64,000 nucleotides of DNA from Mycolicibacterium goodii. Its GTDB lineage: Bacteria > Actinomycetota > Actinomycetes > Mycobacteriales > Mycobacteriaceae. Below are positions 1-64,000 of the stretch, piece by piece (positions within the stretch are counted from its first letter, which is position 1; every line of letters starts with the position of its first letter). Both the position numbers and the translations under genes were made by a program. The notes under the pieces are model-generated. The model did not search any database. It worked only from the letters and a program-made list of their open reading frames with translations, and was not told where the DNA came from. The stretch covers positions 2,542,001 to 2,606,000 of the forward strand of contig NZ_CP092364.2 of the NCBI RefSeq assembly GCF_022370755.2, written 5' to 3'.

Positions 1-846
1 TCGCAGACCGACGCGGATCCGGTCACCCCGTTGCGTAGACACACCGGCGGGGACCGCGACGTCGAATGAACCGTCGCCCAACCGGATCCGGCCATCGTCC
101 ACCACTCCGTCGAGCAGGTTGATCTCGGGTTGGCCGAGCGCCTTCGCGACGAACGTGTCGGCCGGGCGGCGCCAGATCTCCTCCGGGGTACCGATCTGCA
201 CGAGCCTGCCGTCGCGCATGACCGCGATCCGGTCACCCAACGCCAGCGCCTCCTGGTAATCGTGCGTGACGTAGATCGTGGTGGTGTTGCTCATCGCGCC
301 CAGTTGCTTGAGTTCGGCGCGCATCGAGGCCCGCAGCTTGGCATCGAGATGGCTGAGCGGTTCGTCGAGCAGGTAGATGTCCGCAGGGCGCACCAGCACT
401 CGGCCGAGCGCGACGCGCTGGCGCTGCCCGTTGGACAACTCGCGGGGAAATCGCTTCTGCAGATGGTTGATTCCGAGCGTGGAGGTGACCTGGTCGATAC
501 GCTCGGCGCGCTGGGCCTCCGTATAACGTCCCGTCCTGCCAGACTTCAAAGGCGAGGCCAGGTTCTCGGCCACGGTCTTCTGCGGGTAGAGCGCGTAGCT
601 CTCGAAGGCCATGGCGACATTGCGGTGGTACGGCTCGACCCGCGTGACGTCGGTGCCACCGATGTGGATAGCACCGGCGTCGATGTCGACAAGACCCGCC
701 ACCGATTTCAGCGTCGTGGTCTTGCCTGCGCCGCTGGGGCCGAGTATCACGAAGAACTCTCCGTCGGCGATGTCGACCGAAAGGCCGTCGACCGCTTTGG
801 TCTTGCCGAACGACTTGTGCACGTCGGTAATGGAAACTGAAGCCAT
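1..846 (-). CDS. Sugar ABC transporter ATP-binding protein (MalK/UgpC type), 3' end cut by window
   Basis: Cytoplasmic ATPase of a carbohydrate ABC importer; hydrolysis drives the two permeases encoded upstream. Translated from the ATG at 846, the first 282 codons are open to the window edge and the C-terminal part is missing. Walker A is GPSGAGKTTT, the signature is LSNGQRQRV (N replaces the usual second G) and Walker B is YLLDEPLSHLD followed by AKLRA, typical of MalK-like subunits. The H-loop is YVTHDYQEA. The start of a regulatory beta-barrel domain follows. The start codon shares one base with the permease stop (TGATG), so translation is probably coupled. The overall class is clear; the substrate is inferred from neighbours. 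Confidence 0.9.
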   Translation of the reverse strand, partial: MASVSITDVHKSFGKTKAVDGLSVDIADGEFFVILGPSGAGKTTTLKSVAGLVDIDAGAIHIGGTDVTRVEPYHRNVAMAFESYALYPQKTVAENLASPLKSGRTGRYTEAQRAERIDQVTSTLGINHLQKRFPRELSNGQRQRVALGRVLVRPADIYLLDEPLSHLDAKLRASMRAELKQLGAMSNTTTIYVTHDYQEALALGDRIAVMRDGRLVQIGTPEEIWRRPADTFVAKALGQPEINLLDGVVDDGRIRLGDGSFDVAVPAGVSTQRGDRIRVGLR

Positions 847-1718
847 CAGGCCTTCACCGCCCCGAACGACAGGCCACGCACCAGGTACCGCTGGATGGTC
901 AGAGCCAGGATCAGCGGTGGGAGCGCGGCGATGATGGCGGCCGCGGCGGTCAGGTTGTAGTAGGCCTGACCACCGCCGCCGAGGAATTTGGTGATCGCAA
1001 CGGTCACCGTGCCGGCATTGCTGTCGGCGAGGATGAGCGGGAACACGTAGTTGTTCCACGCGAAGATGAACGCCAGCAGCGCCGCGGCGGCGATGCCCGG
1101 TCGCACGATCGGCAACGCCACCATGAGGAACGCCCGCCGGCGGGTGTAGCCGTCGAGCAACGCGGCCTGCTCGAGATCTTCGGGCAGATCCTGGAAATAG
1201 GACCGCAGGATCCACACCACCAGCGGCATCGTGACGAGTTGCAGCACCCAGATCATGCCGACCTTGGTGTCGAACAGCCCGATCTGGTTGTAGATCACGA
1301 AGAGCGGCACGATCACCATCAGTTCCGGCGCGAACCGGAACGACAGCATGGTGAACATCAGGTCGTTGGAGCCCTTGTACTGCCAGCGTCCGGCCGCGTA
1401 CGCCGCCGGGATGCCGATGAGCAGCGACACGATGACCGCACCGCCACAGTTCAGCAGGCTGGTCAGCAGCGACGCCTTGAAGTCGACGCTCGTCATCTCG
1501 GTGCCCTTGTCACTGAGCACCGTGGCGAAGTTCTCCCACGTGGGGCTGAACGCGAAGTACGTGGTGGTCTGCTCCTCGGCGTTCTTCAGTGCCAACATCA
1601 GCATCCAGAAGATCGGGAACAGCGAGAAGACGAACCAGAACACCAGGCCCACATCGGCGGCCACCGATCCGATCGACCACCGCTTCTGGCCGGGCAGCAG
1701 TTCCGTTCTGTTGAACAT
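846..1718 (-). CDS. Carbohydrate ABC transporter permease (MalG type)
   Basis: Inner-membrane permease of the sugar importer, 290 aa from the ATG at 1718. A GTG at 1724 overlapping the upstream stop as GTGA is an equally plausible start. About six hydrophobic segments are visible, the first near FWFVFSLFPIFW. The EAA loop that contacts the ATPase reads EQAALLDGYTRRRAF followed by LPIVRPGI. It lies between the MalF-type permease and the ATPase with overlapping ends, so the four transporter genes form one operon. Longer reading of this frame upstream to 2147 is only the shadow of the upstream permease. Confidence 0.9.
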   Translation of the reverse strand: MFNRTELLPGQKRWSIGSVAADVGLVFWFVFSLFPIFWMLMLALKNAEEQTTTYFAFSPTWENFATVLSDKGTEMTSVDFKASLLTSLLNCGGAVIVSLLIGIPAAYAAGRWQYKGSNDLMFTMLSFRFAPELMVIVPLFVIYNQIGLFDTKVGMIWVLQLVTMPLVVWILRSYFQDLPEDLEQAALLDGYTRRRAFLMVALPIVRPGIAAAALLAFIFAWNNYVFPLILADSNAGTVTVAITKFLGGGGQAYYNLTAAAAIIAALPPLILALTIQRYLVRGLSFGAVKA

Positions 1719-1720
1719 GA

Positions 1721-2674
1721 TCACGACTCCGCCCCGGCAGCACGGCGCTGCGCCTTGCCAAGCACGCTCACCAGATAGCGTGCGGTGATGAACACGATGA
1801 CCCACAGCAGCAGCATGTAGGTGCTGCCGCGGGAGTAGTCCAGGTTGATGATCGAGTCCTCGAAGGCACCGATCTGCAACGTGCGGGTGGCGACGCCCGG
1901 GCCGCCCGCGGTCAGCACGTAGATGTGGTCGAACACCTTGAGGTTGTCCATGAACCGGAAGATCACGGCAACCAGGATGTAGGGCCACAGCATCGGCAAC
2001 ATGAGCTTGCGGAACATGTAGAACCAGCTCGCACCGTCGACCTCGGATGCCTCGAACGGCTCCTTGGGCAGCGATCGGATGCCTGCCAGCACGAGGATCG
2101 CGACGAACGGGGTGAAGATCCACAGGTCGACCAGGATCACCGACCACAACGCATTGGTCGACGACAACCAGTCGAACGTGTTACCAAGCCCGAGAACGTG
2201 ATTGAGGATCCCGAACTGCGGGTTGAACATCAGCTTCCAGATCACGCCCGCGATCACGGGGGCGATCATCAGCGGCAGGATCAGCACCTTCTCGAACACC
2301 TTGCCGATCAGCGACGAACGGTTGAGCAACAGTGCCAGGCCGACGCCGATCACGGTCTCGATCACGGTGGCGAACACCGCGAAGATCGCGGTGACCTTGA
2401 CGCTCTGCCAGAAGATCTGATCGCCGAGAACCGATTTGAAGTTCTCGAACCACACGAACCGGGGATCCGGGTTGACCGCCGCATAGTTGAGGAACGCGTA
2501 GTAGGCGCCCACGGCAAACGGGTACAGGATGCCGATGACGATCAGGACCGCGGGTACCGACAACAAGTACGGCCGCAGCTTGCGCCGCCACGACGGCACC
2601 TCGGGCAGTGGGCCCGCGGTGCCCCTGTCGACCGACTCCGCGGCGGGAGCGGGTTGGGATGTCTGCAATGTCAT
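1721..2674 (-). CDS. Carbohydrate ABC transporter permease (MalF type)
   Basis: First permease of the sugar importer, 317 aa. A short polar N-terminus is followed by a hydrophobic segment (YLLSVPAVLIVIGILYPFAV) and further membrane spans. The EAA-like cytoplasmic loop is FEASEVDGASWFYMF followed by KLMLPMLWPYI. It sits 11 bp downstream of the solute-binding protein and overlaps the next permease by a few bases. Two different permeases with one ATPase is the usual CUT1 arrangement. Substrate unknown from sequence alone; the adjacent polyol dehydrogenase and FGGY kinases suggest a sugar alcohol or pentose-like sugar (inference). Confidence 0.9.
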   Translation of the reverse strand: MTLQTSQPAPAAESVDRGTAGPLPEVPSWRRKLRPYLLSVPAVLIVIGILYPFAVGAYYAFLNYAAVNPDPRFVWFENFKSVLGDQIFWQSVKVTAIFAVFATVIETVIGVGLALLLNRSSLIGKVFEKVLILPLMIAPVIAGVIWKLMFNPQFGILNHVLGLGNTFDWLSSTNALWSVILVDLWIFTPFVAILVLAGIRSLPKEPFEASEVDGASWFYMFRKLMLPMLWPYILVAVIFRFMDNLKVFDHIYVLTAGGPGVATRTLQIGAFEDSIINLDYSRGSTYMLLLWVIVFITARYLVSVLGKAQRRAAGAES

Positions 2675-2685
2675 GTGGCCCGCTC

Positions 2686-4116
2686 CTACAGGTTGACCTT
2701 GGAGGTGTTGGTCTTCGCCAGACTGCGCAACCGCGCGGCCGCGTCGTCACCGCCGTAAATGTCCTGCAGCGCCACCGCCCAGTCCTTGGTGGTGTCGAAG
2801 AACTTCTTCTGCGGTGTGAACTGGATCTTCGACGACCCGATGACGGTCTCGAACGTCTCGAGGTAGCCGTACTGGTCGGCGGCGATCCGCTTGAACGTGG
2901 TGTCGAACACCGACTGCCGCACGGGATCCGCGTAGATTCCGCCCTCGACGGCCTTGTTCATGGATTCCTTGCCCGTGGCCCACTGGATGAACAGCCAGGC
3001 CGGCAACTTGTTGCGGGAGTTGGCGTTCATCGCCCACGTCCACGTCCACAGGTTGGTCTTGTAGTTGCCGTCGGGCCCGGCCGGGCCCGGATACCACCCG
3101 AGGTTGCCCGCCTGCGCGCTCGCGCCGGGCTTGTTCTTGGGATAGGTGGCGCTGTCCGCGTCGTAGACCATCATCGCCGTGCCGTCACCGAGGTCGCCGG
3201 TGGCGTTCGGGTAGTCGTACGTCGTCCACGACGTCGGACCGGCCTTGTGCTGCATCTCGATCCACTTGCGGGTGAAGTCGACGGCCTTGTCGCTGTCCAT
3301 CTCCGCCACCAAATCGGTGCCGTCGAAGGTGTAGTCGACCGCGCCTTCACGGACGTACTGCGTCATGAAACCGGGATGGATCGTGGCCCAGGACTTGGAT
3401 CCTCGGGTCGCGATGCCGTAGCGGTTCTCGGACCGATCGGTGAGATCGATGGCCAGCTGGATGAAATCGTCGAAGTTGTCGGGCAGCTTCTTGATGCCGC
3501 GCTGGTCGAAGTACGCCTTGTTGTATGCGACGACGTTGTTCTCGAATCCCCACGGGATCGCCCACTGGCCACCCGTGCCCAGTGGGTTGCCGAGCTCGAA
3601 GTCCCACCGGGTGGAGGTGCGCAGGCCCTCGAAGATGTCCTCGAAGTCGTACTCGGCGTTGGTGGCGGAGCTGTTCTGCAGCCACGGGTTGAGGTCCTCG
3701 ATCCATCCGGGCGGTCCGTACTGCCAGATGAAATAGGCCCCGAGCATGAACGCGTCGTGCTTACCGGTTCCGCCCGCCAGCTCGGTGTTGAGCTTGGTGA
3801 AGTAGTCCGCCTCGGGAACGAGATCGACGTTGACGTTGATCCCGGTCAGTTCGGTGAACTCCTTGAGCAACGGCTGATACGACAACTGGTACGGGTGCGG
3901 GGTCTGCAGGATGTTGATGGTCGACCCGGAAGCCTTCTTCCAGTCGAAGCCACCGGTGACCTCCGACGCCCCATTGGGGGCGTTGGTACGGCCACCGACG
4001 CCACAGGCCGACAGGACCGGCAGGCTCACTGCCGCCGCGCCTGCCAGGCCCATGGCCGCCAGCATGTTGCGCCTCGACAACTGCCGATGCAGTCCGGGCT
4101 GAGATTCTCGGCTCAT
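2686..4116 (-). CDS. Sugar ABC transporter solute-binding lipoprotein, Tat-type signal
   Basis: Extracytoplasmic binding protein of the importer, 476 aa from the ATG at 4116. The N-terminus has a twin-arginine-like motif (LSRRNMLAAMG), a hydrophobic stretch and a lipobox ending LSAC, so it is probably a Tat-exported lipoprotein anchored by the lgt/lsp pathway. The mature part resembles family 1 carbohydrate-binding proteins. A longer open frame reaches 4647, but it runs over the dehydrogenase gene and the signal peptide fixes the start at 4116. It lies 14 bp downstream of the dehydrogenase gene and 11 bp upstream of the permease. Confidence 0.9.
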   Translation of the reverse strand: MSRESQPGLHRQLSRRNMLAAMGLAGAAAVSLPVLSACGVGGRTNAPNGASEVTGGFDWKKASGSTINILQTPHPYQLSYQPLLKEFTELTGINVNVDLVPEADYFTKLNTELAGGTGKHDAFMLGAYFIWQYGPPGWIEDLNPWLQNSSATNAEYDFEDIFEGLRTSTRWDFELGNPLGTGGQWAIPWGFENNVVAYNKAYFDQRGIKKLPDNFDDFIQLAIDLTDRSENRYGIATRGSKSWATIHPGFMTQYVREGAVDYTFDGTDLVAEMDSDKAVDFTRKWIEMQHKAGPTSWTTYDYPNATGDLGDGTAMMVYDADSATYPKNKPGASAQAGNLGWYPGPAGPDGNYKTNLWTWTWAMNANSRNKLPAWLFIQWATGKESMNKAVEGGIYADPVRQSVFDTTFKRIAADQYGYLETFETVIGSSKIQFTPQKKFFDTTKDWAVALQDIYGGDDAAARLRSLAKTNTSKVNL

Positions 4117-4130
4117 CACAATCGCTTTCG

Positions 4131-5219
4131 CTACGCCGGGATCAACGAAACCTTGACCGATTCCTTTCCACTGGCCACGAGGTCGAGGCCCTTCTGGAAT
4201 TCGGTGAGCGGGAACTGATGAGTGCAGATCTCGTCCATCGGCAGCGCACCGGACTCGATCATCTTGATCGCCGCGGGCCAGCAGTACGGGCCGAGGTGGG
4301 CGCCCAGCACGTCGAGTTCCTTGTCGTCGCTGATGATGCTCCAGTCGACCGTGACGTCGCTGCCGAAGACGCCGTATTCGACGTACCGGCCGAGTTTGCG
4401 CAGAAGGTTGAGGCCCTGCGGAACCGCCGACGTGTGGCCGGTGCCCTCGAGGTAGACGTCTGCGCCATAACCACCGGTGAGGTCCTTGATGATCTTCTCG
4501 GCGTCCTGCTCGGCGATGTTGATGGTGAGGTCCGCCCCGCACTTCTCGGCGAGCTTGAGCTTCTCGGGTGCCATGTCGAGGGCGATGACGCGCATCGGGC
4601 TCTTGGCCTTGGCGCCCGCGATCATGCCGAGGCCGATCGGACCGCACCCGGCCACCACGACGGTGTCCTCGAAGGTGATCTGGGCGCGCTCGACGGCGTG
4701 CAACGAGCAGGACAGCGGCTCGGCGAACGCCGCATGGTGGGCCGGGATCTCCGGAGAAACCTTGTGCACCAACGCTTCCGCCGGATACACCATGTAGCTG
4801 GCCATGGCGCCGGGCGTGCGCCGCTTGAAGCCGTAGAGATCATGCGGCTGGCACATGTGGTACTGGCCGCGCTTACAGAACAGGCACTCCCAGCAGGGCA
4901 CGATCTGCTCGGATACCACGCGGTCCCCGACCGCGATGCCCCACCGTGCGGCCGCCTCGTCGTCGAGGTCGACCACTCGGCCGACGAATTCGTGCCCGGG
5001 GATGACCATGGTCTCGGCCCAGGCCGGCCGGTTCTCGTCGCCCCAGAACTTGGCCGCTCCGTGGTAGCACTTGAGGTCGCTTGCACAGATGCCCACGGCC
5101 TCGACCCGGATCAGTGCTTCACCGGGTCCGCGTTGCGGAACGGCGACCTCCTCCAGCCGGTAGTCGTGGGGCCCGTGACACACCACTGCCTGCATCTTTT
5201 CGGGAACTTGATTGGACAT
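4131..5219 (-). CDS. Zinc-dependent medium-chain polyol/alcohol dehydrogenase
   Basis: NAD(P)-dependent oxidation of a polyol or secondary alcohol, 362 aa from the ATG at 5219 (RBS-like AAAGG upstream). Catalytic zinc ligands are in GICASDLKCYHG and GHEFVGRVVDLDDE; the structural zinc cluster is CWECLFCKRGQYHMC. The Rossmann motif is VVAGCGPIGLGMIAGAK. It is first in the transporter operon and is preceded by a promoter with three palindromes. It probably converts the imported polyol to a ketose for the nearby FGGY kinases (inference). Sorbitol-, xylitol- or arabitol-type substrates cannot be told apart here. An upstream in-frame ATG near 5228 is an alternative start. Confidence 0.9.
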   Translation of the reverse strand: MSNQVPEKMQAVVCHGPHDYRLEEVAVPQRGPGEALIRVEAVGICASDLKCYHGAAKFWGDENRPAWAETMVIPGHEFVGRVVDLDDEAAARWGIAVGDRVVSEQIVPCWECLFCKRGQYHMCQPHDLYGFKRRTPGAMASYMVYPAEALVHKVSPEIPAHHAAFAEPLSCSLHAVERAQITFEDTVVVAGCGPIGLGMIAGAKAKSPMRVIALDMAPEKLKLAEKCGADLTINIAEQDAEKIIKDLTGGYGADVYLEGTGHTSAVPQGLNLLRKLGRYVEYGVFGSDVTVDWSIISDDKELDVLGAHLGPYCWPAAIKMIESGALPMDEICTHQFPLTEFQKGLDLVASGKESVKVSLIPA

Positions 5220-5250
5220 ACCGCATACCTTTCGACCTGTGGTTGCAGTC

Positions 5251-5280
5251 ACATTAACCAAACATATGCACATATGTCCA
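5251..5280 (-). promoter_or_regulatory. Promoter of the dehydrogenase-ABC transporter operon
   Basis: On the minus strand, TGGACA (5275-5280) is separated by 18 bp from TAATGT (5251-5256), a fair housekeeping -35/-10 pair about 32 bp upstream of the dehydrogenase ATG. The palindrome at 5262-5277 lies in the spacer, suitable for repression. Motif match only. Confidence 0.45.
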
Positions 5281-5320
5281 GAACATCTGTTCATTGAACC
5301 TTGACGGCGAACAGTTGTTC
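5262..5320. promoter_or_regulatory. Three palindromic operator candidates between divergent genes
   Basis: Three inverted repeats are read directly: ACATATG-N2-CATATGT at 5262-5277, GAACA-TC-TGTTC at 5281-5292 and GAACA-GT-TGTTC at 5309-5320. The last two differ only in the central bases. They lie between the dehydrogenase and the SorC-family regulator and overlap promoter elements of both, so they are likely binding sites of that regulator. Confidence 0.6.
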
Positions 5321-5325
5321 AGTGT

Positions 5326-5340
5326 CATACTTTTCTCGTG
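5326..5340 (+). promoter_or_regulatory. -10 element and leaderless GTG start of the SorC-type regulator gene
   Basis: CATACT (5326-5331) lies 6 bp before the GTG at 5338 and there is no Shine-Dalgarno sequence. Transcription would begin at or next to the start codon, making a leaderless mRNA, which is common in mycobacteria. The palindrome at 5309-5320 lies just upstream of this element. Confidence 0.4.
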
Positions 5341-6360
5341 CCCCGGTCCGCCCAGCCATCCCCATCGACCGGCGTCGACGGCCCGCCATCCGACGCCGAA
5401 CCCGGTCACTTCCCCGCCTCGCTGCTGTACACGGCCGCAAAGCTCTACTACACCGAGGACGCGACCCAGGCCGAGGTGGCCGCCCAACTCGGCACCAGCC
5501 GTGCGACGGTGAGCCGGATACTGGCGGAAGCGAAACGCCGCGGTGTCGTTCGGATCGAGGTCGTTCCGCCCGACCAGCTGGGTTCCGACGACATCGCCGA
5601 CCAGCTAACGCGCGCGCTGTCACTCAACACCGTGTTCCTCAGCCACCCATTGCCGAATCCGGGACCGGGCCGGACCTCCGTCGACGTCATGGGTGCCGCC
5701 CTGGCGCCCGCCGTCGGACGCGCGCTGGCCGCGGCCGGACTGCTGCCCGGAGACGTCCTGCTGGTGTCGTCGGGCCGGACCGTCTACGAGGTCGCCCAGT
5801 ACGAACTCGTCGACCTGCCCGGTGTGCAGGTGGCGCCGACGGTCGGCGGCAACGACCAGCCCGAGGAGTGGTATCAGACCAACGAGATCACGCGCCTGGT
5901 GTCCAACCGGATCAACGGCAGGCCGAATTACCTTTTCGCGCCGGCTCTTCCAGGTCCTGACCTCCACCCCTCGCTGATCAACGACCCCAGCATCCAGCGG
6001 GTGCTGCATCTGTGGCCGAAGGCCCGCTGCGCTCTGATGGGCGTCGGCGCACCGCCCCTGCTGCGATCCGACATCCCCCGGTTCGTCCCCACCGAATCGA
6101 GTTCACTGCGTTCCGCGGTCGGCGACGTGTGCTCGCGCTTCTACGACCGCAACGGCGAACCCGTCGAATTCGACGGGAGCGACCGCCTGATCGCGGTGGA
6201 ACTCCAGGCGCTGCGCCACGTTCCGGTCACGATTGCCGTCGCTATCGGCAAGGACAAGGTCGACTCGATCGTGGCGGGCGCCCGCGGCGGGTATTTCAAC
6301 CAGCTCGTGACCGACCCGGCCACCGCGGCCGCCATCCTCGAACACACGGAGTCGCAGTGA
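5338..6360 (+). CDS. SorC/DeoR-family sugar-binding transcriptional regulator
   Basis: DNA-binding regulator with a sugar-phosphate-binding domain, 340 aa. Residues about 26-75 contain the helix-turn-helix, with QAEVAAQLGTSRATVSRIL as the recognition part. The remainder is the SorC effector domain, with SSGRTVYEVAQ as a conserved loop and GARGGYFNQL near the C-terminus. It is transcribed away from the dehydrogenase-transporter operon and overlaps the SDR gene by four bases (GTGA). It probably senses a phosphorylated product of the pathway and controls both directions. The start is GTG with no RBS. Confidence 0.9.
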   Translation: MPRSAQPSPSTGVDGPPSDAEPGHFPASLLYTAAKLYYTEDATQAEVAAQLGTSRATVSRILAEAKRRGVVRIEVVPPDQLGSDDIADQLTRALSLNTVFLSHPLPNPGPGRTSVDVMGAALAPAVGRALAAAGLLPGDVLLVSSGRTVYEVAQYELVDLPGVQVAPTVGGNDQPEEWYQTNEITRLVSNRINGRPNYLFAPALPGPDLHPSLINDPSIQRVLHLWPKARCALMGVGAPPLLRSDIPRFVPTESSSLRSAVGDVCSRFYDRNGEPVEFDGSDRLIAVELQALRHVPVTIAVAIGKDKVDSIVAGARGGYFNQLVTDPATAAAILEHTESQ

Positions 6361-7160
6361 CCAATTCCACCCATGACCGCACCGACGACCGGTACGCGGG
6401 CGTCCTCCGCCTCGACGGCAAGCGGACCCTGATCACCGGCGCCACCAAGGGTATCGGCGCCGACATCGCCCGCGCGTTCGCCGCGGCCGGCGCCCGGCTT
6501 GTGCTGAGCGGCCGCGACATCGGCGAACTCGATGCCGCCCGAACCACTCTGGGCGGCGAGTTCGATGCCGACGTGCACACGGTGGCGATCGATCTCTCCG
6601 AACCCGACGCGCCAGAAGAGTTGGCCCGGCGCGCCGCCGAGGCGTTCGGCGGTCTCGACGTGCTGGTGAACAACGCCGGGATCTCACACCCACAGCCAGT
6701 CATCGACACCGACCCTGCGCTGTTCGACGCCACCATCGCGGTGAACCTGCGTGCGCCCGCCCTGTTGGCCTCCGCGGTCGGCAAGGCCATGGTCGACGCC
6801 GGAAACGGGGGTGCCATCATCACGGTGGCGTCGGCCGCCGCGCTGGCGCCGCTGCCAGATCACTACGCCTATTGCGCATCCAAGGCCGGACTCGTCATGG
6901 CGACCAAGGTGCTGGCCCGCGAACTCGGTCCGCACGGTGTCCGCGCCAACTCGGTGTGCCCCACCGTGGTGCTGACCGAGATGGGTCAGCGCGTCTGGGG
7001 TGATGAGGCGAAATCGGCGCCGATGATCGCCCGGATCCCGCTGGGCCGCTTCGCCGTTCCGCACGAAGTGTCGGACGCGGTGGTGTGGCTCGCCTCCGAT
7101 GCGGCAAGCATGATCAACGGCGTCGACATTCCCGTCGACGGCGGCTACACGATGGGCTGA
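6357..7160 (+). CDS. Short-chain dehydrogenase/reductase (SDR)
   Basis: NAD(P)-dependent oxidoreductase, 267 aa from a GTG that overlaps the regulator stop by four bases. Cofactor-binding motif TGATKGIG lies near residue 26, NNAGIS near residue 105, and the catalytic YxxxK is in YAYCASKAG, with the active-site Ser in VASAAALA just before. The C-terminus ends in GVDIPVDGGYTMG, typical of classical SDRs. Co-transcribed with the SorC-type regulator; likely a second sugar or polyol dehydrogenase of the pathway. The last 16 bp overlap the 3' end of the convergent FGGY kinase gene. Confidence 0.9.
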   Translation: MTNSTHDRTDDRYAGVLRLDGKRTLITGATKGIGADIARAFAAAGARLVLSGRDIGELDAARTTLGGEFDADVHTVAIDLSEPDAPEELARRAAEAFGGLDVLVNNAGISHPQPVIDTDPALFDATIAVNLRAPALLASAVGKAMVDAGNGGAIITVASAAALAPLPDHYAYCASKAGLVMATKVLARELGPHGVRANSVCPTVVLTEMGQRVWGDEAKSAPMIARIPLGRFAVPHEVSDAVVWLASDAASMINGVDIPVDGGYTMG

Positions 7161-8626
7161 CCGGCCAGCCGGTGCACCTGTTCCCGGGTTGCCGGGTACA
7201 GCTCCTGCCACGTCGCGTACAGATCGTCGTAGAGGGCCCGGTTACGAGGATCCGGCTTGATCTCTCTGGCGATCTTCGCCCAGTCGGTGTCGGCAGGAAC
7301 CAGGCCTACCCCGATCGCCGCGAGGAGCGCGTCACCGTAACTGGCCCCGATCGCCTGCTCCGGCACCAGCTGGGGACGTCCGGTGACATCGCTGACGGTC
7401 TGCGCCCAGATCGGGCTGCGCAGCCCGCCGCCGACCGCGACGGTCCGGCTCGCCGTGTGCGCATCGTCGAACCGTTCGAGAATCTGGCGGATGCCGAACG
7501 AGATTCCCTCGTACGCAGCGCGGAAGAGATGACCGCGACCGTGCCGCAGCGTCAATCCGGCCACCACGCCGCGCGCCTGCGGATCGAACACCGGTGTGCG
7601 CTCCCCCGCCAGGTAGGGCAACACCAGCAGCCCTTCGCTGCCGGGCGGCACCGTTGCGGCCTCCGCCATGAGTTCGTCGAACGAGGCGCCACCGGTCACC
7701 GTCTGCAACCAGTTGATCAGGCTGCCCGCCGTCGAGGTGCCAGCGGCGAGTGCCAGGGTGTCGTGCTCGACGCCGGCCGTCGTCCACAGCACCGGATCGC
7801 TGTGGTAGGCGTCGATGACCTGGACCAGGAACATCGTCGACCCGTACATGAGCATCTGGTCGCCCGGCCGTCGTACGCCGACCGAGAACGCCTCGGAGTA
7901 GGCGTCCACGGTGCCCGCGGCCACCGGTGTCCCCGCCGGAACACCCGTGGCGACCGCGGCCTCGGCGCTCACGGTGCCCACCACGTCGCTGGGCCACACC
8001 AGCCGGGGCAGCGGCAGATGCCCGCAAATGCGTTGCGCCCACGGGTGGTTCCACTCGAACTCACGGGTCGCATACAGCGGATCGCACTGGCTGGCGGTGT
8101 GATGGTCCATCACGTACTCGCCGGTGAGTTTGGCGGCGATGTAGGAGTTCGATCCGTACCAACCGGTGGCACGTTCGAACACCTCGGGCTCGTGGTGGCG
8201 CACCCACTCCAGTTTCGGTCCGACGGCCTGGCTGGACAGCAGCGTGCCGGCGCGGTCGAGGATGCGCTCCGCGCCGAACTCGGCGGTGAGCGCCTCGATC
8301 TCCCGTGACGCCCGACTGTCGATGCCGTACAGGATCGCCGGCCGCAGCGGGCGTAGATCGTCGTCGCACAGCACGAGGCACGGACCCACACCGCTGACGC
8401 ACATCCCGGCGAGCACACCCCCGCTGGGCAGTTGAGACATGAGTTCGGAGGAGATCCGGCACACCTCGGCCCACCACAGCTTCTCGGCGTCGACCTCGGC
8501 CCATCCGGGGCGCGGCAGATCGATCGAATGCGAGACGGTCTCGGTGGCGATCACCGATCCCGACGCGTCGACGAGTACGCCCTTGGTGCTGCCGGTGCCC
8601 ATGTCGATTCCGAGGAGCAGGTCCAC
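7145..8626 (-). CDS. xylB: FGGY-family carbohydrate kinase, xylulokinase-like
   Basis: ATP-dependent kinase that phosphorylates a ketopentose or related sugar, 493 aa from the GTG at 8626. The N-terminal phosphate-binding loop is GIDMGTGSTKGVLVD and the C-terminal ATP-binding part is TVAVGGGLRSPIWAQ. Length matches xylulokinases. A longer frame to 8830 overlaps the neighbouring thioesterase-like gene and is not needed. It lies 26 bp downstream of that gene and converges with the SDR gene. It is one of two FGGY kinases in 5 kb; this one is nearer the SDR. Substrate not determined; D-xylulose-like is inference from family. Confidence 0.85.
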   Translation of the reverse strand: MDLLLGIDMGTGSTKGVLVDASGSVIATETVSHSIDLPRPGWAEVDAEKLWWAEVCRISSELMSQLPSGGVLAGMCVSGVGPCLVLCDDDLRPLRPAILYGIDSRASREIEALTAEFGAERILDRAGTLLSSQAVGPKLEWVRHHEPEVFERATGWYGSNSYIAAKLTGEYVMDHHTASQCDPLYATREFEWNHPWAQRICGHLPLPRLVWPSDVVGTVSAEAAVATGVPAGTPVAAGTVDAYSEAFSVGVRRPGDQMLMYGSTMFLVQVIDAYHSDPVLWTTAGVEHDTLALAAGTSTAGSLINWLQTVTGGASFDELMAEAATVPPGSEGLLVLPYLAGERTPVFDPQARGVVAGLTLRHGRGHLFRAAYEGISFGIRQILERFDDAHTASRTVAVGGGLRSPIWAQTVSDVTGRPQLVPEQAIGASYGDALLAAIGVGLVPADTDWAKIAREIKPDPRNRALYDDLYATWQELYPATREQVHRLAGQPIV

Positions 8627-8652
8627 GCCGACAACCCTACGATGAGCGGCAC

Positions 8653-9477
8653 TCAGCGCGGAGCGGTGCGGTCCGGAAACGGGTCGTTGGCGAAATCGAT
8701 CTGCGCGGCCGGGTTGCTGACCGCGGTGACCAGACCGGTTCCGAACGCACCGGCGCTGTCGAACAGCGTCGCCGCACCGACCGCGATGCCGTCGCAGGCC
8801 CAGTGAGAATCGGCCTGCACCCCGATCCATTCGTCCCGCGGCAGCCGCGACAGCGCCACGGTCAGGTCACCGTTGATATACCCCACGCCGTGCGTGCCGA
8901 GATTTGTCACCAGGCTCGTGCCCTCGGCCGCCATGGCGGTGCGCACGAACGGCGAGTTCGCCTGCCCCTCCACGACCGTGATGGTGCGGTTGACGAACCG
9001 CTTGCGCGACGCGTTCTGGTGATCGGCGATGGCCCGGCTCCAGCCGCCCTCGTCGCTGCCCATGTACGTCATGCGGTCCGACGCGATGTCGACGTCGGCG
9101 GGCGCCTCGAATTCAGGCACCGGCACCCATTCGTCGCCCCGGGGCGGCTCGGACAGCCGGTACTGCACCATCGTCGCCCTGGCCACGGTCACGCCGTCCT
9201 GCACGAGCTCACACTCGGAGTTGCGCACCCGGCGACCGTCGCGCACCAACGCGACCTTGGTGGTGGTCTCCACCCCGCGTGCGGCCCGGAACAGGTCCAC
9301 GGTCAAGCGTGCCGGCAGGAAATCGGGCAGTCCGTACGCGTTCTCGAGAGCCTGCGCGGCCAGGCCGACCAGTGCCGGACCGTTCAGGTGGTCCTCGCCC
9401 CAGTGACTCTGCGCGAACCTCGTCGGCTGGAACCTGTCCTGGTCAGACTGCTTGAAGTGGGCCACAACCTCGGTCAT
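8653..9477 (-). CDS. Acyl-CoA thioesterase-like (double hotdog) protein
   Basis: 274 aa from the ATG at 9477; an in-frame ATG at 9495 (adding MCDDSP) is an alternative and neither has a clear RBS. The sequence reads as two hotdog-like halves. The first includes HWGEDHLNGPALVGLAAQAL and LTVDLFRAARG, the second GYINGDLTVALSRLP and WIGVQADSHWACDG. This matches the mycobacterial TesB-like thioesterase group, which hydrolyses acyl-CoA or carries acyl groups. It sits between the LysR regulator and the first FGGY kinase on the same strand; a link to sugar catabolism is not obvious. Confidence 0.7.
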   Translation of the reverse strand: MTEVVAHFKQSDQDRFQPTRFAQSHWGEDHLNGPALVGLAAQALENAYGLPDFLPARLTVDLFRAARGVETTTKVALVRDGRRVRNSECELVQDGVTVARATMVQYRLSEPPRGDEWVPVPEFEAPADVDIASDRMTYMGSDEGGWSRAIADHQNASRKRFVNRTITVVEGQANSPFVRTAMAAEGTSLVTNLGTHGVGYINGDLTVALSRLPRDEWIGVQADSHWACDGIAVGAATLFDSAGAFGTGLVTAVSNPAAQIDFANDPFPDRTAPR

Positions 9478-9532
9478 CGGCGAATCGTCGCACATGTGGC
9501 CACCGGCGCCGCAGGGGGATCACCAGGCTCGC

Positions 9533-10486
9533 TCAGCCGAGCCGCTCGGTTCCGTGTGCCGTCGGCCGCGGCCACGAGGTCAACGGCACCGGGCGCCCAT
9601 CGTCCGGACGCAGCCGATCCAGGACCAGCCGCAGGGGCGGCCAGGTGGACCGGCCGCGACGGACAACGGCGAACGTCGTCAGGACCACCTGCGGATCCGC
9701 CAGTGGGAGGACGAGGACGCCGTCGCGCACCGGACGTGTGACCGGAAGCAACCCGACCCCGAAACCTTCGACGATCAGGTCCTCGAGCAGATCGAGGCTG
9801 TCGATCTGGTGTGCGATGCGCGGGTGGAAACCGGCGAGCGACGCCAGCGTGCGCACGGCGTCCTCGTCGGCGGTGTTGCGCGAGTTCACGATCCACCATC
9901 GGTCGGCATAGCTGGTGAGATCCGCGGTGGCGGTCGGGCTCGTGACCTCGCTGCTGGGAACACCCAGTCCCCACGGCGTCGACCACAACGGGAACGCCTC
10001 CAGCACCGGGTCCGGGGACGACGGCGCCAGATCGTATTCGTAGGTCAGGGCGAGATCGAGAGCGTCGTCGACCAGCAGCTTGAACGCCTCGATGGGTTCG
10101 TATTCGCTGATCTCGACCTCGACGTTGGGGTGTGTCTCGGCCAGCTCACGAAGGATGGGAAGCAACGACACACGGATCCCGGTCGCGAACCCGCCCACCC
10201 GCAGCGTGCCCGCGGGTTCGGCGTCAGGATCCAGGTCGAGCCGCGCCGCATCGACCGCGGCGAGAATGGTCACGGCGTGGTCGGCGAGCCGTCGGCCCGC
10301 CGGCGTGAGACGGACCCGGCGGCCGTCCGGCTCGATGAGCTTGGTGTCGGTCTCCTTGGCCAGCGCCGCCAACTGTTGCGACACCGTCGAGGTGGTCAAC
10401 GAGAAGGCGTCGGCGACCGCGCGCATCGAACCCAGCCGCGACAGGGCCAGCAGCAGGCGCAGGCGGCGGGTGTCCACGACGACCAT
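9533..10486 (-). CDS. LysR-family transcriptional regulator
   Basis: 317 aa. Winged helix-turn-helix in residues about 5-65 with SMRAVADAFSLTTSTVSQQL as the recognition region, then a linker helix and a periplasmic-binding-like effector domain (VGGFATGIRVSLLPIL, LALTYEYDLAP). The LysR group to which this belongs often lacks strict divergent placement, and here it is co-oriented between the second FGGY kinase (93 bp upstream) and the thioesterase-like gene. Its effector is unknown. Confidence 0.88.
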   Translation of the reverse strand: MVVVDTRRLRLLLALSRLGSMRAVADAFSLTTSTVSQQLAALAKETDTKLIEPDGRRVRLTPAGRRLADHAVTILAAVDAARLDLDPDAEPAGTLRVGGFATGIRVSLLPILRELAETHPNVEVEISEYEPIEAFKLLVDDALDLALTYEYDLAPSSPDPVLEAFPLWSTPWGLGVPSSEVTSPTATADLTSYADRWWIVNSRNTADEDAVRTLASLAGFHPRIAHQIDSLDLLEDLIVEGFGVGLLPVTRPVRDGVLVLPLADPQVVLTTFAVVRRGRSTWPPLRLVLDRLRPDDGRPVPLTSWPRPTAHGTERLG

Positions 10487-10579
10487 TGTTCATGGTGGGT
10501 GCGGGATCGCCAGTACCCGCCGTCGGTCGCCGGGTCCGGCGGCGGCGCGGTCGAGCCGCCTGTTTCTCCCAGGCGTATC

Positions 10580-11977
10580 TCACTGCCCCAGGGTCAGCGG
10601 CTGCGCGGTCAGGTACTGCTCCAGCACGTGCGGCGCGTGTTCCGCGGTGTATGTGGTGGTCGAACCCACCCGCCAGGGTGGCGGCGAATCCTGTTGCCCC
10701 AGAGTCCAGGCCGCCTGCCGGGCCGCGCCGAGGGCGACGTACTCCCCCGGCGGGGGGACGTCCACGGGCCTGCCCCAGATCGTGGGCGCGATGCGCCGCA
10801 CGGCCTCCGAGCGGGCCCCGCCGCCGACGAGAATGATGCGCTCGATGTCGACGCCGTACCCGACGATCTTGTCGATGCAATACGCCATCGAGGCCAGCAG
10901 ACCCTCGACCCCGGCGCGAGCAACGTTGGCGGGATTGAAGTTTCGCGTCGTGACACCGTGCAGCGCGCCGCGGGCCCTCGGCAGGTTGGGCGAGCGCTCA
11001 CCCTCCAGATACGGCACCAGCGTCAGCCCGTCGGCGCCCGGCGGCGCCGAGAGCGCGAGCCGGTCGAACTCGTCGAAATCGACCTGCAGCATCGCGGCCG
11101 TGGCGGCCAGCACCGGCGCACCGTTGAGCGTGCACACGAGTGGCAGCTGCCGGCCACTCGCATCGGCGAAGCCGGCGACGATGCCGTCGGCGTCGTGGGG
11201 CGCCGCGTCACCGACCGCACTGACCACCCCCGACGTGCCGAGCGACACGATGCAGTCGCCCGGTCCGGCACCGAGCCCCAGCGCCGCGGCCGCGTTGTCA
11301 CCCGCGCCGGGGCCCAGGATCGCGCCCGACGGCAGCCGGCCGGCGACGTCGCGGGGACCCAGCACGGTCGGCAGGGCCGGGCGCCTTCCGCGCATCGCGA
11401 GTTCCAGTAGATCGGTGCGGTAGGAATCGGTCTCCGCCGAGAAGTACCCGGTGCCGCTCGCGTCGCTGCGGTCGGTGCGCAGATCCGTCAGATCGCGTGA
11501 CCCGGTCAGCCGCCAACCGAGCCAGTCGTGCGGCAGGCACACCGCGGCCGTCGCGTCGGCGTTGTCGGGTTCGGTGTCGGCGAGCCAGCGCAGTTTCGTG
11601 GCGGTGATGGAGGCCACCGGGACCACCCCGACGGCTTTCGCCCATTCCTGGGCGCCCCCGAGTTCGGACACCAGGTCGTCGGCATTGGGGGCCGAGCGGG
11701 TGTCGTTCCACAACAGGGCATCTCGAACGACCTCGCCGGACGAGTCGAGGCACACCATGCCGTGCTGTTGGGCTCCCACCGACACCGCCTCGACATCATC
11801 GAGACCTCCGACGGCGTTGATCGTGCGTTGCAGTGCGTCCCACCAGTGCCCCGGATTCACCTCGGTGCCACCGGGATGGGGTGAGGACGCCGTGCGCACC
11901 ACGGAACCACTGTCCGCGTCGCAGACGACGATCTTGCAGGACTGGGTAGAGGAGTCGATGCCCGCCACGAGAGTCAC
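10580..11977 (-). CDS. xylB: FGGY-family carbohydrate kinase, second xylulokinase-like gene
   Basis: 465 aa from the GTG at 11977. N-terminal motif [18 protein letters not shown] binds phosphate; [13 protein letters not shown] is the family motif near the hinge and [20 protein letters not shown] lies in the C-terminal ATPase domain. It is shorter than, and clearly different from, the kinase at 7145-8626, so the two are paralogues and not a recent duplication. The frame is open to 12115 but the GIDSSTQ motif lies directly after the chosen GTG. Precedes the LysR gene. The substrate is probably xylulose or a similar ketose. Confidence 0.85.
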
Positions 11978-12220
11978 GCCTGCGAAGCTACTCCAAAGCA
12001 CCCTCTCCCCGCCTGCGCAGCAGGCCTGCCGGCGACGATTCTTCCGGGGCCGGCCACGCCTGGAGTTCGCCTGGTCAGGACAGGAACACATGGAGCTGCC
12101 TTGTCTCCTTGGCAAACACCCCGGTCATCGGCGCGGCGAGGCGTCCGGCGGCGTGACCGCCCGTCGCGCGATCCGTTGCTGCCCGCGTGCGATCGGTGGG
12201 CGGCGCAGCGCGGCCGGACA

Positions 12221-12245
12221 GGTTTGCCGCACGATCGTTGGGGAA
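12221..12245 (+). promoter_or_regulatory. Weak SigF-like promoter of the DoxX-type gene
   Basis: GGTTT (12221-12225) is followed 14 bp later by GGGGAA (12240-12245), a distorted form of the mycobacterial SigF pattern (GGTTT-N15-17-GGGTAT). It lies 12 bp before the ATG at 12257. The rest of the 280-bp intergenic region holds only a GCCTGC/GCAGGC inverted repeat near 12014-12028. Confidence 0.25.
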
Positions 12246-12256
12246 CCCCCTACGTC

Positions 12257-13171
12257 ATGTTGATCAGAAGAATTGCGCGACCGATGTTGTCGGCGACCTT
12301 CATCGCCCGCGGAGTGGATGCCCTGCGGAACCCCAAACCCGCCGCCGATGCCGCCCGTCCCACGTTGGGCATGATGAGTTCCCTGCCCGACCCGGTCGGT
12401 TCCAAAGTGCCGTCCGACGCCGAGACCGTGGCCAAGATCAACGGCGTGGTCCAGGTCGCGGGCGGACTGCTGTTGGCGACCGGCAAGATGCCGCGCCTGA
12501 CAGCCGCCGCGCTTGCGCTCAGTGTGGTTCCGGGCAGCCTTGGCTCCCATACGTTCTGGAACGAGTCGGATCCGCAGCGGGCGGCCCAGGAGCGGCGCGA
12601 GTTCCTCACCGATCTGAGCCTCATCGGCGGCCTGATCATCGCGGCCGCCGACACCGCGGGCAAGCCGTCGCTGGCCTGGCGTGGCCGCAAGGCCGCCCAC
12701 AAGGTGACAGCGTCGGTGGCAGCGGCGTTGCCGGCCGGTGCCGCGGCAAGTGAGTCGCTCGCCGACAGTCCGGTGGCGGAAAAACTCGGACACGGCCTCG
12801 CGGTGGGTGCCGAACGTGGGCGCGAACTCGCCGAGGTGGCGCGCGAACGAGCCGCGGAACTGGCTCACGCCGCCCGCGAACACGCTCCTGAACTGGCCGA
12901 AGCCGCACGGGAACGCGGCGCGGTACTTGCCGACATCGCCCGTGAACGAGGGTCGGAGATCGCCGAGGTGGCCCGCGAGCGTGGCCTGGAACTGGCCGAT
13001 GTCGCACGTGGACGCAGCGCCGAACTCGCCGACGTCGCGCGTGAGCGAGGCTCGGAGATCGCCGACGTCGCGCGCGACCGCGCGCCCGAACTGGCCGAGG
13101 CGGCGCGTGAGCGCGGCACCGCGTTGGCGAATCGCACGCGAAAGCAGCTCAAGCAAGGACGTCGCCGGTAG
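12257..13171 (+). CDS. DoxX-family membrane protein with a C-terminal hendecad-repeat tail
   Basis: 304 aa. Residues 1-150 form a DoxX-like membrane domain (ARGVDALRNPKP, a loop with GSHTFWNESDPQ, and hydrophobic segments near residues 64-75, 82-95 and 122-133). Residues 186-295 are ten consecutive 11-residue repeats of the type ARERGxELAxV, predicted to be a long amphipathic helix, then a basic end. DoxX proteins are membrane redox/stress proteins. The tail could bind membrane or polymerise; function unknown. The RDD-domain gene follows after 9 bp, so the two probably form an operon. A long antisense frame exists here but is an artefact of the repeat. Confidence 0.85.
   Translation: MLIRRIARPMLSATFIARGVDALRNPKPAADAARPTLGMMSSLPDPVGSKVPSDAETVAKINGVVQVAGGLLLATGKMPRLTAAALALSVVPGSLGSHTFWNESDPQRAAQERREFLTDLSLIGGLIIAAADTAGKPSLAWRGRKAAHKVTASVAAALPAGAAASESLADSPVAEKLGHGLAVGAERGRELAEVARERAAELAHAAREHAPELAEAARERGAVLADIARERGSEIAEVARERGLELADVARGRSAELADVARERGSEIADVARDRAPELAEAARERGTALANRTRKQLKQGRRR
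12812..13141 (+). repeat. Ten tandem 33-bp units coding for 11-residue repeats
   Basis: The DNA encodes 10 in-frame repeats of about ERG-x-ELA-x-VAR. Units are diverged at the nucleotide level (not identical copies), so they are old and selected at the protein level. They form the tail of the DoxX-type protein. Confidence 0.85.
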
Positions 13172-13180
13172 CTTGGATGC

Positions 13181-13666
13181 ATGACTGACTATCAGCCTCA
13201 GCCAGGGCAGTACGGGCAGCCCTCCGGGTATCCGCCCTACGGCGGAGCCGCGGCTCCGGGTGGGTTGGGCCGACGCTTCTTCGCGCGCGTCATCGATGGC
13301 ATCATCGTCGGGATCGTCTCGTCCCTGCTCGCGTTCTTCACCGATTCGCTGTCGAGCATCTGGGTGACCGGTCTGTTCACCGGCCTGCTGATGTTCGTCT
13401 ACTTCGTCGCCTTCGAGGTGTCGCAGGGCTGGACGCCCGGCAAGAAGATCCTCGGCCTGTCCGTGCGCGGGCCGGCCTCTCCGAAGCCGACGGCGGCGCA
13501 GTCGGCGATCCGCAACTCATGGACCCTGTTGCCGATCATCCCGTTCGTCGGGGGCCTGCTCGGCGTCATCGCCATCATCGTCATCGCGGTGACCGTCTCG
13601 GGCAGCCCCACCAAACAGGGCAAGCACGACGAGCTCGCCGGCGGTACGCAGGTGGTGCGCAGCTGA
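13181..13666 (+). CDS. RDD-family membrane protein
   Basis: 161 aa. The N-terminus is rich in Q, P, Y and G (PQPGQYGQPSGYPPYGG), then the RDD motif GRRFFARVIDGIIVGIV and two further hydrophobic segments (GLFTGLLMFVYFVAFEV and PFVGGLLGVIAIIVIAV). RDD proteins are small inner-membrane proteins of unclear role. It follows the DoxX-type gene by 9 bp. A GC-rich hairpin (13695-13723) downstream can end transcription. Confidence 0.85.
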   Translation: MTDYQPQPGQYGQPSGYPPYGGAAAPGGLGRRFFARVIDGIIVGIVSSLLAFFTDSLSSIWVTGLFTGLLMFVYFVAFEVSQGWTPGKKILGLSVRGPASPKPTAAQSAIRNSWTLLPIIPFVGGLLGVIAIIVIAVTVSGSPTKQGKHDELAGGTQVVRS

Positions 13667-13694
13667 GTCACCCAGGCTGAATCGAAAGAACAGC

Positions 13695-13723
13695 CGGGCC
13701 CCCGTATTCCGTGCGGGGGCCCG
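13695..13723 (+). terminator. GC-rich hairpin terminator after the RDD gene
   Basis: A perfect 10-bp stem (13695-13704 with 13714-13723), loop of 9 nt, 29 bp after the stop codon. It has no U tract, like many mycobacterial terminators. Confidence 0.6.
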
Positions 13724-13777
13724 ACTGTGTGGAAGCCTGGCCGCCGCTTGCCACGTCGACGGTGGTTAACTGCTCGA

Positions 13778-14671
13778 GTGGGTCGCACACCATTGCTCGC
13801 ACGCCGCTTCTACGACCGCCTCGAACCGGTGCACGCCGTCACCTATTTCGCCCCGGAAAGCCGTTCGGCCCTGGAAGACCTCGGTTACCGCGGTTTCTGG
13901 ACGGGTTATTTCGCCGGGCGCTCCGCCCCGCTGGGTCCGGTGGCGCCCGAGGTTGTCGCCGCGGTGTTCTACAACTTCACCCTCGAACGGGTGGCGAAGG
14001 CGCTGCCCGCGGTGTGGGAGGTCGCCGGTCCGCCCACAGTGCTGGCGGTGCGGGCCCGGGCCGCGGTGGCAGCGCTACGCCGGTCGGGTGTCGCCGACTC
14101 CCCCGCAACGCGCACCGCAGCCGATCTGGCCGCCAAGGCCGCCGCCAACGCACCCCTCGACGCGCGGCCCCTGTTCGCCGCGAACCGCGCGCTCGACTGG
14201 CCCGACGAGCCCATCGCCAAGTTGTGGCACGCCGTCACACTGCTACGTGAGCACCGTGGTGACGCGCACGTCGCGGTGCTCACCGCCGAAGGCATCAGCG
14301 GACGCGAGTGCAACGTGCTGCACGCCGCGGCAGGCCGGGTGCCGGTCGAGATGATCAAACGTAGCCGCGACTATGACGACGAGCAGTGGGACTTCCACGT
14401 CGACGCGCTGCGCCGGCGCGGTTGGCTGGACGGCAAGGGCGAACTCACCGATGCCGGTCGCGTCGTCAAACAACGCGTCGAAGACCGCACCGACGCGCTG
14501 GCGTTGTCGGCCCTCGATGCCCTCACCGATGCCGAGGTGGAGTCGTTGTTCGCGGCGCTGACGCCGATCACCAGGCTTGTCGTAGCTGCCGGTGACGTGC
14601 CCCCGGCCACGCCGATGGGGCTCAGCCGCGACGACCTCGGCGACGACAGTGCGCGTCTGGGGCACGTTTGA
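13778..14671 (+). CDS. SalK/SCO6745-family protein
   Basis: 297 aa from the GTG at 13778. An N-terminal region with FYDRLEPVHAVTYFAPES, GYRGFWTGYFAGRSAPLG and VFYNFTLERVAKALP is typical of the SalK/SCO6745 family. A later winged-helix-like segment is seen near GRECNVLHAAAGRVPVEMI and DFHVDALRRRGWL. Function unknown; members are predicted DNA-binding or helical proteins. Convergent with the UPF0060 gene, 10 bp apart. Confidence 0.75.
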   Translation: MGRTPLLARRFYDRLEPVHAVTYFAPESRSALEDLGYRGFWTGYFAGRSAPLGPVAPEVVAAVFYNFTLERVAKALPAVWEVAGPPTVLAVRARAAVAALRRSGVADSPATRTAADLAAKAAANAPLDARPLFAANRALDWPDEPIAKLWHAVTLLREHRGDAHVAVLTAEGISGRECNVLHAAAGRVPVEMIKRSRDYDDEQWDFHVDALRRRGWLDGKGELTDAGRVVKQRVEDRTDALALSALDALTDAEVESLFAALTPITRLVVAAGDVPPATPMGLSRDDLGDDSARLGHV

Positions 14672-14681
14672 GCCGAAGCGC

Positions 14682-15011
14682 TCAGCGCGGGGCGTACATG
14701 ATGAGCGCAACGCCCACGAGCGCCACCAGCGCGCCCGCGACGTCCCAGCGGTCGGGTCGGAAACCGTCGGCCACCATGCCCCAGGCCAGCGACCCGGCGA
14801 TGAACACACCGCCGTAGGCGGCCAGCACCCGTCCGAAGTTCGCGTCCGGTTGGAATGCGGCCACGAAACCGTAAGCACCCAGCGCGATCACGCCCGCACC
14901 CGCCCACAGCCAGCCGCGGTGCTCGCGCAACCCCTGCCACACCAGCCAGGCGCCGCCGATCTCGAGCACCGCCGCGAGGACGAACAGCACGGCGGATTTG
15001 AGGACCATCAC
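14682..15011 (-). CDS. UPF0060 / YnfA-family membrane protein
   Basis: 109 aa with four hydrophobic segments. Family features include [17 protein letters not shown] and the conserved [15 protein letters not shown] near the third segment, then [20 protein letters not shown] at the C-terminus. Length and layout match YnfA proteins. Function unknown. Confidence 0.8.
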
Positions 15012-15112
15012 CGCCTCAGCATGCCGTGAGCGTGCGGGATTGCCGAAGTGCGCCCCGCGTGTCGGCGGCGGACACGCACGCGAGGAGGCGAACTGACGGC
15101 ACCGCGAACCGG

Positions 15113-15874
15113 TCAGGCCACGCCCAGATAGGCGGCGCGAATGCTGTCGTCGTGCAGCAACTCCCGGGCCACGCCGGTGCGGGTGACGCTGCCGGTCTCG
15201 AGAATGTAGGCGCGGTCGGAGCGGCTCAGGGCCTGCTGGGCGTTCTGCTCGACCAGCAGCACCGTGGTGCCCTGGGTGTTGATGTCGGCGATGATCCGGA
15301 AGATCTGCGATATCACCATGGGCGCCAGGCCCATCGACGGCTCGTCGAGCAGCAGGATCTTCGGACGCGCCATGAGGGCACGGCCGATCGCGAGCATCTG
15401 CTGCTCACCACCCGACAGCGTGCCGCCGACCTGGTTGCGTCGCTCGGCCAGCCGCGGGAACGTCTCGAACACCCAGTCCAGGCGTTCGGCGTGCTCCTGC
15501 CGCGACGGGAATTTGCGTCCGTAGCAACCCATTTCCAGGTTCTCGACGACGGTCATGCCGGGAAACACACCGCGCCCCTCCGGAGCCTGGATCAGCCCCT
15601 CGGTGACCCGCCGGTGCGCCTTCATCCGGGAGATGTCCTGGCCGTCGAACCACACCGACCCCGACGTCAACGGTCGCAAACCCGAGATCGCCCGCATGAT
15701 CGTGGTTTTTCCCGCCCCGTTCGACCCCAGGAGGGTGACCAGTTCACCTTCGTGGACGACAAGGGAAACTCCGTGCAGTGCACGGATTCTGCCGTAGTGC
15801 ACGACCACGTCGCGCACCTCCAGGAGAACCTTGCGGGTCGGGTCGGTCGCGGTGGTCTCATCGGACTTCGTCAT
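15113..15874 (-). CDS. livF: Branched-chain amino-acid ABC transporter ATPase LivF
   Basis: One of two ATPases of the Liv importer, 253 aa. Walker A is GSNGAGKTT, signature [16 protein letters not shown], Walker [14 protein letters not shown], and the H-loop is in LLVEQN. Typical LivF length and the GLAP motif after Walker B. Its start overlaps the livG stop by 17 bp. Last gene of the livKHMGF operon on the minus strand. Confidence 0.92.
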
Positions 15875-16712
15875 CGGGCACCCCCAGGTAGGCAGCGATC
15901 ACCTTCGGATCCTCCCGGATCTGCGAGGGCAGACCGTCGGCGATCTTGCGACCGAACTCCAGAACCACGATGCGGTCGGTGACCCCCATGACCAGACGCA
16001 TGTCGTGTTCGATCAGCAACACCGTGTAGCCGTCGTCGCGGATCTTGCGGATCAGATCGATCAGCGCGGCCTTCTCACTCGGATTGAACCCGGCCGCGGG
16101 TTCGTCGAGGCACAGCAGCTTCGGCTCGGTCGCCAGGGCGCGTGCGATCTCGAGGCGGCGCTGATCGCCGTACGGCAGGTTCTTGGCCTTCTCCTCGCCC
16201 CGATGCGCGATGCCCACGAAGTGCAGCAGCGCCGCGGCCCGTTCGACCGCCGACCGTTCTTCGCGGAAATGCCGCGGCGACCGGATCAGCGCCCCGGGCA
16301 CCGACGTGCGATGCCTGGCGTCGGTGCCGACCATGACGTTCTCCAACGCCGTCATCTCGCCGAACAACCGGATGTTCTGGAACGTCCGGGCGATACCGCG
16401 CCGGGTGATCTGGTGCCGTTTGATCCGGCCCAGCGGCGCACCGTCGAACGTCACCGACCCCGAACTGGGCCGGTACACACCGGTGATCGCGTTGAAGCAG
16501 GTCGTCTTTCCTGCGCCGTTGGGTCCGATCAGACCGAGGATCTCACCACGGCGAATGTCGAAGTTCACCGAGTCCAGTGCCACGAGCCCGCCGAATTTGA
16601 CCGTCAGATCATGTGTCTGCAGAAGGATTTCACCCTCGGCGGCGTTTATCTCTCGGTGGACACCCGCAAGTTCCTCGATGACATCCTCGGCGACCTGTGG
16701 TGGTTCGGTCAC
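15858..16712 (-). CDS. livG: Branched-chain amino-acid ABC transporter ATPase LivG
   Basis: 284 aa. Walker A GPNGAGKTTCFN, signature LPYGDQRRLEIARALA, Walker B LLCLDEPAAGFNPSE and H-loop VLLIEHDMRLVM are all present. The LPYGDQRRLEIARAL form is characteristic of LivG, as is the GFNPSE following Walker B. The start overlaps livM by 4 bp (ATGA). An N-terminal extension of about 25 residues precedes the core. Confidence 0.92.
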   Translation of the reverse strand: MTEPPQVAEDVIEELAGVHREINAAEGEILLQTHDLTVKFGGLVALDSVNFDIRRGEILGLIGPNGAGKTTCFNAITGVYRPSSGSVTFDGAPLGRIKRHQITRRGIARTFQNIRLFGEMTALENVMVGTDARHRTSVPGALIRSPRHFREERSAVERAAALLHFVGIAHRGEEKAKNLPYGDQRRLEIARALATEPKLLCLDEPAAGFNPSEKAALIDLIRKIRDDGYTVLLIEHDMRLVMGVTDRIVVLEFGRKIADGLPSQIREDPKVIAAYLGVPDDEVR

Positions 16713-17923
16713 GACGTGTGCTCCTTCGCCGGGGTGGCACGCAGCAGATCACGCGCCGCCGTGCCGTACGTGAGCAGATGCTGACGCGCCGGGAACAGGC
16801 CCTGCGGGCGGAAGATCATCAGCACCACCAGTGCGATACCGAAGAACAGGTACTTCAGGTCGCCGAGGTTGATGCCGAGGAACTCCACCCCCAGCAGGCG
16901 GTTGGGCAGGTACACGATGACGAACGCACCGAAGATGACGCCGAGCTTGTTGCCCTGCCCGCCCAGCACCACAGCACACAGGAACAGCATCGAGTTGATG
17001 ATGTTGAACGTCTGCGGGGCGACGTACTGGACCTGGCCCGCATACAACGCGCCGGACAGCCCGCCGATGGCCGCGCCGATCACGAACGCCCACAGCTTGA
17101 ATCGGAAAGCGTTGACGCCCATGACTTCGGCAGCGTCCTCGTCCTCGCGGATCGCGACCCACGCCCGCCCGACGCGGCTGCGCTCGAGATTGCCGACCAA
17201 CAGCAGGATGCCGACGATGAGGGCCAACCCGAGCCAGAACCACCAGGTGCCGTAGTTGGCGACACCGGTCGAATTGCCGCTGGAGAAAACGCCGTTCGGC
17301 AGGGTCTCGCTCTCGCCCACCCGGGGGTAGGCCACCTGGTTCAGGCCGCGCGCACCGTTGGTGATGTCGGACAGATTGTCGGCCATGAGCCGGATGATCT
17401 CGCCGAAACCGAGCGTGACGATCGCGAGGTAGTCACCACGCAACCGCAACGTCGGCGTGCCGAGGATCAGCCCCGCAATCGCGGTGATGGCCATCGCCAG
17501 TGGGACACAGGCCAGCCAGGCCCAGTCACTGCTGAGGAACTTGTCGACACCGACCATGTTCCACGGGCTCGACGGGCTGGTGAGCAACGCGACCGTATAG
17601 GCACCGACGGCATAGAACCCGACGTATCCCAGATCGAGCAGACCGGCCTGGCCGACGACCACGTTGAGGCCGATCGCGATGATCGCGACCATGGCGAACT
17701 GCGCCATGGTGCCGCCGAAGCTGATACCGGGCGTGTTCAAAAAGCTCGGCGTGAACAGTGGCAGCAGGGCCAACAGGCCGAAGCCGACCACCCCGACCAG
17801 CCACTTGGCCACGCGCGGCAGCGTCGACCACTGCTCGCGGATCACGTCACCGGGCGCCAACAGCGTCCTGGTGAGCGAGCCGGCGCGCTCCCCCGGATTC
17901 TGCTGTGTGTGCTGATCGCTCAT
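16709..17923 (-). CDS. livM: Branched-chain amino-acid ABC transporter permease LivM
   Basis: 404 aa inner-membrane permease, with about eight to nine hydrophobic segments. Conserved LivM elements include LLDLGYVGFYAVGAYTVALL, TPTLRLRGDYLAIVTLGFGE, and SRVGRAWVAIREDEDAAEVMG, the EAA-like loop. Overlaps livH and livG by 4 bp, so translation is coupled. Pairs with LivH to form the translocation path. Confidence 0.92.
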   Translation of the reverse strand: MSDQHTQQNPGERAGSLTRTLLAPGDVIREQWSTLPRVAKWLVGVVGFGLLALLPLFTPSFLNTPGISFGGTMAQFAMVAIIAIGLNVVVGQAGLLDLGYVGFYAVGAYTVALLTSPSSPWNMVGVDKFLSSDWAWLACVPLAMAITAIAGLILGTPTLRLRGDYLAIVTLGFGEIIRLMADNLSDITNGARGLNQVAYPRVGESETLPNGVFSSGNSTGVANYGTWWFWLGLALIVGILLLVGNLERSRVGRAWVAIREDEDAAEVMGVNAFRFKLWAFVIGAAIGGLSGALYAGQVQYVAPQTFNIINSMLFLCAVVLGGQGNKLGVIFGAFVIVYLPNRLLGVEFLGINLGDLKYLFFGIALVVLMIFRPQGLFPARQHLLTYGTAARDLLRATPAKEHTS

Positions 17924-18957
17924 ACTCGCGCCTTCCCCAGGCTCTCACCGAGTATTCCGGTCGGCCGGAACAACAGGACCAGAACGAGCAGGACGAACGC
18001 GACCACGTCGCGCCACTGGGTGCCGAACACCGCCTGCCCGTAGTTCTCCATGATGCCGAGCAGCAGACCACCCAACAGCGCACCGCGCAGGTTGCCGATA
18101 CCGCCCAGCACCGCGGCCGAGAACGCCTTGATGCCGAGGAGGAACCCACCCGAATAGATGATGCCCTGCGGCACCTTCAGCGTGTAGAGCAGCGCCGCGG
18201 CTCCGGCCAGCAGGCCGCCGATGAGGAACGTCGTCATGATGATCCGTTCCCGCGACACCCCCATCAGGGTTGCGGTGGTGGGATCCTGTGCCACCGCGCG
18301 GATCCCGCGCCCGAACTTGGTGCGGTTGAGCGCGATGTCGGTGAGCAGCGCGAGGATCAGCGCCGCGACCACGATCACCAACGTCACGTTGGTTACCGCC
18401 GCGCCGAACACAGTGAACTGAGCCTTCGGCTGCACCAGCGTGATCGGCTGCTGCGCATTGCTGCCGCCGTAGCCCTTCATCAGCTTGGGCAGCACGAAGT
18501 GCACGAATTCCTGCAGCACGAACGACATGCCGATCGCCGTGATGAGAAAGGTCAACGCGCGGGCGTTGCGTTTTCGCAGCGGGCGGTAGGCGATGAACTC
18601 AAGGCCGATCGCCGCCGATCCCGAGACCAGCATCGCGAACAGCATCGCGATGCCGAGATAGAGGACCGTCAGCGCGATGCCCTTGTTGTAGGCGTTGCCG
18701 CTCGGGGTGAACCCGAGGATCACGTCGAGGCAGAAGTACGCGCCGAACATGCCGAGCATGAAGATCTCGGAGTGGGCGAAGTTGATCAGTCGCAGCACGC
18801 CGAACACCAGCGTGTAGCCGACGGCCACGAGCGCGTAGATCGCGCCCCACGAGAGGCCGTCGATCGTCAACTGCCAGAACCCGCTTCGCAGCCCGTCGAG
18901 GTTGAAGTTGATGTTGTCGGCCAGACAGATGTACTGACCGACGCACTGGTGCATCAT
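17920..18957 (-). CDS. livH: Branched-chain amino-acid ABC transporter permease LivH
   Basis: 345 aa. Conserved motifs are GLSWGAIYALVAVGYTLVFGVLRLINF, in the first membrane segments, and GRGIRAVAQDPTTATLMGV, the loop contacting the ATPases. An N-terminal region of about 25 residues includes two Cys-like positions before the membrane domain. It follows the binding-protein gene after a hairpin in the 78-bp gap. Confidence 0.92.
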   Translation of the reverse strand: MMHQCVGQYICLADNINFNLDGLRSGFWQLTIDGLSWGAIYALVAVGYTLVFGVLRLINFAHSEIFMLGMFGAYFCLDVILGFTPSGNAYNKGIALTVLYLGIAMLFAMLVSGSAAIGLEFIAYRPLRKRNARALTFLITAIGMSFVLQEFVHFVLPKLMKGYGGSNAQQPITLVQPKAQFTVFGAAVTNVTLVIVVAALILALLTDIALNRTKFGRGIRAVAQDPTTATLMGVSRERIIMTTFLIGGLLAGAAALLYTLKVPQGIIYSGGFLLGIKAFSAAVLGGIGNLRGALLGGLLLGIMENYGQAVFGTQWRDVVAFVLLVLVLLFRPTGILGESLGKARV

Positions 18958-18991
18958 CCGGTGGCGGCTCCCTGATGAGTGGTGGGTAGCG

Positions 18992-19024
18992 AAACGCGCC
19001 CGGGGAGCGGTCCCGGACGCGTTT
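18992..19024 (-). terminator. Hairpin between livK and livH
   Basis: An inverted repeat with arms AAACGCG and CGCGTTT plus inner CCGGG/CCCGG pairing lies 12 bp after the livK stop. A partial terminator here would give more binding protein than permease, as in many ABC operons, or may protect the livK mRNA 3' end. Confidence 0.55.
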
Positions 19025-19035
19025 CCACAGGCGGT

Positions 19036-20247
19036 TTACTGGACGTCGTACATCCAGATCAGGGTGGTGGTCAGCTCGCCCTTGTCGGTCCACTGGTACT
19101 TACGGGCCACACCCTGGCCCTCGTAGTTGCGGACGAAGTTGAGCAGATCGGCGCGGGTGATGGCGCCGGAGTCGATGCCCTTCAGCAGAATCGTTCCGAG
19201 GTCATAGCCCTCCGTGCTGTAGGTGCCGGGATCCTGACCGAACTTCTGCTTGTACTCCTCGGCGAACTCCTCGGTGGCCGGGCCGCACGGGCACGACAGC
19301 AGCGCGCCCTTGGAGGCCTCGCCGGCCTGCTTGACGAACTCGGGGTCCTTCGTGCCGTCGGCGCTCACGAACGTCGCGGTCACGCCGCCGTCCTTGAGTT
19401 GCTGCACGAACGGTGCGGCCTCCGAGTAGTAGCCGCTGTAGAACACCGAATCCGGTGCGGCGCCCTTGATCTGGGTGACCGCGGCGGAGAAGTCCTTGTC
19501 CCCCTTCTTCACCGAGATGTTGCAGGACGCGTCGGCGACCGGACCCAACGTCGTGCGCACGGCCTCGGCGAGCCCGAGACCATAGTCGGTGCTGTCGTCG
19601 ACGACGCAGACCTTCTTGTTGCCGAGGGTGTTCTTCAGATAGTTGGCCACCGACGGACCCTGCACACCGTCATTCGCCAGGCCGCGGAAGAAGGTCCGCC
19701 AGCCGTTCTCGCTCAACTGCACATTGGTGGCCGACGCCGTGGTGGCGACCAGACCGGCCTGGTTGAACACGTCGCCGGTGGCCTTGGTCTCGCCCGAGAA
19801 CGCCGGGCCGACGACGCCGATGATGAACGGCTCGTCGACGATCTGCGGCGCGACCCCGGTCGCCTTCTGCGGATCGCCCTCGGTGTCAAAGGCTTTCAAC
19901 TGAACCTGGCACTGGGCGTTGGCGGCGTTGTGCTTGTCGATCGCCAGCTGCACGCCGTTTTTGATGTTGATGCCCAGCGCGGCGTCCGGGCCGTTGAGCG
20001 CACCCATCATCGCGATCATCACCGGCGGGCACACGGCATTGCCGTCGCCCGCGGGATCGGCGGGGGCCACGTCGCCGGCGCCTTGCACCTCTGCACCGTT
20101 CTCGTCGATCTGGACCTTCTCGACGATCTTCAGGTCGGTCTGGGCTGCTTCCTCTTCGGGCGTCGACTGGTTACAGCCGGCAATCGCCAGCGCAACCACT
20201 CCCGCACTGCCGAGAGCAAATGCCTTTCGTGCCACGCGACCGCGCAC
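19036..20247 (-). CDS. livK: Branched-chain amino-acid ABC transporter binding lipoprotein LivK-like
   Basis: 403 aa from the GTG at 20247, with a strong RBS (GGAGGTGA). The signal peptide ends in the lipobox IAGC, so it is a lipoprotein. The mature part has the type I periplasmic-binding fold: MGALNGPDAALGINIKNGVQ, PFIIGVVGPAFSGET and YSTEGYDLGTILLKGI. The GVQ-LAIDKHNA arrangement suits branched-chain amino-acid binding; aliphatic amides or urea are possible alternatives. First gene of the importer operon. Confidence 0.9.
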   Translation of the reverse strand: MRGRVARKAFALGSAGVVALAIAGCNQSTPEEEAAQTDLKIVEKVQIDENGAEVQGAGDVAPADPAGDGNAVCPPVMIAMMGALNGPDAALGINIKNGVQLAIDKHNAANAQCQVQLKAFDTEGDPQKATGVAPQIVDEPFIIGVVGPAFSGETKATGDVFNQAGLVATTASATNVQLSENGWRTFFRGLANDGVQGPSVANYLKNTLGNKKVCVVDDSTDYGLGLAEAVRTTLGPVADASCNISVKKGDKDFSAAVTQIKGAAPDSVFYSGYYSEAAPFVQQLKDGGVTATFVSADGTKDPEFVKQAGEASKGALLSCPCGPATEEFAEEYKQKFGQDPGTYSTEGYDLGTILLKGIDSGAITRADLLNFVRNYEGQGVARKYQWTDKGELTTTLIWMYDVQ

Positions 20248-20410
20248 GCTTCACCTCCGGGTCGAAGTTGTCGGCGACGCCGTTGGCGAGACCCGGGTCC
20301 CGGGGGTGCCGCCGACGCTCCGGGTAGAACATAGCCAACCACCGGCCTCAGTGCGCGATGTTGAATGATGCTTTTCCTGCGCGTCCCGCGTGGCGATGGA
20401 AAATCCATGG

Positions 20411-20433
20411 AAAAAACCCGGAAAACAGCCGGG
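20411..20433 (-). terminator. Rho-independent terminator after pdtaR
   Basis: Read on the minus strand: CCCGG, a 7-nt loop, CCGGG, then six T. It lies about 45 bp after the pdtaR stop. A second inverted repeat (GCGCGTCCCG at 20379-20388 with its complement at 20437-20446) flanks it, with a small inner hairpin. Confidence 0.8.
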
Positions 20434-20478
20434 GTCCGGGACGCGCCGAAACGCATTATTAACCCCGACGACGGACGA

Positions 20479-21105
20479 TCACGGCTCGGAAGCGGGCTCC
20501 TGCTTGGTGTCCTCCAGGGTTTCGAGCACCACCTCCGCGACTCGTCTCATCGTGGTGCGCCGATCCATCGCAGCCCGCTGAATCCATTTGAACGCCTCGG
20601 GCTCGGTCATCTTGTGCTTGGTCTGCAGCAAACCTTTGGCACGCTCGACGAGCTTGCGGGTCTCCAGCCGGTCCGACAGTGTCGCCACCTCGGTCTCCAG
20701 TGCGCTCAGTTCCGCGAAGCGGCTGACCGCGACCTCGATGGCCGGCACCAGATCGTTGATGCTGAACGGTTTCACCAGGTAGGCCATGGCGCCGGCATCC
20801 CGTGCGCGCTCGACCAACTCGCGCTGGCTGAAGGCCGTCAGGATCACGATGGGCGCGATGCGCTTGCCCGCGATCTCCGACGCCGCGTCGATACCGTCTC
20901 GCCGCGGCATCTTGACGTCCATGATCACCAGATCCGGACGCAGGCTCTCGGCCATCTCCACGGCCTCCTGACCGTCTCCGGCCTCGCCGATGACCTCATA
21001 GCCCTCCTCGCGCAACATCTCGGCGAGGTCGAGGCGAATGAGTGCTTCATCCTCGGCGATGAGTACACGGCGTGGTCTGTCAGCGTCAGTCGTTGACCCG
21101 GTCAT
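20479..21105 (-). CDS. pdtaR: ANTAR-domain response regulator PdtaR
   Basis: 208 aa two-domain regulator. The receiver domain (residues 12-125) has the acidic pair ED, phosphoacceptor Asp63 in IMDVKMP, and Lys112 in VKPFS. A coiled-coil linker follows, then the ANTAR domain (about 138-195) with AKGLLQTKHKMTEPEAF and IQRAAMDRRTTMRRVAE. ANTAR proteins bind paired RNA hairpins and antiterminate transcription. This is the mycobacterial PdtaR (Rv1626-like); its kinase PdtaS is not in the window. It is followed by a terminator and its start is 85 bp from the divergent tRNA gene. Confidence 0.95.
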   Translation of the reverse strand: MTGSTTDADRPRRVLIAEDEALIRLDLAEMLREEGYEVIGEAGDGQEAVEMAESLRPDLVIMDVKMPRRDGIDAASEIAGKRIAPIVILTAFSQRELVERARDAGAMAYLVKPFSINDLVPAIEVAVSRFAELSALETEVATLSDRLETRKLVERAKGLLQTKHKMTEPEAFKWIQRAAMDRRTTMRRVAEVVLETLEDTKQEPASEP

Positions 21106-21190
21106 GCCAACATTGTGTCGTGAGAGCCGATGATCAGCGACTGCGGGGCATCCTCTATGGTGGTATCCCGCGGGACCGGAATGGCCGCAC

Positions 21191-21267
21191 GCCCTCGTAT
21201 CCCAACTGGCAGAGGAAACGGATTCAAAACCCGTACAGTGTGAGTTCGAATCTCACCGAGGGCACCA
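21191..21267 (+). tRNA. tRNA-Leu (anticodon CAA) with a short variable loop
   Basis: A complete cloverleaf of 77 nt including CCA. The acceptor stem pairs 21191-21197 with 21257-21263. The T arm is a 5-bp stem with loop TTCGAAT. The anticodon loop is TTCAAAA, so the anticodon at 21225-21227 is CAA, reading UUG. The variable loop is only 5 nt, so this is class I shaped, unlike the usual long-armed tRNA-Leu. The pair at the base of the anticodon loop is A/C. The encoded CCA follows discriminator A. TATGGT at 21156-21161 is a possible -10. Confidence 0.85.
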
Positions 21268-21427
21268 CATTCGCCTGGTCACGCGTCTTTTACGCATCTC
21301 GTCGCCTCGTGTGGACCTGACGCCGTCGCCACGGCTCGGCGCAACGCGAGATCGCACTGAGGGATCAGATTGCGCGCGGCAGCCGTCCCCTCACGGTCCG
21401 ATGTGAAACCCGGCACGTCGAGCTCGG

Positions 21428-22408
21428 TCAGGGCATGAAGCGGGCGATCTGTGGAGGCGGCAGCGTCTGAGCGGCGCGGGCCTGCCGGAGTCCGATCGCG
21501 CCGCCCGCCGCGGTGAGCAGCACGAGTCCGGCCATACCGGGCAGGACCGCGACGAGAAGATCCACGGTGTTCGCGGTGCGCAGGTAGTCCGCATACCCGA
21601 TCCGGAAGGACTCCGGGATCGCGTTCGGCGGAGGGGCCGCCGGTGCCGGCGCGGTCAGGGAAGGCGGGGTGGCCGCCGGAGCGCTCGGCGCGGGAGGTGC
21701 GGCAGGTACGCCACCGCCGGGAGACGGTGCCGCGGGCGGTGCCACGACGATCGGCACGAGGGGCACCGGCGGCACCACGACCGGCGGGGCCGCCGTGAGC
21801 GCGCCGGGCGCCGAGGGCGCGGGGGCAGCGGGCGCCGAGGGTGCCGAGGGTGCCGAGGCGGCAGGCGGAGTGGCACGGATCACCACACTGCGGCTGCTCG
21901 GTGCGGTCGGCACCGGGGCGAGGTTGGGTGCGCGGCCTGTGCTCGCGTTGCTGGGTACGCCGCTGACACCGTTACCACCGCCGCCCGACACGACCGCGGG
22001 TGGGGTGATACGCACTCCGGGGATCGCGGACCCTGCCACGTCGACCGATTCCGTGCCGCGATTCGCGGTGCCCGTCTGATCATCGTCGGACGACGATCCC
22101 TGGCCCTCCCGTTGGTCATCGCGTCCGCTCGGGCCACCAGGGCTGCCCTGTCCGCCCGGTCCGTCGGTCCCACGCTGACTGCCGCCGACACCCGGCCGCG
22201 ACGCCTTGTTGCTCCCGCCGTTCTGCTGGCCGCTGACCTTGGCGCCGCGATCGTTCCGGTTTTTCTTCTTGTGATCCTTGTGGTCGAAGATGTCGAGGAT
22301 CCCGCCGATGCCGAAGAGATCGGCGGACGCGACCGCTGTGCCGGCCATGCCGGGGCCTGCAACCATTGCGCTACAGGCGATTGCACAGCTGATCGCCGTC
22401 GTGCGCAT
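21428..22408 (-). CDS. Secreted proline/alanine-rich protein with a C-terminal membrane anchor
   Basis: 326 aa from the ATG at 22408; an in-frame TTG further upstream is possible. The N-terminus is a signal peptide (hydrophobic to VASA, cleavage near residue 29). Then comes a hydrophilic region rich in K, D, G, Q and S, a long stretch of P, A, V and S, and a hydrophobic segment near the end (LLVAVLPGMAGLVLLTAAGG) followed by a few basic residues. It is probably exported and membrane anchored through the C-terminal segment, spanning the cell wall. No catalytic motif is seen and function is unknown. Confidence 0.75.
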   Translation of the reverse strand: MRTTAISCAIACSAMVAGPGMAGTAVASADLFGIGGILDIFDHKDHKKKNRNDRGAKVSGQQNGGSNKASRPGVGGSQRGTDGPGGQGSPGGPSGRDDQREGQGSSSDDDQTGTANRGTESVDVAGSAIPGVRITPPAVVSGGGGNGVSGVPSNASTGRAPNLAPVPTAPSSRSVVIRATPPAASAPSAPSAPAAPAPSAPGALTAAPPVVVPPVPLVPIVVAPPAAPSPGGGVPAAPPAPSAPAATPPSLTAPAPAAPPPNAIPESFRIGYADYLRTANTVDLLVAVLPGMAGLVLLTAAGGAIGLRQARAAQTLPPPQIARFMP

Positions 22409-22697
22409 CCACGATCGCTCGTCGCTCAAAATTGCCCCCGGGAGGTCGGTGGCGCCCACCCGCCACACTCGTGTGAAGCCTCCATTGTGCCACATCCTCC
22501 TCCCGGTGAAGTTTGCTGGCCGAGCGCTGGTGCAATGCCGCGCGCACGTCGGGTCACCCATGGGCCCTGCGCGGGGAGACGGAAGTGCGTGCGCCCGCGC
22601 CGGGACCGCAGGGTCGACACCGGAGACATGGGCACCGACGCCGACGATGCTGCGGAAACGGCGACCCGGGCACCCGATACGGGCATAGGCTTCGACC

Positions 22698-24017
22698 GTG
22701 GTGCTCGGCGACAGTGGGCGCTCGGTCTGCATGCCCGAGCTGGCGCTCGACAACCGCGTGCCCGCCCGCACGCGGCACTATGCCGACAGCGTTGCCGGCC
22801 GACAACGCGTGCTCGCTGTCGCGACATGGATCGCCGCAGCCGTCACGGCGGGTTTCGGCGTCTTTCAGCTCGCGGTCGGCGGCGAGATCTGGCGGCTGGG
22901 TTTCGCCAACCTGGCCTTCGCATGCCTGTTCATGGTGGTGCCGATGCTGCACCGGTTCGGTGAGCTCGTGGCACCGCTGATGTTCTTCGTCATCGCCTAC
23001 GTGTCGGTGACCCTCATGTGTTACGAGATCGGCACCGACTCGGGGCTGCAGTTCTACTTCCTGGTGTCGGCGTCACTCGTGGTTCTCGTTCTGGGTATCG
23101 AGCGCATCGCGCTGGCCGCGTCGCTGGTCGCCGTCGGGGTGGCGGTCACCATCGCGCTCGAATTCCTCGCGCCCGATGATCGGGGCCTGGGCCCACACTG
23201 GACGTTGACCGTCGGGTTCATGATCTCCACCGTGTCGGCCGCCGTGATGGTTTTCGCGACCGTGTGGTCCGCGATGCGGGAGATCGCCCGCGCGGAGCGG
23301 GCGATGGAGGCCGAGTACCAGCGGTCGGAGACATTGCTCGCGAACATCCTTCCCGCCACGATCGCGACGCGGTTGAAGGATCCCGCGCGCACGATCATCG
23401 CCGACCGGTACGACGACGCCTCGATCCTGTTCGCCGACATCGCGGGCTACACCAAGCGTGCCAGTGAGACCGCCCCGTGCGATCTGGTGCGGTTCCTCGA
23501 CAAGCTCTACACCGATCTTGATGCCCTCGTGGAGCGACACTGCCTCGAGAAGGTGAAGACCAGCGGCGACTCGTACATGGTGGTCGGCGGCATCCCCGAA
23601 CCCCGCGCCGATCATGTCGAGGCACTCGCGGATCTGGCGCTCGACATGGCAGCGGCCGTCGCCGACCTGACGGATCCGGAGGGTAGGCGCGTGCCGCTTC
23701 GGATCGGCCTTGCCGCGGGTCCGGTGGTCGCGGGGGTGGTCGGTGCGCGCCGGTTCTTCTACGACGTGTGGGGTGACGCGGTCAACGTCGCCTCTCGCAT
23801 GGAGAGCACCGACGTCGAAGGTCGCATCCAGCTACCCGAGGACATGTGTCACCGTCTGCGTCATGCGTTCGTGCTCGAGGAGCGCGGTGAGGTGGAGGTG
23901 AAGGGCAAAGGTGTGATGCGGACCTGGTACCTGGTGGGCCGCCGCGACGAAATGCGCGCGCCGCTGGAGATCAGCGACGCGCGCACCACATCCGTCGGCA
24001 ATCCGGCAGGCGCATGA
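22698..24017 (+). CDS. cya: Class III adenylate cyclase, six-TM (Rv1625c-like)
   Basis: Membrane-bound adenylate cyclase, 439 aa. Six hydrophobic segments occupy residues about 40-190, then a helical linker (REIARAERAMEAEYQRSETL) and one catalytic domain. Active-site residues are metal ligands Asp247 (ILFADIAGYT) and Asp291 (TSGDSYMVV), adenine-binding Lys287 and Asp356 (YDVWGDAVNV), and Asn363 and Arg367 of the transition-state pair. A single cyclase domain must homodimerise, as in the well-studied Rv1625c. The gene lies beside pdtaR and the tRNA in the same neighbourhood as in M. tuberculosis. Convergent with the dps gene, 8 bp apart. Confidence 0.93.
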   Translation: MVLGDSGRSVCMPELALDNRVPARTRHYADSVAGRQRVLAVATWIAAAVTAGFGVFQLAVGGEIWRLGFANLAFACLFMVVPMLHRFGELVAPLMFFVIAYVSVTLMCYEIGTDSGLQFYFLVSASLVVLVLGIERIALAASLVAVGVAVTIALEFLAPDDRGLGPHWTLTVGFMISTVSAAVMVFATVWSAMREIARAERAMEAEYQRSETLLANILPATIATRLKDPARTIIADRYDDASILFADIAGYTKRASETAPCDLVRFLDKLYTDLDALVERHCLEKVKTSGDSYMVVGGIPEPRADHVEALADLALDMAAAVADLTDPEGRRVPLRIGLAAGPVVAGVVGARRFFYDVWGDAVNVASRMESTDVEGRIQLPEDMCHRLRHAFVLEERGEVEVKGKGVMRTWYLVGRRDEMRAPLEISDARTTSVGNPAGA

Positions 24018-24025
24018 CCTGGCGG

Positions 24026-24511
24026 TCAGACCTTGCGGTTCTCCGACCGGATCAGCCAGGCCAGCTTCTCCAGCCCGTCGATCAGCTGATGCAACACATC
24101 GGCCGTGGTGGGGTCCTCGGCGTCCACCGCGTCGTGGACCCGTCGCATGGTGTCGACCGTGGCGTTGATGCGCGTGGTGATGAGCTCGACGACATCACCG
24201 GTGCTGCGCTCGAAGGCCGGGAACTCCGGCAGTGTGGTGGTGGCGGCCACGGTGTCGGAACGGCCGTCCGGGACAGCGTCCAGCGCGCGCATCCGCTCGG
24301 CGATGGTGTCACTGCCCTCACGGGCGAAGTCGACCAACTCGTCGAGCTGCAGGTGCAGATCGCGGAAGTTGGTGCCGACGACGTTCCAGTGCGCCTGCTT
24401 GCCCTGGAGGGACAGTTCGATCAAGTCAACGAGAACCTCCTGCAGGTTGCCGCTGAACTCCGGTGTGGCCTGGAAACCCTGGATATCTGATTCGGTTCGA
24501 CGTGTACTCAT
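24026..24511 (-). CDS. dps: Dps-family DNA-binding ferritin-like protein
   Basis: 161 aa ferritin-like protein that oxidises and stores iron and protects DNA. The Dps signature is present: NLQEVLVDLIELSLQGKQAHWNVVG, DLHLQLDELVDFAREGSDTI and VHDAVDAEDPTTADVLHQLIDGLEK. The iron-binding positions come from HWN, DELVD and E in the middle helix. M. smegmatis is known to have two Dps proteins; the position beside this cyclase suggests Dps2. It is preceded by a CRP-like site (24561-24576) and a short inverted repeat. Confidence 0.92.
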   Translation of the reverse strand: MSTRRTESDIQGFQATPEFSGNLQEVLVDLIELSLQGKQAHWNVVGTNFRDLHLQLDELVDFAREGSDTIAERMRALDAVPDGRSDTVAATTTLPEFPAFERSTGDVVELITTRINATVDTMRRVHDAVDAEDPTTADVLHQLIDGLEKLAWLIRSENRKV

Positions 24512-24534
24512 GCCAAGTCCAACGCTCGCTTTTC

Positions 24535-24547
24535 TGGAATCGTTCCA
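24535..24547. promoter_or_regulatory. Short inverted repeat upstream of dps
   Basis: TGGAA-TCG-TTCCA is a perfect palindrome 24-36 bp upstream of the dps start, in the place expected for a regulator near the promoter core. No known regulator is identified from this motif. Confidence 0.4.
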
Positions 24548-24560
24548 AAAAATAGATGGG

Positions 24561-24576
24561 CGTGACCCGTGTCACA
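24561..24576. promoter_or_regulatory. CRP-like binding site upstream of dps
   Basis: The 16 bases read CGTGA-N6-TCACA, one mismatch from the CRP consensus TGTGA-N6-TCACA. It lies 50-65 bp upstream of the dps start and directly abuts the stop codon of the neighbouring membrane-protein gene. Confidence 0.6.
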
Positions 24577-26439
24577 TCACGTCGACGAGGCCTTGTGATC
24601 GGGGCCTGACCGCTGGGCGTCCGACTGCTGGGCCAGGAACCGGGCATAACCGGCCCCCATCCCCAGCAGCACCAGGCCGCCGACGAGGAACAGCACCACC
24701 CGGTACATGCCGTCGAGTGTGCCAAGGTCGAACAGGAAGAGCTTGCCGGTCGCCGCCGCCACGAGGATCAGTCCCCCGCCGATCAGCATCGGCCGCGACC
24801 CACTCGGGCGGCGTGCGGCGTACCCGAACGCCAGTGCGGCCGCGGCGATCCAGCTGAGCGTCGCGGCCATGTGTCCGGCGAGGAACCCGACGTCGGATCC
24901 GCCGAGCGCAACCCCGATCGTGACCGTCAACACCGTTGCCGCATAACCGATCACCACCGCACCGCACGCCCACAGCAGACGCCGCACCTCGCCGTCGACG
25001 ATGGCCCCTGACCACGCCCAGCCGATCGCCAATGCGGCACCGATCAGTAGTACACTGCCGAGCACCACCGACATCGCGGTCGGGCCGTTCGACTCGGTGG
25101 CCTCGACGAGGATGCGCGGCGGTGCGTCGTCGAGATAGAACATGCCACCGACTGATGCGAAAACGATTGCGGCCCAACGACCAACCTGGTCACGCCGAGT
25201 GCCAACGGCGACCACGACAGACATCGCCAGCAGCACCGACGCAGCGACCTCGCCGTCGAAGACGACCAGCACGGCGATCAATGCGGCCGCCGCCGACAAG
25301 GCCGACCACACCCGACGTGGCGCCGAACCGGTGCCCGGCAGACGGTCGCCGATCGCGGCGAGCGCGAGCGCCGCGGCCGCCAACGCCCAGATCAGCAGAG
25401 CGGCCAAAAGACGGTCGGCCGTCGCCGAAACGCACAGCAACGGTAGGGTTCCCAAAGCCGACAGCACCGCCGTCGCCGCGGGCATGCTGGTGGACCTCGA
25501 CACCATCACACCACCGGCGAGGGCCAACACCGCCGCCAGCGCGCACACCAGCGCCAACCGCAGATCCTCCCGTCCACCGATCGAGGCCGACACCAGCGCG
25601 ACGAACACCGGAACTGTGACCGCGGCCGTGCGCGCGACGTGCAGCCAGAACCAGTCCCGGCCGAACTGGACGGGAAGCGATGCTGCCGACAGCGCCAGCA
25701 TGAACCCGATCAACAGCAGCGTCACGCCATCGGTGATGACCGGGGCCAGCCCGATCAGCGGTACGAGGACGAGCAGCGCGAGTGGTTCGGAGTCCCACCG
25801 CCGCGCCAGCATCAGCCCGCCCGCACCGACCACCGCCGCCACCATCAGACCCACCGGCGCCGGTATCCATCCGTAGATGGCCGTCACCGCGATCACGTCC
25901 ATGTACGCCGCGGCCACACCGGTCGCGGCGAGTGCCACTGCCCCGACCCGGCCACCCGGCCGGCGGTTCAGCCAGACCCCCGTCGCGACCAGAACCCCGG
26001 CCAGAGCCGCCCCGGCCGCGACCCGCACCTCGGGACGCAGGACGCCTGCCTGTGCCGCCAGTACCAGCAACGACACCACGCCGACCAACGTGACCACAAC
26101 GCCTGCCACCGCGAGAACTTTGCCGATCCACCCTTGCGGCCGCAGCTTCTCCGGTGGACTCGGTTGCCACGGCCCGGCACTCGTGGCTTGCGCCGGACTC
26201 GACCCCTGAGCCGAGGTCGCAGCAGGCGACGCCGCCGGTGTGGCGACCGGCACTTGAACCGGTTGCGCATACCACCGCGCTTGCGGCATTGCTGACAGTT
26301 GGTCGGGCTGCTGGGTGGGTTGCTGCGCCAGCAGCCGGTCCAGGGTGGCCAGATCGCCGGCCATCCGGTTCAGATATGCCGATACGGCCGTGAGATCCGC
26401 CGTCAACCGGGCTATGACTGCACGTTGAGGTTCGGTCAT
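24577..26439 (-). CDS. Large polytopic membrane protein, DUF2339-like
   Basis: 620 aa. The N-terminal 100 residues are polar: a helical start (RAVIARLTADLTAVSAYLNR) and a Q, P, A and S-rich linker. The remainder is nearly all hydrophobic, with about 15 or more transmembrane segments separated by short Arg-rich loops. Overall layout matches DUF2339 proteins, whose function is unknown. The gene lies upstream of dps with no clear terminator. Confidence 0.7.
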   Translation of the reverse strand: MTEPQRAVIARLTADLTAVSAYLNRMAGDLATLDRLLAQQPTQQPDQLSAMPQARWYAQPVQVPVATPAASPAATSAQGSSPAQATSAGPWQPSPPEKLRPQGWIGKVLAVAGVVVTLVGVVSLLVLAAQAGVLRPEVRVAAGAALAGVLVATGVWLNRRPGGRVGAVALAATGVAAAYMDVIAVTAIYGWIPAPVGLMVAAVVGAGGLMLARRWDSEPLALLVLVPLIGLAPVITDGVTLLLIGFMLALSAASLPVQFGRDWFWLHVARTAAVTVPVFVALVSASIGGREDLRLALVCALAAVLALAGGVMVSRSTSMPAATAVLSALGTLPLLCVSATADRLLAALLIWALAAAALALAAIGDRLPGTGSAPRRVWSALSAAAALIAVLVVFDGEVAASVLLAMSVVVAVGTRRDQVGRWAAIVFASVGGMFYLDDAPPRILVEATESNGPTAMSVVLGSVLLIGAALAIGWAWSGAIVDGEVRRLLWACGAVVIGYAATVLTVTIGVALGGSDVGFLAGHMAATLSWIAAAALAFGYAARRPSGSRPMLIGGGLILVAAATGKLFLFDLGTLDGMYRVVLFLVGGLVLLGMGAGYARFLAQQSDAQRSGPDHKASST

Positions 26440-26482
26440 GCCGTCAGACTGACAGCCAACCGCGCCGAGGGGATGAGTAGGA

Positions 26483-27136
26483 CTACTCGTCCAGGCCGTG
26501 TTCTATCGCGTAGCGGGCGAGTTCAACCCTGTTGGCCACCTGGAGCTTGCGGAACGTCGCCTGCACGTGGTTCTCCACGGTGCGGTGGCTCAGCGACAGC
26601 CGGGCCGCGATCTGTTTGGCGGTCAACCCTTTCGCCACGTATCGCAGGATCTCGGTCTCCCGCTCGGTGAGAGTGGGCGTCGCGGGCCCGTCCTGTACGG
26701 GCTGTTGCGCGATCCGCCGGTACTCCCCCAGCACCAGACCGGCCAGACCGGGAGTGAACACCGCGCGCCCCTCGGCGGTGGCACGGACCGCGTCGGCGAG
26801 TTCGGACTTCGACGCGCTCTTCACCAGATAGCCGGTGGCTCCGGCCTTGACCGCTTGCAGCACGTCATCACGTTCGTCGGAAGCCGACAGCACCAGCACG
26901 CGGGAGTGCGGCGAGACCGCGAGGACCTCGGCGGTGGCCTGCGCGCCGGATCCGTCGGCAAGGCGCATGTCCATCAGGACCACGTCGGGACAGACCACTG
27001 CGGCGCGACGGGCCGCGGATGCCACCCCGTCGGCTGTGGCGACGACGTCGAAGCCGTCGTCGGCGAGGTCACGGGCGACCGCGTCCCGCCAGATCGGGTG
27101 ATCGTCGACGACCATCACCGTGGGTGCCTTGGCCAT
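26483..27136 (-). CDS. NarL/LuxR-family response regulator
   Basis: 217 aa. Receiver domain with Asp11-Asp12 acidic pair and phosphoacceptor Asp56 (VVLMDMRLADGSG), plus Lys in GYLVKSAS. The C-terminal LuxR-type helix-turn-helix is TERETEILRYVAKGLTAKQI followed by LSLSHRTVENHVQATF. The ATG overlaps the stop of the kinase by one base (TGATG), so this is a cognate pair. Targets unknown. Confidence 0.93.
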   Translation of the reverse strand: MAKAPTVMVVDDHPIWRDAVARDLADDGFDVVATADGVASAARRAAVVCPDVVLMDMRLADGSGAQATAEVLAVSPHSRVLVLSASDERDDVLQAVKAGATGYLVKSASKSELADAVRATAEGRAVFTPGLAGLVLGEYRRIAQQPVQDGPATPTLTERETEILRYVAKGLTAKQIAARLSLSHRTVENHVQATFRKLQVANRVELARYAIEHGLDE

Positions 27137-28272
27137 CAGTGCCCCTTCAGTGCGCGCGGAACGGTGAGCTCCCATTCTGTCCCGCTGTCCGGCCCGGTGG
27201 TCAACTGGGCGGTGCCCCCGAGCCAATCCATCCGCCCCACAATCGATTTCGCCACACCAATGCGGCCCTGCCGTTCCGCCTCGGCGAGCCGGCCATCCGG
27301 GATCCCGACGCCGTCGTCGCGGACGCTCACCGTGACCGAATCCCCCAGATCCTCCAGCAGGACATAAGCCCTGGCGTCGGCGCCGGCGTGTGCGGCGACG
27401 TTGTCGAGTGCGTTCTCCGCCGCCGCGAACAGTTCTCGGGCAACGGTGTGGTCCAACAGCACCGGATCTGCGGGCACGCTGACCGACACCCGGTCGGAGG
27501 CCTTCGTGCGCAACAGTGCGCCGACGTCGGTCAACGGCCCGGCCATCGTGTCGGTGTCGGCAGCGCTGACCAGACGGCGCAGCGCACGTTCCTGCTCGCC
27601 GGCCAGTTCCGCCAACTGCGCGGTCTCCCCACCGATCTCGCGACCGCGGCGGGCGACGAGGGCCAACACCTGGATCGCGCCGTCGTGCACGCGGCGCGAC
27701 AGTCGTTCGCGTTCCTCCAGCGCCGCGGACAGTCGCACCGCGCGTTCCAGGTCGGCGTGCGCGCGGCGCGCGGTCTGGGCCGCCATACCGACGGCCAGGC
27801 CGACCGCGAGCTCGATGACGATGGTGGCGTTGCGACCGAGATTGACGCTCACATACCCCTTGAGCGCCGCGACCGCGGCCATCACCACCAGCCCGGCCGA
27901 CATGCCGCCGATCGGGCCGAAGTGCAACGCCGCCGAGATGGTGGCGTTGGTCGCCCACAGTGTCGTGGGCCAGGACTGGTTGTCGGCGACCCACTGATCG
28001 GAAGCGACGAGCTCGGTCGACAGCATCAACGCGACCACGACGACGAGTTCGGCGATCACCCACGCGCCACGTCGGCGGGCACCCGTGAGGTAGGCCGTCG
28101 CACAAGCCGCACTCCACGCGATCAATGCGGCGAACAGCACCCACGCGAGCACCGGACGATGCAGATCGTCGGTGATAGCGATGTGGAAGCCGAGCGCGTA
28201 CAGGCAACTCAGCAGCCGAAAGACCTGCGCGGCACGCCACAACGGCGTCACCGGGTCGGGCTCGCGCTGCAC
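27136..28272 (-). CDS. NarL-type sensor histidine kinase
   Basis: 378 aa membrane kinase. Four to six hydrophobic segments fill residues about 15-165, with little room for a periplasmic sensor loop, so it may sense a membrane or intracellular signal. The HisKA_3 motif has His196 in RRVHDGAIQVL. The ATPase domain has the N box AENALDNVAAHAGA and the G1 box VRDDGVGIPDG; TGPDSGTEWELTVP is at the C-terminus. Phosphorylates the overlapping response regulator. Confidence 0.9.
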   Translation of the reverse strand: MQREPDPVTPLWRAAQVFRLLSCLYALGFHIAITDDLHRPVLAWVLFAALIAWSAACATAYLTGARRRGAWVIAELVVVVALMLSTELVASDQWVADNQSWPTTLWATNATISAALHFGPIGGMSAGLVVMAAVAALKGYVSVNLGRNATIVIELAVGLAVGMAAQTARRAHADLERAVRLSAALEERERLSRRVHDGAIQVLALVARRGREIGGETAQLAELAGEQERALRRLVSAADTDTMAGPLTDVGALLRTKASDRVSVSVPADPVLLDHTVARELFAAAENALDNVAAHAGADARAYVLLEDLGDSVTVSVRDDGVGIPDGRLAEAERQGRIGVAKSIVGRMDWLGGTAQLTTGPDSGTEWELTVPRALKGH

Positions 28273-28331
28273 ACGCCCAGCTTAGGGTGGTCGAGCGCCG
28301 CCAAGGCGCACCGATCACCGCGAGGTCGGGG

Positions 28332-29183
28332 TCACCGCTCGCCGCGCGCCACCGGACGGTCGGGATCGGAGACCCATTCCGACCAGGAACCCGGAAACAG
28401 GGCCGCGTCGACACCGGCGGCGGCCAGACCCGCCACGGTGAGCGCGGCAGTGACACCCGAACCGCAATAGGCGCCCACCGCGGCCCCGGTCACGCCACGG
28501 TCGGACAGCAGCGCTTGCACCTCGGCTTCGCCGCGCAACGTGCCGTCGGGGTTCAGCAGCCCGGTGCTCGGCAGGTTCACCGCGCCGGGGATGTGACCGG
28601 CGACGGGGTCGACCGGTTCCACCTCGCCCCGGAACCGCTCGGGTGCCCTGGCGTCGAGCAGTGCCTTCGCGGACTGCACGTCGCCGGCGGTCAACGTGGG
28701 CAGTGCGCCGCGGTACAGATCGTCATGGGTGACATGCACGTCCCCCGGCTCGGGAGTCACCGGTCCCGTCTCGACGCCGCCTCCGCCGTCGACCCAGGCA
28801 CCGAATCCGCCGTCGAGAATCCGCACACCGGTGATCCCCGCCGCCGTCAGACACCACCAGGCGCGAGCCGAGCCGGCCCGGTTCCAGTCGTCGTACACCA
28901 CGGTGGGCACGCCGTCCCGCACACCCCAGCGGCGTGCGGCGGCTTCGAGATCGCGTCCCGACGGCAGCGGATGACGGCCGCGACCGGTCACCCGGTGGTC
29001 GGCGAGCTCGTCCTCGAGCGACACGTAGACCGCGCCGGGCAAATGGCCGTCGAGGTAGGCCTGTTCGCCGTTCGGTTCCGCAAGGGTCCAGCGCACGTCG
29101 AGCAGTGTCACCGGGCCGCCTGCCGCGATCAGCTGTATGAGCTCTGCGGTGCTGACGAAGACGTCCGAACGAGTTGTCGCCAC
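28332..29183 (-). CDS. Two-domain rhodanese-type sulfurtransferase (3-mercaptopyruvate type)
   Basis: 283 aa with two rhodanese domains. The N-terminal one (residues about 10-135) contains DVRWTLAEPNG and is inactive. The C-terminal one has the catalytic Cys240 in AYCGSGVTA. The CGSGVTA loop is typical of 3-mercaptopyruvate sulfurtransferases; thiosulfate enzymes have CRKGVTA. It transfers sulfur to thiol acceptors or cyanide. It is 10 bp from the glnQ-type gene on the same strand, so it may be cotranscribed with the importer. Confidence 0.88.
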   Translation of the reverse strand: MATTRSDVFVSTAELIQLIAAGGPVTLLDVRWTLAEPNGEQAYLDGHLPGAVYVSLEDELADHRVTGRGRHPLPSGRDLEAAARRWGVRDGVPTVVYDDWNRAGSARAWWCLTAAGITGVRILDGGFGAWVDGGGGVETGPVTPEPGDVHVTHDDLYRGALPTLTAGDVQSAKALLDARAPERFRGEVEPVDPVAGHIPGAVNLPSTGLLNPDGTLRGEAEVQALLSDRGVTGAAVGAYCGSGVTAALTVAGLAAAGVDAALFPGSWSEWVSDPDRPVARGER

Positions 29184-29193
29184 CTACTCGAAG

Positions 29194-29955
29194 CTACATG
29201 ACCTTCGACAGGAAGGCTTTCGTCCGTTCGTGTTTCGGGTTGGCCATCACCTCGCGGGGGTTGCCGGTCTCGACGATGACACCGCCGTCCATGAACACCA
29301 GTTTGTCGGCGACCTCGCGGGCGAACCCCATTTCGTGGGTGACCACCACCATGGTCATCCCCTCCGCGGCGAGCTTCTTCATCACGCCGAGGACGTCACC
29401 GACGAGTTCGGGGTCCAGCGCCGACGTCGGCTCATCGAACAGCATGAGTTTGGGGTTCATAGCGAGCGCCCTGGCAATCGCCACGCGCTGCTGCTGGCCA
29501 CCCGACAGTTGCGCCGGGTAGGCGTCGGCCTTGTCCGCGAGGCCCACCTGGTTGAGCAGATCGCGCGCACGCTCGATCGCGTCCTTCTTCCTGACGCCCT
29601 TGACCTTGATGGGAGCTTCGACGATGTTGGCCAGCGCGGTGCGGTGTGGGAACAGGTTGAAGTGCTGGAACACCATTCCGACATCGCGACGCTGCTTGGC
29701 CACCTCCGAGGGCTTCATCTCGTGCAGCTTGCCGCCGCGTTCGCGATAGCCGACGAGTTGGCCGTCGACGTAGAGCCGCCCCGCAGTCACGGTCTCCAGA
29801 TGGTTGATGCACCGCAGGAACGTCGATTTGCCCGAGCCGGAGGGGCCGACGAGCACCAGCACCTGTCCCTTCTCGATCTCGAGGGTGACGCCCCTGAGGA
29901 CTTTCAGCGCGCCGAAGTCCTTGCAGACCATCTCGGCTTTGACCATAGGTGTCAT
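29194..29955 (-). CDS. glnQ: Polar amino-acid ABC transporter ATPase (GlnQ type)
   Basis: 253 aa. Walker [13 protein letters not shown], signature [16 protein letters not shown], Walker [15 protein letters not shown] and H-loop [15 protein letters not shown] are all intact. The [14 protein letters not shown] sequence after Walker B is typical of the GlnQ/ArtP/HisP group. One base separates its start from the permease stop. Supplies energy for import of glutamine, glutamate or another polar amino acid (substrate inferred from family). Confidence 0.92.
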
Positions 29956-29956
29956 G

Positions 29957-30886
29957 TCATATCCCGGGATTCTGGACCTGGGCCTTCGCGAGCGCTTCGA
30001 GTTGCTTGGACGTCAATCTCCGTGAGGCGCCCCGCGAGTAGTAGCGCTCGAGGTAGTACTGGCCGACCATCAGAATGCTCGTGATCACGAGATACCACGT
30101 GGCGGCGACCAGCAGCAGCGGAACCGGTTCGAAGATCCGTGCGGCGATCTCGCGTGACGTGATGCCGTAGAGATCGAGCGCGAAGGGCACCGCGGTCACC
30201 AGCGACGTGGTCTTGAGCATGCTGATGATCTCGTTGCCGGTCGGCGGGATGATGACGCGCATCGCCTGCGGGAGCACCGTGCGCCGCATCGCCAGACCCC
30301 ACGACATGCCCAGTGCGGTCGACGCCTCCATCTGCCCCTCGGGCACCGAACTGATTCCGGCGCGGATGATCTCGGCCATGTAGGCGGCCTCGTTGAGGGC
30401 CAGGCCGAGGATCGCCAAGAGGAACGGGATGGACAGCGCCTGCAGGTTGAGGTGGAAGAACGACGGACCGAACGGCACGCCCAGCTGGATGTTCTGGTAG
30501 ATGGTCGGGATCAGACCCCAGAACACCAGCTGCACGTACACCGGGGTGCCGCGGAAGATCCACAGATACACCCATGACACCGCCCGGAACACCGGGTTCG
30601 GTGACAGCCGCATCACGGCGAGCAGCACCCCGAGCACGATGGCGATCAGCATCGAATAGATGGTCAACTGCAGCGTGTTGACCACACCCACCGTGAGCAC
30701 CCGCTCGTTGAACAGGTATTCGAAGTACGTCGACCAGCGGTAGGCCTCGTTGGTCGCGGCGCCGTAGAGGAACAGAGCCGCGAGGATGATGATGACGACC
30801 GCCGCCACCCAGCGCCAGGGATGACGCAGCGGCACCGCATCAATGGCGGCCGGGGCCGCCTGTGGCGGCGTGTCGACATCTGTCAC
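29957..30886 (-). CDS. Polar amino-acid ABC transporter permease
   Basis: 309 aa. A polar N-terminus precedes several membrane segments. The ATPase-contact loop reads [24 protein letters not shown], and [18 protein letters not shown] follows. These are the signature elements of HisM/GlnP-type permeases. It is a single permease that must act as a homodimer. Placed between the ATPase and the binding-protein gene, 9 bp from the latter. Confidence 0.9.
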
Positions 30887-30895
30887 TTCGTGTTC

Positions 30896-31816
30896 CTAAC
30901 TGACCGCGCCGTTGATGACCGGATTGTCGATGGTTCCGTCTTCCAGACCCCAGTTGGCGGCGATCTTCTCGTACTCTCCGTTGTCGATCAGGTGCTGGAG
31001 CGCCTGCTGCAGCGACTGCGCCAACGGCGAGCCCTTCGCGACGGGCCAACCATACGGCGCGGAGTCGAACGTCTCACCGGCCTTCTCGAGCTTGCCGTTG
31101 CTCTGCTTGATGGCGTACAGCGTCACCGGGGAGTCGGCCGACATCGCGTCGACCTGGCCGAGCACCACGGCGTTGGTGGCGGCGTCCTGACCGTCGAACG
31201 GGACGATCTGGATGGCCGGCTGGCCGGCGTCGGTGCACTTCTTGCTCCGGGCGGGTAGTTCCTCGGTCTCCTGTACGGTCGTGGCCTGCACCGCGACCCG
31301 CTTGCCGCACGCGTTCTCCGGGTCGATGGTCGCGCCGACGGGCCGCGCCCACAGCGACCCCGCCGAGAAGTAGGTGACGAAGTCGACCGACTGCTCGCGC
31401 TCCTTGGTGTCGGTGAACGACGACATGCCGACGTTGAAGGTGCCGCCCTGGATCGAGGGGATGATCTTCGCGAAATCCGCCTCGCGGTACTCCGGGGTGA
31501 GACCCAGCGTTGCGGCGACCGCGTTCATCAGGTCGACGTCGAAGCCGACGATCTTGCCGCTGGGGTCCTTGAACTCGTTGGGCGCGTAGGGGACGTTCAC
31601 GCCGACGATCAATTTGCCGGAGGACTTGATGTCCTCGGGCAGGGTGTTGGCGATCTCGTCGACCTTGGCCCCCGACGCGGCCTGGGTCGACTCCGGCGCC
31701 GAACTGCCGCCGCCTTCACCACTCGCGCACGCCGACAGGGTCAGTGCGCCGCTCGCGGCGAGCACCACCGCGAAACGCCACATCTTGCCCCGCCGGTTCT
31801 GACATCCAGCTCTCAC
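30896..31816 (-). CDS. Polar amino-acid ABC transporter substrate-binding lipoprotein
   Basis: 306 aa from the ATG at 31816; an ATG at 31783 (beginning MWRFAVV) is an alternative with a slightly better RBS. The signal peptide ends in the lipobox LSAC. The mature protein has the GlnH-like fold: LIVGVNVPYAPNEFKDPSGK, PEYREADFAKIIPSIQGGTF and GSPLAQSLQQAL. Binds a polar amino acid outside the membrane. First gene of the importer operon. Direct repeats upstream (31871-31882 and 31912-31923) could be operator sites. Confidence 0.9.
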   Translation of the reverse strand: MRAGCQNRRGKMWRFAVVLAASGALTLSACASGEGGGSSAPESTQAASGAKVDEIANTLPEDIKSSGKLIVGVNVPYAPNEFKDPSGKIVGFDVDLMNAVAATLGLTPEYREADFAKIIPSIQGGTFNVGMSSFTDTKEREQSVDFVTYFSAGSLWARPVGATIDPENACGKRVAVQATTVQETEELPARSKKCTDAGQPAIQIVPFDGQDAATNAVVLGQVDAMSADSPVTLYAIKQSNGKLEKAGETFDSAPYGWPVAKGSPLAQSLQQALQHLIDNGEYEKIAANWGLEDGTIDNPVINGAVS

Positions 31817-31870
31817 AGGTTGCCTCTACTTTCTGCCTCGGGTCGCGTTCCGCCCCGTTCCAACCCCGAA

Positions 31871-31923
31871 ACGTTAACGACCATGGACCCAGCGCGCACG
31901 CTGGTAATGGAACATTAACGACC
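31871..31923. promoter_or_regulatory. Direct repeats upstream of the amino-acid importer
   Basis: ACGTTAACGACC (31871-31882) and ACATTAACGACC (31912-31923) differ by one base and are 41 bp apart, about four helical turns. They lie 55 and 96 bp upstream of the binding-protein start. Read on the minus strand, GTTAA-N6-ATTAC near the second repeat resembles a degenerate GlnR box. Confidence 0.4.
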
Positions 31924-31991
31924 GCGCAAATGCGCCACAGCGGTAACGTAAAATCCGCGATCACCGTGTGCCGGTGTGCCACACTTCGGCC

Positions 31992-32591
31992 ATGGAAACT
32001 ACCGCTGCCCCAAGCCTGTTGCCGCACCTGTGGAAGGCGACGCTGGTTTCGGGCGTTCTCGCGATCGTCTTCGGGGTTCTCGTCCTGGTCTGGCCGGGCA
32101 TCACGATCCTGGTCGCGGCGATCTGTTTCGGCGCCTATCTGCTGATCACCGGTATCGCGCAGGTGATCTTCGCGTTCAGCCTCCATGTGTCGGCCGGCGG
32201 CCGGGTACTGCTGTTCGTCAGTGGGGCCGCGGCGCTCATCCTGGCGGTGCTGTGTTTCCGGAGTTTGCAGGATTCCATTCTGCTGCTGGCTATTTGGGTG
32301 GGCGTGGGCTTCGTGTTCCGCGGCGTGGCCACCGCGGTGTCGGCGATCAGCGACCCGGAGCTGCCCGGGCGCGGGTGGGAGATCTTCTTCGGCGTGATCA
32401 GCCTGTTGGCCGGCGTGGTGATGCTGGCGGCACCGTTCGAATCGCTCGCGACGCTCGCGATCGTCGTCGGAGTGTGGCTGATCGTCCTCGGTGTCTTCGA
32501 GGTGATCTCGGCCTTCGGCATCCGCAGTGGGGCCAGGAAGTTGTCCGCCGCGCTGTCGAGCGCATCACCCCCGAGTCCTGCCGTGAGCTAA
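31992..32591 (+). CDS. HdeD-like (DUF308) membrane protein
   Basis: 199 aa from the ATG at 31992. Six hydrophobic segments: WKATLVSGVLAIVFGVLVLV, the ITILVAAICFGAYLLITGIA region, GRVLLFVSGAAALILAVLCF and three more. Charged residues are few and pairs of segments look alike, as in HdeD family proteins (acid/stress-associated membrane proteins). It lies 95 bp upstream of cydA on the same strand and may share the region's regulation. Confidence 0.82.
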   Translation: METTAAPSLLPHLWKATLVSGVLAIVFGVLVLVWPGITILVAAICFGAYLLITGIAQVIFAFSLHVSAGGRVLLFVSGAAALILAVLCFRSLQDSILLLAIWVGVGFVFRGVATAVSAISDPELPGRGWEIFFGVISLLAGVVMLAAPFESLATLAIVVGVWLIVLGVFEVISAFGIRSGARKLSAALSSASPPSPAVS

Positions 32592-32597
32592 CGCACC
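32582..32597. promoter_or_regulatory. Degenerate CRP-like site upstream of cydA
   Basis: CGTGA-N6-GCACC matches GTGA fully and CAC of the second half of TGTGA-N6-TCACA. It lies 90-105 bp upstream of cydA, overlapping the HdeD stop. M. smegmatis cyd expression is reported to be CRP dependent under low oxygen, so the position is plausible. Confidence 0.45.
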
Positions 32598-32637
32598 GGC
32601 CCCATGGCGTCCGCGTCCTGGTTATCGCCCCGAATCG

Positions 32638-32656
32638 CTACTACACTTCGTCGTAG
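32638..32656. promoter_or_regulatory. Inverted repeat in the cydA promoter region
   Basis: CTACTAC-N5-GTCGTAG is a 7+7 palindrome with one mismatch, 30-49 bp upstream of the cydA ATG. The half-site resembles BlaI/CopY-type TACTAC elements. TACACT at 32642-32647 lies inside it and could be a -10, so a bound protein would block the promoter. Confidence 0.45.
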
Positions 32657-32686
32657 ATCGGCCTGGCGGGTTCGAAAGTAGGTCAG

Positions 32687-34150
32687 ATGGACGCTCTGGA
32701 TGTCTCACGGTGGCAGTTCGGGATCACCACCGTCTACCACTTCATCTTCGTCCCGCTGACCATCGGCCTCGCGCCGTTGATCGCGGTCATGCAGACGGTG
32801 TGGGTGGCCACTGGTAACGACACCTGGTACCGCCTGACGCGGTTCTTCGGCAAACTCTTCCTGATCAACTTCGCGATCGGCGTCGCAACCGGCATCGTGC
32901 AGGAGTTCCAGTTCGGCATGAACTGGAGTGAGTACTCACGGTTCGTCGGCGACATCTTCGGCGCGCCACTGGCGATGGAAGGTCTGGCCGCGTTCTTCTT
33001 CGAATCCACGTTCATCGGGCTGTGGATCTTCGGATGGACGCGGCTCCCCCGGTTGCTCCACCTGGCCTGCATCTGGATCGTCGCGATCGCCGTGAACATG
33101 TCCGCGTTCTTCATCATCGCGGCGAACTCGTTCATGCAGCACCCCGTCGGCGCCAGGTTCAACCCCGAGACTGGCCGCGCCGAATTGGAGAGCATCACCG
33201 CGCTGTTCACCAACAACACCGCGATCGCCGCCTTCACCCACGCGGTCTCGGGCGCGTTCCTGACCGCCGGGGTCTTCGTGGCGTGTGTGTGCGCATGGTG
33301 GATGGTGCGCTCCCACCGGGTCGGCGGTGAGGCGGCCGCCGATGCCGCCGCGATGTACCGGCCCGCCACGATCCTGGGCTGCTGGGTGACCCTCGCCGCG
33401 GCGATCGCACTGTTCTTCACCGGCGACGCACAGGGCAAGCTGATGTTCGAACAGCAACCGATGAAGATGGCTTCCGCCGAATCCCTGTGCCACAGCGCGG
33501 AGGACCCGGCCTTCTCGATCCTCACCGTCGGCACCCACAACAACTGCGACAGCGTCATCCACCTCATCGAGGTGCCCTACGTCCTACCGTTCCTCGCCGA
33601 AGGCAAGTTCACCGGTGTGCACCTCGATGGCGTCGTGGACCTGCAACGGGCATACGAGGAGAAGTTCGGCCCCGGCGACTACCGCCCCAATCTGTTCGTG
33701 ACGTACTGGTCGTTCCGGGCGATGATCGGATTCCTGGCCGTCCCAGGCCTGTTCGCCCTCGCCGCACTGTGGTTGACGCGCGGTGGCCGGATCCCGAACC
33801 AGCGTTGGTTCAGCTGGTTCGCGCTGCTGACCATCCCCACCCCCTTCCTGGCGAACAGCGCCGGGTGGGTGTTCACCGAGATGGGGCGCCAGCCATGGGT
33901 CGTCGTGCCGAATCCCACCGGGGACCAGCAGATCCGGCTCACGGTCGCACAAGGCGTGTCCGATCATCCCGCGGGACTGGTAGTGCTGTCACTGGTCGCG
34001 TTCACCCTCCTGTACGCAGTGCTGGCGGTCATCTGGTCCTTCCTGCTGCGCCGCTACATCCGGCAGGGCCCGCTGGAGCATGACTCCGAACCCGCCCCGC
34101 CGACCCCACCGGACGCCGACGACGTCGCGCCGTTGTCGTTTGCGTACTGA
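32687..34150 (+). CDS. cydA: Cytochrome bd oxidase subunit I
   Basis: Quinol oxidase subunit of cytochrome bd that reduces O2 with high affinity, 487 aa. Family features: N-terminal His in VYHFIFVPLTIG, the GEFQFG-type region (QEFQFGMNWSEYSRFVG), conserved GWVFTEMGRQPW (Q-loop/quinol side) and heme-ligand His and Met residues in membrane segments. The RBS is AGTAGG. First gene of cydABDC, cydB follows after 11 bp. An inverted repeat and a degenerate CRP-like site lie upstream. Confidence 0.95.
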   Translation: MDALDVSRWQFGITTVYHFIFVPLTIGLAPLIAVMQTVWVATGNDTWYRLTRFFGKLFLINFAIGVATGIVQEFQFGMNWSEYSRFVGDIFGAPLAMEGLAAFFFESTFIGLWIFGWTRLPRLLHLACIWIVAIAVNMSAFFIIAANSFMQHPVGARFNPETGRAELESITALFTNNTAIAAFTHAVSGAFLTAGVFVACVCAWWMVRSHRVGGEAAADAAAMYRPATILGCWVTLAAAIALFFTGDAQGKLMFEQQPMKMASAESLCHSAEDPAFSILTVGTHNNCDSVIHLIEVPYVLPFLAEGKFTGVHLDGVVDLQRAYEEKFGPGDYRPNLFVTYWSFRAMIGFLAVPGLFALAALWLTRGGRIPNQRWFSWFALLTIPTPFLANSAGWVFTEMGRQPWVVVPNPTGDQQIRLTVAQGVSDHPAGLVVLSLVAFTLLYAVLAVIWSFLLRRYIRQGPLEHDSEPAPPTPPDADDVAPLSFAY

Positions 34151-34161
34151 GGAGCGGATCG

Positions 34162-35211
34162 ATGGGACTACAAGAACTCTGGTTCATCCTCCTGGCCGTT
34201 CTGTTTGTCGGCTTCTTCCTGCTGGAGGGCTTCGACTTCGGCGTCGGCATGCTGATGTCGTTCTTCGGCAGGGCCGCCGAGAAACGCGGACAGGACCCCG
34301 AGCCGTATCGTCGCGCCGCGCTCAACACCATCGGACCCGTATGGGACGGAAACGAGGTGTGGCTGATCACCGCAGGCGGCGCCATGTTCGCGGCGTTCCC
34401 GGAGATGTACGCCTCGATGTTCTCCGGGCTCTACCTGCCGCTGCTGGTGATCCTGTGCGCGATGATCCTGCGCATCGTGGCCATCGAATGGCGCGGCAAG
34501 ATCGACGATCACGGCTGGCGGCGCTGGGCCGACACCGGAATCGCCGCCGGCTCGTGGATTCCGGCGATCCTGTGGGGCGTCGCATTCGCGGGGCTGGTGC
34601 GCGGGCTGCCGGTCGACGCCGACAAGCAGATCCACCTGTCGTTCGGCGATCTTCTCAACGCCTACACCCTGCTGGGTGGCCTCGCCACGTGTGCGCTGTT
34701 CGCGTTCCACGGTGCGGTGTTCGTGGCGCTCAAGACCGCCGGGGAAATCCGTACCGACGCGTTCCGGTTCGCCCGTCTGCTGGCGCCGCCCGCGACGGTC
34801 CTGGTGGCCGGGTTCGGGTTGTGGACACAGCTGGCGCACGGGACGAGTTGGACCTGGATCGTGCTGGGGGCCGCGGTGATCGCGCAGCTCATCGCGGTCA
34901 CGCAGGCCTACCGCAGCAGCGGTGAGGGCTGGGCCTTCGCTGCGACGAGCGTCGTGGTTGTGGCCGTCGTGGTGTTGCTGTTCGGCTCACTGTTCCCGGA
35001 TCTCATCCCGTCGACACTGCACCCCGACTGGAGCCTGACCATCTACAACGGATCGTCATCGCCCTACACGCTGAAGGTCATGACTTGGGCCGCATTGGTT
35101 TTCGCGCCCCTTGTCGTGGTGTACCAGGGCTGGACGTACTGGGTGTTCAGCAAGCGCATATCGGCCGACCGGATACCGGCCCCGATCGGTTTGTCCCGGC
35201 GGTCGAACTGA
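34162..35211 (+). CDS. cydB: Cytochrome bd oxidase subunit II
   Basis: 349 aa. The N-terminus has the typical LEGFDFGVGML and conserved PVWDGNEVWLITAGGAMFAAF. About eight to nine hydrophobic segments follow. It stabilises the heme-bearing subunit I. The 3' end is followed by the cydD gene; the cydD frame opens within cydB, so coupling is likely but the exact cydD start is not certain. Confidence 0.95.
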   Translation: MGLQELWFILLAVLFVGFFLLEGFDFGVGMLMSFFGRAAEKRGQDPEPYRRAALNTIGPVWDGNEVWLITAGGAMFAAFPEMYASMFSGLYLPLLVILCAMILRIVAIEWRGKIDDHGWRRWADTGIAAGSWIPAILWGVAFAGLVRGLPVDADKQIHLSFGDLLNAYTLLGGLATCALFAFHGAVFVALKTAGEIRTDAFRFARLLAPPATVLVAGFGLWTQLAHGTSWTWIVLGAAVIAQLIAVTQAYRSSGEGWAFAATSVVVVAVVVLLFGSLFPDLIPSTLHPDWSLTIYNGSSSPYTLKVMTWAALVFAPLVVVYQGWTYWVFSKRISADRIPAPIGLSRRSN

Positions 35212-35267
35212 ATCTCTGGCGCGCTCTCGGCATTCGCGGTGGTACCGGTACCACCGCGAGCGCCCCG

Positions 35268-36842
35268 GTGGCGGGGGCCACCGGGGCGCTGCGACGCTAC
35301 CTGGTCGCCGCCGTGGCGTGCGGAGTGGTGATCGCCGGCTGCACCATCGCCTCGGCCGTGGTGCTCGCCCATCTCGTCGCCGGCGTCGTCACCGAACCCG
35401 GCGCCGACAACGACTGGGCTCCCGCACTCGGCGGTCTCGTGGTCCTGTGGGCGATACGGGTTGTGGCGCAGTGGTTTCAAGGACGCTTGTCCCAGCGCGG
35501 GGCCACCGCGGTCATCGGCGAGTTGTCCCGGCAGGTGCTGTGGTCGGTCACGAACACGTCGCCACGGCGTCTCGCCGCAGAGCGCGATGCCGCGGCCGCG
35601 GTGGTCACACGCGGTCTCGACGGCCTGCGCCCCTATTTCACCGGGTACCTGCCTGCCGTGGTGCTCGCCGGGATCCTCACTCCCGCGGCGCTTGCGGTGA
35701 TGGCCGTCTTCGACTGGCAGGCCGCGGCCATCGTGGTGATCGCACTGCCGCTCATCCCGATCTTCATGGTGCTGATCGGCCTGCTCACCGCCGAGCGGTC
35801 GGCGGCCGCGCTCACCGCGATGACGACGTTGCAGGGCCGCATGCTGGACCTCGTGGCGGGGATTCCGACGTTGCGTGCGGTGGGGCGTGCCGGTGGATCC
35901 GTGCAGCGGATCGCCGAACTGTCGGCGAGCCACCGGCGTTCGACGATGGCGACGCTACGGATCTCGTTCCTGTCGGCGCTGGTGCTGGAATTGCTCGCCA
36001 CTCTCGGTGTGGCACTCGTCGCCGTCAGCGTCGGTCTGCGTCTGGTGTTCGGCGACGTGACGCTCGCGGCCGGCCTGACCGCGCTGCTGCTCGCACCCGA
36101 GGTGTTCTGGCCGCTGCGGCGGGTGGGTGCGGCATTCCATGCCGCCCAGGACGGAAAGACCGCTGCCGAGCAGGCGTTGCGGTTGTGCGACCGCCCGCAG
36201 GCGCCCGCCGGACGCCGAGAGATCGCGGCCGGTGCGCCCGTGATCGAGGTGCCCGCGCTGGACGCGGTGCTGTCACCGGGTCGCGTGACCGTGCTGACCG
36301 GACCCAACGGTGTCGGTAAATCGACTCTCCTGCAGGCGATTCTGGGGTTGCAGGAATCGCCGTGCGGAGTGATCCGCATCGCCGGCATCGACGTCGGTGA
36401 GCTCGACCGTTCCGCATGGTGGCGTCGCGTCGCCTGGTTGCCGCACCGGCCGGTGCTCATCCCCGGTACCGTGCGGGAGAACCTCGAACTGCTCGGCCCG
36501 GTGCCCGAGCTCGACGAGATCTGTCACCGGGTGGGCTTCGACGAGGTGCTCCGGGAACTTCCCGACGGCTTGGAGACCCCGCTGGGGCGTGGCGGCGTCG
36601 GCCTGTCGTTGGGGCAGCGCCAGCGTCTGGGCCTGGTGCGCGCGCTCGGGGCGCAGGCGGATGTGCTGTTGCTCGACGAGCCGACGGCGCACCTCGACGA
36701 TGCGCTCGAAGATCGCGTGCTGGCGACCATCGTGGCGCGCGCCCGCGCGGGCGCGACCGTGGTGCTGGTCGGTCACCGCGCACCGGTTCTGGAGGCCGCC
36801 GATCACGTGGTCAGGATGGAGGGTTCGCTTGTTCGGCGATGA
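35268..36842 (+). CDS. cydD: Thiol reductant ABC exporter subunit CydD
   Basis: Half of the CydDC transporter that exports cysteine/glutathione-type thiols and is needed to assemble cytochrome bd. 524 aa from the GTG at 35268; the true start could lie up to 60 codons earlier, but ATG at 35085 would lie deep inside cydB and is unlikely. Membrane domain in the first 310 residues, then an ATPase with Walker A GPNGVGKSTLLQ, signature LSLGQRQRLGL and Walker B VLLLDEPTAHLD. Ends 14 bp inside the cydC start. Confidence 0.88.
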   Translation: MAGATGALRRYLVAAVACGVVIAGCTIASAVVLAHLVAGVVTEPGADNDWAPALGGLVVLWAIRVVAQWFQGRLSQRGATAVIGELSRQVLWSVTNTSPRRLAAERDAAAAVVTRGLDGLRPYFTGYLPAVVLAGILTPAALAVMAVFDWQAAAIVVIALPLIPIFMVLIGLLTAERSAAALTAMTTLQGRMLDLVAGIPTLRAVGRAGGSVQRIAELSASHRRSTMATLRISFLSALVLELLATLGVALVAVSVGLRLVFGDVTLAAGLTALLLAPEVFWPLRRVGAAFHAAQDGKTAAEQALRLCDRPQAPAGRREIAAGAPVIEVPALDAVLSPGRVTVLTGPNGVGKSTLLQAILGLQESPCGVIRIAGIDVGELDRSAWWRRVAWLPHRPVLIPGTVRENLELLGPVPELDEICHRVGFDEVLRELPDGLETPLGRGGVGLSLGQRQRLGLVRALGAQADVLLLDEPTAHLDDALEDRVLATIVARARAGATVVLVGHRAPVLEAADHVVRMEGSLVRR

Positions 36843-38385
36843 TCCGTTGCTCCGTCTGACCCTCGAGCTCCTGCGTCCCCGGCTCGGACGGTTCCTGCTG
36901 GCGGCTGCACTCGGTGTGCTCTCGTTGGGCAGCGCACTGGCGCTGGCGGGGATCTCGGCGTGGCTCATCACACGGGCGTGGCAGATGCCGCCGGTGCTGG
37001 ATCTGACCGTGGCGGTGGTGGCGGTACGCGCACTGGGGATCTCACGCGGAGTTCTCGGCTACTGCCAGCGCCTGGCGTCGCACGACAGTGCGCTGCGTGC
37101 CGCGGCCAACGCCAGGACCGGCCTGTACCGCAAGCTCGCCGACGCGCCGCCCGACGAGGCGATGCGGGTGCCGAGCGGGGAGCTGGTGGCACGCCTCGGG
37201 CCCGCGGTCGACGAACTCGCCGATGTTCTGGTCCGGGCGTTGTTGCCGATCGTGGTCGCGGCGGTGCTCGGCTGCGCGGCCGTCGGGGTCATCGCCGTGA
37301 TCTCCCCCGCCGCCGCGCTGGTGTTGGCGGTGTGCCTGTTCGTCGCCGGTGTGCTCGCGCCCGCGGTTGCCGCCCGAGCCGCACACGCATCGGAAACCGT
37401 TGCGGTTGAACACCGTTCGCAGCGAGACACCGCCAGCATGCTTGCGCTCGAGCACGCGCCCGAGTTGCGGGTCAGCGGCCGACTGGCCGAGGTCATCGCA
37501 ACGGCCGAGCGCCACCACAGGGCGTGGGGCGCGGCCGCCGACCGAGCCGCCGCACCGGCCGCGGTGGCCGCGGCGATGCCCACGGCGGCGATCGGCGTCA
37601 GCGTTCTCGGCGCTGTGATCGCGGGGATCGCACTCGCACCGGCCGCCGCCCCCACCACCGTGGCGATTCTGATGTTGCTGCCACTGTCGGCGTTCGAGGC
37701 GACCACAGCGCTTCCGGACGCGGCTGCGCAGCTCATGCGGTCGCGTGTCGCGGCGCGTCGGCTCCTGGAGTTGACACGGCCGATCCCCACACGGGCCCGC
37801 CCGGACGTGCCGATGGTCGACCTCGCACCCGGTGACCGCCTCGCGGTCGTCGGACCGAGCGGCTCGGGCAAGACCACGCTGCTGATGTCCTTGGCGGACA
37901 AGCTCAACGGACCGCGCGGCGAGACCGGCTGTACGGGTGCGCCGCAACGCGCAGCCGTCTTCGCCGAGGACGCCCACCTGTTCGACACCACCGTGCGGGA
38001 CAACCTCCTGGTGGTACGCGGTGATGCCGCCGATGCCGAACTCCTGGCGGCACTTCGTCGCGTGGGGCTCGGCGAGTGGTTGGCGGGGTTGCCCGACGGT
38101 TTGTCCACCGTGCTCGTCGGTGGTGCCGCGGCGGTATCTGCCGGGCAGCGTCGACGCCTGCTCATCGCCCGCGCACTGCTCTCGACGTTTCCGGTCGTGC
38201 TGCTCGACGAGCCGACCGAGAACCTGGACGCCGGCGACGCCCAGCAAGTGCTCGAAGACCTTCTGACGCCGGGCGTTCTGTTCCCGGCCGACCGGACGGT
38301 CGTGGTCGCGACACACCATCTTCCGCCCCACCTCGACTGCCCGGTTGTTCGCTGTACCGGCCGCGCCGCGGTGCCGGGAAGGTAG
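36829..38385 (+). CDS. cydC: Thiol reductant ABC exporter subunit CydC
   Basis: Partner of CydD, 518 aa from the TTG at 36829, which overlaps cydD by 14 bp and has GGAGG at the right distance. Membrane domain (LTLELLRPRLGRFLLAAALG, SAWLITRAWQMPPVL), then Walker A GPSGSGKTTLL, signature VSAGQRRRLLIARALL and Walker B VLLDEPTENLD. A longer reading of the frame from 36397 runs over cydD and is rejected. Last gene of the cyd operon; DUF4190 follows after 10 bp. Confidence 0.9.
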   Translation: MFGDDPLLRLTLELLRPRLGRFLLAAALGVLSLGSALALAGISAWLITRAWQMPPVLDLTVAVVAVRALGISRGVLGYCQRLASHDSALRAAANARTGLYRKLADAPPDEAMRVPSGELVARLGPAVDELADVLVRALLPIVVAAVLGCAAVGVIAVISPAAALVLAVCLFVAGVLAPAVAARAAHASETVAVEHRSQRDTASMLALEHAPELRVSGRLAEVIATAERHHRAWGAAADRAAAPAAVAAAMPTAAIGVSVLGAVIAGIALAPAAAPTTVAILMLLPLSAFEATTALPDAAAQLMRSRVAARRLLELTRPIPTRARPDVPMVDLAPGDRLAVVGPSGSGKTTLLMSLADKLNGPRGETGCTGAPQRAAVFAEDAHLFDTTVRDNLLVVRGDAADAELLAALRRVGLGEWLAGLPDGLSTVLVGGAAAVSAGQRRRLLIARALLSTFPVVLLDEPTENLDAGDAQQVLEDLLTPGVLFPADRTVVVATHHLPPHLDCPVVRCTGRAAVPGR

Positions 38386-38395
38386 CCTAACCGGC

Positions 38396-39103
38396 ATGAC
38401 CGACGAACGAGCTGGTGAGCCCGGGTCGGACCGACCGGAACCGACAGACCCGTCTGAGCCCGGCCGGACACCTCCGTCAACGGATTCTGCGGCTGAGCCG
38501 GCCGGATCGGCCGAGACCTCCGAGGCGTCGGGAGCGCCGGGGACGCCTGCGCCGCCACCGGGGCAGACGCCGTACACATACGGCCCGTCCTACGGCCAAC
38601 AGCCCTACGGTGCCTATCAGGGTGCGTACCCAGGCGCCTATCCCGGCGGCTATCCGCCCCCACCGCCCTACGGCGGCTACCCATCACAGCCTTCGGGCCC
38701 GGTCACCACCGGACCGCGCAACGGCTTGGGCATCGCGGCACTGATCACCGCGATCGCGGGCCTGGTGCTGTGTTGGTCGATCATCGGCGGGATCGTCGTC
38801 GGGGCGGTCGCGATCGTGCTCGGCTTCCTCGGGCACAGTCGCGCCAAGCGCGGCGAGGCCACCAACGGCGGCGTCGCGATCACCGGAATCGTGTTGGGCG
38901 GCATCGCCGTCGTGCTGTCACTTGCGTTCATCGCGATCTGGGTGACGCTCGGGGTCCGGTGGTTCGAGGATCTCGGTGGCCGCGAGTACCTCACCTGCCT
39001 GGAGGAAGCCGGCAACGACCAAGCCGCCCAAGAGCAGTGCCGGGTGCGATTCGAACAGCGCGTCGAGGACGAGTTCGGCGCCCCGTCGACGCGCACCCGC
39101 TGA
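38396..39103 (+). CDS. DUF4190 membrane protein with proline/tyrosine-rich N-terminus
   Basis: 235 aa from the ATG at 38396. The first 110 residues are disordered: E, P, T and S-rich, then repeated P-Y-G motifs such as YGQQPYGAYQGAYPGAYPG. The C-terminal half has the DUF4190 segments GLGIAALITAIAGLVLCWSI, FLGHSRAKRGEATNGGVAIT and a second membrane span before a short tail. Function unknown. Co-oriented with and 10 bp after cydC. Confidence 0.82.
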   Translation: MTDERAGEPGSDRPEPTDPSEPGRTPPSTDSAAEPAGSAETSEASGAPGTPAPPPGQTPYTYGPSYGQQPYGAYQGAYPGAYPGGYPPPPPYGGYPSQPSGPVTTGPRNGLGIAALITAIAGLVLCWSIIGGIVVGAVAIVLGFLGHSRAKRGEATNGGVAITGIVLGGIAVVLSLAFIAIWVTLGVRWFEDLGGREYLTCLEEAGNDQAAQEQCRVRFEQRVEDEFGAPSTRTR

Positions 39104-39152
39104 AGCGGCGGCCGTTCACAGCGAATCACTCTGTGACACAGCGCAGTCGGGC

Positions 39153-40019
39153 CTATGCAGTGCCCGGGAAGTACTTGACGATACCTTCCTGCACGACGGT
39201 GGCCAGCAGCTGTCCCGACGCGTCGAAGTAGTGACCGGTGCCCAGGCCGCGGGATTCGGCGGCCACCGGTGACGTCGTCGAGTACAGCACCCACTCGTCG
39301 AACTTGATGGGCCGGTGGAACCACACACTGTGGTTCATCGTCACCGCGAAGATCCGGTCGAAGCCCCACGACAATCCGTGTGTGGTGATGATCGAGTCGA
39401 GCACCGTGGTGTCCGACGAATAGACCAGCGCCGCGCCGTGCAACACCGGATCGTCGGGCATCGGTCCCTCGGTCTTCAACCAGACCCGGTTGTGGTCGAG
39501 CTTGCCGCCCTTGTCCCGCATCACCCAGGCCGGATCGTTGGTGTAACGCCACTCGATCGGCCGCAGCGCGTTGACGAACAGCGGCACGGTCTCTTCGTAA
39601 CCACGCAGCAATTCGTCGATCTTCGGCAGCGTCTCCGGATGCGGAACGTCGGGAGCAGGCACGCTGTGCTCGAGTCCGCGGCCACCGTTCATGTAGGAGA
39701 TCATCACGGTGGTCAGCAGCTCGCCGTTCTGCATGACGTCCACCCGGCGGTTGGCGAACCGTCGTTCGTCACGTAGCCGGACGATGTGGAACTCCAGGTC
39801 CTTCTCCGGATCCCCGCCCGCGATGAAATGCGCCGACAGGGCGCTCGGCGAGAGCCTGTGCCGAAGCGAGCGCCCCGCGGCGACGAACGCCTGCGCGGTC
39901 ATCTGGCCGCCGAAGGTGCGCACCGGGTTCTTGCTGGGATGAGATCCGATGAAGAGGTCCTCACCGACCTGGTTCAGGTCGAGAACCGCCAGCAGTTCCT
40001 CGAAATCGGCCTGTGACAC
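39153..40019 (-). CDS. tesB: Acyl-CoA thioesterase II
   Basis: Hydrolyses acyl-CoA to free acid and CoA in the cytoplasm, 288 aa, two hotdog halves. Conserved motifs include FGGQMTAQAFVAAGRSLRH in the first half and MNHSVWFHRPIKFDEWVLYST with GLGTGHYFDASGQLLATVVQEG in the second, containing the catalytic D/T/Q-type residues of the family. It lies 24 bp downstream of pyk on the same strand, and may be in an operon. Confidence 0.92.
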   Translation of the reverse strand: MSQADFEELLAVLDLNQVGEDLFIGSHPSKNPVRTFGGQMTAQAFVAAGRSLRHRLSPSALSAHFIAGGDPEKDLEFHIVRLRDERRFANRRVDVMQNGELLTTVMISYMNGGRGLEHSVPAPDVPHPETLPKIDELLRGYEETVPLFVNALRPIEWRYTNDPAWVMRDKGGKLDHNRVWLKTEGPMPDDPVLHGAALVYSSDTTVLDSIITTHGLSWGFDRIFAVTMNHSVWFHRPIKFDEWVLYSTTSPVAAESRGLGTGHYFDASGQLLATVVQEGIVKYFPGTA

Positions 40020-40043
40020 CGGACCCCTTCCTGCGATCTCGCC

Positions 40044-41462
40044 CTAGACGTCGTCCTCTCCGATGCGGTGCACATGGATCAGATTCGTGGAGCCTACTGT
40101 GCCCGGAGGAGCACCGGCGACAATGACCACCAGCTCGCCCCGCTTGTAGCGGCCGAGCTCCAGCAACGACTTGTCGACCTGCCGGATCATGTCGTCGGTG
40201 TTCGACATCTGCGGAACGATGAACGTCTCGGTGCCCCAGGTGAGCGCGAGCTGGCTGCGCACCTCGGGCAGCGCCGTGAAGGCCAGCACCGGCAGCGGTG
40301 TGTGCAGGCGCGCCAGGCGGCGCACGGTGTCGCCCGACTGTGTGAACGCGACGAGGGCCTTGGCGTCCAGCCGCTCGCCGATGTCGCGCGCGGCGTAGGA
40401 GATCACGCCGCGCTTGGTCCGGGGCACGTGGGTCAACGGCGGGACGACCACCGAGTTGTCCTCGACGGCCTTGATGATGCTGGCCATGGTCCGCACCGCC
40501 TCCAGCGGATACTTGCCGACGGAGGTCTCCCCCGACAGCATCACCGCGTCGGCGCCGTCGAGCACGGCGTTCGCGACGTCGGACGCCTCGGCCCGCGTCG
40601 GCCGGGAGTTCTCGATCATCGACTCCAGCATCTGGGTCGCGACGATGACCGGTTTGGCGTTCTCCCGGGCCATCTGGATGGCGCGCTTCTGGACCAGCGG
40701 CACCTCCTCCAGCGGCAACTCGACGCCGAGATCGCCGCGGGCGACCATCACGGCGTCGAACGCCAGTACGACGGCTTCGAGGTTCTCGATGGCCTCGGGC
40801 TTCTCCAGCTTGGCGATCACCGGTACGCGGCGGCCCACCCGGTCCATCACCTCGTGGACCAGCTCGATGTCGGCGGGCGAACGCACGAACGACAGCGCGA
40901 CCAGGTCGACCCCGAGCCGCAACGCGAACTCCAGGTCCTCGATGTCCTTCTCCGACAGCGCGGGCACCGAGACGTTCATGCCCGGCAACGAAACGCCCTT
41001 GTTGTTGCTCACCGGGCCGCCCTCGGTGACCGTGCAGACGACGTCGTTGCCGTCGACCTCTTCGACCCTCAGGGCGACCTTGCCGTCGTCGACCAGCAGC
41101 CGGTCGCCCTTGGCGGCATCCTGGGCCAACTGCTTGTAGGTGGTGGACACCCGGTCGTGGGTGCCCTCACAGTCCTCGACGGTGATGCGCACGGTCTCAC
41201 CGGTCGCCCAGTACGTCGGGCCGTCCTTGAAGCGTCCCAGACGGATCTTGGGACCCTGCAGGTCGGCCAGGATGCCGACCGCATGACCCGTGGCATCGGA
41301 TGCGGCACGCACCCTCTTGTATGCGGCCTCGTGGTCGGTGTAGTCGCCGTGGCTGAAGTTCAGCCGCGCGACATCCATCCCGGCCTCGACCAGCGCCCTG
41401 ACGGTCTCATCCGTGCTGGTGGCGGGGCCAAGCGTACAAACGATCTTTCCGCGTCTGCTCAC
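40044..41462 (-). CDS. pyk: Pyruvate kinase
   Basis: Converts phosphoenolpyruvate and ADP to pyruvate and ATP in glycolysis, 472 aa. Signature elements include KIVCTLGPAT and MDVARLNFSHGDY at the N-terminus, MVARGDLGVELPLEEVPLVQK for Mg binding, and ATQMLESMIENSRPTRAEASDVANAVLDG. The C-terminal domain ends in ELVVIVAGAPPGTVGSTNLIHVH. Length is normal for a bacterial type. A conserved neighbour of tesB in mycobacteria. Confidence 0.95.
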   Translation of the reverse strand: MSRRGKIVCTLGPATSTDETVRALVEAGMDVARLNFSHGDYTDHEAAYKRVRAASDATGHAVGILADLQGPKIRLGRFKDGPTYWATGETVRITVEDCEGTHDRVSTTYKQLAQDAAKGDRLLVDDGKVALRVEEVDGNDVVCTVTEGGPVSNNKGVSLPGMNVSVPALSEKDIEDLEFALRLGVDLVALSFVRSPADIELVHEVMDRVGRRVPVIAKLEKPEAIENLEAVVLAFDAVMVARGDLGVELPLEEVPLVQKRAIQMARENAKPVIVATQMLESMIENSRPTRAEASDVANAVLDGADAVMLSGETSVGKYPLEAVRTMASIIKAVEDNSVVVPPLTHVPRTKRGVISYAARDIGERLDAKALVAFTQSGDTVRRLARLHTPLPVLAFTALPEVRSQLALTWGTETFIVPQMSNTDDMIRQVDKSLLELGRYKRGELVVIVAGAPPGTVGSTNLIHVHRIGEDDV

Positions 41463-41501
41463 GTCTTCTGAGCATAGTCGTTGATCGATTCAGATGACGA
41501 T

Positions 41502-43004
41502 TCAGACGACGGCCAGCGGCAGGGCGCCCGGACGTACCGGCGACGGCAGATCCGACTCGCCCATCAGGTAGGCGTCGACCGCGTGCGCCGCGCTGCGGCC
41601 CTCGGCGATGGCCCATACCACCAGCGACGCCCCGCGGTGCGCATCGCCACAGACGAACACCCCTGGCGCGTCGGTCTGCCAATCCGAACCGCACGGAATG
41701 GCGCCGCGCTTGTTGAGTTCGATGTTGAGATCGTCGAGCAGCGGCATGTGCTCGACACCCTCGAAACCGATCGCCAACAGCGCGAGATCGCACGGGATCT
41801 CCAGCGGCTCGCCCACCGGCGTGATGTGCCGTCGTCCTTCGGCATCCCTGGTGACCCGCACCTCGGCGATCTCCACGGCCCGCACATGCCCCTTGTCGTC
41901 ACCCACGAAGCGCTGTACGGCCACCTCGAAGCGCCGCGCACCACCCTCGGCGTGCGCCGGTGACGTGCGCAGCACCAGCGGCCACGTCGGCCACGGGGTG
42001 AGCGTGTCGTCGCGCACCTCGGGCGGTTCGGGGTTGTAGTCCAACTGCGTCACCGACGCCGCGCCCTGCCGATGCGCGGTGCCGAGGCAGTCCGCGCCGG
42101 TGTCGCCGCCGCCGATGATGACGACGTGCCTGCCTGCCGCCGAGATCGGCGACGGCCCGTCACCCTCACACTCGCGGTTGGCCGGCACCAGATGCTCCAT
42201 CGCGAGGTGCACACCGGCCAAATCGCGTCCGGGCACGTCGTTGTCGCGGCCACGCAACGCACCGACCGCCAGCACCACGGCCTGATGCCTGCCACGCAGC
42301 TGTTCGACGGACACGTCGACGCCGACCTCGCACTCGGTGACGAACCGGGTTCCCTCGGCACGCATCTGGGCGAGCCGTTGGTTGAGCGTCGACTTCTCGA
42401 GCTTGTACTCGGGGATGCCGTAGCGCAGCAGTCCCCCGAGCCGGTCATCACGCTCGTACACGGTCACCTCGTGACCGGCGCGCGTGAGCTGTTGTGCCGC
42501 AGCAAGTCCCGCGGGGCCCGATCCCACCACCGCAACACTCTTGCCGGTCGAGATCTGCGCGGGCTGCGGTTCGACGGTGCCGTCCATCCACGCCTGGTCG
42601 GCGATGGACTGCTCGATGCGTTTGATGGTGACGCTGCCGCCGGTGTGCTCCTCGGAGATCGACAGCACGCAGGCCGCCTCACACGGTGCGGGGCACAACC
42701 GCCCGGTGAACTCCGGGAAGTTGTTGGTCGCATGCAGCCGATCGCTCGCGGCGTCCCAGCGTCCGCGCCGCACCAGGTCGTTCCACTCCGGGATCAGGTT
42801 GCCCAACGGGCACCCGGCACTGCCGGAATGACAGAACGGGATACCGCAGTCCATGCAGCGACGCGCCTGCTGTGACACCTCGCCGGCACGTTCATGCGGG
42901 TCCTGGCGTTCGTAGACCTCCCGCCAGTCGCCGACACGCTCGTCGACCGGCCGCTTGGCGGCCTCGATTTTCGGTACACGTAGGAATCCGGTGGGATCAG
43001 CCAC
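41502..43004 (-). CDS. gltD: Glutamate synthase (NADPH) small subunit
   Basis: 500 aa. Takes electrons from NADPH and passes them through FAD to iron-sulfur centres of GltB. The N-terminal Cys-rich region ([27 protein letters not shown]) holds 4Fe-4S clusters. FAD-binding motif [15 protein letters not shown] and NADPH motif [13 protein letters not shown] follow, and a further FAD motif [19 protein letters not shown] is near the C-terminus. Overlaps the gltB stop by 8 bp. Confidence 0.95.
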
Positions 43005-46000
43005 GGCTGGCCTCCATGATCGCGCTGTCGACGTCCCGGCCCTCGGCCTTGGCCATCCGGGTCGCCTGCAGGACGCGCTGATAGTCGGTGGGCATTATCT
43101 TGGTGAATTGGGCGCTGCGCCTTGGCCAGTCGGACAAGAGCGATGTGCCCAGCGTGCTTCCGGTGTACCGGACGTGGTCGGCGACGACGTGGCGCAGCCA
43201 GTCCAGATCTTCGGGGTCGAGCCGCTGCAGTAGCACCATCTCGGTGTTCACCTTCGCCGGGTCCAGGCCCAGCACGAAGGCGATGCCACCGGACATGCCC
43301 GCCGCCAGGTTCCGGCCGGTCCTGCCGAGGACGACGACCCGACCGCCGGTCATGTACTCGCAGGCGTGGTCGCCGACACCTTCGACGACCGCCAGCGCGC
43401 CGGAGTTGCGGGCACAGAAGCGTTCACCGGCCCGGCCGCGCAGGTACACCTCGCCGGAGGTGGCTCCGTACAGCAGGGTGTTGCCTGCGATCACGTTGTC
43501 CTCCGGCAGGAACAGCACGTCGTCCGGTGGCCGGACGATCACGCGTCCACCGGAGAGTCCCTTGCCGACATAGTCGTTGGCGTCACCGACCAGATCGAGC
43601 GTGATGCCCGGCGGCAGGAATGCGCCGATCGACTGGCCGGCCGAACCCGTCAGCGTCACGTGGATGGTGTCGTCCGGCAGCCCCGCCGCACCGTAGCGGC
43701 GCGTGACCTCCGAGCCCAGCAGGGTGCCCACGGTGCGGTTGACGTTGCGCACCGGCAGTTCCAACCGCACCGGATGGGCGTCTTCGAGTGCTCCCTCGGC
43801 CAACTGGATGAGCGTGCGGTCCAGCGCCTGTTCGAGACCGTGCTCCTGCTCGCGCAGCTTGCGGCGCTGCGTGGGCTTGGCGCCGTGAGCGTCGGTGGGC
43901 ACCGCGAAGATCGGGCTCAGATCCAGTCCGCGGCTCTTCCAGTGCGCCACGCCTTCTGCGGTGTCGAGGAGTTCGGCGTGCCCGACGGCCTCGTCAATGC
44001 TGCGGAAGCCCAGTTCGGCCAGATAGCGGCGGATGTCCTCGGCGATGAACGTGAAGAAGTTCTCCACGAACTCGGGCTTGCCGTTGAACCGGGCCCGCAG
44101 TTCGGGATTCTGGGTCGCCACGCCTACGGGGCAGGTGTCGAGGTGACACACCCGCATCATGATGCAGCCCGACACCACCAGAGGCGCTGTCGCGAACCCG
44201 AATTCCTCGGCGCCGAGCAGCATGGCGACGACGACGTCGCGCGCGGTGCGCAGGCCTCCGTCGCACTGCACGGTGATGCGGTCCCGAAGACCGTTGAGCA
44301 CCAACGTCTGCTGTGTATCGGCCAGGCCGATCTCCCATGGCGCACCGGCGTGCTTGAGCGAGGTCAGCGGCGCGGCGCCGGTGCCGCCGTCGTATCCGGA
44401 GATCAGCACCACGTCCGCGTGCGCCTTCGACACCCCGGCCGCGACGGTGCCCACACCGACGCTGCTGACCAGCTTGACATGGATCCTGGCATCGGCGTTG
44501 GCGTTCTTCAGATCGTGGATCAGCTGCGCCAGGTCCTCGATCGAGTAGATATCGTGGTGCGGCGGTGGGGAGATGAGCCCGACACCGGGGGTGGAGTGCC
44601 GGGTCCTGGCGATGTCGGGATACACCTTGTAGCCGGGAAGCTGGCCGCCCTCACCAGGTTTCGCGCCCTGCGCCATCTTGATCTGGATGTCGGTGGCGTT
44701 CACCAGGTAGTCGCTGGTGACGCCGAAGCGCCCGGACGCGACCTGTTTGACCGCGCTGCGCCGGCGCGGATCATAGAGTCGCTCCGCATCTTCGCCACCC
44801 TCGCCGCTGTTCGACCGACCACCCAGCTTGTTCATGGCGATCGCCATGGTCTCGTGAGCTTCCGCCGAGATGGACCCGTAGCTCATGGCGCCGGTGTTGA
44901 ACCGGGTGAGGATCGACTCGACCGGCTCGACCTCGTCGAGCGGAACCGGGGGCCGGACGCCCTTCTTGAACTCGAACAGGCCGCGCAGGGCGCCGCCCTT
45001 GCGGGCCAACCGATCGACCTCCTCTGAGTACTTCGCGAAGATGTCACGTCGGCCGGTGCGCGTCGAATGCTGAAGCAGGAACACCACTTCAGGGGTGAAC
45101 AGGTGAAGCTCGCCCTCGCGGCGGAAGGCGTACTCGCCACCCACCTCGAGGCGGCGATGCACGCGCTCGGTGGGATTCTCCGGGTAGGCCCGGCGGTGCC
45201 GCATCTTCACCTCGTCGGCGATCACGTCGAGGCCGACGCCGCCGAGCTGGCTGGTGGTTCCGGTGAAGTACTCGTCGATCACCCCGCGGTCGAGGCCGAT
45301 CGCCTCGAACACCTGAGCGGCGGTGTAGGACGCGACCGTGGAGATGCCCATCTTGCTCATCACCTTGACCACGCCCTTGCAGAGGGCCTTGACGTAGTTG
45401 CGCACCGCGGCGGCCGGTTCGATGCCGGTGAGCTCACCCTCGCGGATGAGGTCTTCGATGGATTCGAACGCCAGGTAGGGGTTCACCGCGGCCGCACCGA
45501 ATCCGATGAGCAACGCGATGTGGTGCACCTCGCGGGCGTCACCGCTCTCGACCACCAAGGCGACCTTGGTGCGTTCCTTGGTGCGCACCAGGTGGTGGTG
45601 CACCGCGGACACGGCCAGCAACGACGGGATCGGTGCCCTCGTGTGATCGGAGTCGCGATCGGAGATCACCAGGATCCGCCGACCGTTGGCGATCGCCGCG
45701 CTGGCGCGGGACCGCAGGTCATCCAGCGCCTCGGCGAGTCCCTCGCCGCCGCGTTCGACGTCGTACAAGGCACGCAGAACGGTGGCACGCAACCCCGGAT
45801 GCTCGCCGTCGTCGTTGATGTGGACGATCTTGCCCAGGTCGTCGTTGTCGATCACCGGCGCCCGCAGGACGATCTGGCGGCAGGAGGCTGCCGACGGTTC
45901 CAGCAGGTTCTCCTCGGGGCCCATCACGCGGGCCATCGACGTGACCACCTCTTCGCGGATCGCATCCAGCGGGGGGTTGGTCACCTGCGCGAACAGTTCG

Positions 46001-47553
46001 ACGAAGTAGTCGTAGAGCAGCCGTGAGCGTGACGACAACACCGCGGCGGGCGTGTCGGTGCCCATCGAACCGAGTGGTTCGTTGCCCGATGCCGCCATCG
46101 GGGCGAGCAGGACGCGCAATTCCTCTTCGGTGTAACCGAACGCGATCTGGCGACGCACCACCGAATCGTGGTTCGGCTTCGCCACCGCGCGTTCCGGCAG
46201 CGTCGCGAGGTCGAGCAGACCGGCGTGCAGCCATTCCTCATAAGGTTCGGCCGCAGACAGCTGGGCCTTGATCTCGTCGTCGGGCACGATGCGCCCTGCG
46301 GCGGTGTCGATCAGGAACATCTTCCCCGGCTGCAACCGGCCTTTGGCGACGATCTCGCCCGACGGCACGTCGAGCACGCCGGCCTCGCTGGCGAGGATGA
46401 CCTTGTCGTCGACGGTGCGCCACCAGCGCCCCGGGCGCAGACCGTTGCGGTCGAGGACGGCACCGACGACGGTGCCGTCGGTGAACGTGACGCACGCCGG
46501 GCCGTCCCACGGTTCCATCAACGACGCGTGGAACTGCCAGAACGCGCGTTCGGCGGCGGGCATCGTGGTCGCGTTCTCCCACGCCTCGGGAATCATCATC
46601 AGCACCGCGTGTGGAAGGCTGCGGCCTCCGAGATGCAGCAGTTCGAGCACCTCGTCGAACGAGGCCGAGTCCGACGCCTCGGGTGTGCAGACCGGCGACA
46701 GGCGGCTCAGATCGCCGGGGATCAGCGGGCTCGCCAGTTTGGCTTCCCGCGCGTGCATGCGGTTACGGTTGCCGCGCACGGTGTTGATCTCGCCGTTGTG
46801 GGCGACGAACCGGAAGGGGTGCGCCAGCGGCCACGACGGGAAGGTGTTGGTCGAGAAGCGAGAGTGCACGATCGCGATCGCGCTCTGACACCGCTCATCG
46901 CGCAGGTCCAGGAAGTACTGGGGCAGCTGCATCGTCGTCAACATGCCCTTGTAGACCATCGTGCGGCTCGACAGCGTCGGGAAGTACACGTTCTCGCGCT
47001 CGGCACGCTTGCGAACCGGGTACACGAGGCGGTCCAGGTCGATGCCGCCGGGCCGGACTCCCCCGCTCTCGGGTGCGGCGACGAAGAACTGCGCCATGAA
47101 GGGCATGCAGCTCAGCGCGGTCGCGCCGATCCCGGCACCGTCGGGGTCGACCGGCAGGACACGCCACCCCAGGACTTCGAGACCTTCCTCGACGGCGATC
47201 GCCTCGACGCGCTCACGCGCTGCGGCACGGGCCACCGGATCCTGTGGCAGGAAGCAGACGCCTGCGGCGAACGTGTTGGACCCATCGGCGGCGGTGGCGG
47301 GAAGGTCGAATCCGACCACCTCGCGCAGCAACTCGACGGGCAGCTGGATGAGGATGCCCGCGCCGTCGCCGCTGGATTGCTCGGCCCCCGCGGCGCCGCG
47401 GTGTTCGAGGTTCTCCAGTGCGATCAGACCGTCGGTGACGATGCGGTGCGATTTGCGACCCTGGATGTCGGCGATCATCGCGACACCGCAGGAATCGGCT
47501 TCGTTTTGCGGGTCATATAGACCCTGAGCGTCTGGCAACGCCGAATAGAGCAC
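42997..47553 (-). CDS. gltB: Glutamate synthase (NADPH) large subunit
   Basis: Makes glutamate from glutamine and 2-oxoglutarate, 1518 aa from the GTG at 47553. A 21-residue propeptide precedes the catalytic nucleophile Cys22 ([12 protein letters not shown]), the glutaminase domain follows, then a central domain and the FMN-binding synthase domain ([40 protein letters not shown]). The 3Fe-4S Cys cluster is [13 protein letters not shown]. The frame remains open to 47706 but the GTG fits the propeptide layout. Confidence 0.93.
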
Positions 47554-47638
47554 TGGGTTGACACCTCCACAGTCCGGAACTTCCAGGTCCCGGGACTGCA
47601 CCGGCCCGCTCGACCAGTGTATCAGCGCAGGTAACCGC

Positions 47639-48052
47639 CTACGCAGTGACCATCGTCGGCACCAGTGGAAAGCCGGGCAGATTGCGCACCACGGTCCATA
47701 CGGCAACGGCCACCAAGATCACAGCGACAACCGGCACCGAGAACACCGGCTTTCCCGAGCGTCGCCGGGCGATCACCCAGCCGAGCAGCAACGGCAGGCC
47801 GACCAGCAGGAACACGTTGTCGGCGACGGCGGCCGCGACATCGCCGTGCAGCAGGTCGTGGGTCATCCGCAGCCCGCCGCACCCTGGACAGTCCCAGCCG
47901 GTGAGCATCTTGAACGGGCACGGGGGGAACAGAAAGCCAGGCCGGTGCGGGTCGGCGACGCCGATGTAGGCCAGCGCACCGGCGAACACCGCGCCTGCGC
48001 CGATCGAGGCTCGGCGCAGGCGGCGGTTCTTGATCCGACCGTCAGGTTCCAT
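47639..48052 (-). CDS. DUF2752 small membrane protein
   Basis: 137 aa from the ATG at 48052. The DUF2752 motif [18 protein letters not shown], with two Cys pairs, lies between hydrophobic segments, followed by [16 protein letters not shown] and [15 protein letters not shown]. Function unknown. It overlaps the 3' end of the TM2 gene by 11 bp, so the two are translationally coupled. Confidence 0.85.
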
Positions 48053-48425
48053 CGCGCAGTGGGCGGCCCTGCGGATCCCGCACCTTGTCGGTGAGGATGA
48101 GCACCGCATCGACCACACCCCAGATGACGGCGCCGACGCCACAGGTGACCAGGCCGACGAGCAGCTGGGCGACACCGAGGCCGGTCTGCCCCAAGTAGAT
48201 CCGCCCGAACCCTACGAAGCCCGCCAGGCCGATCAGCTGCAGCAGGCCCGCGACGATCTTCGACTTGTCCGAGAACGCCTCACCGGTGACGGGATGCCGA
48301 CCGTACGGCGCGGTGGGATCGCCGTACATCGACGGATAGCCGTAAGGCGGCGGGCCCGCCGGCGGCGGATAGGGCGGCGACGATCCCGCGTCGAAGGTGC
48401 CACCGGACGACGGTGAGTCAGTCAT
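48042..48425 (-). CDS. TM2-domain membrane protein
   Basis: 127 aa. The N-terminal half is disordered and rich in P, Y, G and S. The TM2 core has KSKIVAGLLQLIGLAGFVGF, then GRIYLGQTGLGVAQLLVGL, then CGVGAVIWGVVDAVLI. TM2 proteins have two membrane segments and a conserved GRFY-type loop. Function unknown. Upstream partner of the DUF2752 protein. Confidence 0.85.
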   Translation of the reverse strand: MTDSPSSGGTFDAGSSPPYPPPAGPPPYGYPSMYGDPTAPYGRHPVTGEAFSDKSKIVAGLLQLIGLAGFVGFGRIYLGQTGLGVAQLLVGLVTCGVGAVIWGVVDAVLILTDKVRDPQGRPLRDGT

Positions 48426-48449
48426 ACAGCCAGGATGCCAGAGGCCCGG

Positions 48450-50636
48450 CTACCGGTTCCGGCGCAACCACCGGCGTAGGCCACCCTTTTCGCGGCTGAC
48501 CGGCTCCGTTGCTGAAGGCGTCGCCTCCGCGGATTTCTCGGGCCTGTCGCCGTCCGTGGTGTTGTCGCCGGCTTCGGGTGAGACCGGTTCGGCGTCGGGC
48601 TCTTCGATCGTCGGCGCGTCGGTGGTCTCGTCTGTGGTCTCATCGACCGCAGACTCTGCGTCGGCATCGGTTTCCCCGGTCTCGTGCCCGGCGCCGTCGG
48701 CGGACTCGGCGCCAGCCTCGTCAGCGGTCTCGGACTCCGGCGCCTCTACCGATGCTGCCGCGTCAGTCTCGACCGTCTCGGCGTCCGCGCCGTCCTCTTC
48801 GGTGTCGTCCGAGGTGGCCTCGGCGGCGGTTACCGGCGACTCCACAGCGGCCTCGGGTTCTTCGGCTGCGGTTTCCTCAGCTGCGGTTTCGTCGGCTGCG
48901 GTTTCCTCAGCTGCGGTTTCGTCGGCTGCGGCCTCTTCGGCTGCCGCCTCTTCGGTTGCGACAGCCTCGCCATCGGTGTCGGCGTCAGCCTCGACCGGCT
49001 CGGCCTCGTCGGCAGCCGGCTCGGAGTCTTCTTCGTCAACGGCGGCGTCGGCGTCGGAGATCTCGGCCTGCTCTGTCGCGGAGTCGTCGGCAGCCTCGGT
49101 TTCCTCGGCCTGCTCGTCGGCGGCCTCTCCTTGCGGGGTCCCGGTGTCGGCGGTCCCTTCGGCGGCAGGCTCGATCTCCTCGGCACCGGAGGCCGCACCG
49201 GAGTCGGCGTCGGGCTCAGCGGCCGACTCCCCGATGGCCTGATCCGGTGCGTCTTCGGCACTGTCCGGCTCGTCCACGTCCGCCCCGACGGTCTCGGCTT
49301 CAGGCTCGATCTCGATGGCGTCTTCGCCGTCCGCGGAATCGGATTCGGCCGCCTCGGCGTCGATTGCGGCATCTTCTGAGCCGACCGTGGCCTCGACATC
49401 GCCGGCCGCAGCGGGTTCGGCTTCCGCCGTTTCGCCCTCAGGGTCCAGCTCGAGCAGTTCGTCGACGGGTTCCTCAGCCTCTCCGTCAGCCTCTCCGTCA
49501 GCCTCTTCGGCGACCTGCTCGTCTCCGTCGGTGTCCGCTGTGGCTACTGCGGCGGTCTCGTCGGTTTCGGGTTCAGAGGTCTCGGAGTCGTCACTCTCGT
49601 CGAGTTCATCGGATACCGATGACAAGTCGGTGTCGCGGGAGGAGTCCTCGGATTCTTCCTGTACCGCCACGGCTGCGGCCGCAACCACCCCGGTACCCGC
49701 GGCGGCCGTCACGAGTTCCTTGCCGGCCGCGTCGATCAGCGAATCCTCGTCCGTCTCTTCGTCCTCGCCGACGGTCTTGCCGCGCAACGATTCGGGTTCC
49801 TCACGGCCCTTGGGTGCGAGCATGATGTAGACGACCGCGCCGATGAACACGAACGTCGAGGTGAACGTGTTGACGCGGATACCGGCGAACTCGGTGGCGG
49901 TATCGCTGCGCATCAACTCCACCGCGAACCTGCCGACGCAGTACGCGGCGACGTACAGGGCGAACAGTCGCCCGTGACCGATGCGGTATCTGCGGTCGGC
50001 CCAGATGAGGAAGGCGAAAACGGCGATGTTCCACAGCAACTCGTACAGGAACGTGGGGTGCACCACGGCCGTCACCTGGCCCGTGGACACACCGTTGAGC
50101 TGATCGGACTGCCCGGCGGCGTTGATCCGTTCGTAGATCTCCAGACCCCACGGCAACGTGGTGGGCCGCCCGTACAGCTCCTGGTTGAAGTAGTTGCCCA
50201 ACCTGCCGATGCCCTGGGCGAGGATGATGCCCGGCGCGATCGCATCCCCGAAGGCGGGCAGGGGAATTCCGCGGATACGGCAGGCGATCCACGCACCCAC
50301 CGCACCGAGTGCGACCGCGCCCCAGATACCGAGGCCGCCCTCCCAGATCTGGAGAGCGGCGCCGAAACCCTTGCCGGTGGGACCGAAATAGGTCTTCCAG
50401 TCGGTGAGGACGTGGTAGAGCCTGCCACCGACGAGCCCGAACGGCACGGCCCACAGCGCGATGTCGTAGATGACGCCGGGCTCACCGCCCCGGGCCTGCC
50501 AACGGCGGTCACCGATGATCAGCGCGGCGACGATGCCGACGATGATGCACAGCGCGTACGCGCGAAGCGGTACCGGGCCCAGATGCCAGACGCCCTGTGA
50601 GGGGCTGGGCAGGTATGCGAGCACGGTTGTGGTCAA
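48450..50636 (-). CDS. lgt: Prolipoprotein diacylglyceryl transferase Lgt with a long acidic C-terminal tail
   Basis: Adds diacylglycerol to the lipobox Cys of preprolipoproteins in the inner membrane. 728 aa from a TTG that overlaps the trpA stop as TTGA. The catalytic region (residues 1-285) has GRLYHVLTDW, GRLGNYFNQELYG and HPTFLYELLWN, with seven membrane segments. From about 285 to 705 the protein is low-complexity, almost all E, D, A, T, V and S, ending in a basic GGLRRWLRRNR. Mycobacterial Lgt proteins are known to be extended; this tail is unusually long. Function of the tail is unknown. Confidence 0.93.
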   Translation of the reverse strand: MTTTVLAYLPSPSQGVWHLGPVPLRAYALCIIVGIVAALIIGDRRWQARGGEPGVIYDIALWAVPFGLVGGRLYHVLTDWKTYFGPTGKGFGAALQIWEGGLGIWGAVALGAVGAWIACRIRGIPLPAFGDAIAPGIILAQGIGRLGNYFNQELYGRPTTLPWGLEIYERINAAGQSDQLNGVSTGQVTAVVHPTFLYELLWNIAVFAFLIWADRRYRIGHGRLFALYVAAYCVGRFAVELMRSDTATEFAGIRVNTFTSTFVFIGAVVYIMLAPKGREEPESLRGKTVGEDEETDEDSLIDAAGKELVTAAAGTGVVAAAAVAVQEESEDSSRDTDLSSVSDELDESDDSETSEPETDETAAVATADTDGDEQVAEEADGEADGEAEEPVDELLELDPEGETAEAEPAAAGDVEATVGSEDAAIDAEAAESDSADGEDAIEIEPEAETVGADVDEPDSAEDAPDQAIGESAAEPDADSGAASGAEEIEPAAEGTADTGTPQGEAADEQAEETEAADDSATEQAEISDADAAVDEEDSEPAADEAEPVEADADTDGEAVATEEAAAEEAAADETAAEETAADETAAEETAAEEPEAAVESPVTAAEATSDDTEEDGADAETVETDAAASVEAPESETADEAGAESADGAGHETGETDADAESAVDETTDETTDAPTIEEPDAEPVSPEAGDNTTDGDRPEKSAEATPSATEPVSREKGGLRRWLRRNR
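48871..48930 (-). repeat. Perfect 30-bp tandem repeat (two copies) in the lgt tail
   Basis: Bases 48871-48900 are identical to 48901-48930, each made of two similar 15-bp parts. They encode AADETAAEET-like sequence twice in the acidic tail. This is a likely site of copy-number change between strains. Confidence 0.9.
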
Positions 50637-51421
50637 GCTGAAACCCTCCGCCGAACACCACCGGCGAGTTCCTCGGTCAGGCGCCGGACCGCGTCAACGC
50701 CGTCCTGCAACGCGGCGACCAAGGCCGACCCGACGATCACACCGTCACTGTAGGAGCCGATCTGGGCGGCCTGTTCACCCGAGCGCACGCCGAGCCCGAC
50801 CCCCACCGGTATGTCGGACACCTCGCGGATCCGCCCGACCAGTTCGGGCGCGGCCGACGACACGGCGTCGCGGGCGCCGGTGACACCCATGGTCGACGCG
50901 GCGTAGACGAACCCGCGCGAGACCTCGATGGTCTTCGCGAGGCGCTCATGCGTCGAGGACGGAGCCACCAGGAAGATGCGGTCCAGGTCGTGGGCTTCGG
51001 AGGCCGCCAGCCAGTCGTCGGCTTCCTCGGGGATCAGATCCGGGGTGATCAGACCGTAGCCGCCCGCGGAGGCCAGATCGCGCGCGAAGGTGTCGACGCC
51101 TTTGCGCAGCACCGGATTCCAGTACGTCATCACCACGGCACGACCGCCGGCGTTACTGATGGCCTCCACCGCGGTCAGGGTGTCGCGCACACGTACGCCA
51201 CCGGCGAGCGCCGCCTCGGTGGCCGCGGCGATGGTCGGGCCGTCCATGCCTGGATCGGAGTAGGGAACACCGACTTCGACCAGATCGCAACCGGATTCGA
51301 CCAGCGCGGTCATCGCGGCGATCGACGTCGGGACGTCGGGGAACCCCGTCGGCAGATAGCCGATCAGCGCGGCACGGTCCTCGGCACGGCACGTCTCGAA
51401 CATTGCGCCCAGTCGGCTCAT
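50633..51421 (-). CDS. trpA: Tryptophan synthase alpha chain
   Basis: Cleaves indole-3-glycerol phosphate to indole and glyceraldehyde 3-phosphate, 262 aa from the ATG at 51421. Catalytic Glu lies in [11 protein letters not shown] and Asp in the following [16 protein letters not shown] region. The start overlaps the trpB stop as ATGA and the stop overlaps the lgt start, so the alpha and beta chains and lgt are translated from one mRNA. The frame stays open further to 51601, but this lies inside trpB. Confidence 0.95.
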
Positions 51422-52683
51422 CGGACGTCTCCTCCATCCAGCAGACCGAACCACGTGGCCGCCGTCTCGACATCCTTGTCGCCACGCCCGGACAGGTTCA
51501 CCACGATGACCGAGCCGGGGCCGAGTTCCGGGCCCAGCTTGAGCGCGCCGGCCACGGCGTGCGCGGATTCGATCGCCGGGATGATGCCCTCGGTACGGCA
51601 CAGCAACCGGAACGCATCCATCGCCTCGGTGTCGGTGATGGGCCGGTACTCGGCGCGGCCGATGTCCTTCAGCAGCGCGTGTTCGGGTCCGACACCCGGA
51701 TAGTCCAGGCCCGCCGAGATCGAGTGCGATTCGATGGTCTGCCCGTCCTCGTCCTGCAGCAGATACGAGAACGATCCCTGGAACGCACCGGGTGAACCGC
51801 CGGTGAACGTCGCCGCGTGCCTGCCGGTCTCGACCCCGTCGCCGGCGGCCTCGAAGCCGATCAGCCGCACGCCCGGATCGTCGATGAAGGCGTGGAAGAT
51901 GCCGATCGCGTTCGAGCCGCCACCGACGCAGGCGGTCACCGCGTCGGGCAACCGACCTGCCTGATCCTGGATCTGCACCCGGGTTTCCATGCCGATGACC
52001 CGCTGGAAGTCACGCACCATGAGCGGGAACGGATGTGGGCCCGCCGCGGTGCCGAAGCAGTAGTAGGTCTCGTCGGCGTTGGTCACCCAGTCACGGAAGG
52101 CCTCGTTGATGGCGTCCTTGAGCGTCTTGGAACCGGCCTCGACCGAGACGACGGTCGCCCCGAGCAGTCGCATACGGGCGACGTTGAGCGCCTGTCGCGC
52201 GGTGTCGACCGCGCCCATGTAGATCACGCATTCCAGGCCCAACAATGCGCAGGCGGTCGCGGTGGCCACGCCGTGCTGGCCTGCGCCCGTCTCGGCGATG
52301 ACGCGCGTCTTGCCCATCTGCCGCGCCAGCAGTGCCTGCCCCAGCACATTGTTGATCTTGTGAGATCCGGTGTGGTTCAAGTCTTCCCGCTTGAGGAAGA
52401 TGCGCGCGCCGCCGGCATGCTCGGACAACCGCGTGGCCTCGTACAGCGGTGACGGCCGTCCGCTGTAGTGGCGCTGCAGGCGGTCGAGTTCGTCGAGGAA
52501 CGTCTGATCGCCCCGGGATTTCTCGTACGCCGCGGTGACCTCTTCGATCACCGCCATCAGCGCCTCGGGAACGAGACGGCCCCCGTAGGGACCGAAATGT
52601 CCGCGGGCGTCCGGGTCGTGGGACGTGGGTTCGGCCACCCCTGCGCTGGAGCGCGGCAGGTCCGGGCCGGCGTGATACGCCAT
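51418..52683 (-). CDS. trpB: Tryptophan synthase beta chain
   Basis: Joins indole and serine to form tryptophan using pyridoxal phosphate, 421 aa. The PLP lysine is in HTGSHKINN. The catalytic Glu and the phosphate-binding loop [16 protein letters not shown] are present. N-terminal features [15 protein letters not shown] and [11 protein letters not shown] match the family. A four-base overlap with trpA follows. Confidence 0.95.
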
Positions 52684-52719
52684 CAGTGCTTCTTTTCGTA
52701 CAGGCGGCTCATTGCCGAA

Positions 52720-53538
52720 TCAGCGAGCCGGTTTCGGGCAGGACGGGTGCGTGCCTGCGGTGACCAGGTCGGCGACCGCGCCGCGGGGATCCCCGCTGGT
52801 CACCAGGCCCTCACCGACCAGCACCGCATCGGCGCCCGCGCCGGCGTAGGCCAGCAGGTCGGCCGTGCCGCGAACACCGGACTCCGCGACACGGATGACA
52901 TTGCTGGGAAGGCCAGGAGCGATCCGTCCGAAGACCGTGCGGTCGACCTCAAGGGTCTTGAGATTGCGAGCGTTGACCCCGATCACCGACGCGCCGGCCT
53001 TCAGGGCCCGGTCAGCCTCCTCCTCGGTGTGCACCTCGACCAGAGCCGTCATCCCGAGCGATTCGGTTCGCTCCAGCAGCGACTCCAGAACCGGCTGCTC
53101 GAGGGCCGCCACGATCAGCAGCAGCATGTCGGCGCCGTGCGCGCGGGCCTCGTGGATCTGGTACGGCCGGACGATGAAATCCTTGCGCAGCACCGGAATT
53201 GACACCGCTGCCCGAACCGCGTCGAGGTCGTCCAGCGAACCGTTGAACCGCCGCTGCTCGGTCAGCACGCTGATCACGCGTGCGCCACCATCCTGGTACG
53301 CCCGTGCCAACTCGGCCGGATCACCGATGTTGGCGAGTTCGCCGCGCGAGGGGCTTGCACGCTTGACCTCCGCGATGACGCCGATGCCCGGTTCCCGCAG
53401 GGCGGCCATCACGTTCAGCGGCGGCGGCGCCTCCTTGGCCCGCTCTTTGATCTCGTCAAGGCTGATGACGGCCTCGCGGGCGGCTACATCGGCGCGGACT
53501 CCCTCGATGATGGAGTCGAGCACTGTGGCCGAACTCAT
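52720..53538 (-). CDS. trpC: Indole-3-glycerol-phosphate synthase
   Basis: Forms indole-3-glycerol phosphate in the fourth step of tryptophan synthesis, 272 aa from the ATG at 53538. Motifs include [33 protein letters not shown] (catalytic Lys) and [19 protein letters not shown]-barrel layout with PVLRKDFI and [12 protein letters not shown] is complete. It lies 36 bp upstream of trpB and 76 bp downstream of the small Trp-associated membrane protein. Confidence 0.95.
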
Positions 53539-53614
53539 CGCCCGTCCATTCCTTTCCGGTTTACCCGGGTCGCTCCCGGCTGACCTCCCTCGAAGGGTAA
53601 CCGTCCCCACACCC

Positions 53615-54229
53615 TCATCTGTCACCGCCCCTTCTGTCCGTTCCGTCCTGATCCCCGGTCGGATCATGCCCTTCATCCAGCGCATCCCAGATCATCCGCT
53701 CGGACATCGATTCGCTGGATACGTCCTGTTTGGCGGCCGCCCGACGGGCCGCCGGCGTCGCGTAGCGCGTCGCGACGCTGCGCGACGCACCGTTGGCCGA
53801 CCGCATCAGCAGCACCGCGCCGATCAGTGTGCAAACAGCGGCCACGAGCGTGATCACCGCACCCGTGTAGTAGCGGTGTGTCCCGGTGAGCTGTGCGACC
53901 GGGACCAGGGCCAGGTCAGCTGCGCGGACCGCCACATCATCGATCACCCAGAGACTGATCGCCAGGTAGCCCATGCCGGCGCTGGCGGCGGCCACCAGGA
54001 CAGCCAGCAACCGCAGCGGCCAGCCACGTACCGCGAGCACCGCCACCGCCGCGGCCAGCGCCAGCAACGCGAGCGGGATCAGTGCCGTCGACCACGTCGC
54101 ACCGCTGAGCGCGGTCGTCTTGGGTTGCCCGAGCCCGTCGAAAGAGCGCACCTCGACCCAGTTGAACCGCGACGCGATCCACAATCCCAGGGCCGCGAGG
54201 ACGAGAAGAGCCTGCGCCGCGCGGGTCAT
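53615..54229 (-). CDS. Trp-operon-associated small membrane protein
   Basis: 204 aa protein with four hydrophobic segments: [66 protein letters not shown] and [18 protein letters not shown]. It sits between trpE and trpC and overlaps trpE by 4 bp, as in other actinobacteria that have a Trp-biosynthesis-associated membrane protein. Function unknown; the C-terminal tail is soluble. Confidence 0.85.
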
Positions 54230-55800
54230 GGTTCCGCCAGAGTGGCCGCGGCCGCGATGGCATTGAGCACCGCGCGGGCCTTGTTCGACGCCTCGGTGTA
54301 CTCGTAGGGGCCGTTGGAGTCGGCCACGACTCCCCCGCCGGCCTGCACGTAGGCGGTTCCGTCGCGCATCAGCGCGGTGCGGATCGCGATGGCGAAGTCG
54401 GCGTTGCCCGCGAAGTCGAGGTAACCGACGACGCCGCCGTAGAGGCCACGGCGGGTCTTCTCGACCTCTTCGATGAGCTCCATGGCCCGCACCTTCGGCG
54501 CGCCCGACAGCGTTCCCGCCGGGAAGCAGGCGGTCACCGCGTCCAGGGCGGTCTTGTCCTCGGCCAGCTCACCGGTGACCGTCGACACCAGATGCATGAC
54601 GTGGCTGTAGCGCTCGATGTGGCTGTAGTCGTCGACCCGGACGGTGCCCGGGCGGCAGACACGGCCGAGGTCGTTACGGCCGAGGTCGACGAGCATCAGG
54701 TGCTCGGCGCGTTCCTTCTCGTCGGCGAGGAGTTCCTTCTCGAGCAACACGTCTTCTTCCTCGGTGGCGCCTCGCCAGCGCGTTCCCGCGATCGGGTGCG
54801 TGGTGGCACGTCCGTCATTGACCGTGACCAGCGCCTCCGGGCTCGAGCCGACGATCGAGAAGTCGAGACCACCGTCGGCGTCGGGGACGTTCAGCAGGTA
54901 CATGTACGGGCTGGGGTTGGTGACCCGCAGGATGCGGTAGACGTCCAACGGATCGGCGGCGGTGTCCATCTCGAATCGCTGCGATGGCACCACCTGGAAC
55001 GCTTCCCCGGCCTCGATGTCGCCGACCAGCTTGTCGACGATCGCGGTGTACTCCTCCATCGTGCGCTGTGCGCGATGCTCGGGAGCCGGGCGGCTGAACG
55101 TCGCCACCGCCGACGACAGCGGCTGGCCCAGCGCCTTGGTCATCACGTCGAGGCGCGCCACCGCGTCGTCATAGGCCCAGTCCACGCGCTCATCGGTACC
55201 GTTCCAGTTCACCGCGTTGGCGATGAGCGTGATGGTGCCCTCGTGATGATCGACCGCGGCGACGTCGGTCGCCAGCAGCAACAGCATGTCGGGCAGGCCG
55301 AGATCGTCCTCCGCCAGCTCCGGCAGCCGCTCCAGCCGACGCACCATGTCATAGGCGAAGAAGCCGACCAGGCCCGACGACAGCGGCGGCAGCCCCGGCA
55401 TCACCTCGGTCTTGAGCAGGTCGAGGGTCGAACGCAGCGCCTCCAGCGGGTCCCCGCCGCTCGGCGCGCCCTCCGGTGCGGTCCCCAGCCACGCCGCCAC
55501 GTTGTCGCGGACCGTCAATGCCGACGGGGCGCCCGCCCCGATGAACGACCACCGTGACCACGATCGCCCGTTCTCCGCCGATTCGAGCAGGAACGTTCCG
55601 GGCCGGTTGGCGGCGAGCTTGCGGTAGGCCGACAACGGTGTCTCACTGTCGGCCAACACCTTGCGGGTGACGGGCACCACCCGGTGCTCGGCCGCCAGCG
55701 CCCGGAAGTCCTCGCGCGACGTGGTCTCGGCCAGCGACGCGCCCAGCGCGCGGGTACCGGTCTGCGTGGAGTTCGGACTGTTGTGGGCGGTGGTTTGCAC
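54226..55800 (-). CDS. trpE: Anthranilate synthase component I
   Basis: Forms anthranilate from chorismate with glutamine-derived ammonia, 524 aa from a GTG at 55800. The feedback-binding motif for tryptophan is in TFLLESAE. Catalytic and chorismate-binding regions are [25 protein letters not shown] and [13 protein letters not shown], with [18 protein letters not shown]. First gene of the trp operon. A short 7-codon uORF with one Trp codon ends just before it and covers the RBS (see separate entry). Confidence 0.95.
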
Positions 55801-55803
55801 GGA

Positions 55804-55824
55804 TCAATCCTCCCAGACCGCCAT
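55804..55824 (-). other. Possible 6-residue upstream ORF before trpE with one Trp codon
   Basis: ATG at 55824 starts MAVWED followed by TGA at 55804-55806, three bases before the trpE GTG at 55800. Its end overlaps the likely trpE RBS GGGAGG, and one of six codons is Trp. It could couple trpE translation or respond to charged tRNA-Trp. No terminator hairpins are visible. Confidence 0.2.
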
Positions 55825-55862
55825 CCACGCCCTCGCATCAAGACGGCGTAGCGTTGTCGGTC

Positions 55863-56327
55863 ATGACATCTATAGGGACGGGAGACACCGTCGCCGAGTT
55901 CGAACTGCCGGACCAGACCGGCCAGATCCGAAGCTTGACGCGTTTGCTCGGCGACGGTCCCGTTGTGCTGTTCTTCTACCCGGCGGCCATGACCCCGGGA
56001 TGTACCAAAGAGGCCTGCCATTTCCGCGATCTGGCGCAAGAATTCGCCGCAGTCGGAGCGAGTCCCGTCGGGATCAGCACCGATCCGGTCGCCAAACAGG
56101 CCAAGTTCGCCGACATCCAGCGGTTCGACTTCCCGCTGCTCTCCGACGCCGACGGCAAGGTGGCCGCAGGCTTCGGCGTGAAACGGGGCTTGCTCGGCAA
56201 ACTGATGCCGGTCAAGCGGACCACCTTCGTCATCGACACCGACCGCACGGTGCTCGCGGTGATCTCCAGCGAGATCAACATGGACACCCACGCCGACAAG
56301 GCACTCGAGGTGCTCAGGGCGCGCTGA
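55863..56327 (+). CDS. bcp: Peroxiredoxin (Bcp family)
   Basis: Thiol peroxidase that detoxifies hydroperoxides, 154 aa from the ATG at 55863. Peroxidatic Cys47 is in [10 protein letters not shown] and Cys52 follows (CxxxxC), as in atypical 2-Cys Bcp proteins. Motifs VVLFFYPAA and [16 protein letters not shown] are family typical. A TTG at 55854 is a possible earlier start. Convergent with leuA, whose stop lies 14 bp inside its 3' end; divergent from trpE by 62 bp. Confidence 0.93.
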
Positions 56328-58056
56328 CGGCGCCGCACACCGCGGTCAGCGCCGCGTCGATCACCGAATCACCGCGGCCGAAAGCCCAACCGGACCGCTC
56401 GGCCGTCCGGTACTCCAGATAGGCCACCGCCGTGTTGCCGAGTGACTGCTGCGCGAGGCTCAGGACCTCGATCCGACGGCCCAGGTCCTCCAGTGCCTCG
56501 GTCAGCGCGTCGACCGGGTTCGCCCCGGCGCTCCGGAACGTGTGCGTGGCGCCGTCGACGATCAACGTCAGCTCGATGTCCTGGGCGTCGCCGGTGTTCC
56601 CGACGTGCCAGTCCTTGAGCCCGACAGGGCCGTCGGTATGCGAGTAGACCGCCTCGAACAATTCGAACAACTCGGCGGCGGTGACCTCCTCGCCGCTGTC
56701 GTCGGTGTGCGCCTGAACGTGGCGGGCGAAGTCGATCTGCATCCGGCGTGGCAGATCCAGACCGTAGCCGGTCTGCAGCAGATAGGCGATGCCTCCCTTG
56801 CCGCTTTGTGAGTTCACCCTGATCACCGCGTCGTAGGTTCGGCCGATGTCGGCCGGGTCGATCGGCAGATACGGTACGCGCCAGTCGGTTTCGCTTTCCT
56901 TGCGTCGCAGCACCGCCGCGCGTTCGCGATGCTCGACCAGCCCTTTCTTGATGGCGTCCTGGTGTGTCCCCGAGAACGCGGTGTGCACGAGATCCCCGAC
57001 ATACGGATGTCGCTCGTGGATCGGCATACGTGTGCAGTACGAGACCGTGCGGGCGATCTCGTCGATGTCCGAGAAATCGATCATCGGGTCGACGCCTTGG
57101 GCAAGGAGATTCAACGCCAGCGTCGCGATGTCGACATTGCCTGTGCGTTCGCCGTTGCCGAACACACAGCCCTCCACCCGTTGCGCGCCGGCGAGCAGCG
57201 CCAACTCGGCGCACGCGACCCCGGTGCCGCGGTCGTTGTGCGGATGCACCGACAGGATCACGCTGTCGCGTCGCGCGAGGTTGCGGTGCATGTACTCGAT
57301 CTGGTCGGCGTACACGTTGGGCGTTGCGACCTCGACGGTGGCAGGCAGGTTCAGGATGACCGGCCGATCCGGTGCGGCATCCCACAACGTCGTCATGGCG
57401 TCACACAACTCCAGGACGTAGTCGGGTTCGGTGAGGTTGAACACCTCGGGCGAGAACTCGAACCGGACATTGGCCAGATCTGCGGTGAGGTCGAGGATGT
57501 CACGCCCGCCCGCCAGGACCAGTTCACGCAGTTCGTCACGCCCCTTGCCCAGCACGATATCGCGCCAGGTCGGCGCGGTCGCCGTATACATGTGGACCAC
57601 AACGTCGTTGGTGATCCCGCGGATGGATTCGACGGTGCGCTCGATCAGGTCCCGCCGTGCGGGGGTGAACACGACGATGGTGACATCTGCGATGTCGGAT
57701 TCGGCCAGGAGCCGAACGAAGTCGAAGTCCGTCCGGGAGGCCGACGGGTATCCCACCTCGATTTCCTTGTAACCCATGGCAACAAGCAGTTCGAAGAACC
57801 GCCGCTTGCGCGCCGGGTCCATGGGTTCGGCCAGGGCCTGATTGCCGTCACGGAGGTCCACCGGCACCCACAGGGGTGCGGCGGTGATCCTGGCGGTGGG
57901 CCAGGTCCGTTGGGTGAGCGGGACTTCGACGCGGTCGTAGATGCTCGCGTAGCGCTGGAACGGCATCTGGGACGCGCGTTGACGGTTCCACCACGGTGCC
58001 GTCGCGGGAATCGGTCCGGCGGGTGTGCGGACGGTGGGAAAGGCAGTGTCGGTCAT
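56314..58056 (-). CDS. leuA: 2-isopropylmalate synthase (LeuA)
   Basis: First committed enzyme of leucine synthesis, condensing acetyl-CoA with 2-ketoisovalerate, 580 aa. Motifs include [38 protein letters not shown] (metal and acetyl-CoA side), [16 protein letters not shown] and [15 protein letters not shown]. The C-terminal region is the regulatory domain. A leader peptide with three Leu codons and an attenuator precede it (58088-58170). Mycobacteria usually have another leuA near the ask-asd genes, so this may be a second copy. Confidence 0.92.
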
Positions 58057-58087
58057 GGGTGGCGCTTTCGTTCTCGATGTGACGGCC

Positions 58088-58137
58088 GACCGGCATGCGA
58101 AACCCCGCGACGGGGCGCCGGTCGTCGGTCAGGCCCC
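58088..58137 (-). promoter_or_regulatory. Leader-peptide attenuator with alternative hairpins upstream of leuA
   Basis: On the transcript, GGGGC (58137-58133) can pair with GCCCC (58116-58112). The same bases also form CCCCG-TCG-CGGGG-TTT (58115-58100), a terminator-like hairpin; the two pairings exclude each other. An outer stem GACCGGC/GCCGGTC (58123-58117 with 58094-58088) encloses it. A ribosome stalled at the three Leu codons would leave GGGGC free, favouring the antiterminator; completing the peptide would cover it and favour the terminator. Confidence 0.72.
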
Positions 58138-58170
58138 GCCGCGGCGGCGGAGGAGAAGGCTGCGCGTCAT
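58129..58170 (-). CDS. leuL: Leader peptide of leuA (MTRSLLLRRRGGA)
   Basis: 14-codon open frame: ATG at 58170 to TGA at 58131-58129, encoding MTRSLLLRRRGGA. Leu codons 5-7 are CTT, CTC, CTC, so translation depends on charged tRNA-Leu. It has no Shine-Dalgarno; TACAGT lies nine bases before the ATG, so the leader may be leaderless. The frame lies 73 bp before the leuA start and just before the alternative hairpins. Leucine leader peptides before leuA are known in Actinobacteria from comparative genomics. Confidence 0.75.
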   Translation of the reverse strand: MTRSLLLRRRGGA

Positions 58171-58216
58171 GATGGCTAGACTGTACCTCAACTCCTCAGA
58201 CAAGTAGAGAGGTGCC

Positions 58217-58888
58217 ATGGCTCAGCACATCGAGCGCCACCGTCTGGCATCCCAGGCCGCCGACGTGTTACTCGGCAGGATCCAGGCCGGCGAATGGCCT
58301 CTCGGGCACCGCCTTCCCGGGGAATCCACATTGTCCGTCCAACTCGGCGTCGGGCGCTCGACGTTGCGCGAGGCCATCCGGGAACTCGCGGGCAAAGGTG
58401 TTCTGGACAGCAGACAGGGCGCCGGTGTGTTCGTCACCGCGACGGATCCGGCCGAGGACACCGACACCGTGTTGCGCCGGGCTACCATCGCATCCGTCAC
58501 CGAAGCGCGCATCGCCATCGAAGCGGAAGCCGCCGCCCTGGCCGCGACCCGCCGCACCCCTGCCGACCTCCGCACGATCCGGCGTACGCTGACCGCACGT
58601 GGTGTCGACGGCCTGACCATCGCCGAACATGTCGACGCGGACATGGCGTTTCACCGGGCCGTCATCACCGCTGCGCACAACGACGTGCTGACGCAACTGT
58701 TCGATGTCTTCCTGCCCCGGCTGAGGCTGGCGATGATCGACATGCTCAAGATCCGACCGGTGGCATCGAAATCGGAAGACCACGCCGCGCACTGCGAACT
58801 CGCGGATGCGATCACCGCCCGCGATCCCGCGGCCGCCGCGGTGGCCAGCAGGACGCACCTGAGCGCCTTGAAGGAGTCCTTTACGTGA
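58217..58888 (+). CDS. GntR-family regulator, FadR/FCD type
   Basis: 223 aa with an N-terminal winged helix-turn-helix (LASQAADVLLGRIQAGEWPL, LPGESTLSVQLGVGRSTLRE) and an all-helical FCD effector domain with DMAFHRAVITAAHND and conserved HCELADAITARD for metal or acid ligands. It is divergent from the leuA leader and four bases overlap the ABC ATPase gene (GTGA). Target is unknown; it may sense a carboxylate. Confidence 0.9.
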   Translation: MAQHIERHRLASQAADVLLGRIQAGEWPLGHRLPGESTLSVQLGVGRSTLREAIRELAGKGVLDSRQGAGVFVTATDPAEDTDTVLRRATIASVTEARIAIEAEAAALAATRRTPADLRTIRRTLTARGVDGLTIAEHVDADMAFHRAVITAAHNDVLTQLFDVFLPRLRLAMIDMLKIRPVASKSEDHAAHCELADAITARDPAAAAVASRTHLSALKESFT

Positions 58889-59682
58889 CCGAAGTCCTGA
58901 AGCTCGACGACGTGACGTTCCGCCGCAACGGCAAGCAGATCATCGACGGAATCTCGCTCACCGTGCGCAGTGGCGAGCACTGGGCACTGCTGGGCCCGAA
59001 CGGCGCGGGTAAGAGCACCCTGCTGGGTTTCTGTGCGGCAGTCACGTTTCCGACGACCGGGTCGGTGTGGGTGCTGGGCGCCCAGATGGGCCGGACCGAT
59101 CTGGCGACGCTGCGCCGCTCGATCGGCCACGTCAATCCGCGTCACCGGCTGCAGTATCCGTTGACGGTGCGCGAGGTGGTGCTGACCGGGATCACCGCCA
59201 CGGTGGACACCGCCGCACGATGGACCCCCAGCCCTGAGCAGATCACGCGTGCCGAGGAACTCATCGACACCGTCGGCCTGTCGGCCCGCATCGACGCCGA
59301 GTGGCCGACACTGTCGCAAGGCGAACGTGGCCGCACCCTCATCGCGCGGGCACTGATCTCCGAGCCACGGCTCCTCCTGCTCGACGAGCCCACCACCGGA
59401 CTCGACGTCGCTGCACGCGAGCAACTGCTGGAAACCCTTGACGCACTGGACGACACACATCCGAACATGGCCTCCGTCCTGGTGACGCACCACCTGGAGG
59501 AACTGCCGACGAGCACCACACACGCGATCCTGATCGCCGACGGCCGCACCGTGGCGAGTGGGCGTGCGGTCGAGACGGTCACCACCGACCACGTGACGAC
59601 GGCGTTCGCGCATCCCGTGGCGGTGACATACGACGATGGCCGCTGGACCGCGCGCGCCAAACCCGGTAGCCGGGTGCTCTGA
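58885..59682 (+). CDS. Stand-alone ABC transporter ATP-binding protein
   Basis: 265 aa from a GTG overlapping the regulator stop. Walker A GPNGAGKSTLL, signature LSQGERGRTLIARALI (Q replaces the usual G of LSGGQ), Walker B LLLLDEPTTGLD and H-loop VLVTHHLEELP are complete, so it should bind ATP. The closest family look is YlmA/ModF-like, soluble or with an unlinked permease. No membrane component is encoded beside it. Co-transcribed with the GntR regulator. Confidence 0.82.
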   Translation: MTEVLKLDDVTFRRNGKQIIDGISLTVRSGEHWALLGPNGAGKSTLLGFCAAVTFPTTGSVWVLGAQMGRTDLATLRRSIGHVNPRHRLQYPLTVREVVLTGITATVDTAARWTPSPEQITRAEELIDTVGLSARIDAEWPTLSQGERGRTLIARALISEPRLLLLDEPTTGLDVAAREQLLETLDALDDTHPNMASVLVTHHLEELPTSTTHAILIADGRTVASGRAVETVTTDHVTTAFAHPVAVTYDDGRWTARAKPGSRVL

Positions 59683-59689
59683 GGAGAGC

Positions 59690-60682
59690 TCACATCTCGG
59701 GCGCTGTGTTGCGGCGCCGGCGGGCCTCCCGGTGCCGCGTGACGGGTGAGATGTCGAGCACTCGCGTCACCATGATCTGCAGGAACCTCGCCGGCTGCAG
59801 CTGCGGTGGCACCGTGTCGTGGCGGATCGCGATGTCCGGCAGCGCCGCCAGCGCCTCGTCGACCGCCGTGGTCTCCACATCGACGATCTCGAAAAGTGTG
59901 TCCGGCTCGGCCTTCTCGAGGCTGTCCACCTCGTCGTCGGGTTCGATGACCACGGCGTCGTGGTCGATCATCACCAGCGCCACGGCGTGGTAGGCATCGT
60001 CCTCGGTGCCCAGTTTGCCCAGCAGATCGATGAGCCATTCGGCCTTGTCCGGCTCGGTGGACAGGATCGTCGAGCGCAATCCGTAGACGAAGCCGAGAGC
60101 CGCGAGCGGGTGGCGCAGCCGCAGGTTCTTGGCATCGCCGTAGCTCTCCTCGACGCGGTTGGCCGCGTTCTTGCCGAAGCTCGAATCCATGCGCTTGGTG
60201 CTGATCAGCAACTCCGGCCCGGTGTCCCAATCAGAGATCACGACGTCGACCTGCTTCATGTAGTGCTTGCCGAGCACGCTGGCGCTGGAACCCGAGACGC
60301 CCTTCATCGACCGTCGCAGCCGCTGCTCGATGAGCAGGCGTTCCTTCTGCGGCAGGGCCTCGAGCAGGCTGGAGATGGCGCTGGGCATGATCCGAGGGTC
60401 GGTCGGGCGCGGCCAGACCGCGTCGCTGTCGAAACCGGCCCTGCGCAACTCATAGGACAGCCAGACGTCGAGCGCCAGGGCCGGCACCCCGGTGGTCGAC
60501 GGGGCGTCGAGATACAGCGGGACGCCGAGCAGTTTGCGCAACACCCGGAAATCCGGCACGTATGTCAACGTGTTGCCATTGCGCACCCAGGGATTGGTGT
60601 GTGCACCGCCGGGTGCCGCGTCGGCCACGATGCGGTCGAAGATCGCCCATGCGGTGGCCTTGGTGGAGGGTTCAGCGGGCAC
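59690..60682 (-). CDS. Putative restriction endonuclease partner of the adjacent DNA methyltransferase
   Basis: 330 aa, no family recognised with certainty. It overlaps the MTase gene by 11 bp, so the two are coupled. A degenerate PD-(D/E)xK-like region is visible: VDVVIS with Asp146, then about 10-15 residues later ELLISTKRMDSSFG with Lys163, where Ser161 takes the place of the usual acidic residue. C-terminal acidic patches (EPDDEVDSLEKAEPDT) follow. The likely role is cleavage of unmodified DNA, inferred from the neighbour and motif only. Confidence 0.5.
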   Translation of the reverse strand: MPAEPSTKATAWAIFDRIVADAAPGGAHTNPWVRNGNTLTYVPDFRVLRKLLGVPLYLDAPSTTGVPALALDVWLSYELRRAGFDSDAVWPRPTDPRIMPSAISSLLEALPQKERLLIEQRLRRSMKGVSGSSASVLGKHYMKQVDVVISDWDTGPELLISTKRMDSSFGKNAANRVEESYGDAKNLRLRHPLAALGFVYGLRSTILSTEPDKAEWLIDLLGKLGTEDDAYHAVALVMIDHDAVVIEPDDEVDSLEKAEPDTLFEIVDVETTAVDEALAALPDIAIRHDTVPPQLQPARFLQIMVTRVLDISPVTRHREARRRRNTAPEM

Positions 60683-62297
60683 GCCGCGACCTTACCGTCC
60701 GCCGCGTCGACAACGAATGGTGCGCACTGCGAACGGATTCCATGGTCGCGTCGGGCCCCAGCCCGAGCGCTTCGTCGACGCAGGACACGGCGTCGAGCAA
60801 CCGGCCACGCTCCAGCAGGCCGGCCACGCGGCGCCGCGTGGCCCGCAGCCGGGCGGCCCGCGCCTCGACCAGCCGCGGCGACGGCACCAACCACTGGTCG
60901 GCCTCGCGCGGCTCGATCTTGAGGATGCCACCACCGTAGGAGCGGCCGACCATCTCGGCGTGCAGCAGTGTCACCGAGTTCAGCGACGCCAACGGCAGCA
61001 GGTCGCGGCCGAGGCTGCCGAGTCCGTCACGCAGGTACACCCCGTGCACAGAGTTGAGATGGTGCGCCCTGGCCCGGTTGGTGACCAGCCGAGGGGTGTC
61101 GGCGTTCATGCACGTCAACAACAGGTCGGCGGGTTCGACGAGCGGCACCAGATACCACGGATTGCGGACCCGGCACTTGTAGGCCAGGTGCACCCCGGCG
61201 GCGTGCCCGGCCTCCACGTACCGTGCCGCGGCCGCCGACAGCTTCGTGCCCGCCGGGCGGAACAGGTGCACGGACCTGCCGCTGTCCCCCAGCCGCGTCA
61301 ACTGGTCGCCCGAGAGTGTCAGGCCGCGCAGATGCGCGCTGCCCGGCGGCGACAGCGGCAGCAGATCCGCCTGCCGCAAACCCAATTCGCGCACGCGCTG
61401 GGGCGAGAGCGCGAAGTATCCGTTGTTACCGGTCACCATCCCCAGCGTGGTGTCGGCCCACGTCTCCAGACACGTGAAATCGCCCGCCGCCTCAAGGGCA
61501 TGCAGTGCTTCCACCGGAACATTGCCGATGAGCCCGCTGATCCACTTCTCGGCCGGATCGCGGGGGCGCCAACTCCGTTGCACCAGCTCGGAAGTCAGCG
61601 CATCGGCGTTACGGGCGCGGTGGATCACCGCGTGGCCGCTCGGTCCGCCGTCGAAGCCGTCGGCGAGCAGCAGCACCACATCCGCCTCTGCCTCCGGGAA
61701 CACCTGCTCGTCGAACATCACCAACTCGACGCTCGCGAACCGGTCGAAGAGGAACTTGCGGACCGCGGCGGCATAGTTGACGCTGAGCAACTCGGCGGGC
61801 AGGACGAGCGCCATCCGTCCGCCCGGCCGCAGGAACAGCGCCGCATGCACGGTGAACGCCGCCCAACTCGACGCGAGCCCGGACAGCGTCACACCCGCGC
61901 GCAGCGCCGCACGCCGCGACTCGGCCCGCGTCTGACCGCGGAAATCCTGATAACGGATGTAGGGCGGATTGCCGATGACGGCGGTGTACTCCGGCCGCGG
62001 GTCGACCGCGAAGAAGTTGGCCGTCCGGATGCGCGCGCGTCCGGCCGCGTCGGCCACCCGCCTGCGCGCGAACGCCGCACTGGCGGCATGGATCTCGACC
62101 CCGTCGACGACAGGGCGATCGACACCCATCGCCTGCAGCCGCCGGACGGCGGCGACCAGGAACGCCGCATCGCCCGCCGACGGCTCGAAGACCCGGTCCT
62201 CGGCCGAACGCACCGCCCACCGCGTGAGGTACGTGGTGATCGCATCGGGTGTGAAGAAGGCACCCCGCGCCTTGCGATCCTGGGCGGTCTCGGTCAC
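60672..62297 (-). CDS. DNA N6-adenine methyltransferase (Eco57I/TaqI-like)
   Basis: 541 aa from the GTG at 62297; an ATG at 62363 that would add 22 residues is an alternative. S-adenosylmethionine-dependent adenine methylation. Motifs are in order: X-like GAFFTP (residues 12-17), I EPSAGDAAF (38-46) and IV NPPYI (110-114). A long C-terminal region follows that should include the target-recognition domain. Such a gamma-type layout is common in type II systems. It forms a probable pair with the next gene and separates hisI from leuA. Confidence 0.85.
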   Translation of the reverse strand: MTETAQDRKARGAFFTPDAITTYLTRWAVRSAEDRVFEPSAGDAAFLVAAVRRLQAMGVDRPVVDGVEIHAASAAFARRRVADAAGRARIRTANFFAVDPRPEYTAVIGNPPYIRYQDFRGQTRAESRRAALRAGVTLSGLASSWAAFTVHAALFLRPGGRMALVLPAELLSVNYAAAVRKFLFDRFASVELVMFDEQVFPEAEADVVLLLADGFDGGPSGHAVIHRARNADALTSELVQRSWRPRDPAEKWISGLIGNVPVEALHALEAAGDFTCLETWADTTLGMVTGNNGYFALSPQRVRELGLRQADLLPLSPPGSAHLRGLTLSGDQLTRLGDSGRSVHLFRPAGTKLSAAAARYVEAGHAAGVHLAYKCRVRNPWYLVPLVEPADLLLTCMNADTPRLVTNRARAHHLNSVHGVYLRDGLGSLGRDLLPLASLNSVTLLHAEMVGRSYGGGILKIEPREADQWLVPSPRLVEARAARLRATRRRVAGLLERGRLLDAVSCVDEALGLGPDATMESVRSAHHSLSTRRTVRSRRAR

Positions 62298-62367
62298 CCC
62301 GTCATTGTCGACGACACCACCGACAAGCCCGCGGATCGCAACGCCGCGGTGCGTCTGCGGCATCCGG

Positions 62368-62715
62368 CTACTCGTCAGGTCCCAGCAGCAGATCGGCGTC
62401 GAAGCACGTGTGATCGCCGGTGTGGCAGGCGCCGCCGATCTGATCGACCTCGAGCAGCACCGTGTCACCGTCACAGTCCAGCCGCACCGAGTGCACCTTC
62501 TGAGTGTGCCCCGACGTGGCGCCCTTGACCCACTGCTCACCGCGTGAGCGCGAGAAGTACGTGGCCTCGCGGGTCTGCAACGTGCGGGCCAGTGCGTCGT
62601 CGTCCATCCAGGCGACCATGAGCACCTTGCCGGTGCCGCGCTCCTGGGCGACGGCGGTGAACAGGCCGTCGGCGTTGCGTTTCAGGCGTGCCGCGATGGC
62701 GGCGTCGAGGCTCAT
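62368..62715 (-). CDS. hisI: Phosphoribosyl-AMP cyclohydrolase
   Basis: Opens the purine ring of phosphoribosyl-AMP in histidine synthesis, 115 aa from the ATG at 62715. The zinc-dependent active-site motifs [32 protein letters not shown] and [15 protein letters not shown] are complete, including the C-terminal Cys ligands. It follows hisF (28 bp apart), as in other mycobacteria, and precedes the MTase gene. Confidence 0.95.
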
Positions 62716-62743
62716 GGCTGCTCCCTGGGCTGCTCCCGCGCGG

Positions 62744-63529
62744 TCACCGGACCGTGATCCCCGCGGCCTTCATCGAGGCCTTCACCTCGGCGATGGTCAG
62801 TTCCCTGAAGTGGAAGACGCTGGCCGCCAGCACCGCGTCGGCACCGGCCAGCACGGCCGGGGCGAAATGCTCGACCGCGCCCGCGCCGCCGCTGGCGATC
62901 ACCGGCACCGTGACCGCGGACCGTACCGCGCTCAGCATCTTCAGGTCGAAGCCGGCCTTGGTCCCGTCGCGGTCCATGGAGTTCAGCAGGATCTCGCCGA
63001 CGCCGAGTTCGGCGCCGCGCGCAGCCCATTCGATCGCATCGATGCCGGTGCCGCGGCGGCCGCCGTGCGTGGTGACCTCCCAGCCGGACGGCGTGGGCTG
63101 CTCGCCTTTCGGCACGGACCTGGCATCCACGCTCAGCACGATGCACTGCGAACCGAACTGCCGGGCCATCTCGGCGAGCAGCTCGGGACGCGCGATGGCC
63201 GCGGTGTTCACCGAGACCTTGTCGGCACCGGCGCGCAGCAAGACGTCGACGTCGTCGACCGAGCGCACGCCACCGCCCACGGTCAGCGGGATGAAGACCT
63301 GCTCGGCGGTGCGCTTGACCACTTCGAGCATCGTGGACCGCCCCGACGACGATGCCGTCACGTCGAGGAACGTCAACTCGTCGGCGCCCTCGGCGTCGTA
63401 GGCCGCCGCGAGTTCCACGGGATCACCGGCATCCCGCAGGTTCTCGAAGTTGACGCCCTTGACCACGCGACCGTTGTCCACATCGAGACACGGGATCACC
63501 CTCGTCGCGACGTCGCTGTTGGCGCTCAC
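62744..63529 (-). CDS. hisF: Imidazole glycerol-phosphate synthase, cyclase subunit
   Basis: Forms imidazole glycerol phosphate with the amidotransferase HisH, 261 aa from a GTG overlapping the upstream stop (GTGA). TIM-barrel elements include [20 protein letters not shown] (catalytic Asp16), [11 protein letters not shown], and [10 protein letters not shown], the second catalytic Asp, then [16 protein letters not shown]. HisH is not in the window. Operon order is impA-like, hisF, hisI. Confidence 0.95.
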
Positions 63530-64000
63530 AGGTAATCCTCCGGCTTTCCAGTGGATCGTACGATTTCCAGCATCTTCTCGTGTACGCCGGGCGCGGCGGC
63601 CAGGACCGACTTCGACTCGATGGTCCACGGCGCACCGGTCAGGTCGGTGACCACGCCGCCCGCGGCGCGCACCAACGCGACGCCGGCCGCATGGTCCCAG
63701 ATGTGGTGACCGAAACTGATTGCCGCACCGAGGATTCCGGCTGCCACGTAGGCCAGGTCCACGCCGGTGGCTCCGTGCATGCGCACCCGCGAGCACACCC
63801 GGCTCAGATTGGCCAGGACCTCCACGCGGTACCGACCGGGAAACCGGCCGCGGGAGTCGATGTTGAAGGTCTGGATGCCGACGATCGAATCCGCGAGCGT
63901 CGGCGAGCCCAGCGGCGGGCGCGGTTCGCCGTTGGCGTACAGCGGGCCGTCGACCAGCGCGCTGTACTTCTCGCCGGTGAACGGCAGCCAGGTCAACCCC
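63526..64000 (-). CDS. impA: Inositol-1-monophosphatase-like protein (ImpA), N-terminus beyond window
   Basis: Partial: about 158 C-terminal residues are visible before the window edge at 64000. Motifs [22 protein letters not shown] (metal/active-site motif of the IMPase family) and [20 protein letters not shown] are present. It is annotated in mycobacteria as impA or hisN-like (histidinol-phosphatase candidate); the position before hisF supports a histidine role. Its stop overlaps the hisF GTG by four bases. Confidence 0.85.

Follow-up and report, generated by a model that had tools for sequence, protein, structure and literature searches.

The enterobacterial leu operon attenuator (Rfam Leu_leader) works with an intrinsic terminator and with a leader that has its own ribosome-binding site. 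For actinobacteria, Seliverstov et al. in 2005 named the LEU element, which comprises a leader, a pseudoknot and an alternative hairpin before leuA, and proposed a protein that binds it, with the ML1624 orthologs, which carry a helicase domain, as candidates (PMC1262725). Codon mutants of the S. coelicolor leuA leader, as told in the same paper, showed unclear, non-classical behavior (PMC1262725). In M. tuberculosis, the leuA leader (candidate 1938) has, according to the accessible text of Miotto et al. (2012), a 13-codon ORF with 3 Leu codons and a stem-loop, and gave Northern bands of 85, 65 and 45 nt (PMC3526491). S. lividans leuL1 is a leaderless leader, MRFGLLLLSCRGEGL, before leuA, for which transcript data are given and which, in the accessible parts of that report, is said to lack a typical Rho-independent terminator (PMC8079986). 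In sources available in part, a ribosome-protected uORF before leuA has further been found by ribosome profiling in M. abscessus, and leuA leaders have been named for C. glutamicum and C. diphtheriae. A leader, Leu codons, a stem-loop and short RNAs before leuA are, in other words, already in print for actinobacteria, while the mechanism of the LEU element has been a question since 1999-2005, with ambiguous codon mutants on the one hand and a proposed protein on the other.

We analyzed a stretch of 64,000 nucleotides from Mycolicibacterium goodii (the window), for which an original prediction had called a Leu leader peptide with an attenuator-like region for leuA. This call was right. The 14-codon frame with three successive Leu codons is present on the minus strand as 13 codons and a stop (Table 1), in the same register as the leaders of other leuA loci, and leuA begins 72 nt downstream of the leader end. 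Both the TACAGT 9 nt upstream of the ATG and the lack of a Shine-Dalgarno sequence before the window leader ATG were found as predicted, and the leader would, judged by its distance from the promoter, be leaderless or nearly so. Among the curated families of Rfam the leader has no match (one chance-level match, E 0.98), and in the whole window a tRNA at 21191 alone reaches the gathering score; the enterobacterial attenuator, with its terminator and its leader ribosome-binding site, differs from the window locus in this respect as well, and is alike in that ribosome stalling at Leu codons, as we propose below, would be the sensor. With the LEU element of 2005, the window copy shares the Leu-run leader, the pseudoknot, the alternative hairpin, the place before leuA and the lack of a classical terminator, but it serves a second leuA beside a GntR gene (PMC1262725). 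It resembles candidate 1938 in the 13-codon ORF, the 3 Leu codons and the stem-loop, whereas candidate 1938 is the leader of the M. tuberculosis leuA and comes, in the accessible text, without a pseudoknot analysis (PMC3526491). Leaderless start, place before leuA and lack of a typical Rho-independent terminator are likewise shared with S. lividans leuL1, which belongs to another genus and for which the accessible text gives no pseudoknot (PMC8079986).

Table 1. Positions of the leader, its predicted helices, the neighboring genes and the related stand-alone protein. Unprefixed positions are those of the window; leader nucleotides count from the A of ATG as 1.
Feature	Position	Strand	Leader nucleotides	Remark
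Leader ORF MTRSLLLRRRGGA	58129..58170	minus	UGA 40-42	ATG 58170, TGA 58129; 13 codons and stop
Sensor Leu codons CTT CTC CTC	58150..58158	minus	13-21	codons 5-7
-10-like hexamer TACAGT	58180..58185	minus		consensus match; ends 9 nt before leader ATG
H1 5' strand (CCGCGGCGGGG)	58134..58144	minus	27-37	leader codons 9-13
H1 3' strand (CCCCGTCGCGG)	58105..58115	minus	56-66	
H2 5' strand (CGACCGGC)	58117..58124	minus	47-54	
H2 3' strand (GCCGGTCG)	58087..58094	minus	77-84	
Inner hairpin CCCCG-TCG-CGGGG	58103..58115	minus		terminator of the original prediction; unsupported as such
Second leuA (2-isopropylmalate synthase)	56314..58056	minus	ATG 115	HMGL-like, IPMS_D2, LeuA_dimer; regulated gene; start at 58056
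Imperfect palindrome ACTTGTCTGAGGAGT	58191..58205	minus		candidate GntR operator; 5 nt upstream of -10
Divergent GntR/FCD transcription regulator	58217..58888	plus		
Stand-alone protein, G000 member	L095:2643-3262 (G000:C1)	minus		behind LEU-type leader, Leu-Val-Val (GUA GUA)
Stand-alone protein, relatives	L096-L114, L215-L294			behind LEU-type leaders

For the comparison with relatives, a leuA N-terminal query was used, which matched in 59 of 61 genomes (at two places in G000); 64 of the 66 matches listed were examined, the other two lying near contig ends. Sixty-three leuA loci were anchored, L007 being dropped as it is cut by a contig end, and the count of Leu codons was anchored on the H1 motif alone, with the Leu codons left out of the anchor. 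Three Leu codons stand at codons 5-7 in 59 of the 63 loci, and at least two in 62. The departures are L003 (Leu-Val-Leu), L004 (Phe-Leu-Leu) and L058 (Ala-Leu-Leu), and the 63rd locus, L039, is without an element. L039 is a second leuA copy (in G050), and the translation of the stretch that precedes it resembles, by eye, a carrier-protein domain of a biosynthetic cluster. As judged from the anchored sequences, the placement of the Leu codons is more than chance. Leu occupies 183 of the 186 sensor positions of the 62 leuA leaders, with CUY 165 times, CUG 17 times and CUA once, and the third Leu codon is CUY in 62 of 62, compared with 78% CUG and 15% CUY among the Leu codons of leuA ORFs, and 31% CUY in 7 window ORFs. 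Mycobacterial canonical leuA leaders typically read VQRVLLLGRRDGV, and the script-picked spacing between the Leu codons and the start of leuA spans 95 to 222 nt across loci. The original prediction had regarded a leaderless leader as an unusual combination for an attenuator. However, 59 of 62 leuA leaders have an in-frame start with a -10-like TANNNT 6-9 nt upstream, against 4 of 1867 background RTGs (one leader may offer more than one RTG, while each background site is one RTG); a leaderless-type promoter distance is therefore the rule among leaders and no oddity of the window locus. Of 296 genomes of the class, 284 have a match (E 0.01 or better) to R1, a model built from leuA elements only; 30 loci from this class-wide search (L065-L094) were left out of the analysis.

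The GGGGC/GCCCC pairing and the CCCCG-TCG-CGGGG hairpin of the original prediction are both present as letters. What it overlooked is that GGGGC/GCCCC forms the end of a longer helix of 11 bp, H1, and that a second helix of 8 bp, H2, pairs 58124-58117 with 58094-58087. Both can form in the window, and since they interlock, they would make up a pseudoknot of the kind that Seliverstov et al. reported at leuA. Two marks of a LEU element, a Leu-run ORF upstream of leuA and the pseudoknot helices, can thus both be read in the window. Alignment A1 holds 61 leuA rows, 60 of them distinct (L039, without an element, and L063, with an insertion, were left out). In the 60 distinct rows, 99.4% of the H1 cells and 90.8% of the H2 cells are paired, the outermost H2 pair being unpaired in 29. 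Two-sided changes affect 9 pairs and 44 cells, compared with 14.2 cells in shuffles, and 0 of 500 shuffles reach 44, although the shuffles overstate independence because many A1 rows come from one genus. Every slid version of the pairing was far worse. The H1 5' strand doubles as coding sequence; the 3' strand is non-coding yet covaries. Taken alone, the window leader has ordinary fold stability (z -0.52).

The inner hairpin has a different record. Covariation was not found in CCCCG/CGGGG. Its pairing is equalled or bettered by 348 of 500 shuffles, and 38 of the 60 rows cannot form its outer pair. Within the 8 nt that follow the hairpin, 2 of 61 rows carry at least 5 T and the other 59 fewer; after H2 the count is 5 of 61. 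A terminator pattern scan of the minus strand found none. CCCCG/CGGGG-TTT was rejected as an intrinsic terminator on these grounds (no covariation, T tracts in 2 of 61 rows, empty scan), and with it falls the classical layout that had been claimed. In relatives, where the original prediction had asked for conserved Leu codons and alternate hairpins, the Leu codons proved conserved and the H1 pairing covarying, whereas the terminator hairpin did not hold up. On this covariation, the conserved structure of the leuA leader is the predicted H1/H2 pseudoknot instead of a terminator hairpin. A classical attenuator has end-product codons in the leader peptide, which this locus has, and an intrinsic terminator with a U-tract before the gene, of which it shows no sign. 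That the CCCCG/CGGGG hairpin with its TTT nevertheless terminates, with GGGGC:GCCCC as antiterminator, would agree with the presence of both pairings in the window and with the short M. tuberculosis leader RNAs, which their authors, in the accessible text, call attenuator-like; in view of the hairpin results, and of the lack of a terminator stated in the available part of the S. lividans leuL1 report, we hold this to be very improbable. An intrinsic terminator is, as an output, unlikely.

We consider it likely that the window element is a LEU element, that is, a leader that sets the expression of the second leuA by leucine supply. Read from the letters, the locus combines a conserved Leu leader, a promoter-like box at leaderless distance and covarying H1 and H2 with no sign of an intrinsic terminator. 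Transcription would start at or near the leader ATG, and the ribosome would initiate on the leaderless ORF. Under scarce Leu-tRNA, it would stall at codons 5-7, directly before H1, and therefore most of H1 and all of H2 could form. Counted from the first P-site base, a ribosome covers about 15 further nt; if it stalled while codons 5-7 occupied the A site, 6 to 11 bp of H1 would stay free. With ample leucine, the ribosome would reach the UGA just past the H1 5' strand, where it would cover this strand and most of the H2 5' strand until release, so that the pseudoknot would be delayed. Starvation would thus favor the pseudoknot and sufficiency delay it, and the fold would be signaled to leuA, whose start codon lies 30 nt after H2, via translation initiation or Rho, and not via a terminator hairpin with a U tract. 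Since the sensor codons are mostly CUY, a single Leu-tRNA species is probably what is sensed, although CUY could instead be kept for RNA pairing.

Regarding the output, the minimum free energy fold of the window leader pairs UUCUC with GAGAA, the Leu codons with the Shine-Dalgarno region; the Shine-Dalgarno-like GAAAG before the window leuA is weak. Such a base stem would explain a translational output. Across rows it got no support: pairing of the Leu codons with the leuA Shine-Dalgarno was unspecific in 25 rows (own pairs -10.5, crossed -10.0, permutation p 0.18), and 6 of 62 rows fell in the best 5% of recodings. The base stem described for the LEU element in 2005 (PMC1262725) thus goes unsupported in these rows, and we neither adopt nor reject it. 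A sub-case of the ribosome-read leader has Rho-dependent termination as its sole output, with the RNA shielded or exposed through leader translation. The absence of an intrinsic terminator sign fits this, as do Rho-dependent termination and a small upstream ORF reported, in a source available in part, for another M. tuberculosis leader; exposure alone would, however, hardly explain a pseudoknot, and we regard a Rho-only output as rather unlikely.

In 30 of the 37 genomes of the genus, R1 also hit a weaker, additional site that is not at leuA (E 0.01 or better). Twenty of these orphan elements were fetched, and a small ORF lies downstream in 19; L105, which runs into a contig end, is not part of alignment A3. 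The orphan leader, in nearly the same register as the leuA leader, reads Leu-Val-Val (e.g., VPRRLVVATRSGV). H1 and H2 have 100% of their cells paired, and a third helix, H3, can cover the Val codons (87.9% of cells, two pairs with two-sided changes). In a larger set, the best 80 of 219 orphan loci from the genome collection, in which at least some genomes are those of the genus set, R1 matches 79, the exception being L246, which has no upstream sequence. All 79 loci with upstream sequence among these best 80 of 219 have the H1 motif and a -10-like box at 6-9 nt, and 77 have tandem Val codons, which are GUA GUA in 76; GUA is rare, making up 0.9% of 213 Val codons in 7 window ORFs. In other genera of the family, R1 matched (E 0.001 or better) at 15 of 17 orphan loci, and L151 and L154 are without an R1 match. 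Leaving out these two and L153, a weak match, in-frame tandem Val was found in 32 of 34 orphan leaders, with L140 and L143 using another frame with Leu-Val.

A third kind of leader was found at four leuB loci (L125, L133, L134 and L157), where it reads V-L-I-L, V-L-V-I, I-F-V-L or V-L-V-L-I, and where the gene after the leader is in all four a 3-isopropylmalate dehydrogenase, above the curated cut-off. A branched-chain aminotransferase gene (ilvE) comes next in L133 and L134 and, by eye, in L125. At L182 (the L125 locus) and L157, an ORF of about 35 codons lies between leader and leuB and ends like MDRRDQGG or LDRRDNGG. The best 30 leuB loci of 118 genomes gave five R1 matches. Strong ones precede leuB in L182 and L157, a third strong one (L171) belongs to a divergent leuA, and the weak ones lie upstream of leuB (L156, partial) or inside it (L161). 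Judged by these 30 loci, leuB elements look like a minority, and leuB was dropped as a common target. At L123:267-363, a LEU-type element with the leader MAWSVVILRRRDGAR has no adjacent gene identified, and a leuB start lies about 1.6 kb further. When leuA, orphan and leuB rows were pooled (alignment A4, 61 of 99 prepared rows, 38 having been left out to thin near-identical ones), 98.0% of the H1/H2 cells were paired, and two-sided changes numbered 92, where the shuffles gave 31.0 and none of the 500 as many.

These copies bear on the proposal of 2005 that a regulatory protein binds the pseudoknot and that the leader peptide is incidental. A compact, strongly conserved pseudoknot would suit a binding site, and the non-classical behavior of the S. 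coelicolor codon mutants, as far as it is retold in print, supports such a site and stands against a ribosome-read model. Yet at almost one and the same position the codons differ according to the gene that is regulated (Leu; Leu-Val-Val; Val/Leu/Ile), little-used codons are kept, and the pseudoknot stays constant. As the sensor codons change while the pseudoknot stays, ribosome reading is favored over protein binding, which we judge improbable. The natural copies with other sensor codons before other genes amount to an unplanned codon-swap experiment, and the ribosome model is therefore directly testable. That expression would depend on charged tRNA for the sensor codons, as in a classical attenuator, gains indirect support from these target-matched swaps. 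New here are the H1/H2 pseudoknot with Leu-Val-Val codons before a stand-alone protein and that with Val/Leu/Ile codons before leuB. The text of the 2005 paper names only leuA and one transposase gene as carriers of the element and no codon-swapped copies (PMC1262725), and in a literature search whose scope left most subscription journals, figures and supplements outside, we recognized no report of codon-swapped LEU elements or of the stand-alone protein.

This stand-alone protein, encoded behind the orphan leaders, has about 165 residues, and HHalign aligned it with residues 457-575 of the window LeuA at 96.8%. Of 36 stand-alone proteins, 34 match Pfam LeuA_dimer with E 1 or better, the G000 member scoring 19 bits, below the cut-off of 24.9. 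An AlphaFold2 model (pLDDT 88.5) had as its best PDB match the leucine-bound M. tuberculosis LeuA (E 9e-9). Profile comparison and model together assign the LeuA allosteric-domain fold to the protein. Relatives occur in 180 of 201 genomes of the family, although some weak matches may be LeuA C-termini; the strong matches listed are mostly frames of 130-300 residues, with those of G000, G367 and G391 longer. Some matches (e.g., G224:C33:79135-79593) hold one in-frame stop, TGA, TAG or TAA, which may reflect a frame opened ahead of the real start, a pseudogene or an error, and many of the 120 listed members carry the NCBI name "homocitrate synthase". Candidates outside the family were rejected, all class matches at E 1e-6 or better (118 genomes) lying in LeuA-sized frames.

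We tentatively suggest, with slightly less than even confidence, that the pseudoknot is a general scaffold for ribosome-read switches, in which the sensor codons are swapped per gene (Leu-Leu-Leu for leuA; Leu-Val-Val with rare GUA GUA for the stand-alone protein, in most family genomes searched; Val/Leu/Ile for leuB), and that the stand-alone protein would be a so far undescribed partner of LeuA, binding leucine or a ketoacid and tuning the enzyme in trans. If it does so, valine shortage would thereby be wired to leucine synthesis. Within this reading, the domain identity, the codon swap and the shared scaffold are borne out at the level of sequence and model, and the action in trans is a guess. 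The control of branched-chain amino acids in mycobacteria and their relatives may have a further layer in this widespread small protein with its LeuA allosteric fold.

Finally, the window leuA is the second copy of its genome, and the other copy (L031) has its own element. Such second copies, defined by a LeuA match at E 2e-225 or better (the next match being at 1.5e-191), were found in 12 of 249 genomes of the order (L185-L196). R1 matches at 12 of 12 of these loci, in L193 partially, and a divergent GntR gene lies beside the second leuA in all 12. Near the promoter box, at least 14 of the 15 positions of ACTTGTCTGAGGAGT are matched in 10 of the 12 loci, and 12/15 and 11/15 in the other two. 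The palindrome is a candidate operator of the divergent regulator, and the GntR regulator would be a probable second control of the window leuA, acting at the promoter. Second leuA, transcription regulator and RNA element together look like a mobile or often lost cassette.
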